Under the pieces are notes generated by a model, which saw only the letters and a program-made list of their open reading frames with translations, had not been told where the DNA came from and made no database searches. Positions 1 through 35,463 of a DNA stretch of 35,463 nt are shown here, piece after piece. The position numbers and the translations under genes were made by a program. This DNA comes from Clostridia bacterium (GTDB taxonomy: Bacteria > Bacillota > Clostridia > Oscillospirales > Acutalibacteraceae): assembly GCA_017537245.1 (NCBI GenBank), contig JAFYLD010000033.1, forward strand, positions 1 through 35,463, written 5' to 3'. The first letter of the stretch is position 1. Every line of letters begins with the position of its first letter.

Positions 1-260
1 ATGAAGATGAATTAAATGCGAGAGTATATCAATTCCCAACATCAGCATTAAAAGTTCATAATAAGAAAATTAATTACTATGATTTTATTTCGTCAAAGCA
101 AAATGCTGATTGTGTTGCGGCACTCGAACGCATTTTGCCAAAGATTGATATGGATAAGTTGTACGATTTAATTGAGAATACACCATATATAACTGAACTG
201 CAAAAAGAGTTTTATAAGAAGTATATTGAGGCGAGATATGAGAAGATCTTAAACTATTAA
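1..260 (+). CDS. HipA-like protein, C-terminal fragment (runs off window start)
   Basis: An open frame enters from the left edge (first full codon at base 3) and stops with TAA at 258-260, giving about 85 C-terminal residues. The end has a helical pattern: residues LERILPKID, then a segment near ENTPYITELQKEFY, then ARYEKIL. This resembles the C-terminal helices of HipA-type serine/threonine kinases in Firmicutes. The catalytic core lies outside the window, so the family call rests on resemblance of the tail only. The DUF4365 gene starts 11 bases downstream with its own GGAGAG ribosome site, so the two are probably co-transcribed. Alternatively it could be the tail of another helical protein. 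Confidence 0.5.
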   Translation, partial: EDELNARVYQFPTSALKVHNKKINYYDFISSKQNADCVAALERILPKIDMDKLYDLIENTPYITELQKEFYKKYIEARYEKILNY

Positions 261-271
261 GGAGAGTTGGT

Positions 272-1234
272 ATGACAAATTACACAGAGCAAATGGGTGT
301 TGGTCATTGTGCAGAAATTGCCGCCCGTAACAAATGGCTATTCAGAAACCAGCCTGTTAACGATATAGGGATTGATGCTCATATAGAGTTTGTTGATTCA
401 TCTGGCAAACCAAAGCAATTGCTTGCTTTGCAAATTAAAACTGGTGCTAGTTGGTTTAAAGAGGAAAAAGATGGATGCATAATTTTTCGAAATATTAGTG
501 ATAGACAATACATATATTGGACAACTAATTCCTTGCCTTGTATTGTAGTTCTTTATAATCCTGACGATAATACTTGTGTTTGGCAAAGACTAACAACTGA
601 AACAATCGAAAGAACTCAAGATGGAGAAGGGAAAGGATATTTTGTTAAAGTTCCTTTGACTCAAGTTTTTTTAGATAACGCATCAAACCAACAGCTTCTT
701 TCTTTTTCGAATTTGCCCGAACATATTGTGAATTATAACTTTTTGTTATCACAAAAGGAATTTATGGAGATCATACGAGATGGCGGAGAGGTAAAATTAC
801 ACTCAACGGAGTGGGTAAATAAGAGTAGCGGTAGAGGCGAAACTGAATTGATTGTAGATGACGGAGAGAGTATTAAAAAGTATTCATATCCGTATTGGTT
901 CCCTTTTACGCCGTATACTGAAGTTTTCCCAAAACTTTTTCCTTGGGCAGATTTTTCCGCTGATGAAGAATTTTATGAGGATTATGACGAGACTATGTGG
1001 AGAGAATATCATTGTCATTATGATAATGAGGATGATGAATGGTATGTTGTCGGCGATACATTTGCACAGTATCGTGAAAAATTAGAGTCAATACGTAGCA
1101 TTGACCACGCAGGAGAAGTTGCTGAATATATGTTGATTCTAAGTTTAAACGATTTAGGTAAATCGTTTTTGAAAGTAAATGAATTTGTGTCACAAAATAA
1201 TTCATATGCGATAGCACGACCAGAAGAAAGCTAA
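272..1234 (+). CDS. DUF4365 domain protein, PD-(D/E)XK nuclease-like
   Basis: 320 aa, cytoplasmic, no signal or membrane segment. The first ~150 residues match the DUF4365 pattern: E15 in an N-terminal helix, then GIDAHIEF with D35 and E39, then LQIKTG with Q54 and K56. This E...D...QxK arrangement is that of the restriction-endonuclease-like fold. DUF4365 proteins are often found in defence or mobile loci; this is family knowledge, and the substrate is not known. The C-terminal half is acidic (an Asp/Glu/Tyr-rich stretch around residues 228-258) and I do not recognise it. GGAGAG lies 6 bases before ATG 272. It sits second in a tight four-gene accessory operon, which makes a role linked to the neighbouring HipA-like gene possible but unproven. 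Confidence 0.75.
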   Translation: MTNYTEQMGVGHCAEIAARNKWLFRNQPVNDIGIDAHIEFVDSSGKPKQLLALQIKTGASWFKEEKDGCIIFRNISDRQYIYWTTNSLPCIVVLYNPDDNTCVWQRLTTETIERTQDGEGKGYFVKVPLTQVFLDNASNQQLLSFSNLPEHIVNYNFLLSQKEFMEIIRDGGEVKLHSTEWVNKSSGRGETELIVDDGESIKKYSYPYWFPFTPYTEVFPKLFPWADFSADEEFYEDYDETMWREYHCHYDNEDDEWYVVGDTFAQYREKLESIRSIDHAGEVAEYMLILSLNDLGKSFLKVNEFVSQNNSYAIARPEES

Positions 1235-1252
1235 AATTTTAGGAGGATATTT

Positions 1253-1645
1253 ATGAAAAAAATCAAACTCAATCAGAATTCAGAAACGATAATAGGTGGA
1301 TACATACTTAATCCTACTGAAAAATATGTAATAAATTTAGCTGAAGAAATGGAATTTCAATCGGCAATTATGGGTTCCTTTCAAATTATGGGACGTCCAC
1401 CTGCACTTAAAAACTATCATGCTTGGCTTTTTGAAAACGGATTTAGCGTTGATGCTCCGAATCCGACAAATGAATTTGTTGCTCCATATTATGGTGTAAA
1501 ACCTCTTTGGGAAACGGAATATTCTCAAGGAATTGTGGTCAAGGATGAGAATGATAGCGATTATTTTATTGTTATGGAATGCAGCGATAAAAACAAGGGA
1601 TATAAACACACTCAAATAATACTTACTTTAGGTGGTTGTATGTGA
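1253..1645 (+). CDS. Uncharacterised 130-aa protein
   Basis: 130 aa, soluble, mixed alpha/beta composition, with no family I can name. Visible features are a basic N-terminus (MKKIKLNQ), a Trp/Tyr/Pro-rich middle (residues ~55-85) and a short beta-like C-terminus ending GGCM. AGGAGG stands 7 bases before ATG 1253, 18 bases after the DUF4365 stop. The stop TGA at 1643-1645 overlaps the GTG start of the next gene (GTGA), so translation of the two is probably coupled. It could be a small accessory or antitoxin-like partner; nothing in the sequence shows this directly. Confidence 0.6.
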   Translation: MKKIKLNQNSETIIGGYILNPTEKYVINLAEEMEFQSAIMGSFQIMGRPPALKNYHAWLFENGFSVDAPNPTNEFVAPYYGVKPLWETEYSQGIVVKDENDSDYFIVMECSDKNKGYKHTQIILTLGGCM

Positions 1646-3021
1646 ATGAGTTGCAAAATAATAATACAATGATTGATACTTATGAGAAAACAATTTTACG
1701 ACTAATAGCATCATATCTAAGAGCGTATCCAGAACATGTAGAACTAATGAATAATATAGCTTGCTTCTTAGGTGTGAATTTTGACTTAGATATTATACAA
1801 CAATATATTAATGAAGAATGTTTTAATGATTTATTTCATCTTGATTATGATTTATTAAAGTGCATTATTAACTATTATTTAATACAAAAATCTATCAAGG
1901 AAATAGGTTTTGACTGTTCTAAGAAAACATTAGAAAAAAACTATAATATCTATAAAAGTATATCAGATAATATTTGCATGATGAATATGAATGCTGGGGC
2001 ATATGAATGCATGTGTAATCATGCCTTTTCTAAAGAGCATGCGCCGCAGTCTTTTGAATCATTTCATCCGACTGATTATACACAAATTTTAGATGTTTTT
2101 GTGTTTTATGATGATTATTATGAAAAAAATAAAAACTATTTGCCTGCTGTTTATGAGATAATAAGTTATCAGCTTATAAGTCATTCGCTGGCAATGTTTT
2201 TAATAATTATAATGCAAGTGATAAAACATTCGGTTTATCTAAATGATACAGTCAAAAAAATAGCATCGGAAATATACGATAATACACACAAACTATTAAA
2301 AGATGCACGCATAATTGTTATACGTCCTAATTTTCTGTACTTGGACACAGAAAAACCTTCTGAAAATAGAACCAGAGAGTCTGATAATACAACTAGATTG
2401 CATATCGTCTATGGATATGATAATTTTGATGCATATAGTTTAAGATTTGATTTTTGTCATCAAGGCATTAATTGGATACACTATAATAATGAGAGTCCAG
2501 GTAAAGTAAGTAGTTATTGTTTAACAAAAAAGGAATATGACAGTATTGTTTCTAAATTCCCTAAAATGAAGAATTGCTTTATTGAGCATAATAATTGCTA
2601 TTTTTTGAAAGAAAGAATAAATTGCGAGTTAGATGAGTTTGCTGAATTTGATAAAATAGAGGATGCCAAAAAGCACGCATATGCATTTAATCAGGAGTAT
2701 TCAGAATCTGATGTATTGTTTGTTTTAGATTTAATTAATATTTTTCTGACAAATGTTTCTCAAGGGTATGCGGATAAAACCGGAGAGGCCGCTAAATATG
2801 CATTTAATTTGGATTATTTGATGTGTAGATTGGAACTGATGAATATTTGTAGAATCGCAGGCAATACAGAATATGAAAAAATATTTGCTGATACAATCGT
2901 TGATAAAGCAGTAAATTATGGCTTGCTCAACGATAAAGAAAAAGAAAGTTTTAATTCTTTAGATGGATTGTGTATGATAATTAAACTTGCAAAAGAAAGA
3001 TGCGGGAGAATATATAGTTAG
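1642..3021 (+). CDS. Uncharacterised 459-aa protein, last gene of accessory operon
   Basis: I chose GTG 1642 as the start because it overlaps the upstream stop by four bases (GTGA) and has AGGTGG 7 bases upstream. TTG 1636 is the alternative in the same frame. The protein is about 459 aa, rich in Ile, Asn, Tyr, Lys and Asp, with strongly AT-biased codons compared with the core genes further right. It appears mostly helical. A hydrophobic patch near residues 178-198 (SLAMFLIIIMQVI) could be one membrane-associated helix or a buried one. I recognise no catalytic motif. It closes the operon with the HipA-like and DUF4365 genes; an imperfect case for a defence or toxin role rests on context only. 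Confidence 0.6.
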   Translation: MNELQNNNTMIDTYEKTILRLIASYLRAYPEHVELMNNIACFLGVNFDLDIIQQYINEECFNDLFHLDYDLLKCIINYYLIQKSIKEIGFDCSKKTLEKNYNIYKSISDNICMMNMNAGAYECMCNHAFSKEHAPQSFESFHPTDYTQILDVFVFYDDYYEKNKNYLPAVYEIISYQLISHSLAMFLIIIMQVIKHSVYLNDTVKKIASEIYDNTHKLLKDARIIVIRPNFLYLDTEKPSENRTRESDNTTRLHIVYGYDNFDAYSLRFDFCHQGINWIHYNNESPGKVSSYCLTKKEYDSIVSKFPKMKNCFIEHNNCYFLKERINCELDEFAEFDKIEDAKKHAYAFNQEYSESDVLFVLDLINIFLTNVSQGYADKTGEAAKYAFNLDYLMCRLELMNICRIAGNTEYEKIFADTIVDKAVNYGLLNDKEKESFNSLDGLCMIIKLAKERCGRIYS

Positions 3022-3055
3022 TTTTTTATGCTTGTACTAATAAAACGAGTTTTCA

Positions 3056-3091
3056 AACAACCGCCACTCTCTAATTGGAGTGGCGGTTGTT
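3056..3091 (+). terminator. 14-bp perfect hairpin after accessory operon
   Basis: AACAACCGCCACTC (3056-3069) pairs with GAGTGGCGGTTGTT (3078-3091) around an 8-base loop, 34 bases after the stop at 3021. There is no clean T tract (TTGCATAT follows), so it is a strong stem but a weak intrinsic terminator by rule. It probably marks the end of the accessory transcript. Confidence 0.55.
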
Positions 3092-3258
3092 GCATATAAA
3101 ATATTCTGTGCGCAAATTGTAATTTCACTACCTTTTATCGCAAAACTGGGCATTATGCTCTACCTTCCATCTGCTTACTTATAGAGCACTCATAAACCAT
3201 CTTTGGAAACCCTAATAAACAAAGAAAAAATAAATTTTAAGAAATTTATGGTGTTCTC
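3092..3258. other. Non-coding gap before spoVAD remnant
   Basis: I see no convincing gene, promoter or structure in these ~165 bases. The frame of the spoVAD remnant is closed by TAA at 3238-3240, so the missing 5' part of spoVAD is not present here in a readable form. Confidence 0.5.
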
Positions 3259-3657
3259 TTGACATTTTCCCCGTCTGCGGCATCTACTTTAAAGCATTTT
3301 CTAGAAGATACAAATACTACTTTGAGTGATTACGATTTGGTGATAACGGGTGATTTAGGCAAGGTTGGCAGCGACTTACTTTATGAACTACTGGAAGGAG
3401 AGGGAGTAGATATTCGTTGTCGTCATACCGATTGCGGATTAATAATTTTTGACCGCGAAAATCAAGACGTTCACGCGGGCGGCTCTGGTTGCGGTTGTAG
3501 TGCGGCGGTGCTTAATTCGTTTGTTATGCATCGCTTTGAATCGGGCGATTTTAAAAACGTTTTATTTATGTCAACGGGTGCGCTTATGTCACCAACGTCA
3601 TCACTACAAGGCGAAACAATACCCGGAATATCACATTTGGTGAATATTAAACAATAA
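3259..3657 (+). pseudogene. spoVAD: C-terminal remnant of stage V sporulation protein AD
   Basis: About 132 codons match the C-terminal third of SpoVAD, a thiolase-fold protein of the spore inner membrane complex that moves dipicolinic acid. Recognisable blocks in order are SPSAAS, DYDLVITGDLGKVG, TDCGLIIFD, DVHAGGSGCGCSAAVL and GALMSPTSSLQGETIPGI. Full-length SpoVAD is about 335-340 aa, so some 200 N-terminal residues are missing. There is no ATG; the first possible codon in frame is TTG 3259, without a ribosome site, and the frame is closed upstream by TAA at 3238. Neighbouring spoVAC and spoVAE/AEB are also absent. The fragment itself has no internal stop, so the truncation looks fairly recent. 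Loss by deletion, with the accessory operon now adjoining, is my inference. Confidence 0.85.
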
Positions 3658-3662
3658 AAAAA

Positions 3663-3691
3663 TTGACATTTATTTTTAAAAATATTATAAT
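3663..3691 (+). promoter_or_regulatory. Consensus sigma-A promoter for mgtE
   Basis: TTGACA (3663-3668), 17-base spacer, TATAAT (3686-3691): a perfect match at both hexamers. It lies just 3' of the spoVAD remnant and about 65 bases before the mgtE start. Confidence 0.85.
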
Positions 3692-3703
3692 AATTTAAAA
3701 TAT

Positions 3704-3732
3704 AACCCTGTCCTTAAAACGATAGGGTTTTA
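3704..3732 (+). promoter_or_regulatory. Small leader hairpin of mgtE
   Basis: AACCCT (3704-3709) can pair with AGGGTT (3724-3729), followed by TT. It lies right after the predicted transcription start. It is too short for an M-box (ykoK) magnesium riboswitch; it may be a stability element or a weak attenuator. Confidence 0.35.
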
Positions 3733-3756
3733 ACACTTAAAAAAGGAGGTTGTATT

Positions 3757-5136
3757 ATGGATGAAAGATTATTAGAACTAGAAGAACAAATCTTTGAACT
3801 AATAGAGCATCGCAGATTTGTTCAACTAAAAGAAGTTTTGTCAGAAATGCAACCTGCCGATATTGCCGAAATTTTTGAAGAAGCAAAAGATAAAGAAATA
3901 CCGGTTCTTTTCCGTATTTTGCCAAAGGAACTTGCAGCAGAAGTTTTTGTTGAGTTTGATAGCGACAAGCAAGAGATTCTTGTAAATTCGTTTAGTGATA
4001 TGGAGCTTCGTCAGGTGCTTGACGAGTTGTTTATGGACGACGCGGCAGCCATCGTTGATGAAATGCCCGCTACCGTTGCAAAGCGAATACTCAAAAACAC
4101 CGACGCCAACACCCGCCGTATGATCAATCAATTGCTTGCGTACCCCGACGATAGCGCAGGTAGTATTATGACTACCGAGTATATCGATCTTAAACGTAAC
4201 ATGACGGTTGACGATGCGCTTGATCGAATTAGAAAAATTGGTTTTGACACCGAAACAATATATACTTGCTACGTTATTGGTAGCAGACGAACCTTGTTTG
4301 GTACAATATCTCTTAGAGATTTGTTGCTTAATAGCAAGGACGCTATCATTGGCGATTTGATGGATGAAAACATTGTATCGGCACACACCTTAGACGATAA
4401 GGAAGAGGTTGCCGCAATGTTTGACCGATACGATATGTTGGCGATTCCTGTCGTTGATAACGAGGGTCGTTTGGTTGGTATCGTTACGGTTGACGACGCT
4501 ATCGACGTCATTCAAGAAGAGGCTAGCGAAGATATCGAAAAGATGGCGGCGATTTTGCCGAGTGAAAAGACATATCTTAAAACAGGTGTGTTCGAAACCT
4601 TTAAATCGCGTATTCCGTGGTTGTTACTCCTTATGATTTCGGCAACCTTTACGGGCGCTATTATTTCAAGTTTTGAGGCGAAACTTGCACAGTGTATTGC
4701 TCTTGTCGCGTTTATTCCAATGCTTATGGGTACGGGTGGTAACTCGGGTAGCCAGACGTCTGTTTCGGTTATACGCGCTATAAGTCTTGGCGACATCGAG
4801 TTTAGAGATATGATGCGCGTTATTTGGAAAGAACTTCGCGTTTCGTTAATTGTTGGCGTTGTTTTGGGTATAATCAACTTTATAAAACTTTATTTGGTTG
4901 ATTATTTGTGGCTTAAAACCTTTGACACAGGCGCAGAGTTTGGCGAGATGCTTACAATATGTTTAACACTTGTTCTGATAGTTATAGTTGCTAAGTCGCT
5001 TGGTGCGGTACTACCAATGGTAGCAAAAAAATGCGGTCTTGACCCGGCTGTTATGGCAAGCCCACTAGTTACAACAATTCTTGACGCCGTATCACTTTTA
5101 ATTTACTTTGGTATAGCGGCAGTTTTGGTTTTATAA
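3757..5136 (+). CDS. mgtE: Magnesium transporter MgtE
   Basis: 459 aa, the usual family length, preceded by AAGGAGG 8 bases before ATG. MgtE is a homodimeric Mg2+ channel of the inner membrane gated by cytosolic Mg2+. Domains in order are the MgtE N domain (about 15-130), two CBS domains (about 137-195 and 200-258), a connecting helix, and five membrane helices (about 285-459). The pore signature GGNSGSQ is at 327-333, and the conserved pore aspartate in SPLVTTILDAVSLL is D443. Acidic residues in the N and CBS domains are plentiful, as expected for the Mg2+ sensor. It is a single-gene transcript with a consensus promoter and a strong terminator. No M-box precedes it. Confidence 0.96.
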   Translation: MDERLLELEEQIFELIEHRRFVQLKEVLSEMQPADIAEIFEEAKDKEIPVLFRILPKELAAEVFVEFDSDKQEILVNSFSDMELRQVLDELFMDDAAAIVDEMPATVAKRILKNTDANTRRMINQLLAYPDDSAGSIMTTEYIDLKRNMTVDDALDRIRKIGFDTETIYTCYVIGSRRTLFGTISLRDLLLNSKDAIIGDLMDENIVSAHTLDDKEEVAAMFDRYDMLAIPVVDNEGRLVGIVTVDDAIDVIQEEASEDIEKMAAILPSEKTYLKTGVFETFKSRIPWLLLLMISATFTGAIISSFEAKLAQCIALVAFIPMLMGTGGNSGSQTSVSVIRAISLGDIEFRDMMRVIWKELRVSLIVGVVLGIINFIKLYLVDYLWLKTFDTGAEFGEMLTICLTLVLIVIVAKSLGAVLPMVAKKCGLDPAVMASPLVTTILDAVSLLIYFGIAAVLVL

Positions 5137-5144
5137 TTAAAATT

Positions 5145-5183
5145 AAACCCCTTTGTGAAATCACAAAGGGGTTTGTTTTTTTT
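5145..5183. terminator. Bidirectional terminator between mgtE and the ATPase gene
   Basis: AAACCCCTTTGTGA (5145-5158) pairs perfectly with TCACAAAGGGGTTT (5161-5174), two-base loop, followed by GTTTTTTTT on the plus strand. The minus-strand ATPase gene stops at 5182, inside the T tract, so the convergent genes share the element. Confidence 0.9.
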
Positions 5184-7758
5184 ACTGTTTTGCAATGATT
5201 TTTGGCATTGCAATTTTTTTGATTTCGCTTACCGGAATAATAACTAGCGCTAAAATCAAACTTAATATAAATGAGCCAAGACTCAAAGTTTCTAGACCAA
5301 ATACTAAACCTGCAGGGGTAAGTACTAAGAAGATTGAAATAAATAGTACCAAAACCGATGAGAAGTTCATAAATTTATTGGTCTTGAAGTCCGCTTTAAG
5401 AAGCGATTGTTGGGTTTTCATATTATACGAATGGAAAATTTGTACCATTGCGAGTGTAGCAAATGCCATAGATTGACCACCAAAAGCAAAAGCAATAAGT
5501 GTTAAAACGGCAATAACTAACGAGTCGCTTAACATATTTAGTAGTGCGTTTCTGCTAAACAAGTGACCCGAAAGGGCAAGCGGTTTTTTGTGCATTACGT
5601 TAGCTTCTGATCCTTCAACTGTAAGTGAAATAACACACGTGCTATCGGTTAGTAGGTTTATCCACAAAAGCTGTATTGCGGCAAGAGGTGGTAAACCAAA
5701 AATCAACATACCAAAGAGATAAGCTAATATTTCGCCAAAGTTACAAGCAAGTAGATAAGTAACCGACTTTTTAACATTATCAAAAAGAGCTCGGCTTTCG
5801 CGAACGGCGTTTACAACCGACATATACTTTTTATTTTTAATAATAACATCTGCATTACCTTTTGCAGCATCTGCGCCATATTGACCAACGGTGCAACCAA
5901 TATCGGCAACGTTAAGAGCGTCGGCGTCTTCAAAGCCGTTGCCTGTAACGGTAACAAGCTTGCCTTTTGACTGCCATGCTTTGATAATTCTTATCTTGTC
6001 GCTAGGAGAAATTCGTGCGAATACGGTATATTGTTCAATGTTTTCATAAAGCTGTTCATCAGATAGTTTATCTAATTCTGCGCCGGTTATCGCTTGACTA
6101 TCGTCGCTAAGTATACCAATTCTACGAGCAACAGCTTTTGCTGTAAGTATGTTGTCGCCAGTAATCATAATGCTGTTAATACCGGCAAGATTACAGGTGC
6201 TAATAGCTTCTACAGTGTCTGATTGTGGAGGATCATTGAGCGCCAAGATACCAACAAACGTTAGGTCGTTTTCTATTTCTTGTGAGCTCGGATTTGATGA
6301 AAGCTCGTCAAGTGGTTTTATTGCAACGCAAATTACTCGATATGATTTTTCTGCGAGAGTGTTACAAAGTTCTAGTATTTTATCTTTTTCGGGTACGTTG
6401 CAATTTTCGATTAGCATTTCTGGTGCGCCCTTAACTATTGCTACGGGTTTACCGCTAATCATATTGATGCTTGTCATCGTCTTGCGCACGCTATCAAAAG
6501 GAATAGCGGCAAGGCGAGGGAAGAGATTGCTAACGTCGGGGTATGAAAGCGACATATACTTGATAGATGCGTTTTCAATGCATTTTTCGGTAGCGTCGTT
6601 ATCAAGCATTGTGCAAGCGGTCGCTAGCTGTAAAACACCAGCGGTTTTATCGCTTAATTTTTCATCGCCTAGCTCAGTTAGTTGATCACCATCAAATATC
6701 AAATTAAGCGTCATGTTGTTTTTGGTAAGAATACCTGTTTTGTCAACGCAAATAACCTCGGTCTTACCGATAATTTCAAGCGCTTTAATGTTTTTGATAA
6801 TGATATTATCGTCAATCATTCTCTTAATGCCAAGTGCGATAACTATTGTAGAGATAGCAGGCAAGCTTTCGGGCATAGCGGTTATTCCAAGCGCTACCGA
6901 ATTCATCAGCCAATTAACGGTAGTAAGCGCAAAGTCACGCGAATGAAAATTTTGTAGCATACCTATGATAAACGCTAATACGCAAAATACAAAAATAGAT
7001 ATATTTATAAGTTTGCCACTAGTTGCGAGTGTTTCGGTAATTGGTAACGTTTCTGAATTTGTTTGGCGACTTATATCGGTTTGTTTACCAATTTCGGTAC
7101 AAAGGCCGGTTTCAACAACCACTACACGCGCGCTACCATGAGCTACGCTACAACCTGCAAATACCATGTTTTTGCGGGCTGTAACTATTGTTATGTCATC
7201 AAATACTGCGTTAGCGGTTTTATCAACGGGAATAATCTCACCCGATAATATTACCTCGTTACAACGAAGAGCTTCTGCCTCAATTATTCTAGCATCAGCG
7301 GTAATATAGTCGCCCTCTTTTAGAAGCATTATATCACCGGGTACTAGCAAATTAGAAGCGATTTGCTTTTCACCGCCATCGCGAATTACCGTAACCGTTG
7401 GGTTAGATGCGTTTTCGATAGTTTCGAGCGCTTCGTCGCATTTATAAAGATGCAACGCGCTTATAAATGCATTTACAACAACTATCGCAATAATAAGCAA
7501 GGGGAAATAAAAGTCGTTTTTATCGTAAAAAACGTTTACGACAAAACAGATAATAGCAACCGCTATTAAGAAATACACAACTTTACTTTTAAGTTGTGAC
7601 AAAAAACGTGTTAACAAACTTTTTTTGTTTGTAGTAGCTGTGGTGTTTTCTCCGTAAATTTCAAGTCTTTCAAGAGCTACACTATTTGCAAGACCACTTT
7701 CTTTTGTTACGGAAAGGTTAGTTAGCACGTCACTTATTTCTGAACTATGCCAAATCAT
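5182..7758 (-). CDS. P2-type (Ca2+-like) cation ATPase with degenerate catalytic motifs
   Basis: 858 aa, full length for bacterial SERCA/PMR1-like pumps. The order is N-terminal cation-ATPase domain, two membrane helices (~60-105), actuator domain, membrane pair (~250-312), P and N domains, then a C-terminal membrane bundle (~665-850). Ion-site residues of the family remain: E297 in helix 4, N673 and E676 in helix 5 (CNFGEI), N701, T704 and D705 in helix 6 (NLLTD). KGAPE (443-447) and TGDN (533-536) are intact. Core motifs deviate: DKTGILT at 339-345 (usual DKTGTLT), SGEI at 172-175 (TGES), PESLP at 296-300 (PEGLP), GNGFED at 606-611 (GDGxND), NDPPQ for DPPR. The phosphorylated D339 is kept. 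GGAG precedes ATG 7758, 18 bases after glyA, so the two are co-transcribed. Activity is uncertain. Confidence 0.85.
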   Translation of the reverse strand: MIWHSSEISDVLTNLSVTKESGLANSVALERLEIYGENTTATTNKKSLLTRFLSQLKSKVVYFLIAVAIICFVVNVFYDKNDFYFPLLIIAIVVVNAFISALHLYKCDEALETIENASNPTVTVIRDGGEKQIASNLLVPGDIMLLKEGDYITADARIIEAEALRCNEVILSGEIIPVDKTANAVFDDITIVTARKNMVFAGCSVAHGSARVVVVETGLCTEIGKQTDISRQTNSETLPITETLATSGKLINISIFVFCVLAFIIGMLQNFHSRDFALTTVNWLMNSVALGITAMPESLPAISTIVIALGIKRMIDDNIIIKNIKALEIIGKTEVICVDKTGILTKNNMTLNLIFDGDQLTELGDEKLSDKTAGVLQLATACTMLDNDATEKCIENASIKYMSLSYPDVSNLFPRLAAIPFDSVRKTMTSINMISGKPVAIVKGAPEMLIENCNVPEKDKILELCNTLAEKSYRVICVAIKPLDELSSNPSSQEIENDLTFVGILALNDPPQSDTVEAISTCNLAGINSIMITGDNILTAKAVARRIGILSDDSQAITGAELDKLSDEQLYENIEQYTVFARISPSDKIRIIKAWQSKGKLVTVTGNGFEDADALNVADIGCTVGQYGADAAKGNADVIIKNKKYMSVVNAVRESRALFDNVKKSVTYLLACNFGEILAYLFGMLIFGLPPLAAIQLLWINLLTDSTCVISLTVEGSEANVMHKKPLALSGHLFSRNALLNMLSDSLVIAVLTLIAFAFGGQSMAFATLAMVQIFHSYNMKTQQSLLKADFKTNKFMNFSSVLVLFISIFLVLTPAGLVFGLETLSLGSFILSLILALVIIPVSEIKKIAMPKIIAKQ

Positions 7759-7776
7759 ATTTTTACTCCGTTTATA

Positions 7777-9018
7777 TTAGTCGTTATATATTGGAAACTG
7801 TGCGCAAAGGGCCTGTACTTCGGCGGTGATACGTTCTTTATTGCCTTCAAAGTCGGTGATAATATCTTTAATCCAATCAGCAATAAGGAGCATTTCCTTT
7901 TCTTTAAAGCCTCTTGCGGTAACAGCTGGTGTACCAATACGCAAACCACTAGTTACAAATGGGCTGTTAGGATCGTTTGGAATAGTGTTTTTGTTAGCGG
8001 TAATGTGAACCTCGTCAAGACGATGCTCAAGTTCTTTACCGGTAATACCAAAGTTAGTAAGTTTTAAAAGCATAAGATGGTTATCGGTGCCATCAGCAAC
8101 TAACTCAATACCGTTTTTCTTTAGCGCGTCTGCAAGTGTAGCGGCATTTTTAACAATTTGTTGTTGATATGCTTTAAATTCATCGCCAAGCGCTTCGCCA
8201 AGCGCTACTGCCTTTGCAGCAATTATGTGCATTAAAGGACCGCCTTGTGTGCCCGGGAATATAGCTTTGTCAATTTGCTTTGCTAATTCTTCACGGCACA
8301 AAATCATACCGCCACGTGGACCACGAAGAGTCTTGTGAGTTGTGGTTGTAACAACGTCGGCATAAGGAACAGGTGATGGGTGAAGTCCTGCGGCAACAAG
8401 ACCTGCGATGTGCGCCATATCTACCATAAGGTAGGCGCCAACTTCGTCGGCAATTTCGCGGAACTTTTTAAAGTCGATAGTTCTTGAATACGCGCTAGCG
8501 CCCGCAATGATCATCTTTGGTTTGCATTCAAGAGCAATTTTGCGAACGTTTTCGTAGTCGATAACTTCGGTCTCGTCATCTACACCGTAAGGAACAATGT
8601 TAAAGTATTTACCTGAAATGTTAACAGGTGAGCCGTGAGAAAGGTGGCCGCCTTGTTGCAGGTTCATACCCATAACTGTATCGCCCGGTTCGAGAAGGGC
8701 AAAGAATACGGCAAGGTTAGCGTTAGCGCCACTATGTGGTTGAACGTTTGCATGCTGGGCTCCAAAAAGCTTTTTAGCGCGTTCGCGAGCAATTTCTTCT
8801 ACAACGTCTACACACTGGCAACCGCCGTAATAACGCTTGGTAGGATAACCTTCTGCGTATTTATTTGTAAGTACTCCGCCTGCGGCGAGTAGTACTGCTT
8901 TTGAGACAATATTTTCTGATGCGATAAGTTCGATATTGCCTTGTTGACGGGCAAATTCTGCGTCACAAGCGGCAAAAACCTCGTTATCGTAATTTTTTAG
9001 TTCGTCGAAAAAGTTCAT
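7777..9018 (-). CDS. glyA: Serine hydroxymethyltransferase
   Basis: 413 aa from ATG 9018, which has GGAG 10 bases upstream; a longer frame to 9054 lacks a ribosome site. The enzyme converts serine and tetrahydrofolate to glycine and 5,10-methylene-tetrahydrofolate using pyridoxal phosphate in the cytoplasm. The PLP lysine is K229 in the block [16 protein letters not shown]. Also present are SENIVSKAV near the N-terminus, [14 protein letters not shown] (55-67), QPHSGANAN (93-101) and [10 protein letters not shown] (198-207). Length and motifs are typical. It leads a two-gene operon with the P-type ATPase; I see no metabolic link between the two. Confidence 0.97.
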
Positions 9019-9068
9019 TTTAATAACTCCTTTTTTGGTGCTATAATACACCATTTTAATTATAAATC

Positions 9069-9097
9069 ATTTTACCACTTTTTATATTATTTGTCAA
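9069..9097 (-). promoter_or_regulatory. Promoter of glyA operon
   Basis: On the minus strand TTGACA (plus 9092-9097), 17-base spacer, TAAAAT (plus 9069-9074). It lies about 50 bases before the glyA ATG. Confidence 0.8.
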
Positions 9098-9175
9098 TGT
9101 AATCAATATATAGATTATGATAGTTGTTAGTAAAGTTGAATGAAATGAGGACAATTATTTTGTTGGATTGTTCAA

Positions 9176-9204
9176 TTGTTATTTTTTGTGAAATATTGTA
9201 TAAT
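9176..9204 (+). promoter_or_regulatory. Promoter of lipoprotein gene
   Basis: TTGTTA (9176-9181), 17-base spacer, TATAAT (9199-9204), followed by AAGGAG at 9232 and ATG at 9246. Confidence 0.7.
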
Positions 9205-9245
9205 TAATTTGGTAAAAACCTAAAAATTATTAAGGAGTGTGTGAA

Positions 9246-10517
9246 ATGAAGAGAATAATATCGATGATTTTGGTGTTACTTTTGTTGGGAGGATGCACGA
9301 AGTATAATGATGATATAAGTAGTAGCGTAGATGAAGTTGGCACAACAGTAACTGATACAAGCGACATCATTGATAATATAAGTAGTGAAGAAGTGTCACA
9401 TAATGATGTTTCTACCGATGAAACTGTAACATCATCAACTAATTCCGAACAGGCTTCATCAATTATAGATATAACTTCAAGCTCTAATGATAATTCATCT
9501 AAAAATGATGTTTCTATTGTTATATCTTCGACAGACTCATCTCAAGGCACAAAGACACAATCCTTTCCTATCGGCGAAGGAAATTCATTTTCAAATATAG
9601 TTAGTTCACAGGGTACGATAGCATGTAGTGGTGATTGGATTTATTATTCAAATAAATCTGAGAATGGTGCCTTATATAAAATGAAATCTGATTGTACAGA
9701 GAATCAGCGTATAGGCACTGATGAGAAGTGTGTATATATAAACGTTGTTGGAGAATGGATTGTTTATAAATGTGCAGCGAACCGTAGTGGCCTTGATACA
9801 TATATTCCTCAAATTGTAATGTGTAAGACAGATGGAAGTGACAGGGAAATACTGGCAGATAATTTTAGTATAAGTTTTGTATACGTTCGTGATAAAAAAT
9901 TGTATTTTGGTAGTGGTGATAACGAAACAAATAGAAAATTGTATGTTAAAGATTTAGAGACAAAAACAACACTCAAATATGATGATGAAAATTATTGCCC
10001 AAAATCATATGATCATGCCGTACCACCTTATTTTTTAGGCGATAGTATTTATTTTATAGATTCATACAACTTGGATTATAGGTATGGAAATTTGTGTAAA
10101 AAGCAAATAAACGGTACTGAAAAAGTAAAACTTACAGACAACGTTGTGCGCCAATTTGATATATATGATGGTTGGATTTATTATTTGGATTACAATTTTA
10201 ATATTCGCAGAGTGCGTATAGACGGTACAGGTGACTGTTCGGTTTTTTCCGATGATTATATTTCGGGTTTTAATGTGACAAAGGATGCCGTTTTTGCAGC
10301 AGGAGGAAAAATCTATAAAATCAATCATGATGGTACCGACTACCAGAAATATTCGCCTAGTGTGGCTTTTGCAAATACTCATTTTTCTGTCGCTGGTAAT
10401 TATATATATTTTATCCCAAATTCGAGTGATGGAAAATATAATAAGTTTAAAAGATTAAAGATTGATGCACCATCTTATAGCCAGGGTGAGTTATTATCGT
10501 TTGTTGTTTATTGGTAA
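9246..10517 (+). CDS. Surface lipoprotein with DUF5050-like propeller repeats
   Basis: 423 aa from ATG 9246, 8 bases after AAGGAG. The GTG at 9237 overlaps that ribosome site and is less likely. MKRIISMILVLLLLGGC is a lipoprotein signal peptide with lipobox LGGC and acylated C17, so the mature protein should be anchored to the outer face of the membrane. Residues ~20-100 are a Ser/Thr/Asp-rich low-complexity linker. From ~110 on there are repeats of the type DWIYYSN...LYKMK.D.T and GWIYYLD...IRRVRIDGTG, typical of DUF5050 beta-propeller blades in Clostridia. The role may be binding at the cell surface; no ligand can be read from the sequence. It is transcribed alone, divergent from glyA. Confidence 0.8.
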   Translation: MKRIISMILVLLLLGGCTKYNDDISSSVDEVGTTVTDTSDIIDNISSEEVSHNDVSTDETVTSSTNSEQASSIIDITSSSNDNSSKNDVSIVISSTDSSQGTKTQSFPIGEGNSFSNIVSSQGTIACSGDWIYYSNKSENGALYKMKSDCTENQRIGTDEKCVYINVVGEWIVYKCAANRSGLDTYIPQIVMCKTDGSDREILADNFSISFVYVRDKKLYFGSGDNETNRKLYVKDLETKTTLKYDDENYCPKSYDHAVPPYFLGDSIYFIDSYNLDYRYGNLCKKQINGTEKVKLTDNVVRQFDIYDGWIYYLDYNFNIRRVRIDGTGDCSVFSDDYISGFNVTKDAVFAAGGKIYKINHDGTDYQKYSPSVAFANTHFSVAGNYIYFIPNSSDGKYNKFKRLKIDAPSYSQGELLSFVVYW

Positions 10518-10525
10518 AAAGATAT

Positions 10526-10566
10526 AAAAACACGCTAATTTCTACTGAAATTTAGCGTGTTTTTAA
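10526..10566. terminator. Bidirectional terminator between lipoprotein gene and tdk
   Basis: AAAACACGCTAA and a few further bases pair with TTAGCGTGTTTT across a small loop centred at 10545, with A and T runs on the two sides. It serves both convergent genes. Confidence 0.85.
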
Positions 10567-10567
10567 T

Positions 10568-11200
10568 TTATTTGTTTATTAACTTTTGCCAGCATGACCA
10601 GCACATACTTTTATATTTTTCGTTACCACCAATATCTACTTGCGCGCCGTCGGTAACGATATTTCCGTTGCCGTCAAATCGCGCGTTTACGATTGCTTTT
10701 TTACCACATTCGCAAACCGATTTAACCTCGTTAATGCTATCGGCTATTTCAAAAAGACGTTTGCTGCCGGGGAATAACTTTGTACGGAAGTCGGAACGAA
10801 GACCAAAGCATATTACCGGTATATTTTCATTTTCTGATATGTATTTTAATTGGTCGATTTGTTCTTCGCTAAAAAATTGACTTTCGTCGCAAATAATAGC
10901 ATCAATTTTATTTGTTTTTATAACCTCATCGTTTTCAACGATATCTGCCATGGCGGTTTTAAATAGTAAAGAAATATCATCACTCTCTTTAATAACGCCC
11001 GCGGGTGCAGAAAGACCAATTCGTGATTTAACCACAGTAACTATATTGCCGTTTTCGTCAACGTAGTCGTCGCGAGTATCGGTTTGTGGTTTAATTAGCC
11101 AAACGCTATGATTTTTTTCAAGATAGTTAAATCTTGTCATAAGCGCGTTAGCGGTTTTTGAAGAACCCATAGCGCCAAATTTAAAGTAAAGTTTTGACAT
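10568..11200 (-). CDS. tdk: Thymidine kinase
   Basis: 210 aa from ATG 11200 (AAGGGG 8 bases upstream). The frame extends further upstream without support. Type II thymidine kinase of the thymidine salvage route: ATP plus thymidine gives dTMP. The P-loop GAMGSSKT is at 9-16, the DESQFF block with the catalytic glutamate E106 at 105-110, and four zinc cysteines at C163, C165, C200 and C203 (CEC...CWSC). The FGLRSDF lasso-side block is at 132-138. All key residues are present. It stands alone between two terminators with its own promoter. Confidence 0.96.
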   Translation of the reverse strand: MSKLYFKFGAMGSSKTANALMTRFNYLEKNHSVWLIKPQTDTRDDYVDENGNIVTVVKSRIGLSAPAGVIKESDDISLLFKTAMADIVENDEVIKTNKIDAIICDESQFFSEEQIDQLKYISENENIPVICFGLRSDFRTKLFPGSKRLFEIADSINEVKSVCECGKKAIVNARFDGNGNIVTDGAQVDIGGNEKYKSMCWSCWQKLINK

Positions 11201-11230
11201 TTTCGTTACCCCTTCGTATCTGTTAAAATG

Positions 11231-11259
11231 ATTATACAATAAAGTTCTAAAATAAACAA
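11231..11259 (-). promoter_or_regulatory. Promoter of tdk
   Basis: Minus strand TTGTTT (plus 11254-11259), 17-base spacer, TATAAT (plus 11231-11236), 30 bases before the tdk ATG. Confidence 0.7.
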
Positions 11260-11263
11260 GTAA

Positions 11264-11297
11264 AAAAACACCCACGATAAAAATCGAGGGTGTTTTT
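11264..11297 (-). terminator. Terminator of dapA-ddh operon
   Basis: AAAAACACCC-CGAT pairs with ATCG-GGGTGTTTTT. On the minus strand it directly follows the ddh stop and is trailed by T bases. Confidence 0.85.
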
Positions 11298-11300
11298 GTT

Positions 11301-12278
11301 TTATAACATGGTTTTTCTAAGCTCTTCGTTCGATAGAGGAGAAAGGTCGCAAGGCGCAATATCAAATACGGTTTTGCAACCAAAATCGCCACGATTATAT
11401 AGCTTGTTTACAGCCCTTGCGTACGCTACAAGCACGCTGGCGGTAAATTCTGGATTAGAATCTAATTTAAGGCTATATTCGATAACGTGACTATTTTCGT
11501 GGTTAATACCGGTTTTGCCGGTTCTAATAACGAAACCACCGTGTGGAATACCTGCGTGGTCGCGTTTTAACTCTTCTTCGGTAATGAAATGAACGATTGT
11601 GTTGTAGTCGGCAAAGTAGTTAGGCATTGTTTTAATCTCGTTTTCAATACGAGCGAGATCGGCGCCTTCTTCGGCTACTACAAAACATTCGCGAAGGTGT
11701 TTTTCGCGTGTGGTAAGATCGGGTTCGCTACCGCTTCTTACGGCAGTTAGAGCCTCGTCAATCGGTACTGTGTATTGCTTTGCGTCTTTTACGCCATCAA
11801 TACGACGAATTGCATCAGAGTGACCTTGGCTAACGCCTTTACCCCAAAAAGTATAATCTTTGCCATCAGGTAAAACAGCCGATGCATAAAGGCGATTGAT
11901 AGAGAACATACCTGGATCCCAACCGCCCGAAATTAGCGCGGTGCGATTGTTTTCTTTTGCAACGGCATCAACGTTTGCAAAGTGCTCCGGTATTTTTGCG
12001 TGGGTATCAAAGCTATCTACAACGTTAAAGTTTTTGGCAAGGTCGGGTGTCATTTTTGGTAGGTCAGTAGCACTACCGCCGCAAATTATAACAACGTCGA
12101 TATCGTCCTTGTGCTTTAGTAAATCGTCTACGTGGTAAACGGTAGCACCGCTAACAGTTTTTACACTTTCGGGAGCGCGACGGGTAAAAACACCAAAAAG
12201 CTCAGCGTCAGATGAATTTATAACAGCGCACTCAACGCCACGACCAAGATTACCATAACCGTAAATTGCAATTTTCAT
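11301..12278 (-). CDS. ddh: meso-Diaminopimelate D-dehydrogenase
   Basis: 325 aa, the usual length. It catalyses the NADPH-dependent reductive amination of tetrahydrodipicolinate to meso-diaminopimelate in one step, bypassing the succinylase, acetylase and DapL routes. The N-terminal Rossmann motif GYGNLGRG is at 7-14; FTRRAPES (nucleotide ribose/phosphate site), CGGSATDLP, DSFDTHAKIPEHF and SGGWDPGMFSINRLYA follow as in known Ddh enzymes. AAGAAGG precedes ATG 12278, 16 bases after the dapA stop, so it is the second gene of the lysine-riboswitch operon. With Asd, DapA and DapB also in the window, the whole four-enzyme branch is present. Confidence 0.96.
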   Translation of the reverse strand: MKIAIYGYGNLGRGVECAVINSSDAELFGVFTRRAPESVKTVSGATVYHVDDLLKHKDDIDVVIICGGSATDLPKMTPDLAKNFNVVDSFDTHAKIPEHFANVDAVAKENNRTALISGGWDPGMFSINRLYASAVLPDGKDYTFWGKGVSQGHSDAIRRIDGVKDAKQYTVPIDEALTAVRSGSEPDLTTREKHLRECFVVAEEGADLARIENEIKTMPNYFADYNTIVHFITEEELKRDHAGIPHGGFVIRTGKTGINHENSHVIEYSLKLDSNPEFTASVLVAYARAVNKLYNRGDFGCKTVFDIAPCDLSPLSNEELRKTML

Positions 12279-12294
12279 AAAAAACCTTCTTAAA

Positions 12295-13182
12295 TTAGAA
12301 ATTTATACCTGCGTTACGCATATCTGCAAGAAGTCTTTGTTCATTAGCGTCTTCCATTGGAGTAAGTGGTAGACGAAGATAATTATCGCAGTAGCCCATA
12401 GCTGCCATAGCCGCTTTTACAGGGATTGGATTAACTTCGCAGAAGAGGGAATCGATAAGTGGTAAATATTTAAGTTGCATATCTAGCGCTGCTTTGCAGT
12501 CGCCATCGAGATATGCGTGGCACATAGCAGACGTTTCGCGTGGCAAAAGGTTTGAAAGAACCGAAATAACGCCCTTACCACCAAGTGACATAACAGGAAC
12601 GATTTGGTCGTCGTTACCTGAGTAAATATCAAGATTATCGCCGCAAAGACGAGAAATTGCCGCAACTTGAGAAATATCGCCACTAGCTTCTTTTATTGCT
12701 ACAATGTTTGGATGTTTAGCAAGAACTGCGCAAGTTTCAGGCTTTAGGTTACAACCGGTACGACTAGGCACGTTATATAGAATACAAGGCTTTGTACTAG
12801 CGTCTGCAACGGCGGTAAAAGACTTGATAAGACCGTTTTGTGTTGCCTTGTTATAGTATGGCGTAACGAGTAGCATTGCGTCAGCGCCAACCTCGCAAGC
12901 AAATTTTGTAAGGCTAATTGCGTATGCAATATCGTTTGAACCAGTACCTGCAATAACCGGTACGCGACCTGCAACTGTGTCAACGCAGAATTTGATAGCG
13001 TCTTTGTGCTCTTGGTCGGTAAGGGTAGAGCCTTCACCGGTGGTGCCTGCTACAACGATAGCGTCAATGCCTTCGGCGATTTGCCACTCAATTAGTTTGC
13101 GGAATGCTTCATAATCTATTCCTGTTTCGTTAAGTGGGGTTACAATCGCTGTTGCAGCGCCTGTAAAAATTGTGTTTTTCAT
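12295..13182 (-). CDS. dapA: 4-Hydroxy-tetrahydrodipicolinate synthase, riboswitch-controlled copy
   Basis: 295 aa from ATG 13182, 9 bases after GGAGG. It condenses pyruvate with aspartate semialdehyde, the first committed step to diaminopimelate and lysine. The Schiff-base lysine is K164 in AIKEASGD; Y136 in YNVPSRTG, the GTTGE loop (46-50) and R141 are present, so the enzyme should be active. A second, clearly related but divergent dapA is at 24337-25227. This copy is followed by ddh and preceded by an L-box lysine riboswitch whose terminator T tract ends directly at the ribosome site, so lysine should shut it off by premature termination. Confidence 0.96.
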   Translation of the reverse strand: MKNTIFTGAATAIVTPLNETGIDYEAFRKLIEWQIAEGIDAIVVAGTTGEGSTLTDQEHKDAIKFCVDTVAGRVPVIAGTGSNDIAYAISLTKFACEVGADAMLLVTPYYNKATQNGLIKSFTAVADASTKPCILYNVPSRTGCNLKPETCAVLAKHPNIVAIKEASGDISQVAAISRLCGDNLDIYSGNDDQIVPVMSLGGKGVISVLSNLLPRETSAMCHAYLDGDCKAALDMQLKYLPLIDSLFCEVNPIPVKAAMAAMGYCDNYLRLPLTPMEDANEQRLLADMRNAGINF

Positions 13183-13193
13183 ATTGTTTTTCC

Positions 13194-13432
13194 TCCAAAA
13201 AAATAAGATAGCAGCAAACAAAATGCAACTATCATCCGAAAATCAAATATAAAGATACGTTAATTTCAGAATGAATAGCACTCCGCATTTTATGCGACAG
13301 CAAAATAGATGTTATCTAAGTTGCCAGCAAGGTGCGCGCCACGACACCAGCTTCGGCATTAGTCCCTTTTTCGTGCGGTTTTGGCAACCTTTTGTGCACG
13401 ATACTCTTGACGTAATGCGCCTCTATCATTTG
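13194..13432 (-). promoter_or_regulatory. Lysine riboswitch (L-box) with terminator platform
   Basis: Read on the minus strand, the leader begins with GATAGAGGCGC, then AAGAGTA, AAAGGG, GCCGAAG and TTGCTGGC, the conserved landmarks of the L-box aptamer in the right order. P1 forms from AATGATAG (plus 13424-13431) with CTATTCATT (plus 13271-13279), one bulge. Downstream is a terminator hairpin with GATAG/CTATC arms (plus 13207-13233) followed by TTATTTTTTT and immediately by GGAGG of dapA. The terminator's 5' arm contains ATGATAG (plus 13229-13235), a copy of the P1 5' strand, so the P1 3' strand can pair with either. This gives a readable ON/OFF switch: lysine stabilises P1 and frees the terminator. 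Confidence 0.93.
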
Positions 13433-13438
13433 GAGAAA

Positions 13439-13467
13439 AGTATACCATAAACACTTGTAGTTGTCAA
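13439..13467 (-). promoter_or_regulatory. Promoter of the lysine-riboswitch operon
   Basis: Minus strand TTGACA (plus 13462-13467), 17-base spacer, TATACT (plus 13439-13444). The transcript would start around plus 13432, right at the riboswitch P1 stem. Confidence 0.88.
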
Positions 13468-13525
13468 CCGAAATTTATAATTATGCATATATTCATAAAA
13501 AATGAATATTTTTTGCCATTTTACC

Positions 13526-13554
13526 TTGAAATAATAGATAATATATAGTATAAT
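13526..13554 (+). promoter_or_regulatory. Promoter of the nusB-tyrS operon
   Basis: TTGAAA (13526-13531), 17-base spacer, TATAAT (13549-13554), 39 bases before the nusB ATG. I see no equally good promoter inside the following 10 kb operon. Confidence 0.82.
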
Positions 13555-13593
13555 GTATCGGTATAAATATGAAATTTTAAAGGTTGGTGCGTT

Positions 13594-13986
13594 ATGACAC
13601 GTAAACAAGCAAGAGAAGAAGCATTTATATTGGTTTTTGAAAAAGAATTTAACGATGATTCTTTAGAAGAAATACTCTCTTTGGCCGAAGAGGTTAGAGA
13701 TATTGAAGCTGATGAATACATCAAAAAGGTATTCTTCGGCGTATTCCAAAACCTAGAAGATATTGATGCTATCATTTCTCAAAATGCAGTTGGTTGGAGT
13801 ATAAAGCGTATTACAAAGACAGCCCTTGCTATATTGCGCCTTGCTATATATGAGGTTAAATATTACGATGAAATACCTGTTTCTGTTGCAATTAACGAAG
13901 CAGTTGAACTTGCTAAAAAATACGCAACTCAAGAAGATGCTTCTTTCATAAACGGTATTCTCTCAACCGTATCTAAAAATGCTTAA
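13594..13986 (+). CDS. nusB: Transcription antitermination factor NusB
   Basis: 130 aa, all-helical NusB family. It binds boxA RNA with S10 (NusE) in ribosomal RNA antitermination. The N-terminal MTRKQAREEAFILVFE and the C-terminal block with ILRLAIYEVKY, IPVSVAINEAVELAKKY and FINGILSTV are the family landmarks. The ribosome site is a modest AAAGG. Its 3' end overlaps the xseA start by 8 bases. It heads the long operon, an order (nusB-xseA-xseB-ispA-dxs-tlyA-nadK-argR-recN) widely kept in Clostridia and Bacilli. Confidence 0.95.
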   Translation: MTRKQAREEAFILVFEKEFNDDSLEEILSLAEEVRDIEADEYIKKVFFGVFQNLEDIDAIISQNAVGWSIKRITKTALAILRLAIYEVKYYDEIPVSVAINEAVELAKKYATQEDASFINGILSTVSKNA

Positions 13987-15181
13987 TACAATTACCGTAT
14001 CACAACTTAATAATTACGTTAAGTCGCTTATAGAAAACGATCCACGTATTGCCATCGTTAACGTTAGCGGTGAGATTTCTAACTTTAAAAATCACTTTTC
14101 TAGCGGGCATTGGTATTTTACGCTTAAAGATGCTAACGCGTCTATTCGTTGCGTTATGTTTCGTTCTAGCGCATCGCGAGTGCGTTTTCAGGTTGAGGAT
14201 GGACTAGCGGTCGTGCTAAAGGGTAGAGTGTCTGTTTATGAAAAAGACGGACAATACCAGTTTTATGCAGAAGAAATGCATCCCGTGGGCGAAGGCGATT
14301 TAGCGTTACAGTTTAAGCAGGTTAAAGAAAAGTTAGAGCAAGAGGGTTTGTTTGATACAAGCAGCAAACGAGTTTTGCCAAAATTCCCAAAGCGAATAGC
14401 GGTCATCACCTCTGATACGGGCGCTGCCGTACGTGATATATTAAACATTACGTCTACAAGATATCCTTCTTGTGAGATTGTTATGTGTCCCGTTTTAGTT
14501 CAGGGCGATAATGCTGCGCGTGATATGATAGCCACTCTTGATCGTGTTTATAAACTAGATGATATCGACACTATAATCATCGGTCGCGGCGGTGGTAGCG
14601 CTGAAGATTTGCACTGTTTTAACGATGAAATGCTTGCTCGCAAGATATATGAATCACCGTTTCCTGTAATTTCGGCTGTAGGTCACGAAACCGATTTTAC
14701 AATATGCGACTTTGTTGCCGACGTGCGCGCATCTACTCCGTCACACGCGGCAGAGCTTGCTGTGCCCGATTGGCGAGAACTTAAAAAACGCGTTGATGTA
14801 ATTGCTAATTTATTTAAAAGCACTACTCTTCGCAAATACGATTTGTATAGCGGCAAATTACAAGCGCTCATTTTAAAGGTGAGTCCCGCTAATCTTAGCC
14901 GAATTGTTGATAGCAAACAGCTAGACGTTGATAGACTGTCTGATAAAATTGCAAGTCAAATTAAATTTGCGCTACAAGACGGTGTTAACACGGCGGCAAA
15001 TTTGGCGGCGCGCATTGACGCGCTTAGTCCTCTAAAGGTTATGGCGCGCGGTTTTTCTACCGTTACCAAAAATGGCGAGTATATCGTAAGTAGCGATAAA
15101 ATAAATAGCGGCGATAATATTACCGTTAAATTTATTGACGGAGATATTAGCTGCCTTGTTACCGATAAAAATACTAAATAG
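13979..15181 (+). CDS. xseA: Exodeoxyribonuclease VII large subunit
   Basis: 400 aa. Catalytic subunit of ExoVII, which degrades single-stranded DNA from both ends in a complex with several XseB. An N-terminal OB-fold (about 5-100, with VSGEISNFKNHFSSGHWYF) is followed by the catalytic domain with VITSDTGAAVRDI, the IIIGRGGGSAEDL block and ISAVGHETDFTICDFVADVRASTPSHAAEL, then a coiled-coil region and a beta C-terminus. All diagnostic blocks are present. ATG 13979 lies inside the nusB end, so translation is coupled; xseB follows after 11 bases. Confidence 0.96.
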   Translation: MLNTITVSQLNNYVKSLIENDPRIAIVNVSGEISNFKNHFSSGHWYFTLKDANASIRCVMFRSSASRVRFQVEDGLAVVLKGRVSVYEKDGQYQFYAEEMHPVGEGDLALQFKQVKEKLEQEGLFDTSSKRVLPKFPKRIAVITSDTGAAVRDILNITSTRYPSCEIVMCPVLVQGDNAARDMIATLDRVYKLDDIDTIIIGRGGGSAEDLHCFNDEMLARKIYESPFPVISAVGHETDFTICDFVADVRASTPSHAAELAVPDWRELKKRVDVIANLFKSTTLRKYDLYSGKLQALILKVSPANLSRIVDSKQLDVDRLSDKIASQIKFALQDGVNTAANLAARIDALSPLKVMARGFSTVTKNGEYIVSSDKINSGDNITVKFIDGDISCLVTDKNTK

Positions 15182-15192
15182 GGGTAAAATTT

Positions 15193-15402
15193 ATGCTTTC
15201 AAAGGACTTTGATTTTGAAAAATCAATAAAAGAACTGGAAAAAATAGCAGAAAGCCTTGAAAATGAAAAAATATCACTTGATGAATCAATTGCGCTTTTT
15301 GAAAAAGGTGTAACACTTTCTAAAGAGTGTTCAGAGTATTTAGAAAACGCAAAACAAAAGATAGTTACTCTTACCGAGAAGGAGAGCGAAGCAAATGGTT
15401 GA
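15193..15402 (+). CDS. xseB: Exodeoxyribonuclease VII small subunit
   Basis: 69 aa, helical hairpin, typical XseB length. The pattern FEKSIKELEKIAESLE, then SLDESIALFEKGV, then LSKECSEYLENAKQKI matches the family. It binds the XseA coiled coil and is needed for nuclease function. Its 3' end overlaps the ispA start by 8 bases, as is common in this operon. Confidence 0.95.
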   Translation: MLSKDFDFEKSIKELEKIAESLENEKISLDESIALFEKGVTLSKECSEYLENAKQKIVTLTEKESEANG

Positions 15403-16270
15403 TTCACTTTTAAAGGAATATCAAGCCAAGCTTGATTCTAGATTTGACATTTTGCTAACCGAAAACGGTCAACTTTACGATGAGGTTATAAAGGCTTGCA
15501 GATATGCGGTGCTTAACGGCGGTAAGCGTATTAGACCAACCTTATTACTAGAATTTTATAAACTTTGTGGCCGAGAAGACGACTGCGCATATAACTTTGC
15601 TTGTGCTCTTGAAATGATACATTCATATTCATTGGTGCATGACGATCTTCCTTGTATGGACAATGACGATATGCGTCGTGGTAAGCCTTCTTGTCATAAG
15701 GCATTTGGCGAAAGTACCGCGCTACTTTGTGGCGACGCGTTGCTTACAGAGGCATTTTTGGTAGCGTCAAAAACACTTACTATTCCTGCTGACCGCGTTG
15801 TAAAAGCGTTGTCACATTTAGCGGCAAGCGCGGGTGTTGCCGGCATGATAGGCGGTCAGGTTATAGATATGGCCGACAATAGTGAGGCAGACGATGACGT
15901 ATTGTTTGAAATGTATCGCCTAAAGACAGGCGCGCTACTAAAGACCGCTTGCGCTATCGGTTGCATACTTGCAGGCGCTGATGACGAGCTAGTTGCAATT
16001 GCCGAAAAATTTGGCGAAAAAGTCGGCGTAGCTTTCCAAATAATCGACGATATACTCGACAGTGTTGGCGACGCTAAAACACTTGGCAAACCTGTTGGTA
16101 GCGACGAAAAAAATAATAAAGATACTATCGCGGTAAGACTTGGTGTTGAGTATTGTCGTGAGCTTGCTCAAAAGTACACCGACGAAGCGTTTGAGTGCCT
16201 AGAGCATTTTGACGGCGATACCTCTAATCTTAAAAATTTGGCGGCATATTTACTTAAAAGAGATTACTAA
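15395..16270 (+). CDS. ispA: Polyprenyl (farnesyl/geranylgeranyl) diphosphate synthase
   Basis: 291 aa, all-alpha trans-prenyltransferase. It condenses isopentenyl diphosphate with allylic diphosphates to a C15 or C20 product. GGKRIRPTL and the first aspartate-rich motif HDDLPCMDNDDMRRGKP are followed by LLCGDALL, GGQVIDM, the KTGALL block and the second aspartate motif DDILD. The residues just before the first motif (HSYSLVHDD) are those that tune chain length; I cannot fix the product from reading alone. ATG 15395 lies within the xseB end, GAAGGAGAG upstream. Dxs follows, so the operon joins early and middle steps of isoprenoid synthesis. Confidence 0.95.
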   Translation: MVDSLLKEYQAKLDSRFDILLTENGQLYDEVIKACRYAVLNGGKRIRPTLLLEFYKLCGREDDCAYNFACALEMIHSYSLVHDDLPCMDNDDMRRGKPSCHKAFGESTALLCGDALLTEAFLVASKTLTIPADRVVKALSHLAASAGVAGMIGGQVIDMADNSEADDDVLFEMYRLKTGALLKTACAIGCILAGADDELVAIAEKFGEKVGVAFQIIDDILDSVGDAKTLGKPVGSDEKNNKDTIAVRLGVEYCRELAQKYTDEAFECLEHFDGDTSNLKNLAAYLLKRDY

Positions 16271-16295
16271 TTATTTGTCCTGAGGATGTTTAATT

Positions 16296-18119
16296 TTGGA
16301 ATATAAGATTTTAAATAATGTTATTTCACCCGAATCAATTAAAAAACTTAATAATGACGAAATAACGTTGTTGTGCGATGAAATCCGTAACGAGATAATC
16401 GACGTTGTTTCAAAAAACGGTGGTCATCTTGCATCTAGTCTGGGAGCAGTTGAGCTTACTATAGCTTTGCATCGTGTTTTTTCTTCGCCTAAAGACGCAA
16501 TAATTTTTGACGTAGGACACCAGTCTTATGCTCATAAGTTATTGACGGGACGTTTTGAAAAATTTTCCACTCTTCGCAAAGAGGGTGGTATATCAGGCTT
16601 TATGCGTCCCGACGAGAGTGAACACGACCCGTTTGTGACTGGTCACAGCAGTAACTCTATTTCTGCGGCTTACGGTATTTATAAGGCAAAATCTATGCTC
16701 GACGGCGGTACAGCAATAGCAGTTATTGGCGACGGCGCCATGACGGGCGGTATGGCTTACGAGGCTCTTAATAACGCCGGCGGTAGAAAGGGTAATTTTA
16801 TTGTTGTGCTTAACGATAATAAAATGTCTATTTCAAAAAACGTTGGCGCAATGCCGCGCGCATTTACAAAAATGCGCAACCGCAAGGGTTATCACAAGAT
16901 GAAGTTTGCGGTAAGCTCTCTTTTGCTTAAACTACCGCTTGTTGGTAAACCAATTCATAATTTTGTTTTTTCTATTAAAGAGTCATTTAAACGACTTGTA
17001 TATAAAAACAATATTTTTACAAGCCTAGGATTTAATTATCTAGGACCTGTAAATGGTCACGATACTGCGGCTATGGAAAGACTTTTTACAATTGCAAAAA
17101 GTTATAACAAGCCGACACTAGTACACGTAGTAACAACCAAAGGTAAGGGTTATTCCTACGCCGAAAGTCAACCAAAGGATTACCACGGCGTATCATCCTT
17201 TGATATTGACAAGGGTAAGGGAGATTCTGATATTAAGACTTATTCCGATATTGCGGGCGAAACGCTTTGCGAATTGGCGTCAGAAAATAAAAAGGTTTGC
17301 GCTATTACCGCAGCAATGACCGAAGGTACAGGTTTGCAGTATTTTGCTAGCAAATATAAGTCAAGATTTTTTGACGTTGGCATTGCCGAGCAGCACGCCG
17401 TAACTTTTGCTGCGGGGCTTGCATCTGGCGGTATGATTCCGTATTTTGCGGTGTATTCATCATTTTTGCAACGCGGCTACGACCAGGTACTACACGATGC
17501 GGCGATTGCTAACGTACCGATAAAGCTATTGGTTGACAGAGCCGGTATTGTTGGTGACGATGGTGAGAGCCATCAAGGTTTGTTTGACGTAGCTTATTTA
17601 TCAACTATACCAAACGTTAATATATATTCGCCATGTTATTACGGCGAACTTAAAAAGCTAATACGCGATACTGCCGAAAAGGACGAGTTGAGCGTTATTC
17701 GTTATCCACGCGGTGTTGAAAAAGATAATTTTAACGGCGATATTAGTGGCGATTGTACCGTTATTTCACAAAAAGGCAGTAAAGCAATCGTAACCTACGG
17801 CAGAATCTTTTCAAATGCCGTTGACGCACAAAAGGATTTAGAAAACACCGATATTATAAAACTTAACAAAATATATCCAGTCTCAGATAAAATTGTTGAA
17901 TTGCTTCAAAATTATAAAGAAATTTATTTCTTTGAAGAGGGAGTTTTATCGGGCGGTATTGCCGAGCATATCGGTTGCCGTTTGCTAGAAAAGGGATATG
18001 ACGGTAAGTATTCAACCCATACTGTAGGAAATGAATTTGTTGGCGCTTCGACAATTCAATCAGCGCTAAAGAAATACAAACTAGACGTAGAGTCTATGAT
18101 AGAGATTGTAGGTAAATAA
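16296..18119 (+). CDS. dxs: 1-Deoxy-D-xylulose-5-phosphate synthase
   Basis: 607 aa. Thiamine-diphosphate enzyme that joins pyruvate and glyceraldehyde 3-phosphate, first step of the MEP isoprenoid route. Start is TTG 16296: GAGGATG lies 7 bases upstream and the nearby ATG at 16286 is closed after a few codons in another frame. Diagnostic blocks are DVGHQSYAHKLLTGR, VTGHSSNSISAAYG, the thiamine motif GDGAMTGGMAYEALNNAGG, LGPVNGHD, the catalytic glutamate in FFDVGIAEQHAVTFAAGLA, and DRAGIVGDDGESHQG. It overlaps the next ATG by one base (TAATG). The TTG start may lower translation. Confidence 0.96.
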   Translation: MEYKILNNVISPESIKKLNNDEITLLCDEIRNEIIDVVSKNGGHLASSLGAVELTIALHRVFSSPKDAIIFDVGHQSYAHKLLTGRFEKFSTLRKEGGISGFMRPDESEHDPFVTGHSSNSISAAYGIYKAKSMLDGGTAIAVIGDGAMTGGMAYEALNNAGGRKGNFIVVLNDNKMSISKNVGAMPRAFTKMRNRKGYHKMKFAVSSLLLKLPLVGKPIHNFVFSIKESFKRLVYKNNIFTSLGFNYLGPVNGHDTAAMERLFTIAKSYNKPTLVHVVTTKGKGYSYAESQPKDYHGVSSFDIDKGKGDSDIKTYSDIAGETLCELASENKKVCAITAAMTEGTGLQYFASKYKSRFFDVGIAEQHAVTFAAGLASGGMIPYFAVYSSFLQRGYDQVLHDAAIANVPIKLLVDRAGIVGDDGESHQGLFDVAYLSTIPNVNIYSPCYYGELKKLIRDTAEKDELSVIRYPRGVEKDNFNGDISGDCTVISQKGSKAIVTYGRIFSNAVDAQKDLENTDIIKLNKIYPVSDKIVELLQNYKEIYFFEEGVLSGGIAEHIGCRLLEKGYDGKYSTHTVGNEFVGASTIQSALKKYKLDVESMIEIVGK

Positions 18120-18928
18120 TGGGAAAAGAAAGATTAGATTGCGCCCTTGTAAATCGTGGTTTTGCCGAAAGTCGTGAAAAGGCTAAGGCAATAATTATGT
18201 CGGGTATTGTTTACGTTAATAATCAAAAATGCGATAAAGCGGGCGATACGATAAAACCCGATGATAACATCGAGGTTCGTGGCGAAACACTAAAATACGT
18301 TAGTCGCGGCGGATTAAAGCTTGAAAAAGCAATGAAGAGCTTTGATATAAAGCTTGACGAATGTATTTGTGCAGATATTGGCGCATCGACTGGTGGGTTT
18401 ACCGACTGTATGCTCCAAAACGGCGCTAAAAAGGTTTATTCAATAGACGTAGGCTACGGTCAACTTGCGTGGAAATTGCGTACTGACGAGCGTGTTGTTA
18501 ATCTAGAGCGCACCAATTTTAGATACGTAACGCGTGAGCAAGTACCGGACGAATTAGACTTTGCTTCGGTTGACGTATCGTTTATTTCGCTTTCGCTTAT
18601 AATACCGGTTATGCGCACACTTCTTCGTGATGGTGGACAGGCCGTTTGCCTTATTAAGCCACAGTTTGAAGCGGGTAAAGAAAACGTTGGTAAAAAAGGT
18701 GTTGTACGCGACAAGGCAGTTCATATTGCCGTAATCGAAAAGATTATTGGTATTGTAAAAGAAAATAATTTTTCACTTTTGGGTCTCGATTTTTCTCCAA
18801 TTAAAGGACCGGAAGGAAATATCGAATATCTTTGTTATATTCAAAAAGATGATCAACCATCAGTTGCCGATTATAGCGCTATTGAGGTTGTTGACGCGTC
18901 TTATAACGCTTTAAAGGAGGGTGTGTAA
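18119..18928 (+). CDS. tlyA: TlyA family rRNA 2'-O-methyltransferase
   Basis: 269 aa. An N-terminal S4 RNA-binding domain (about 4-62) precedes an FtsJ-like Rossmann methyltransferase domain. Visible are VSRGGLKLEKAM, the SAM site ADIGASTGGFTDCMLQNGA, VDVSFISL, and LIKPQFEAGKENVGKKGVVRD. The family methylates ribose in 16S and 23S rRNA (capreomycin-related sites in mycobacteria); some members have haemolysin names. In Clostridia it regularly lies between dxs and nadK, as here. Start and stop overlap the neighbours by one base each. Confidence 0.93.
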   Translation: MGKERLDCALVNRGFAESREKAKAIIMSGIVYVNNQKCDKAGDTIKPDDNIEVRGETLKYVSRGGLKLEKAMKSFDIKLDECICADIGASTGGFTDCMLQNGAKKVYSIDVGYGQLAWKLRTDERVVNLERTNFRYVTREQVPDELDFASVDVSFISLSLIIPVMRTLLRDGGQAVCLIKPQFEAGKENVGKKGVVRDKAVHIAVIEKIIGIVKENNFSLLGLDFSPIKGPEGNIEYLCYIQKDDQPSVADYSAIEVVDASYNALKEGV

Positions 18929-19779
18929 TGATAGTTGCCGTAATTCCAAATTTGGATAAACGTGGTTCATCAGAAACCGTTGAAAAAATGGCAGATTTCT
19001 TTAAAGAATGTAATATTACCGCTTACTTGCCCGACGATATTTGTTGTGCAGGCTATGAACATGCTCCTATAGACGAGTTATATAAAATTGCCGATGTTAT
19101 TATAACCATTGGTGGCGACGGTACCATTATGCGCTTTGCAAAGCGCGCAGCCCACGATAAAAAGGCTGTTTTAGGCATCAATGCCGGTCGAGTAGGTTAT
19201 CTTGCTAATATTGAGCAAAACGAATATAATCTACTTTCAAAGTTGGGTACAGGCGAGTACACAATAGAAGAGCGCATGATGCTAAATATAACCGTTAAAG
19301 AAAATGGTAACGTTATCGGTGAGTACGAAGCTCTTAACGATGCTGTTATCAGTAGTGGTTATCTTTCGCGTATAATTGACGTTACGGCGTCGGTTGACGG
19401 CGGCGACGTTATAACCTATCACGCAGACGGTCTTATCGCAGCCACACCTACGGGCTCTACCGCTTATTCAATGTCGGCAGGCGGTCCTGTAATTGATCCT
19501 ACAATGAAATGTGTTTGCCTTACTCCAATTTGTTCACATTCGTTAGCGGCAAAACCAATTTTGATAGGCGCTAACAAAGAAATCAAACTTAAAGCATACT
19601 CTAAAAAACGTACCGATATATGCCTATCGGTTGATGGAAGAAAGGTTGCGAACATTAAACCGTTTACCGAGATTTATATAACCGAGTCTAAAAATATGGT
19701 TCAACTTGTTCGTATTAACGAGCGTTCTTTTTACAAAACGTTATCTCTAAAATTCCGTGATTCGAGGAGTAGTAAATAA
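18928..19779 (+). CDS. nadK: NAD kinase
   Basis: 283 aa. It phosphorylates NAD to NADP with ATP or polyphosphate. The GGDGT motif is at about residues 57-61 (TIGGDGTIMRFAKRA), followed by GINAGRVGYLANIE, ALNDAVIS, the TPTGSTAYSMSAGGPVIDP block and TPICSHSLAAKPI. All are typical. AAGGAGG precedes ATG 18928 and the gene shares one base with each neighbour (TAATG), so it is translationally coupled. Confidence 0.96.
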   Translation: MIVAVIPNLDKRGSSETVEKMADFFKECNITAYLPDDICCAGYEHAPIDELYKIADVIITIGGDGTIMRFAKRAAHDKKAVLGINAGRVGYLANIEQNEYNLLSKLGTGEYTIEERMMLNITVKENGNVIGEYEALNDAVISSGYLSRIIDVTASVDGGDVITYHADGLIAATPTGSTAYSMSAGGPVIDPTMKCVCLTPICSHSLAAKPILIGANKEIKLKAYSKKRTDICLSVDGRKVANIKPFTEIYITESKNMVQLVRINERSFYKTLSLKFRDSRSSK

Positions 19780-20231
19780 TGAAAAGAAAAAGACAACAAA
19801 AAATACTCGAAATAATTGCTAACAATATTGTTCTTACACAAGATGATATACAAAATTTCTTGCTTGCGGCAGGATTTAAGGTTACTCAATCAACCGTATC
19901 TCGTGATATTAAAGAGCTACGTCTTATCAAAGGTCACGACGCGGCGGGTAATTATCGTTACGTTAGCAGTGAACATCGCGATACAAGTAAACAAGCCTTT
20001 GCACACTATCGTGAGATATTTTCTCGCTATGCTACAAGCGTTGAATATGCGCTTAACGACGTGGTTGTAAAGTGTATGGCGGGTATGGCATCAAGTGTGT
20101 GCGTTGCAATTGACGCTATGTATAACGATATGATGCTTGGTACAATCGCAGGCGACGATACGGTATTCATCGTTACTCGCAGCGAGGCGCAAGCAGCGCA
20201 ACTTTCAAACGAACTTAAAAAGATGATGTAA
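19779..20231 (+). CDS. argR: Arginine repressor ArgR/AhrC
   Basis: 150 aa. The N-terminal winged helix has the DNA-recognition segment VTQSTVSRDIKELRLIK. The C-terminal arginine-binding oligomerisation domain carries AGMASSVCVAIDAM and GTIAGDDTVFIVTRS. The family represses arginine synthesis and activates catabolism as an arginine-bound hexamer. The position before recN is conserved across Firmicutes, so it is not a sign that this operon is arginine-regulated. I did not find an obvious ARG box in the window. Confidence 0.95.
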   Translation: MKRKRQQKILEIIANNIVLTQDDIQNFLLAAGFKVTQSTVSRDIKELRLIKGHDAAGNYRYVSSEHRDTSKQAFAHYREIFSRYATSVEYALNDVVVKCMAGMASSVCVAIDAMYNDMMLGTIAGDDTVFIVTRSEAQAAQLSNELKKMM

Positions 20232-20241
20232 GGTATTTAAT

Positions 20242-21900
20242 ATGATAAAATCTTTGCATATAGAGAATATAGCGGTTATAGAAAAAACCGATATCGATTT
20301 TGATAACGGTTTTAACGTGCTAACAGGTGAAACGGGCGCAGGTAAATCTATAATTATTGATGCTATAAACGCGGTGTTGGGCGAACGTACGTCTAAAGAT
20401 CTAATTAGAGCGGGTTGTGACAAAGCGACGGTGTCTGCGTTGTTTAGTGATTTGTCTGACGAGGCCAAAAGCATTGTTCAAGACAATGGGTTCGAGCTAG
20501 ACGACGGTAACTTGCTTGTTACCCGCACCCTTACTTTAAGTGGCGGCACAATAAAGATTAACGGACGTCCTGCAACGGCATCAATTCTAAAAGAAATTGC
20601 CAAAAACCTTATAAATATTCATGGTCAGCACGATAATCAAAAACTACTAGATCCTGATAATTACTATCTTTATCTCGATTTGCTTGCTGAAAACAGTAAA
20701 GAGTTAGATGATTATTATAACGAGTTTAAACACTTTAATGCTGTTCGTCGCGAACTGAACTCTCAAGAAACAGATGAGGGTGAAAAGCAACGCCGAATGG
20801 ATATATTGCAGTATCAAATAAAAGAACTTGAGGACGCTGACGTTACAGTTGGTGAGGTAGATGAAATTAAGCGCAAGCTTACCATTGCCGAAAATTATGA
20901 AAAGACGATAGCGGCTTTATCCGACGCGTCTATTTGCCTTGATGGTAGCGAGCTTTCTGACGGCGCGATTTCACTTGTTAGGAATTCACAAAAGTATATC
21001 GATTCTGCTAAAAATGAAGAGTTTGACGCGTTATCTAATCAAATTGCCGATGCGCTCGGTAATTTATATGATATAGCGGCACAAATACGTACCTATATAG
21101 ATAATGACGAATATAACAACCTAGATGCCGAAAAGTTACGCGAAAGACTTGACACACTCAAGCGCCTTATGTTAAAATACGGCGGCGATGAGCAAAAGAT
21201 GATAGATTTTCTCGAAAACGCAAAAAACGAACTAGATTTGATAGTTTGTTCCGATAAGCGTATCGAGGAATTATCACTCGAACTTGACAAATCTACCGAA
21301 AGACTTATATCATTTGGCGAAAAATTGACCGCAACTCGTAAGACGGCTGCCGAGTATTTTTCACGTCAGGTGAGTGACGTGCTTTGTGGGCTAGATATGC
21401 CAAACGTTAAGTTTGTTGTAAATGTTAACCGCGAAAAATACACTCGTCACGGTTGTGATGCAGTTGAGTTTTTGATAAGCGCAAACGCCGGCGAAAGTGT
21501 TAAGCCACTACATAAAATCGCCTCGGGCGGTGAATTATCGCGTACTATGCTCGCAATTAAGAGCGTACTTGCCGATAAGGATGACGTTGACACGCTTATC
21601 TTTGACGAAATTGATACGGGCATTAGCGGTCGCGCGGCCGATAAGGTTGGTTTGCAACTTCAAAGGGTTTCTGGCAGCAGACAGGTTATTTGTGTTACGC
21701 ATTTGGCACAAATTGCGGCTTACGCCGACAATCATTTGCTTATTGAGAAAAACGTTGTTGATAACCGCACCTACACAAACGTGGTGCCGCTTGATCACGA
21801 ACAAAGAATTGGCGAAATTGCCCGAATAATGTCGGGTACCGAATTAACTGAAAATTTATACAATTCTGCAAAAGAATTGCTTGATAGGAGTAAAAAATAA
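20242..21900 (+). CDS. recN: DNA repair protein RecN
   Basis: 552 aa SMC-like ATPase. The Walker A motif GETGAGKS is at 29-36, NIHGQHDNQKLLDP is the family block, then a long coiled-coil region with a central loop (~155-370), the ABC signature ASGGELSRTMLAIK, Walker B LIFDEIDTGISGRAADK, and a conserved histidine in VTHLAQIAAYADNHLLIEK. It acts early in double-strand break repair. The stop at 21900 directly abuts the tyrS ATG. Confidence 0.96.
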   Translation: MIKSLHIENIAVIEKTDIDFDNGFNVLTGETGAGKSIIIDAINAVLGERTSKDLIRAGCDKATVSALFSDLSDEAKSIVQDNGFELDDGNLLVTRTLTLSGGTIKINGRPATASILKEIAKNLINIHGQHDNQKLLDPDNYYLYLDLLAENSKELDDYYNEFKHFNAVRRELNSQETDEGEKQRRMDILQYQIKELEDADVTVGEVDEIKRKLTIAENYEKTIAALSDASICLDGSELSDGAISLVRNSQKYIDSAKNEEFDALSNQIADALGNLYDIAAQIRTYIDNDEYNNLDAEKLRERLDTLKRLMLKYGGDEQKMIDFLENAKNELDLIVCSDKRIEELSLELDKSTERLISFGEKLTATRKTAAEYFSRQVSDVLCGLDMPNVKFVVNVNREKYTRHGCDAVEFLISANAGESVKPLHKIASGGELSRTMLAIKSVLADKDDVDTLIFDEIDTGISGRAADKVGLQLQRVSGSRQVICVTHLAQIAAYADNHLLIEKNVVDNRTYTNVVPLDHEQRIGEIARIMSGTELTENLYNSAKELLDRSKK

Positions 21901-23124
21901 ATGGGTATTTATGAAGAACTTATAGCCCGCGGACTTATTGCGCAGGTTACAGACGAAAAAGAAATTAGAGAGATGGTAAACAACGGTAAGGCAACCTTCT
22001 ATATTGGTTTTGACCCTACTGCCGATAGTTTGCACGTTGGTCATTTTATGGCACTTTGCCTTATGAAGCGTCTTCAAATGGCAGGTAACAAGCCGGTTGT
22101 TCTTATCGGTGGCGGTACCGCTTATATCGGTGACCCATCAGGTAGAACTGATATGCGTTCTATGATGACCGCTGAAACAATTCAGCATAACTGCGATTGC
22201 TTTAAAAAGCAGATGGAGCGCTTCATTGAGTTCGGCGAAGATAAGGCAATAATGGTTAACAACGCTGATTGGCTTTTAGGTCTTAACTATATCGATATGC
22301 TCCGCGAAGTTGGCGCGCATTTCTCGGTTAACAATATGCTTCGCGCTCGTTGCTATGAGCAACGTATGGAAAAGGGTCTTTCTTTCCTTGAGTTTAACTA
22401 TATGATTATGCAGTCTTACGACTTCTATCATTTGTTTAACGAATATGGTTGTAATATGCAGTTCGGTGGTGACGACCAGTGGTCTAACATGCTTGGCGGT
22501 ACCGAACTTATTCGTAAAAAGCTTGGTAAAGACGCACACGCTATGACAATTACACTACTTCTTAACTCAGAAGGTAAAAAGATGGGCAAAACAGTAGGCG
22601 GCGCTGTATGGCTAGATCCTAACAAAACTTCACCATACGACTTCTATCAGTATTGGCGTAACGTTGGTGACGCTGACGTTCTTAAATGTATCCGCATGCT
22701 CACTTTCTTACCACTTGAACAAATTGACGAGATGGACGCTTGGGAAGGTAGCCAGCTTAACACCGCTAAAGAAATTTTGGCTTACGAGCTTACAAAACTC
22801 GTTCACGGTGAGGAAGAAGCAATCAAGGCACAAGAAACCGCTCGCGCAGTATTTGCAGGTGCCGGTTCTCACGAAAATATGCCAACAGTAACTCTTACTG
22901 CCGATGATTTTGTTGATGGCAAAATCGGTCTATTGTCAGTTATGGTAAAGGGCGGTATGGCTGCATCTAACGGTGAAGCTCGTCGTCTTGTAACACAAGG
23001 TGGCGTATCAGTAGGTGACGATAAAGCGACCAATCCTTCACAATCTTTCGAGGTTGCTGATTTTGCTGACGGCATTATCGTTAAGAAGGGTAAGAAGATT
23101 ATCATTAAGTTTGTGGTAGAATAA
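21901..23124 (+). CDS. tyrS: Tyrosyl-tRNA synthetase
   Basis: 407 aa class Ic synthetase. The HIGH-type motif HVGH is at 45-48, the tyrosine pocket includes FDPTADSLH and SYDFYHLFNEYGCNMQFGGDDQWSN, and the KMSKS-type loop is KMGKT at 227-231 (bacterial TyrRS commonly has KFGKS/KFGKT, so this is within range). The C-terminal S4 domain (~340-407) ends in GKKIIIKFVVE. GGAG lies 9 bases before ATG. There is no T-box leader because the gene is internal to the operon. It overlaps the next gene by one base. Confidence 0.95.
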   Translation: MGIYEELIARGLIAQVTDEKEIREMVNNGKATFYIGFDPTADSLHVGHFMALCLMKRLQMAGNKPVVLIGGGTAYIGDPSGRTDMRSMMTAETIQHNCDCFKKQMERFIEFGEDKAIMVNNADWLLGLNYIDMLREVGAHFSVNNMLRARCYEQRMEKGLSFLEFNYMIMQSYDFYHLFNEYGCNMQFGGDDQWSNMLGGTELIRKKLGKDAHAMTITLLLNSEGKKMGKTVGGAVWLDPNKTSPYDFYQYWRNVGDADVLKCIRMLTFLPLEQIDEMDAWEGSQLNTAKEILAYELTKLVHGEEEAIKAQETARAVFAGAGSHENMPTVTLTADDFVDGKIGLLSVMVKGGMAASNGEARRLVTQGGVSVGDDKATNPSQSFEVADFADGIIVKKGKKIIIKFVVE

Positions 23125-23444
23125 TGGGTTTGTTTAAAAAGAAAAACAAAAACGAAACGCTACTAAAAACCTTTGATGGTAGAGAGCTTAAATACGTTAC
23201 AAAACGCGTAGAACGCGATGATGGTACAGTAAATTACGATATCGTTGGCAAATCGGGAAGAATTGCCGTTGTTGACGATAATATACGTATCATTTGTGGT
23301 GTTATTGATGTTTTTGTGTGTCCTGTTAGCGACTCAAAGTATTATTTGCTTATGAGTGGTGACGGCGTAACAGTTGAAGGACAAAATCAAGTTACGGGGC
23401 AATACGACGTTGTAACGGCGTACTATACTTATTATAGAAAATAA
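23124..23444 (+). CDS. Uncharacterised 106-aa protein after tyrS
   Basis: 106 aa, starting in the TAATG overlap with tyrS. Basic N-terminus (MGLFKKKNKNETLLK), then a mainly beta pattern with alternating hydrophobics and a Tyr-rich end (YDVVTAYYTYYRK). I see no signal peptide, membrane helix or known motif. The composition suggests a small cytoplasmic beta-barrel-like domain. Its place as the last gene of a conserved operon, right before a terminator, suggests a real gene; the function is unknown. Confidence 0.75.
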   Translation: MGLFKKKNKNETLLKTFDGRELKYVTKRVERDDGTVNYDIVGKSGRIAVVDDNIRIICGVIDVFVCPVSDSKYYLLMSGDGVTVEGQNQVTGQYDVVTAYYTYYRK

Positions 23445-23445
23445 A

Positions 23446-23480
23446 AAAGACAGGAACGTTTAGTTCCTGTCTTTAATTTT
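23446..23480. terminator. Bidirectional terminator between tyrS operon and dapB
   Basis: AAAGACAGGAAC (23446-23457) pairs perfectly with GTTCCTGTCTTT (23463-23474), five-base loop, flanked by A-rich left and T-rich right sides. It ends the ten-kilobase plus-strand operon and the minus-strand asd-dapA-dapB operon. Confidence 0.9.
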
Positions 23481-23487
23481 TATTAAA

Positions 23488-24243
23488 TTAACCTAGATTT
23501 AAAATATCGCCCATATCGTAAAGTCCGCTTGGTTTGCCTACGATAAACTTAGCCGCTTTTACAGCGCCTGCTGCAAATACTTCTTTGCTTTGAGCCGAGT
23601 GTGATAGGGTAATTACCTCATCGTGACCAGCAAAAATTACGTCGTGTTCACCAACGATTGTACCACCGCGTACAGCGTGTATGCCAATCTCGGTTTTTGA
23701 GCGTTTTTGGCGCTTTGAATGACGGTCATATTCGTATTTGTATTTATCGTCAAAAACGTCGTTAATAGCGTTTGCAAGCATCAACGCGGTGCCTGATGGT
23801 GCGTCTAGCTTTTGGTTGTGGTGTTTTTCGATGATTTCGATATCAAAATTGCTATCCAAAATCTTTGCCGCGCTTTTTGCGAGTGAGCAAAGCAAGTTAA
23901 CGCCTAGTGACATATTAGCGGTAAAGAAAACCGGAATTTTATTAGCTGTGTCTTTGATTTTGGCAATCTGCTCTGCGCTATAACCGGTTGTAGCAACTAT
24001 AACGGGCACGTTACTGCGTACGGCATAATCAAGCATACTGTCAAGCACCGAAATGTGAGAAAAATCGATTATAACGTCTGGAGTAACTTTAACGTCATCA
24101 AAAGACTTGTAAATAGGGAAGTCACAAAGCATTTCTGCGCGGTCAACACCTGCAATAATCTTTAAATTTTCATCTTCTTTGCAACAGCGAGCTACGGCGT
24201 TACCCATTTTACCGCAAGCACCCGAGAGTAAAATATTTATCAT
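23488..24243 (-). CDS. dapB: 4-Hydroxy-tetrahydrodipicolinate reductase
   Basis: 251 aa from ATG 24243. A GTG at 24255 is possible but sits only a base or two from the AGGA site, whereas the ATG is about 13 bases away; the choice is uncertain by four residues. It reduces the DapA product to tetrahydrodipicolinate. The N-terminal nucleotide motif GACGKMG is at 8-14, and the active-site block EKHHNQKLDAPSGTA (139-153) carries H141, H142 and K145. Usual length is 240-270. It is the last gene after asd and dapA on the minus strand, separated from dapA by a palindromic repeat. Confidence 0.95.
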   Translation of the reverse strand: MINILLSGACGKMGNAVARCCKEDENLKIIAGVDRAEMLCDFPIYKSFDDVKVTPDVIIDFSHISVLDSMLDYAVRSNVPVIVATTGYSAEQIAKIKDTANKIPVFFTANMSLGVNLLCSLAKSAAKILDSNFDIEIIEKHHNQKLDAPSGTALMLANAINDVFDDKYKYEYDRHSKRQKRSKTEIGIHAVRGGTIVGEHDVIFAGHDEVITLSHSAQSKEVFAAGAVKAAKFIVGKPSGLYDMGDILNLG

Positions 24244-24283
24244 TTGTTTTTTCACATCCTAAGCGAGTTTGGCAATACATTTT

Positions 24284-24335
24284 AAGCCTCCCTTGCCTAA
24301 AGGGAGGGGGACCGCGTTAGCGGTGGTGGGATTGT
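24284..24335. repeat. Double-hairpin palindromic element between dapB and dapA
   Basis: CCTCCCTT (24287-24294) pairs with AAGGGAGG (24300-24307), and ACCGC (24311-24315) with GCGGT (24320-24324). The module 'GCCTCCCTT-AAGGGAGG-palindrome-GTGGTGGGATTGTG' resembles dispersed intergenic repeats I know from gut Clostridia. There is only one copy in this window, so dispersal cannot be shown here. It could act as an mRNA stability or processing element between dapA and dapB. Confidence 0.5.
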
Positions 24336-24336
24336 G

Positions 24337-25227
24337 TTAAATCATAAAACCACATTCAGAAAGTTTTGCTTTTAGTAATTCTTTGTTTGCGTTACTTGTA
24401 GGATAGAGTGGCATTCTGCAAGGACCAACGTTTTGACCTAGCATATTCATTGCCTCTTTTACAGGAATTGGGTTTACGTCGCAGAACATTGCGTTCATAA
24501 GACCAACGTGTTTAAGATGCAATTCAGCCGCAGCTTGTGTATATCCGTTAAGATAAAGCTCGCAAATGTCGTGCATAACCTTTGGCGCAACGTTAGATAA
24601 TACCGAAATAACACCAATACCACCTAGTGACATAATAGGCACTGTTTGGTCATCGTTACCTGAATAAATATCTAAATCATCACCGCAAAGATATTTTATT
24701 TCTGCAACAAGTGATAGGTCGCCGCTAGCTTCCTTTGTTGCGACAATGTTTTTGTGTTTTGATAGTTCTTTATAAGTTTCGGCTTTAATGTGAACACCGG
24801 TACGTGAAGGAACGTTATAAAGAATTATAGGTTTACTAACTCTATCGGCGATATAGTTATAGTGCGCTACAAGACCTGCTTGGGAAGTCTTGTTATAATA
24901 TGGTGTTACCATCAAAAATGCGTCTGCGCCAACGCTTGCAGCGTCTTCACAAAGTTCTACCGAGTAAACGGTATCGTTACTACCGGTACCTGCAATAATC
25001 GGTACGCGTCCATTAGCGGCTTTTACCGACTCTTCAATAACTTTAAGATGCTCGTCGTAACGCAACGTTGATTTTTCACCGGTAGTACCGCAAATAACAA
25101 GCGCGTCAATACCGCCTTCGATTTGTTCGTTGACAAGTGTTTTTAAACGTCCAAAATTTACGCTGCCATCTTGATTAAAAGGAGTAACCAATGCTGTTGC
25201 TGCGCCAGTAAAAATTCTTTTCTTCAT
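24337..25227 (-). CDS. dapA: 4-Hydroxy-tetrahydrodipicolinate synthase, second copy
   Basis: 296 aa from ATG 25227, 5 bases after GAGGTG; a TTG one codon earlier is not favoured. Same reaction as the copy at 12295-13182. Schiff-base lysine K165 in ATKEASGD, Y137 in YNVPSRTG, and the GTTGEKSTL loop are all present. The two copies are related throughout (FTGAATA, TPYYNK, DIYSGNDDQ, VNPIPVK) but differ at many positions, so they are old paralogues or one was acquired, not a recent duplication. It lies between asd and dapB, 30 bases after the asd stop. No riboswitch precedes this operon. Confidence 0.95.
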   Translation of the reverse strand: MKKRIFTGAATALVTPFNQDGSVNFGRLKTLVNEQIEGGIDALVICGTTGEKSTLRYDEHLKVIEESVKAANGRVPIIAGTGSNDTVYSVELCEDAASVGADAFLMVTPYYNKTSQAGLVAHYNYIADRVSKPIILYNVPSRTGVHIKAETYKELSKHKNIVATKEASGDLSLVAEIKYLCGDDLDIYSGNDDQTVPIMSLGGIGVISVLSNVAPKVMHDICELYLNGYTQAAAELHLKHVGLMNAMFCDVNPIPVKEAMNMLGQNVGPCRMPLYPTSNANKELLKAKLSECGFMI

Positions 25228-25257
25228 CAAAACACCTCGTTTAAAATTTTTAAAAAA

Positions 25258-26340
25258 TTAGTCCATATAACCCTTTGCTGCGAGTAGTTCAGCAAGAAGA
25301 ACCGCGCCGCCTGCCGCACCGCGCAAAGTGTTGTGTGAAAGGCAAACAAACTTATAGTCATACTGACTATCTTCGCGCAAGCGACCAACAGATACAGCCA
25401 TACCGCCTTCAAGATCGCGATGCATCTTGGTTTGTGGCATGTTGTCCTCGGTAAAGTAATTAAGGAATTTCTTTGGTGCGTGTGGAAGTTCGAGTTCTTG
25501 TGGTACGCCAGAGAAGTTTTCCCAAACCTTGAGGATTTCTTCCTTGCTTGGCTTGTTTTTAAACGTTACAAACACAGCTGCCATGTGACCGTCAGAAACA
25601 GGAACACGCAAGCACTGTGCAGTAAATTTAGGAGCGTCGGCAAGCTTGATTTCGCCGTCTTCAACCTTACCCCAAATCTTTAGAGGTTCTTTTTCGCTCT
25701 TTTCTTCTTCGCCACCAATGTATGGAATAACGTTGTCTATCATTTCAGGCCAACGTTCAAAAGTTTTACCTGCGCCCGAAATTGCTTGATAGGTACAAAC
25801 AAGGCATTTTTCTACGCCGAATTCTTTATCAAGTGGGAATAAGGCAGGAACGTAGCTTTGTAGTGAGCAGTTAGACTTAACTGCAACGAAACCGCGTTTT
25901 GTGCCAAGACGCTTGCGCTGTGCCTCGATAACGTCAAGATGTTCTGGGTTAAGTTCTGGAATAACCATAGGAACGTCAGCGGTAAAACGGTGAGCCGAGT
26001 TGTTAGATACAACAGGGCACTCATGTTTTGCATACATTTCTTCAAAAGCTTTGATTTCGTCCTTTTTCATATCAACAGCGCAGAATACAAAATCAACCTT
26101 TGAAACGATAGTGTCGATATCTGCTACTGCATCATAAACTATCATATCTTTTAAATTCTCTGGCATTGGAGCAGTCATTGCCCAACGGTCGCCAACAGCT
26201 TCGGTATATGATTTGCCGGCGCTTCTTGGACTTGCTGCAAGGCAGGTTACGTTAAACCATGGGTGATCGGCAAGAAGTAGCGCAAATCTTTGGCCTACCA
26301 TGCCGGTAGCGCCTATAATACCAACGTTATAATTTTTCAT
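25258..26340 (-). CDS. asd: Aspartate-semialdehyde dehydrogenase, archaeal/fungal-like type
   Basis: 360 aa from ATG 26340 with AGGAGG upstream; the frame upstream of it has no support. It reduces aspartyl phosphate to aspartate semialdehyde with NADPH. The nucleotide motif GATGMVG is at 10-16, the catalytic cysteine C158 in KSNCSLQ, and a conserved histidine H253 in VSDGHMAAV. The longer chain and blocks such as SNNSAHR, VIPELNPEHL and RWPEMIDNVIPYIGGEEEK fit the archaeal/fungal-like branch rather than the ~345-aa Bacillus type; this is from memory of the families. It leads asd-dapA-dapB. Confidence 0.94.
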   Translation of the reverse strand: MKNYNVGIIGATGMVGQRFALLLADHPWFNVTCLAASPRSAGKSYTEAVGDRWAMTAPMPENLKDMIVYDAVADIDTIVSKVDFVFCAVDMKKDEIKAFEEMYAKHECPVVSNNSAHRFTADVPMVIPELNPEHLDVIEAQRKRLGTKRGFVAVKSNCSLQSYVPALFPLDKEFGVEKCLVCTYQAISGAGKTFERWPEMIDNVIPYIGGEEEKSEKEPLKIWGKVEDGEIKLADAPKFTAQCLRVPVSDGHMAAVFVTFKNKPSKEEILKVWENFSGVPQELELPHAPKKFLNYFTEDNMPQTKMHRDLEGGMAVSVGRLREDSQYDYKFVCLSHNTLRGAAGGAVLLAELLAAKGYMD

Positions 26341-26416
26341 TTTAGGGTCCTCCTGAGAAAAAGCAAAATTTGTATTGAAATTAGCATAATTTTGCAATAT
26401 AATATATTTTAATTAA

Positions 26417-26445
26417 ATAATAGCATTTATATGTTCATTTGTCAA
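26417..26445 (-). promoter_or_regulatory. Promoter of asd-dapA-dapB
   Basis: Minus strand TTGACA (plus 26440-26445), 17-base spacer, TATTAT (plus 26417-26422). The leader of about 70 bases is too short and AT-rich for a riboswitch. Confidence 0.8.
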
Positions 26446-26489
26446 ACCAAATTATACAAACAAAACTAGAAAGTTATTGGTAAAATTAT

Positions 26490-27512
26490 ATGAAAACTAG
26501 CGATTTTTATTACGATCTTCCTGAAAACCTCATTGCCCAAACACCTATATTTCCTCGCGACTCTTCTCGTATGTTGCGTTTAGGTAAAAAAACGGGCGAG
26601 GTAAATCACGATACTTTTAGCAATCTTCCCGATTTTTTAAACGAGGGAGACTGTTTGGTTCTTAATAATACACGCGTGCTTCCGGCTCGCCTTTATGGTA
26701 CAACGCGTGATACTGGCGCGGTTGTTGAGTTCGTGTTGCTCAAACAATATGATCTTTATACCTGGGAGTGTTTGGCAGGTCCTGGCAAAAAGGCAAAAAT
26801 AGACCGAGAGTTTGTTTTTAGCGACGAGCTTTCTTGCGTTGTAAAAGACGTTTTGCCCGACGGTAATCGTGTTATTGAATTTAAGTGTGATGGCGAATTT
26901 TTTGCAACTCTTGACAAGGTTGGTCAAATGCCTTTGCCACCATATATTAAAGAAAAATTAAGCGACCGTGAGCGTTATCAAACCGTTTATTCAAAAGAGC
27001 TAGGCTCTGCGGCAGCTCCCACAGCAGGACTTCATTTTACACCTGAACTACTCGAAACAATTAAATCCAAGGGTGTAAAGGTAGTTTACGTTACTTTGCA
27101 CGTTGGTCTTGGTACGTTTAGACCAGTTAAGGTAGATGACATTACCGAACACAAAATGCATACTGAGCACTACTATATGTCTAAAGAAACTGCCGATACA
27201 ATTAACGAAACAAAGAAAAACGGCGGCAGGGTAATTTGCGTTGGTACTACAAGTTGTCGTACTGTTGAAAGCGTGGCGCAAAAATTTGGCGAAATGTGTG
27301 AGTGCAGCGACGATACAGGCATTTTTATCTATCCTGGTTATACTTTTAAATGCATGGATGGTCTTGTAACCAACTTCCACCTGCCAGAAAGCACACTTAT
27401 AATGCTTGTTTCTGCTTTTGCAGGTTATGAAAACACAATGAACGCATACAAAATCGCCGTTGATGAGAAATATCGTTTCTTTAGCTTTGGTGATGCAATG
27501 CTTATTCTTTAA
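26490..27512 (+). CDS. queA: tRNA preQ1(34) S-adenosylmethionine ribosyltransferase-isomerase
   Basis: 340 aa, usual length. It transfers the ribosyl part of SAM to preQ1 in tRNA, forming epoxyqueuosine. Typical blocks are [32 protein letters not shown]-like [58 protein letters not shown] and [10 protein letters not shown]. No good ribosome site precedes ATG 26490 (only TTGGTAAA), which is unusual among genes here. Nine bases separate it from tgt, the enzyme that inserts preQ1, so the pair forms a queuosine unit. A clear promoter on this strand was not found. Confidence 0.96.
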
Positions 27513-27521
27513 GGAGATTTT

Positions 27522-28652
27522 ATGTATAAATTAATTAGCGATAAAAATGGTGCTAGGCGCGGCGAGTTTGTTACAAATCGCGGCACAGCTCAAACACCCG
27601 CTTTTATGAATGTTGCAACTGCGGGCGCAATAAAGGGCGCATTATCTGCTGAGGACCTTAAAAATATCGGTTGTCAGGTAATGCTTAGTAATACCTACCA
27701 TTTACACGTGCGCCCTGGTGATGAGGTTATTCGTGATTGTGGCGGTCTTCACAAATTTACTACGTGGGACGGTCCAATTCTTACCGATAGTGGCGGCTTT
27801 CAGGTTTTTTCACTTTCTTCGCTTCGCAAGATAGAAGAAGAGGGCGTAACCTTTGCTAGTCACGTTGACGGCAAACGCATTTTTATGGGACCCGAAGAGA
27901 GTATGCAAATTCAGTCTAACTTAGGTTCGACTATTGCTATGGCTTTTGATGAGTGTGTTGAAAATCCGGCACAATATAGCTATTCAAAGGCTTCGTGCGA
28001 GCGTACTACTCGTTGGCTCAAGCGTTGTAAAGATAAAATGCAACAGCTTAACAGCCTAGAAAACACAATTAACCGCGAACAAATGCTTTTTGGTATAAAT
28101 CAGGGTTGCACTTATAACGATTTGCGTGTAAATCACATGAAGGAAATTGCCGATTTAGATCTAGACGGCTATGCAATAGGCGGTCTTGCTGTTGGCGAAA
28201 CCGCAGAAGAGATGTACGACGTTATCGAGCACGTAACACCACATATGCCACAAAACAAAATCCGTTATTTAATGGGTGTTGGTACACCGGTAAATATTCT
28301 TAACGCGGTTGAGCGCGGCGTTGACCTTTTTGACTGCGTAATGCCAAGCCGTAATGCTCGTCACGGTCATTTATTTACATCTAAGGGCATAATCAATATC
28401 AATAATAAAAAGTACGAATACGATATGACACCAATTGATGAAAATTGCGGTTGCCCTGTGTGTCAGCGATATAGCAAAGCGTATATTCGTCATTTATTAA
28501 AGAGCACCGAAATGCTCTCACAAAGACTTCTTGTTATGCATAATCTTTGGTTTTATAATAACCTTATGTCAGATATACGCAAAGCGCTTGACGAAGGTAG
28601 ATTCCATGAATTTAAGGCGGAACAAGAGATTATTTTAGGAAAACGAATCTAA
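27522..28652 (+). CDS. tgt: Queuine/preQ1 tRNA-ribosyltransferase
   Basis: 376 aa. It exchanges guanine 34 for preQ1 in tRNAs with GUN anticodons. The TIM-barrel fold carries D89 in TDSGGFQVFSL, the nucleophile D271 in VDLFDCVMPSRNARHG, GGLAVGE, and the zinc site C309, C311, C314 and H340. All key residues are present. AAGGAG lies 7 bases before ATG. It is co-transcribed with queA; yajC follows with its own promoter, a neighbourhood common in bacteria. Confidence 0.97.
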   Translation: MYKLISDKNGARRGEFVTNRGTAQTPAFMNVATAGAIKGALSAEDLKNIGCQVMLSNTYHLHVRPGDEVIRDCGGLHKFTTWDGPILTDSGGFQVFSLSSLRKIEEEGVTFASHVDGKRIFMGPEESMQIQSNLGSTIAMAFDECVENPAQYSYSKASCERTTRWLKRCKDKMQQLNSLENTINREQMLFGINQGCTYNDLRVNHMKEIADLDLDGYAIGGLAVGETAEEMYDVIEHVTPHMPQNKIRYLMGVGTPVNILNAVERGVDLFDCVMPSRNARHGHLFTSKGIININNKKYEYDMTPIDENCGCPVCQRYSKAYIRHLLKSTEMLSQRLLVMHNLWFYNNLMSDIRKALDEGRFHEFKAEQEIILGKRI

Positions 28653-28667
28653 TTTACAAAATTATCC

Positions 28668-28696
28668 TTGCATTTATTGTCTATGTTATGTATAAT
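28668..28696 (+). promoter_or_regulatory. Promoter of yajC
   Basis: TTGCAT (28668-28673), 17-base spacer, TATAAT (28691-28696), starting 15 bases after the tgt stop. Confidence 0.8.
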
Positions 28697-28731
28697 ATCA
28701 TTTGTTATAAATTTTTTGGAGGTATAGTTCA

Positions 28732-29007
28732 ATGGCTGGTATTATAATGTTAGTGCCAATGATTCTTATTTTCTACTTCTTCCTTATTCGTCCACAGAAA
28801 AAGAAGGAAAAGGCAGAAAAATTGATGCGTGAGAATTTACAGGTTGGCGATGAAATTCTTACAATCGGTGGTATCTATGGTCGAGTTATCTCTTTAAAAG
28901 AAGACTCAATCGTTATAGAATCAAAGAGTGATCACAGTAAGCTTACAATTGCTCGTTGGGCAATGCAACAAAACCTTACCGTTCACGACGATATGCCAAC
29001 TAAATAA
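28732..29007 (+). CDS. yajC: Preprotein translocase subunit YajC
   Basis: 91 aa. One N-terminal membrane helix (about 2-20), then FFLIRPQKKKEKAEKLM, LQVGDEILTIGGIYGRVISL and a short charged tail: the full set of YajC landmarks. YajC associates with SecDF and YidC at the Sec channel. GGAGG lies 9 bases before ATG 28732. A terminator hairpin follows and its distal arm carries the ribosome site of the next gene. Confidence 0.95.
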   Translation: MAGIIMLVPMILIFYFFLIRPQKKKEKAEKLMRENLQVGDEILTIGGIYGRVISLKEDSIVIESKSDHSKLTIARWAMQQNLTVHDDMPTK

Positions 29008-29023
29008 TTTGGTAATAAAAACA

Positions 29024-29060
29024 CCCTCTGCTTGAATAGTATTTAAGCGGAGGGATTTTT
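29024..29060 (+). terminator. Hairpin after yajC holding the next gene's ribosome site
   Basis: CCCTC-GCTT-AATA pairs with TATT-AAGC-GAGGG (29024-29054) and is followed by ATTTTT, so it looks like an intrinsic terminator. The distal arm GGAGGG (29049-29054) is also the ribosome site for ATG 29061. Read-through transcripts would hide this site in the stem. Confidence 0.7.
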
Positions 29061-29465
29061 ATGTATAATGGATTTTTGAAAAAAGAACATACAAATAAAA
29101 AATCCGCCTATTTAAAGGGCGGAGTAATAGGCGTTTTAGCCTGCCTTACAATGATGATGTTATTTTCGGCAGTTTTGTTGATTTTTAATATTGACCGCAA
29201 ATATGCAGCTGTATTTGCTACCATGAGCGTAGCGGTTGGTAGCTATATCGCAAGTCGTATTACTGCCAAAAAAATAGGTGACAAAGGCTATGTGGTAGGA
29301 CTCGTTATAGGTGGAGTGATTTTTGCCACAATAACGTTAATATCAATAATCATTGGTAATAGTTTATCACTAAACACTTTTTTTCACTTTATTATAATAA
29401 TGTTATCGTCGCTTGTAGGTGGAATTACGGGAGTTAATAAAGATAAACATAAAAAGTACATATAA
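29061..29465 (+). CDS. TIGR04086 family membrane protein
   Basis: 134 aa with four predicted membrane helices (about 20-42, 46-65, 78-100, 104-125) and a basic tail (NKDKHKKYI). Small Gly/Ile-rich four-helix proteins of this type directly after yajC are the TIGR04086 (YrzE-like) family of Firmicutes, of unknown function. In many Clostridia the locus continues with the six-cysteine peptide gene scfA; I do not see that here. The GGAGGG ribosome site is part of a terminator-like hairpin, which suggests control of expression. Confidence 0.8.
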   Translation: MYNGFLKKEHTNKKSAYLKGGVIGVLACLTMMMLFSAVLLIFNIDRKYAAVFATMSVAVGSYIASRITAKKIGDKGYVVGLVIGGVIFATITLISIIIGNSLSLNTFFHFIIIMLSSLVGGITGVNKDKHKKYI

Positions 29466-29467
29466 AA

Positions 29468-29493
29468 ATGGAGGACTAATTTGTCCTCCTTTA
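29468..29493. terminator. Bidirectional terminator between TIGR04086 gene and DUF4364 gene
   Basis: GGAGGAC (29470-29476) pairs with GTCCTCC (29483-29489), six-base loop, followed by TTTAATTT; the other side has an A run. It separates convergent genes. Confidence 0.85.
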
Positions 29494-29495
29494 AT

Positions 29496-30044
29496 TTATT
29501 GTGTTAGCATTTCAATAATTTTTGAGTAAATAGCTGATGGATTTTCTAAAAATTTTTCTTTAATAACGTTGCCTTGCTCTTCGTCGGTGATGAGCAACTT
29601 AACGGTTATAAAAGGTTTACCATTATCGAGTGCCGAACAACTAAGATATGTGCTGCCATTTTCGTTAGATATCTCAAAAAGATTATCTTTTGCATTTTTA
29701 AACTTGGCAAACATTTTCATAACCGCCAAATAAGCGCGTTCCTTAACAACCGAAGATAGAGAAGATTTTAGCATTTTTGCTGTTTCTTTGCCGGCGTTAG
29801 TAATTTTATACACCTGTTCTTCGGAGTCGGTTGCAATAATCTGACCGCTGTTCGCTAATGAAACAATAGCATCGCTTACCTCAAATGCATTTGCAAGTCC
29901 CTCGTAATGCAAAACGTTAGCAAGCATCTCGACAGGCATGGGCTCATCGATAGCGTCTAATATATAACATATTAAAATTTTAATTTCTGAAGTGCTAAAA
30001 AGTCCACCGCGTGAAACACCCGCACCAGAAGCGTTTTTTTCCAT
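29496..30044 (-). CDS. DUF4364 family winged-helix protein
   Basis: 182 aa. The N-terminal winged helix (about 16-85) has LFSTSEIKILICYILDAIDEPMP, LHYEGLANAFEVSDAIVSL and a wing with QVYKITNAGKETAKML; the C-terminal half is an alpha/beta domain with TYLSCSALDNGKPFITVKLLI. This matches DUF4364, a Clostridia family of probable transcription regulators. AGGTGA lies 8 bases before ATG 30044. It is transcribed alone from a good promoter; its targets are unknown. Confidence 0.85.
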   Translation of the reverse strand: MEKNASGAGVSRGGLFSTSEIKILICYILDAIDEPMPVEMLANVLHYEGLANAFEVSDAIVSLANSGQIIATDSEEQVYKITNAGKETAKMLKSSLSSVVKERAYLAVMKMFAKFKNAKDNLFEISNENGSTYLSCSALDNGKPFITVKLLITDEEQGNVIKEKFLENPSAIYSKIIEMLTQ

Positions 30045-30076
30045 TTGTAATCACCTATATTAAAATATTACAAACT

Positions 30077-30105
30077 ATTATAAAACCAAAGCGCAAAAGT
30101 TGCAA
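30077..30105 (-). promoter_or_regulatory. Promoter of DUF4364 gene
   Basis: Minus strand TTGCAA (plus 30100-30105), 17-base spacer, TATAAT (plus 30077-30082). Confidence 0.8.
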
Positions 30106-30166
30106 GAGTTTTATGTTAAATTTATTGTTTCGAGGTTGTTTGAATGATAAATAATGAATAATATGG

Positions 30167-30196
30167 TTGATTTTAGTGCAGTAACTGCTTTATAAT
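30167..30196 (+). promoter_or_regulatory. Promoter of EF-hand mini-protein gene
   Basis: TTGATT (30167-30172), 18-base spacer, TATAAT (30191-30196), then GAAAGG and ATG at 30231. Confidence 0.7.
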
Positions 30197-30230
30197 AAAA
30201 TTATAAAATAACACGAAAGGTCGTATTAAT

Positions 30231-30455
30231 ATGAGCATATTTGGCAACCTTTTTGATTTTAACCGTGATGGTAAATTAGATGCTTTAGAGCAGGGAGCAG
30301 AGCTAGGATTCATTATGCAAATGATGGACGCCCAAAAGCAAAACGACCTAACCTCTGCGGGACTTAACCCGCAAGACCTCGAATCTATGGGCTACTCCGA
30401 GCGACGCGAAGCACTGCTAAACGCAGGACTTGACCCAGATGATTATGAAGTGTAA
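30231..30455 (+). CDS. Small EF-hand-like protein
   Basis: 74 aa. Residues 9-20 (DFNRDGKLDALE) form a textbook 12-residue EF-hand loop: D9, N11, D13, G14, D17 and E20 in the calcium-ligand positions. The rest is helical and acidic (LESMGYSERREALLNAGLDPDDYEV). There is no signal peptide, no cohesin/dockerin pair and only one EF loop. I know similar small proteins starting MSIFGNLFDFN in gut Clostridia, function unknown. GAAAGG precedes ATG at 11 bases. It has its own promoter and is monocistronic. Calcium binding is inferred from the motif. Confidence 0.8.
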   Translation: MSIFGNLFDFNRDGKLDALEQGAELGFIMQMMDAQKQNDLTSAGLNPQDLESMGYSERREALLNAGLDPDDYEV

Positions 30456-30471
30456 ATATGAATGAAGCTAA

Positions 30472-30552
30472 TGGGAGCCAGAAAAATTCACCGGCTGGCC
30501 CGCCCAAATAATCCAACACGAAATCGACTATTGTGATGAGCTATTGATTTAA
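30472..30552 (+). pseudogene. Peptide deformylase C-terminal remnant
   Basis: An open stretch of 26 codons, closed on the left by TAA (30469-30471) and ending TAA (30550-30552), reads WEPEKFTGWPAQ then IIQHEIDYCDELLI. This matches the end of clostridial peptide deformylases, whose third metal motif is QHEIDH followed by a short hydrophobic end. Here the second metal histidine is Tyr. No start or upstream part remains. It lies just before a strong terminator, which may be the old terminator of the lost gene. Confidence 0.5.
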
Positions 30553-30557
30553 TTTTT

Positions 30558-30594
30558 AAAACCTCGTACCGATTGGTGCGAGGTTTTGTTTTTT
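30558..30594 (+). terminator. Terminator
   Basis: AAAACCTCGTACC (30558-30570) pairs with GGTGCGAGGTTTT (30575-30587), one wobble, then GTTTTTTG. It ends the EF-hand transcript or the former deformylase gene. Confidence 0.88.
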
Positions 30595-30705
30595 GACAGT
30601 AACTTCGCTTTTGCTATTGACTGTACTGAATTTAAGACAGTAGATATTTTAAAATATAATTATAAATCAAATAAAAATATCATATTGTTTAGTTATAGGT
30701 TGAAC
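30595..30705. other. AT-rich non-coding stretch
   Basis: I see no gene here. It separates the deformylase remnant from the promoter of the truncated amidase. Confidence 0.4.
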
Positions 30706-30734
30706 TTGAAATTTACACTTAATGGTCATATAAT
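30706..30734 (+). promoter_or_regulatory. Intact promoter before truncated amidase
   Basis: TTGAAA (30706-30711), 17-base spacer, TATAAT (30729-30734). It is a sigma-A-type promoter by sequence, followed by AAAGGAGAGG and GTG 30753. Confidence 0.75.
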
Positions 30735-30752
30735 GTTAAAGGAGAGGCTTTT

Positions 30753-30926
30753 GTGTATTTAATTAAACGTTTTGCATCTCAATTTATATTGCTTGCGATT
30801 ATATGCTTAATTGCGACTTTAGGCTACGTAAAAGAAGAATTTATTACTGTAGATGCCTCGTTTGTCCCGACACGTAAAATCATAATTGACGCCGGACACG
30901 GCGGGTTAACTAATACTATAAATTAG
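30753..30926 (+). pseudogene. cwlD: N-terminal remnant of N-acetylmuramoyl-L-alanine amidase (CwlD-like)
   Basis: From GTG 30753 (AAAGGAGAGG just upstream) 57 codons read a basic N-terminus (YLIKRFASQ), one membrane/signal helix (FILLAIICLIATLGY), a short linker and KIIIDAGHGG, the first zinc-histidine motif of Amidase_3. The frame then stops (TAG 30924-30926) instead of continuing for about 180 residues. A 5-base-loop hairpin with arms GAAAACCCGCT/AGCGGGTTTTC follows at 30965-30991, so an internal deletion between the start and the terminator is likely. A short signal anchor leading directly into Amidase_3 is the layout of CwlD, which makes muramic lactam in spore cortex; another amidase of this fold is possible. 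Confidence 0.65.
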
Positions 30927-30964
30927 GTCCAATCCTGCCGTGAAAATTCAATATAAAACTGCCC

Positions 30965-30991
30965 GAAAACCCGCTATTTAAGCGGGTTTTC
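30965..30991 (+). terminator. Hairpin after truncated amidase
   Basis: GAAAACCCGCT (30965-30975) pairs perfectly with AGCGGGTTTTC (30981-30991), five-base loop. The T run is inside the stem, as in many terminators here. Confidence 0.75.
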
Positions 30992-31074
30992 GCCATTTTA
31001 CGACAATTTGAAGATCAAAAGTCAATTTAACCTACAAATTTCTAATTTTTAATGCAATGCAGGTTAAAATATGA

Positions 31075-31080
31075 TATAAT
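31075..31080 (+). promoter_or_regulatory. -10 element of VbhA-like gene
   Basis: TATAAT (31075-31080). The -35 at 17 bases is poor (ATGCAA). Transcription would begin near 31087, so the ATG at 31086 would be leaderless or untranscribed, which favours ATG 31104. Confidence 0.5.
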
Positions 31081-31103
31081 ATTCTATGGTAGGTGACGAG
31101 AAA

Positions 31104-31337
31104 ATGGATAAGACTATGAAACGAAAGCAAGATTTATTTAACTTATGTAATGGTATGGATAAACTTGATATACATAAAAAAGAGAAATGTCCTTCTTTTT
31201 CTGAAGCAATGCTTTCAATTGAGGGAATGAAGGTTAGCGATGAGGTTACACTTGCTCTTGAAGAATGGAAAGAAGGTAAAGCAACTTATTTATCAATTTT
31301 CGAATCAACACTTCAAAGATACGGGTTTAACACATAA
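31104..31337 (+). CDS. VbhA-like small protein, possible antitoxin
   Basis: 77 aa from ATG 31104, with GGTGACG 5 bases upstream; ATG 31086 is less likely because the promoter -10 ends at 31080. The C-terminal half (about 31-74) follows the VbhA-type antitoxin pattern: a helix ending SIEGM (38-42), a turn with VSDEV, a helix, WKEGKATYLSIFESTLQRYG. VbhA proteins inhibit Fic toxins through an (S/T)xxxE(G/N) motif. Here the E-G pair is present but the expected Ser/Thr four residues before is Met, so the inhibitory motif is not strict. No fic gene follows; the next gene is a HipA-like kinase. Whether the two are a pair is inference. Confidence 0.55.
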   Translation: MDKTMKRKQDLFNLCNGMDKLDIHKKEKCPSFSEAMLSIEGMKVSDEVTLALEEWKEGKATYLSIFESTLQRYGFNT

Positions 31338-31352
31338 TTAAATGCTTAACAG

Positions 31353-31381
31353 TTGAATTTTAAAATTATATGTTGTATAAT
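31353..31381 (+). promoter_or_regulatory. Promoter of HipA-like kinase gene
   Basis: TTGAAT (31353-31358), 17-base spacer, TATAAT (31376-31381). The kinase can thus be transcribed separately from the small protein before it. Confidence 0.78.
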
Positions 31382-31416
31382 GTACTAAATACTAAAAAGG
31401 AAAGGAGAAAGAGTTT

Positions 31417-32451
31417 ATGAAGGATTTTGAGATTTTAAGCCGTGATACAGTTGTTGCTGTTTGGAAAGATAACGAGCTTAAAGTTTTGAACAATGATTTA
31501 TTGCCGTTATACTTAAAGCGTGTAAACGATGCTAAATCTTGGCTTGAAACAAGAGCTATCGATTCGCATAGAGCAAACTCCCGTCTGCTTAAAAAGGCTT
31601 TAAGACTTGCTGAAAAAGATGATGTTTCAACCGTACTTCACGTTAATGCCGCAACTATCACCGATACCTATTGGGTTAGGGCTATCGGCAGTGGTTTAAA
31701 ATACCAAGATGTTCGCTTTAATAAAGACTATTTCTCCAATCTGGCTTTACGTGGACTTTATTCAAGCTTTAATTCTGCCGCAAAGCGTAAGGATACCAAA
31801 ACACCGGAGCTTACCAATATCGGTAGCTTTGAAAAGTGTTGGAAGCTGAAAGATGGAAAATGGTGGATTTATAAGTCAGCTAACCAAAAAGAGCAGTTTT
31901 CAGAACTCTTTGTATATGAGATTGGTAAAGAACTTGGAATGAATATGGCTCACTACGAAAAAGGTGATAAATGTGTAAAATCTCTTGATTTTACTGATTC
32001 GGCAAAGGTCATATTTGAACCTGCATCATCCTTTATGGGAGATGAAGAAGATTATATTAAAGTCGTTGAGAAGTTAAAAGAACTTTGTCCTAAAGCAATT
32101 CCTGACTATATTAAAATGATTTTCCTTGATACCATAACCGCCAACCCCGATAGACACACAGGAAACTTCGGTTTAATGCGTGATGTAAAAACCGGTGAGC
32201 TTTTAGGTCTTGCACCAAACTTCGATAATAATATGGCGCTTATTGCACGTGGATATCCTACAAGTAAATCCGCAAACGACCTTTTAATTACACTCTTTAA
32301 TGAACTAATGGAAAAATATCCTGGGTATAAGGAATACTTGCCAAAAGTCACAGAGCAGATGATTAAGAAAGTTATCAGCAAACTTAATATGAAGGTTAAA
32401 TCTCAAGTAATTGTTGATTTCGTAATTAAACGTTATCAAGCAATTAAATAA
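31417..32451 (+). CDS. HipA-like serine/threonine kinase
   Basis: 344 aa with AAAGGAG 9 bases before ATG. The C-terminal half carries the HipA-type catalytic core: K153 in WWIYKSAN as candidate ATP lysine, E163 in QFSELFVYEIGKELG, catalytic D245 with N250 in NPDRHTGNFGL, and the metal aspartate D270 in PNFDNNMA. HipA toxins phosphorylate tRNA synthetases or other targets and are silenced by the HTH partner HipB. Here the N-terminal ~140 residues differ from the classical HipA couple domain, and no HipB-like HTH gene adjoins. It is preceded by the VbhA-like gene and has its own promoter and terminator. Target unknown. Confidence 0.75.
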   Translation: MKDFEILSRDTVVAVWKDNELKVLNNDLLPLYLKRVNDAKSWLETRAIDSHRANSRLLKKALRLAEKDDVSTVLHVNAATITDTYWVRAIGSGLKYQDVRFNKDYFSNLALRGLYSSFNSAAKRKDTKTPELTNIGSFEKCWKLKDGKWWIYKSANQKEQFSELFVYEIGKELGMNMAHYEKGDKCVKSLDFTDSAKVIFEPASSFMGDEEDYIKVVEKLKELCPKAIPDYIKMIFLDTITANPDRHTGNFGLMRDVKTGELLGLAPNFDNNMALIARGYPTSKSANDLLITLFNELMEKYPGYKEYLPKVTEQMIKKVISKLNMKVKSQVIVDFVIKRYQAIK

Positions 32452-32457
32452 ATGACT

Positions 32458-32498
32458 AAATCCCTTGTAGCAGAGAAGATTTGCTACAAGGGATTTTT
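32458..32498 (+). terminator. Terminator of HipA-like kinase gene
   Basis: AAATCCCTTGTAGCA (32458-32472) pairs perfectly with TGCTACAAGGGATTT (32482-32496), followed by TT. Confidence 0.9.
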
Positions 32499-32523
32499 CG
32501 TTTTTGCTTAACAAGTTGTATCA

Positions 32524-32552
32524 TTGCAAAAATTGGCGAATTATGTTAAAAT
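32524..32552 (+). promoter_or_regulatory. Promoter of the two-gene unit at 32584-34078
   Basis: TTGCAA (32524-32529), 17-base spacer, TAAAAT (32547-32552), then AGAGGTGG and ATG 32584. Confidence 0.72.
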
Positions 32553-32583
32553 TAATTCAATCATATAGATAAGAGGTGGTTTT

Positions 32584-32760
32584 ATGCCAGATTGTATTTT
32601 AAATATTGATTGGAAGTTTTGGATTGGAGATATTATTATTCCAATTGCTACGTTTGTTGGTGGCATATTTGTAGGAAAAACAATAGAACGAAAAGCACAG
32701 TCTAAAATTTCCGGTGACAATAATACAGTTATTCAGAATAGTAACATAAACAAAGAATAG
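32584..32760 (+). CDS. 58-aa single-pass membrane protein with NNTVIQNS tail
   Basis: 58 aa, preceded by AGAGGTGG 5 bases before ATG 32584. A short polar N-terminus (MPDCILNIDWKF) leads into one membrane helix (about 13-32, IGDIIIPIATFVGGIFVGKTI), then a basic stretch (ERKAQSK) and a tail ISGDNNTVIQNSNI. Positive charges after the helix suggest the tail is cytoplasmic. The tail motif NN-VIQNS recurs at the N-terminus of the 431-aa protein encoded 22 bases downstream, so the two probably interact or share a fold element. I recognise no family. Confidence 0.65.
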   Translation: MPDCILNIDWKFWIGDIIIPIATFVGGIFVGKTIERKAQSKISGDNNTVIQNSNINKE

Positions 32761-32782
32761 CATAGGAGGAACTCTGTTACAC

Positions 32783-34078
32783 ATGTTTTCTTTTAAAAGC
32801 AAGTCCGCTATAGGAAAAAACTCAAATAACAATATAGTTATTCAAAACAGTACGTTAACTAATTTTGTGACAAACGCTCCTGCAGAAACTGTTGGGCTTA
32901 TGGCTAAGTATGAGGCGTACGAAGATATACAACAATATGTTCAATCCGTTATGACTACGGTTCGAAATACCCACCCTTTGTTTCCTACGTTTTCAGCGAC
33001 CTATAGCGCAGAGTTAGAAAAACTAATTAGCACTCCCGAAACCGCCGATGCATTTGAAAAGCATCCTAAAAAAATAAAGGGCACTTTTCAAATTGATTAT
33101 AAAAAATATCCACATATGGATAAGGCGGAAACCCCTTGGGAATATGCGTATCGTACACAAACTAATGTGGAATTAGCGACAAAATCCTATACGGAATATC
33201 TAGGGGAAACTAAAGATCCATTTCCGGTAGCAGAATATACCGAAGGAATGGTGACGGTTATTGGTTTTAACGAATTTCCTCCGGCAGTTAATGCGGTTGT
33301 TGAGTCTGGTGATATATCTATACCAATTTTACTTCGGAGAAAACCAAGTTTTAAATTTGGTGAACTACTTCTTGGTAATGAATCAACAGGACACGGCTTT
33401 AATATAAGCATAAGTACAGATGAATCACAAAAGAATACTACTATTAATTTTTTGAAAGTTGAAGATTGTGATTTAAAAGCTCATCTTGCTTGCGAAGAAT
33501 TGTTAGACGCTATATATACCACCAAGAAAATTGTGATAAAAGTCAAAGACGTCGAACTTATGGGTGCTATGATTAATGAATCTGAACTTACAAGCAATAT
33601 TTTTCAAAACGCCAAGGTTCTAAAGACGTATATAAAAAATTTACTTACAATAGAACAATATACTGGCTGTAAGTTTAATCCTAATATAGGCGAAGTTTCA
33701 TTTGACGATATTGAAACCTCAATAATAATGGCTGCATCGCTTGAAGGGAAATGGAGATTAAGAACACTTTCGTTTGATGATGCTGTTAGATGTGATTACG
33801 ATCAAATCCCAGACGATATCGCTGATTATGATGAGGTTGATTCTGAATCCGTAGCGGAAATGAAAGTTTTATCTATAGATTTGCACGGTGAATCTTTTAC
33901 CGCCGAAAAATTCATTATCGTTTATAGAGATGCTAAAATAAACAACATAGCATCCGTTCTTAAAAATGTTAAAAAGAAAAAGAAAAATATTCTTTTAACT
34001 ATGAAGCCGATGGGTGGGAAAGATGTGTTCTGCAAGTATCAGTTTATGGACGGCATAACACATATCCCCAAAGAATAA
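32783..34078 (+). CDS. Uncharacterised 431-aa protein sharing the NN-VIQNS motif
   Basis: 431 aa from ATG 32783; AGGAGG lies about 13 bases upstream, a rather long spacing. The N-terminus has KSAIGKNSNNNIVIQNS (8-23), echoing the tail of the small membrane protein before it. The remainder is soluble, alpha/beta, with a Lys-rich run (KNVKKKKKNI) near the end and a final KYQFMDGITHIPKE. I see no nuclease, NTPase or protease motif. Second gene of a two-gene unit with its own promoter and strong terminator; it lies in an accessory zone next to toxin-like genes. A defence or surface-sensing role is possible but unproven. Confidence 0.65.
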   Translation: MFSFKSKSAIGKNSNNNIVIQNSTLTNFVTNAPAETVGLMAKYEAYEDIQQYVQSVMTTVRNTHPLFPTFSATYSAELEKLISTPETADAFEKHPKKIKGTFQIDYKKYPHMDKAETPWEYAYRTQTNVELATKSYTEYLGETKDPFPVAEYTEGMVTVIGFNEFPPAVNAVVESGDISIPILLRRKPSFKFGELLLGNESTGHGFNISISTDESQKNTTINFLKVEDCDLKAHLACEELLDAIYTTKKIVIKVKDVELMGAMINESELTSNIFQNAKVLKTYIKNLLTIEQYTGCKFNPNIGEVSFDDIETSIIMAASLEGKWRLRTLSFDDAVRCDYDQIPDDIADYDEVDSESVAEMKVLSIDLHGESFTAEKFIIVYRDAKINNIASVLKNVKKKKKNILLTMKPMGGKDVFCKYQFMDGITHIPKE

Positions 34079-34089
34079 AGTTCATTGTA

Positions 34090-34128
34090 AAAAGGCAGTC
34101 TCACTATCAAAGTGAGGCTGCCTTTTGT
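34090..34128. terminator. Bidirectional terminator before XRE gene
   Basis: AAAAGGCAG-CTCACT pairs with AGTGAG-CTGCCTTTT (one T-G wobble) around a five-base loop, with TTTGTTT after it. It separates convergent genes. Confidence 0.9.
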
Positions 34129-34440
34129 TTACCTGTTATTTAGTCGTTCTGCGGTGCTAATAAGCACATCAAGATCTTCTTGTGACATATTACGAGTCAA
34201 CTCATATAATTTCTGAACCAGTTGAGGCTCTTTTATATCCTCATCGAAGAACTCTCTAGGAGTAACGCCTAGATATTCACATATATAAAGAAACTCTCCC
34301 AAGGACGGCATTGATCTGCCAGATGAAATACTCTGCATATAACTCTTGCTGTGTCCTAGGTCTGTGCTCATTCTATATTCTGAAACATTCTTTTTCGTTC
34401 TTAAAACAGAAATTCTATCCCTAATAAATTGTAAATCCAT
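34129..34440 (-). CDS. XRE-family HTH transcriptional regulator
   Basis: 103 aa from ATG 34440, 6 bases after GAGGTG; a GTG at 34449 lies within that ribosome site. The N-terminal HTH_3 domain (about 4-60) has IRDRISVLRTKKNVSEYRMSTDLGHSKSYMQSISSGRSMPSLGEFLYICEYLGVTPREFFD with the usual two-helix spacing. The C-terminal tail (NMSQEDLDVLISTAERL) is a common dimer tail in such regulators. It is divergent from the gene at 34584, and the intergenic region carries repeated ATTACCG/CGGTAAT half-sites, so it probably represses both itself and that gene. Confidence 0.88.
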   Translation of the reverse strand: MDLQFIRDRISVLRTKKNVSEYRMSTDLGHSKSYMQSISSGRSMPSLGEFLYICEYLGVTPREFFDEDIKEPQLVQKLYELTRNMSQEDLDVLISTAERLNNR

Positions 34441-34474
34441 CGTCAACACCTCGCATTTATTATTGTATAATAAT

Positions 34475-34541
34475 TTTAGCGGTAATATTCACGATAAAAT
34501 TACCGATTATAGTTGATAATTACCGCTAAAAGCGGTATAAT
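34475..34541. promoter_or_regulatory. Operator array and divergent promoter for XRE/SLOG genes
   Basis: TTTAGCGGTAAT (34475-34486) and its exact inverse ATTACCGCTAAA (34519-34530) flank a third half-site ATTACCG (34499-34505); a fourth, GCGGTA (34532-34537), overlaps the -10. The rightward promoter is TTGATA (34513-34518), 17-base spacer, TATAAT (34536-34541), so the half-sites lie in its spacer and on its -10. A leftward -10 (TATTAT, plus 34467-34472) sits just left of the first site. This is a classic autoregulated repressor layout. Confidence 0.78.
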
Positions 34542-34583
34542 AGTAGTATAAATTAAAACTAAAATCAGTAATGTGTGATAGGG

Positions 34584-34817
34584 ATGTATAACGTGTTGGA
34601 GATTTTTACCGTAGCCTTTTTCGGTCACAGATATTTAGATAATCCGTTTAAGGCGGAAGAACTTCTTGAAGAGCAAATAAGAAAACTTATTAACGAAAAA
34701 GAGTATGTAGATTTTTTAGTAGGACGCAACGGTGAGTTTGACCAATGCGTTTCGTCCACAGTGCTTCGTGTACGAAAAAATTATAGGGATGATACACATT
34801 TTGAAATGATATATTAA
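34584..34817 (+). pseudogene. Truncated SLOG-type (DUF1273-like) protein gene
   Basis: 77 codons from ATG 34584 (GTG 34575 is the in-frame alternative; ribosome site weak). The start EIFTVAFFGHRYLDNPF and the block INEKEYVDFLVGRNGEFDQCVSS match a common Clostridia family of SLOG/Rossmann proteins of ~160-180 aa. After RVRKNYRDD the match ends and the frame stops within five residues (THFEMIY), where a repeated sequence begins. So the C-terminal half, with the rest of the presumed nucleotide site, is lost. It has a good promoter under the XRE operators, so a short product could still be made. Confidence 0.65.
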
Positions 34818-35034
34818 CTATCTTTTCGAAATTCTTTTTGAGAGTAACTGTCAGTGCTTATTATGAAAATATGATTTACTTTTTGATATGCTCCTAACAG
34901 ATTCTTATAAGAGTAAGCAAGGATATAAAATATTAATGAGACAATCTTCTATAAATCTGCAAAAGAATCTATCCTTTCTTTTCGAAATGATATATGACTG
35001 TCATTTTGAAATGAGTGCTAAAAATATGATATAC
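34797..35034. repeat. Cluster of short imperfect repeats
   Basis: CATTTTGAAATGA occurs exactly at 34797-34809 and 35002-35014; GAAATGATATAT at 34803-34814 and 34984-34995; ACTGTCA at 34847 and 34997; and GTGCT...AATATGAT-TAC at 34854-34879 and 35015-35034. AAATGA...TCATTT also form an inverted pair around 34990. The frame across 34888-35112 looks like chance, not a gene. It begins exactly where the SLOG gene is cut. Confidence 0.55.
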
Positions 35035-35045
35035 ATTTATAGAGC

Positions 35046-35080
35046 GGCTCCCATAGACTGCGAATCAGTCTGTGGGAGCC
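35046..35080. terminator. 15-bp stem-loop flanked by A6T6
   Basis: GGCTCCCATAGACTG (35046-35060) pairs with CAGTCTGTGGGAGCC (35066-35080), one wobble, five-base loop. It is followed by AAAAAATTTTTT rather than a plain T tract, and no gene ends nearby on the plus strand. It could be a terminator of a lost gene, a small-RNA end or a mobile element structure. Confidence 0.5.
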
Positions 35081-35112
35081 AAAAAATTTTTTATAAAAAT
35101 TTTCGTCAATAA

Positions 35113-35440
35113 ATTTATTTTGACAGCATCCGCTTTAATCAAAAATTTTCGTACACAAATATATGATTTTATAAATCATACCAAAAGTTAATGTTTTCTT
35201 GAAACTCGAAAATTTTATTTCTTATATATTTAACGTCCAAATATTTTGGTACACAGTTTCGATCTGGACCACTGAAATCTGTGAACGAAAAAATCGGATA
35301 AATTTATGTGTGTTAATGTTTTCTTGAAACGAAACAAAAACATTATCCACATTTAAGTATCGGAAATTTGTGAAGGGCATCGAGTAGCACATAGATGTTT
35401 TTTATAAATTCACGAAATATTACGAAAGGAGTAAAAATTG
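35113..35440. repeat. Non-coding region with 19-bp direct repeat and DnaA-box match
   Basis: GTTAATGTTTTCTTGAAAC occurs exactly twice, 35187-35205 and 35312-35330 (125 bases apart). TTATCCACA, the consensus DnaA box, is at 35343-35351. Between the repeats CACAG-TTTC can pair with GAAATCTGTG (35252-35283), and CCAAATATTTTGG is a near-palindrome. No gene is seen; a new gene begins at 35441. Confidence 0.6.
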
Positions 35441-35463
35441 ATGAGTTTAACCCCTGAAGAACA
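35441..35463 (+). CDS. Start of a gene running off the window
   Basis: GAAAGGAG lies 9 bases before ATG 35441 and the first seven codons read MSLTPEE. There is too little to name a family. The ribosome site is good, so I accept it as a real start. Confidence 0.6.

Follow-up and report, generated by a model that had tools for sequence, protein, structure and literature searches.

ATPases of the P2 type with altered catalytic loops are fixed in the genus of the query, and selection on them is purifying. The query is the ATPase gene of the window, by which we mean the whole stretch of 35,463 nucleotides that was analysed. We give about an even chance to the reading that this gene encodes a selectively maintained, P2A-derived, phosphorylatable cation ATPase in which the Mg2+/dephosphorylation step would be rewired, and which would probably be slow, working either as a low-turnover pump or as a phospho-switch. 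Fixation in the genus, purifying selection, conserved residues and an intact predicted fold argue for this reading; phosphorylation, slow turnover, substrate and role are what we infer.

The query frame is intact and runs from an ATG start through 858 codons to a stop, with GGAG 7 bases 5' of the ATG. Its coordinates and length had been given exactly by an earlier sequence-only reading, which named no strand; the gene lies on the minus strand. That reading had also claimed a full-length P2 ATPase, and both the Pfam domains and the match to LMCA1 agree. Cation_ATPase_N, E1-E2_ATPase, Cation_ATPase and Cation_ATPase_C follow one another in the domain order of the P-type superfamily (A, P, N, membrane domains), no additional Pfam domain was found in the profile search, and the best solved relative was LMCA1 of Listeria (E 1e-133). 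A score of 225 bits for TIGR01494, a HAD-IC profile with a cut-off of 62.3, places the query inside the P-type superfamily. For the curated P2A models TIGR01522 and TIGR01116, the query scored 440 and 409 bits, below the cut-offs of 798 and 703; the canonical relatives L034 (683 and 648 bits) and L134 (660 and 633 bits) were likewise below them. Both relatives passed the PMCA-type model TIGR01517 (526.7 and 515.3, cut-off 507.05) and the query, at 348, did not. All three curated Ca2+ models, of the SERCA, PMR1 and PMCA types, score the query below their cut-offs.

Textbook accounts present the TGES, DKTGT and GDGxND loops of the P-type ATPase superfamily as nearly invariant, and the signature of the phospho-acceptor site is DKTGT[LIVM][TIS]. 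The deviant motifs SGEI, PESLP, DKTGILT, NDPPQ and GNGFED were all found at the residue numbers quoted in the sequence-only reading (Table 1), as were the retained D339, KGAPE (residues 443-447) and TGDN (533-536). In the phosphorylation loop, DKTG and the acceptor Asp are retained and the Thr at +4 is replaced by Ile. The dephosphorylation loop reads SGEI in place of TGES, with Thr changed to Ser and Ser lost to Ile; the catalytic Glu (E183 in SERCA) is still present. The GDGxND Mg2+ loop has become GNGFED, in which the first Asp is Asn and the Asn three residues on is Glu. The ion-binding residues had been claimed as kept, and all five residues of the P2A cation site, E309, N768, E771, N796 and D800, were found aligned in the query; SERCA numbers are given throughout for the aligned positions.

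Table 1. Positions in the window of the query gene, its two neighbours and its altered motifs
Feature	Position	Strand	Remarks
ATPase gene (query), P2A-type ATPase with altered catalytic loops	5182..7758	minus	Open reading frame, protein families, PDB relative, model and fold
A-domain loop SGEI (residues 172-175), replacing TGES	7234..7245	minus	TGES kept in 3/59 genus sequences
M4 PESLP (residues 296-300), replacing PEGLP; cation-site Glu retained	6859..6873	minus	Glu in 54/60 genus sequences
Phosphorylation loop DKTGILT (residues 339-345), phospho-acceptor D339	6724..6744	minus	Asp in 59/60 genus sequences
NDPPQ (residues 508-512), replacing xDPPR	6223..6237	minus	Arg in 50/60 genus sequences, Gln in 9
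P-domain loop TGNGFED (residues 605-611), replacing TGDGxND	5926..5946	minus	GDGxND intact in 0/59 genus sequences
glyA (serine hydroxymethyltransferase)	7777..9054	minus	18 bp upstream of the ATPase gene, same strand
mgtE (magnesium transporter MgtE)	3757-5136		Tail-to-tail neighbour of the ATPase gene in 6/29 neighbourhoods

We surveyed 70 genomes of the genus, the query's own included, by a PF00689 search and then read the motifs in the matches; an N-terminal piece in G030, from a protein search, was also taken in. Of the 70 genomes, 62 carry an altered P2-type ATPase, which in five of them could be read in part only (G017, G030, G036, G061 and G066) and in two is interrupted (G014 and G017). 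Canonical copies were present in 17 genomes, 14 times alongside an altered copy and 3 times alone (G024, G025 and G082). These paralogues have normal TGES, DKTGTLT and GDGxND (L282 shows GDGxND only), and seven of the 17 carry PEGLA and DP[AV]R. In 48 of the 62 carriers the search detected no P2-type ATPase besides the altered copy. Completeness reaches 90% or more in 29 of the 48 assemblies, and in the others some second copies may have escaped detection. The search returned only an uninformative fragment from G068 and no PF00689 match in G029, G031, G073 (67% complete) and G074 (57% complete). The query assembly (1.59 Mb) holds a single P-type ATPase by PF00122 and one Cation_ATPase_C, and a second, canonical P2A pump, for which the sequence-only reading had advised a search, was not found in the assembly, at its completeness of 79.6%. 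That reading had also raised the question of whether a lineage could be fixed for such variants, and had proposed to look for the same substitutions in related Clostridia. Within the genus the variants are fixed, and the altered loops are common across it, not private to the query; no relative at least 45% identical to the query has all three motifs (TGES, DKTGTLT and GDGxND) canonical.

Residue conservation was counted in three sets: 60 altered sequences from the genus, of which 59 have both loops and a few are nearly identical to one another; 8 of the altered sequences from other genera; and 127 canonical sequences, incompletely de-duplicated, of which 126 have both loops. Canonical sequences were those outside the genus clade after the 8 altered ones had been set aside by their motifs, so that this set is partly motif-defined. 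GDGxND was intact in none of the altered genus set (n = 59), TGES in 3 and DKTGTLT in 1; the corresponding counts in the partly motif-defined canonical set (n = 126) were 126, 124 and 125. Given motifs that are near-universal in the canonical set, the query's departure from them is not due to chance. The TGES Glu was lost in 32 of the 59 altered sequences, the GDG Asp in 20 and both in 9. Most members of the genus retain the first Asp of GDGxND; what has changed in them is the second Gly, to Ser in most cases, and the Asn. The canonical set has 189 columns with a conservation of at least 97%; at 94 of these the residue is retained in no less than 90% of the altered genus sequences, and at 49 in less than half of them.

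The residues around these loops were far more constant. All 60 genus sequences were unchanged at SERCA K352, T353, T441, E442, K515 and R560, and likewise at T625, G626, D627, R678, K684 and D707. The phospho-acceptor D351 was kept in 59 of the 60, and the cation-site residues in 54 (E309), 56 (N768), 55 (E771), 58 (N796) and 57 (D800). Cation-site residues were lost in several members (L073, L074, L133, L016, L209 and L269), and NKTG replaces DKTG in L065/L212, an intact member of 860 aa. The cation-site losses and the NKTG member favour the reading that some parts of the clade would no longer act as pumps.

Selection was estimated by pairwise dN/dS (NG86), a check named in the sequence-only reading, and the ratio was low (0.04-0.07 in the three closest informative pairs). 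These pairs were L011/L014 (0.041, dS 0.77), L155/L156 (0.065, dS 0.47) and L004/L005 (0.055, dS 1.22). The query and L003 gave 0.056 at a nearly saturated dS of 1.93; L033/L076, L032/L076 and L032/L033 gave 0.096-0.132 at dS 1.3-1.4. Values across the query's subclade were 0.045-0.147 where computable, many pairs being saturated. L073/L074, which have lost cation-site residues, gave 0.058 at saturated dS, and the altered set reached at most 0.169 (L252/L253, dS 1.87). Canonical pairs ranged from 0.046 to 0.074, with an outlier of 0.230 (L086/L101, dS 0.51). In 4 of the 14 genomes with both kinds of copy, dN of the altered copy was 1.7-3.1 times that of the canonical copy in all 6 pairs. Altered ATPases evolve faster than the normal pump, yet far below neutrality. 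The glyA gene is 93-96% identical to that of eight close relatives, and the ATPases of these relatives are 65-82% identical to the query. Internal stops were found in L023 and L029, and L206 is an unresolved C-terminal piece; the other flagged stops, among them those in L013, L062 and L065, fall past the natural end. Canonical close relatives combined with relaxed selection, which the sequence-only reading would have taken as simple decay, were looked for and not seen.

Acidic residues in the rewritten loops were followed in 61 de-duplicated genus rows, in 60 of which the TGES loop could be read. Asp or Glu stands at TGES position 3 or 4 in 59 of the 60, and 16 of the 17 rows without an acid at position 3 have one at position 4. 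The GDGxND loop has at least 2 acids in 59 of 61 rows; when its first Asp (D703) is lost, the Asn position (706) is acidic in 15 of 18 rows, versus 9 of 43 otherwise. Fisher p values were 0.00035 for the TGES loop and 8e-6 for the GDGxND loop, for rows that are related by descent; the tree requires 8 changes at the TGES Glu and 3 at the GDG Asp. An independent-pairs test lent no support at D703 (2 pairs on supported branches, acid changing the same way in 0.2 versus the opposite way in 0.3), and at the TGES site it gave 1.0 versus 0.1 on average from 4 pairs, which are too few. Neither association was significant among the 18 altered proteins from other genera. We do not regard charge compensation as proven: the row counts point toward it, and the tree-aware test does not support it. 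An acid is usually retained in each of the two loops, in some cases at a shifted position. The sequence-only reading had taken the GDG Asp, as Mg2+ ligand, and the end of TGES to be lost. The GDG Asp and the TGES Ser are indeed gone, but simple loss is made less plausible by the acids kept in 59 of 60 and 59 of 61 rows. In HAD enzymes, motif IV takes the form DD, GDxxxD or GDxxxxD and holds the metal, according to extracts of PMC8475336 and PMC12715507. The GNGFED of the query resembles the DD form, and GDxxxD may have shifted toward this form in GNGxED or GNGxDD.

For the family as a whole, 200 and then 398 genomes were drawn, and motifs were read in 113 loci (29 + 40 + 44); these were top-ranked matches and suspicious second copies, not a random sample, with some genes present twice and six loci from the genus itself. 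Altered proteins were found in nine other genera of the family (g73, g92, g93, g98, g115, g117, g132, g140 and g149). They comprise 18 different sequences, all 18 with DKTG kept, and cation-site residues are lost in L161, L194, L200, L252, L253, L255, L258 and L262. Ten aligned loci from other families of the order all had TGES and GDGVND. A contig scan for relatives gave at least 80 loci. With the motif columns removed, a tree was built from a chosen subset of 84 rows (22 altered from the genus, 18 altered from other genera and 44 canonical), and all 40 altered rows lay on one side of a single branch, with the 44 canonical rows on the other (SH-aLRT 98; 100 for the genus clade). Midpoint rooting of this unrooted tree puts five of the altered rows (L194, L252, L253, L258 and L262) with the canonical side, although not within the canonical group itself. 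The tree came from a quick search without bootstraps and has several long branches, and long-branch attraction could join proteins altered independently. A single origin of the altered ATPases would be the simplest reading, not a proven one.

Gene context was surveyed in 29 neighbourhoods, comprising 28 contig loci and the query window, with gene families confirmed on representatives. glyA lies directly upstream of the ATPase gene in 13 of the 29, the window included, and purB precedes glyA in 6 of these 13; glyA and the ATPase gene are probably co-transcribed. Genes for a HAD phosphatase and a TIM-barrel protein lie just upstream of the ATPase gene in 13 of the 29. L062, L065 and L068 have neither glyA nor this pair upstream, and L068 has purB. 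Co-orientation with housekeeping genes suggests that the altered ATPase is expressed. No dedicated partner gene for it was found in the 29 neighbourhoods. A special partnership with MgtE was rejected as a general rule, since mgtE is the tail-to-tail neighbour in 6 of the 29 only. That the HAD phosphatase might serve the pump as a phosphatase acting in trans is only a thought, and its gene is not beside the query. Selected neighbour families found no match at 20 canonical or other-genus loci, in a comparison without a positive control and with 0.3-1.5 kb of flank at many loci.

In the rewired, slow ATPase that we prefer, ATP would bind in the usual cleft between the N and P domains, where its pocket is kept, and a divalent cation would be bound between M4, M5 and M6. 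D339 would be phosphorylated, Mg2+ being held by a rearranged, DD-like motif IV (GNGxED), and the aspartyl phosphate would be hydrolysed slowly, or differently, by the altered TGES loop. The outcome would be a low-turnover pump or a cation-gated phospho-switch. D351 and D703 interact via Mg2+ in the pump, according to an extract of PMC11208427, and a portion of PMC11977196 calls the TGES loop essential for dephosphorylation; because the Mg2+ side of the P domain and the TGES loop are changed, a protein that is still phosphorylated and has slow or different turnover seems most likely. The same two reports tell against a normally active pump for Ca2+ or another divalent cation, in which the loop changes would be compensated and turnover would be near normal. 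So do the 126 canonical relatives (a partly motif-defined set), in none of which GDGxND is changed, and the protein change of 1.7-3.1 times that of the canonical paralogue (6 pairs from 4 of the 14 genomes with both). We place a normal pump on the unlikely side, even with an ATPase that is the only P2-type found in 48 of 62 carrier genomes (29 of the 48 at least 90% complete), that keeps its cation and ATP residues and acids in both loops, and whose gene is co-oriented with housekeeping genes. A true pseudo-pump, which would have no catalytic cycle and would bind cations or ATP as a sensor, a scaffold or a regulator, is unlikely: phosphoryl-transfer residues that are invariant nearly clade-wide are hard to explain if catalysis is unused, and DKTG stands in 18 of 18 altered proteins from other genera. 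It would account for the loss of the phospho-acceptor in the intact 860-aa member and of cation-site residues in six genus members and eight other-genus sequences, and it has a parallel in TMEM94, which lacks TGES and which, in an extract of PMC12134183, binds a nucleotide analogue with no ATPase activity seen. The NKTG member L065/L212 and the branches without a cation site count against one answer for the whole clade. The slow pump, sensor and pseudo-ATPase offered by the sequence-only reading all stay in play; its premise of an outright loss of the Mg2+ ligand and TGES is weakened by the kept acids.

Simple decay of a pump gene into a pseudogene under relaxed selection would be compatible with protein change faster than in the canonical paralogue, with the internal stops in L023 and L029, and with dN/dS values that reach 0.15 in the subclade of the query and 0.17 for L252/L253. 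We rejected it as very improbable on dN/dS, frame integrity and lineage-wide occurrence. The subclade and closest-pair ratios given above are low, a canonical pair (L086/L101) itself reached 0.23, the query frame is intact behind its GGAG, and stops elsewhere are mostly past the natural end. An assembly, frame or alignment artefact would be in keeping with named altered relatives that are all metagenome assemblies or 'uncultured' records, but it is barely credible, being refuted in effect by a pattern that recurs in 62 separate genomes while the canonical paralogues of 17 genomes of the same genus are normal.

A broader reading, which we put forward tentatively and with some doubt, is that of a class with a rewired HAD core that spans one family of Clostridia from the gut, in ten genera of which it was seen. 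Motif IV would have moved toward DD in some branches and the A-domain carboxylate would have shifted, giving a cation-gated phosphoprotein switch, or a signalling or structural protein where the cation site or the phospho-acceptor is lost. If true, this class would be the first bacterial lineage of pseudo- or transceptor P-type ATPases, with intermediate steps still alive; to our knowledge there is no earlier one, and none was found described in the open-access PMC literature, which is weak evidence of novelty. A clade with variable loops and fixed ATP and phosphoryl-transfer residues is a natural mutagenesis series. It would permit tests of the need for the loop residues in phosphorylation, dephosphorylation and coupling, and of the turn from pump to sensor in bacteria. 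The automatic annotation 'Ca2+-transporting ATPase' may be wrong in these genomes.

AlphaFold2, run on a 29-row genus alignment, gave a model of the query with a mean pLDDT of 82.6 and a pTM of 0.71. The 50 best Foldseek rows were all P2 ATPases, the first by E-value being LMCA1 (6zhh, TM 0.57). Top TM-scores were to SERCA1a with phospholamban (0.88), SERCA1a E1.Mg2+ (0.87) and SERCA E1 with sarcolipin (0.84), and further ones to Na,K-ATPase E1.3Na+ (0.84) and LMCA1 E1-Ca (9evc, 0.83). Given these top scores, the model is E1-like. The predicted fold is intact in this model, which says nothing on activity.

Among known systems, LMCA1 (lmo0841), the P2A Ca2+-ATPase of Listeria, shares its domain order with the query and is similar in structure, at the TM-score given for 9evc. 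It has canonical DKTGTLT, TGES and GDGVND, which are altered in the query, and an Ala where SERCA E771 aligns, whereas the query has Glu. The P2A Ca2+-ATPases SERCA and SPCA resemble the query in fold and in their ATP, phosphorylation and cation-site residues, but their TGES, DKTGT and GDGxND are canonical. In Plasmodium, guanylate cyclase GC-beta (PfGC-beta) has a degenerate P4-ATPase-like domain that has lost most signature residues and sits within a signalling protein, as an extract of PMC6592433 describes; this domain is fused to the cyclase, whereas the query has no additional Pfam domain. Human TMEM94 (ERMA) has a P-type architecture with TGES missing, in which it is like the query with its altered TGES, although it is eukaryotic and larger. 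Extracts of PMC12134183 report a steric block at its D417 and no detectable Mg2+ binding, and its status as pump or pseudo-pump is disputed (PMC12134183, PMC13322241). In contrast to the blocked D417 of TMEM94, the query retains DKTG together with the P2A cation residues.

Within the clade of altered P2-type ATPases, the motif NKTGILT was found in one congener (locus L065), in which Asn replaces the phospho-acceptor Asp. The frame of this ATPase is intact at 860 aa, and L212 carries the same gene. The protein is a natural candidate for a wholly non-catalytic P-type ATPase.

Loss of a different kind was found in one branch (L073, L074, and L133), where most cation-site residues of M4, M5, and M6 are gone, with PAxMP in M4, CSLSV or ICTAI in M5, and LFLN or LLAN in M6; DKTG is nevertheless still present in all three. 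L074 and L133, which come from two collections, are apparently one and the same gene. The dN/dS for L073 and L074 was 0.058, at saturated dS.

Features of the window and of related loci
Feature	Location	Strand	Remark
NKTGILT ATPase	L065:1172-3751		
HAD phosphatase (example)	L064:6626-7126		PGP_phosphatase-like
461-aa frame	window 1636-3021	+	
mgtE, magnesium transporter	window 3757-5136	+	tail to tail with ATPase gene
HipA_C-like frame	window 31417-32451	+	
431-aa frame	window 32783-34078		after HipA_C-like frame

Elsewhere in the window, profile searches returned no match for the 461-aa frame (Pfam and NCBIfam) or the 431-aa frame (Pfam), and the HipA_C-like frame scored marginally below the Pfam cut-off (30.2 versus 30.5 bits). 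The mgtE arrangement is conserved in 6 of the 29 neighborhoods compared, the window included. A small HAD phosphatase gene and a TIM-barrel gene immediately precede the ATPase gene in 13 of the 29; the presence of a HAD gene beside a P-type ATPase whose dephosphorylation loops are altered may be due to chance.
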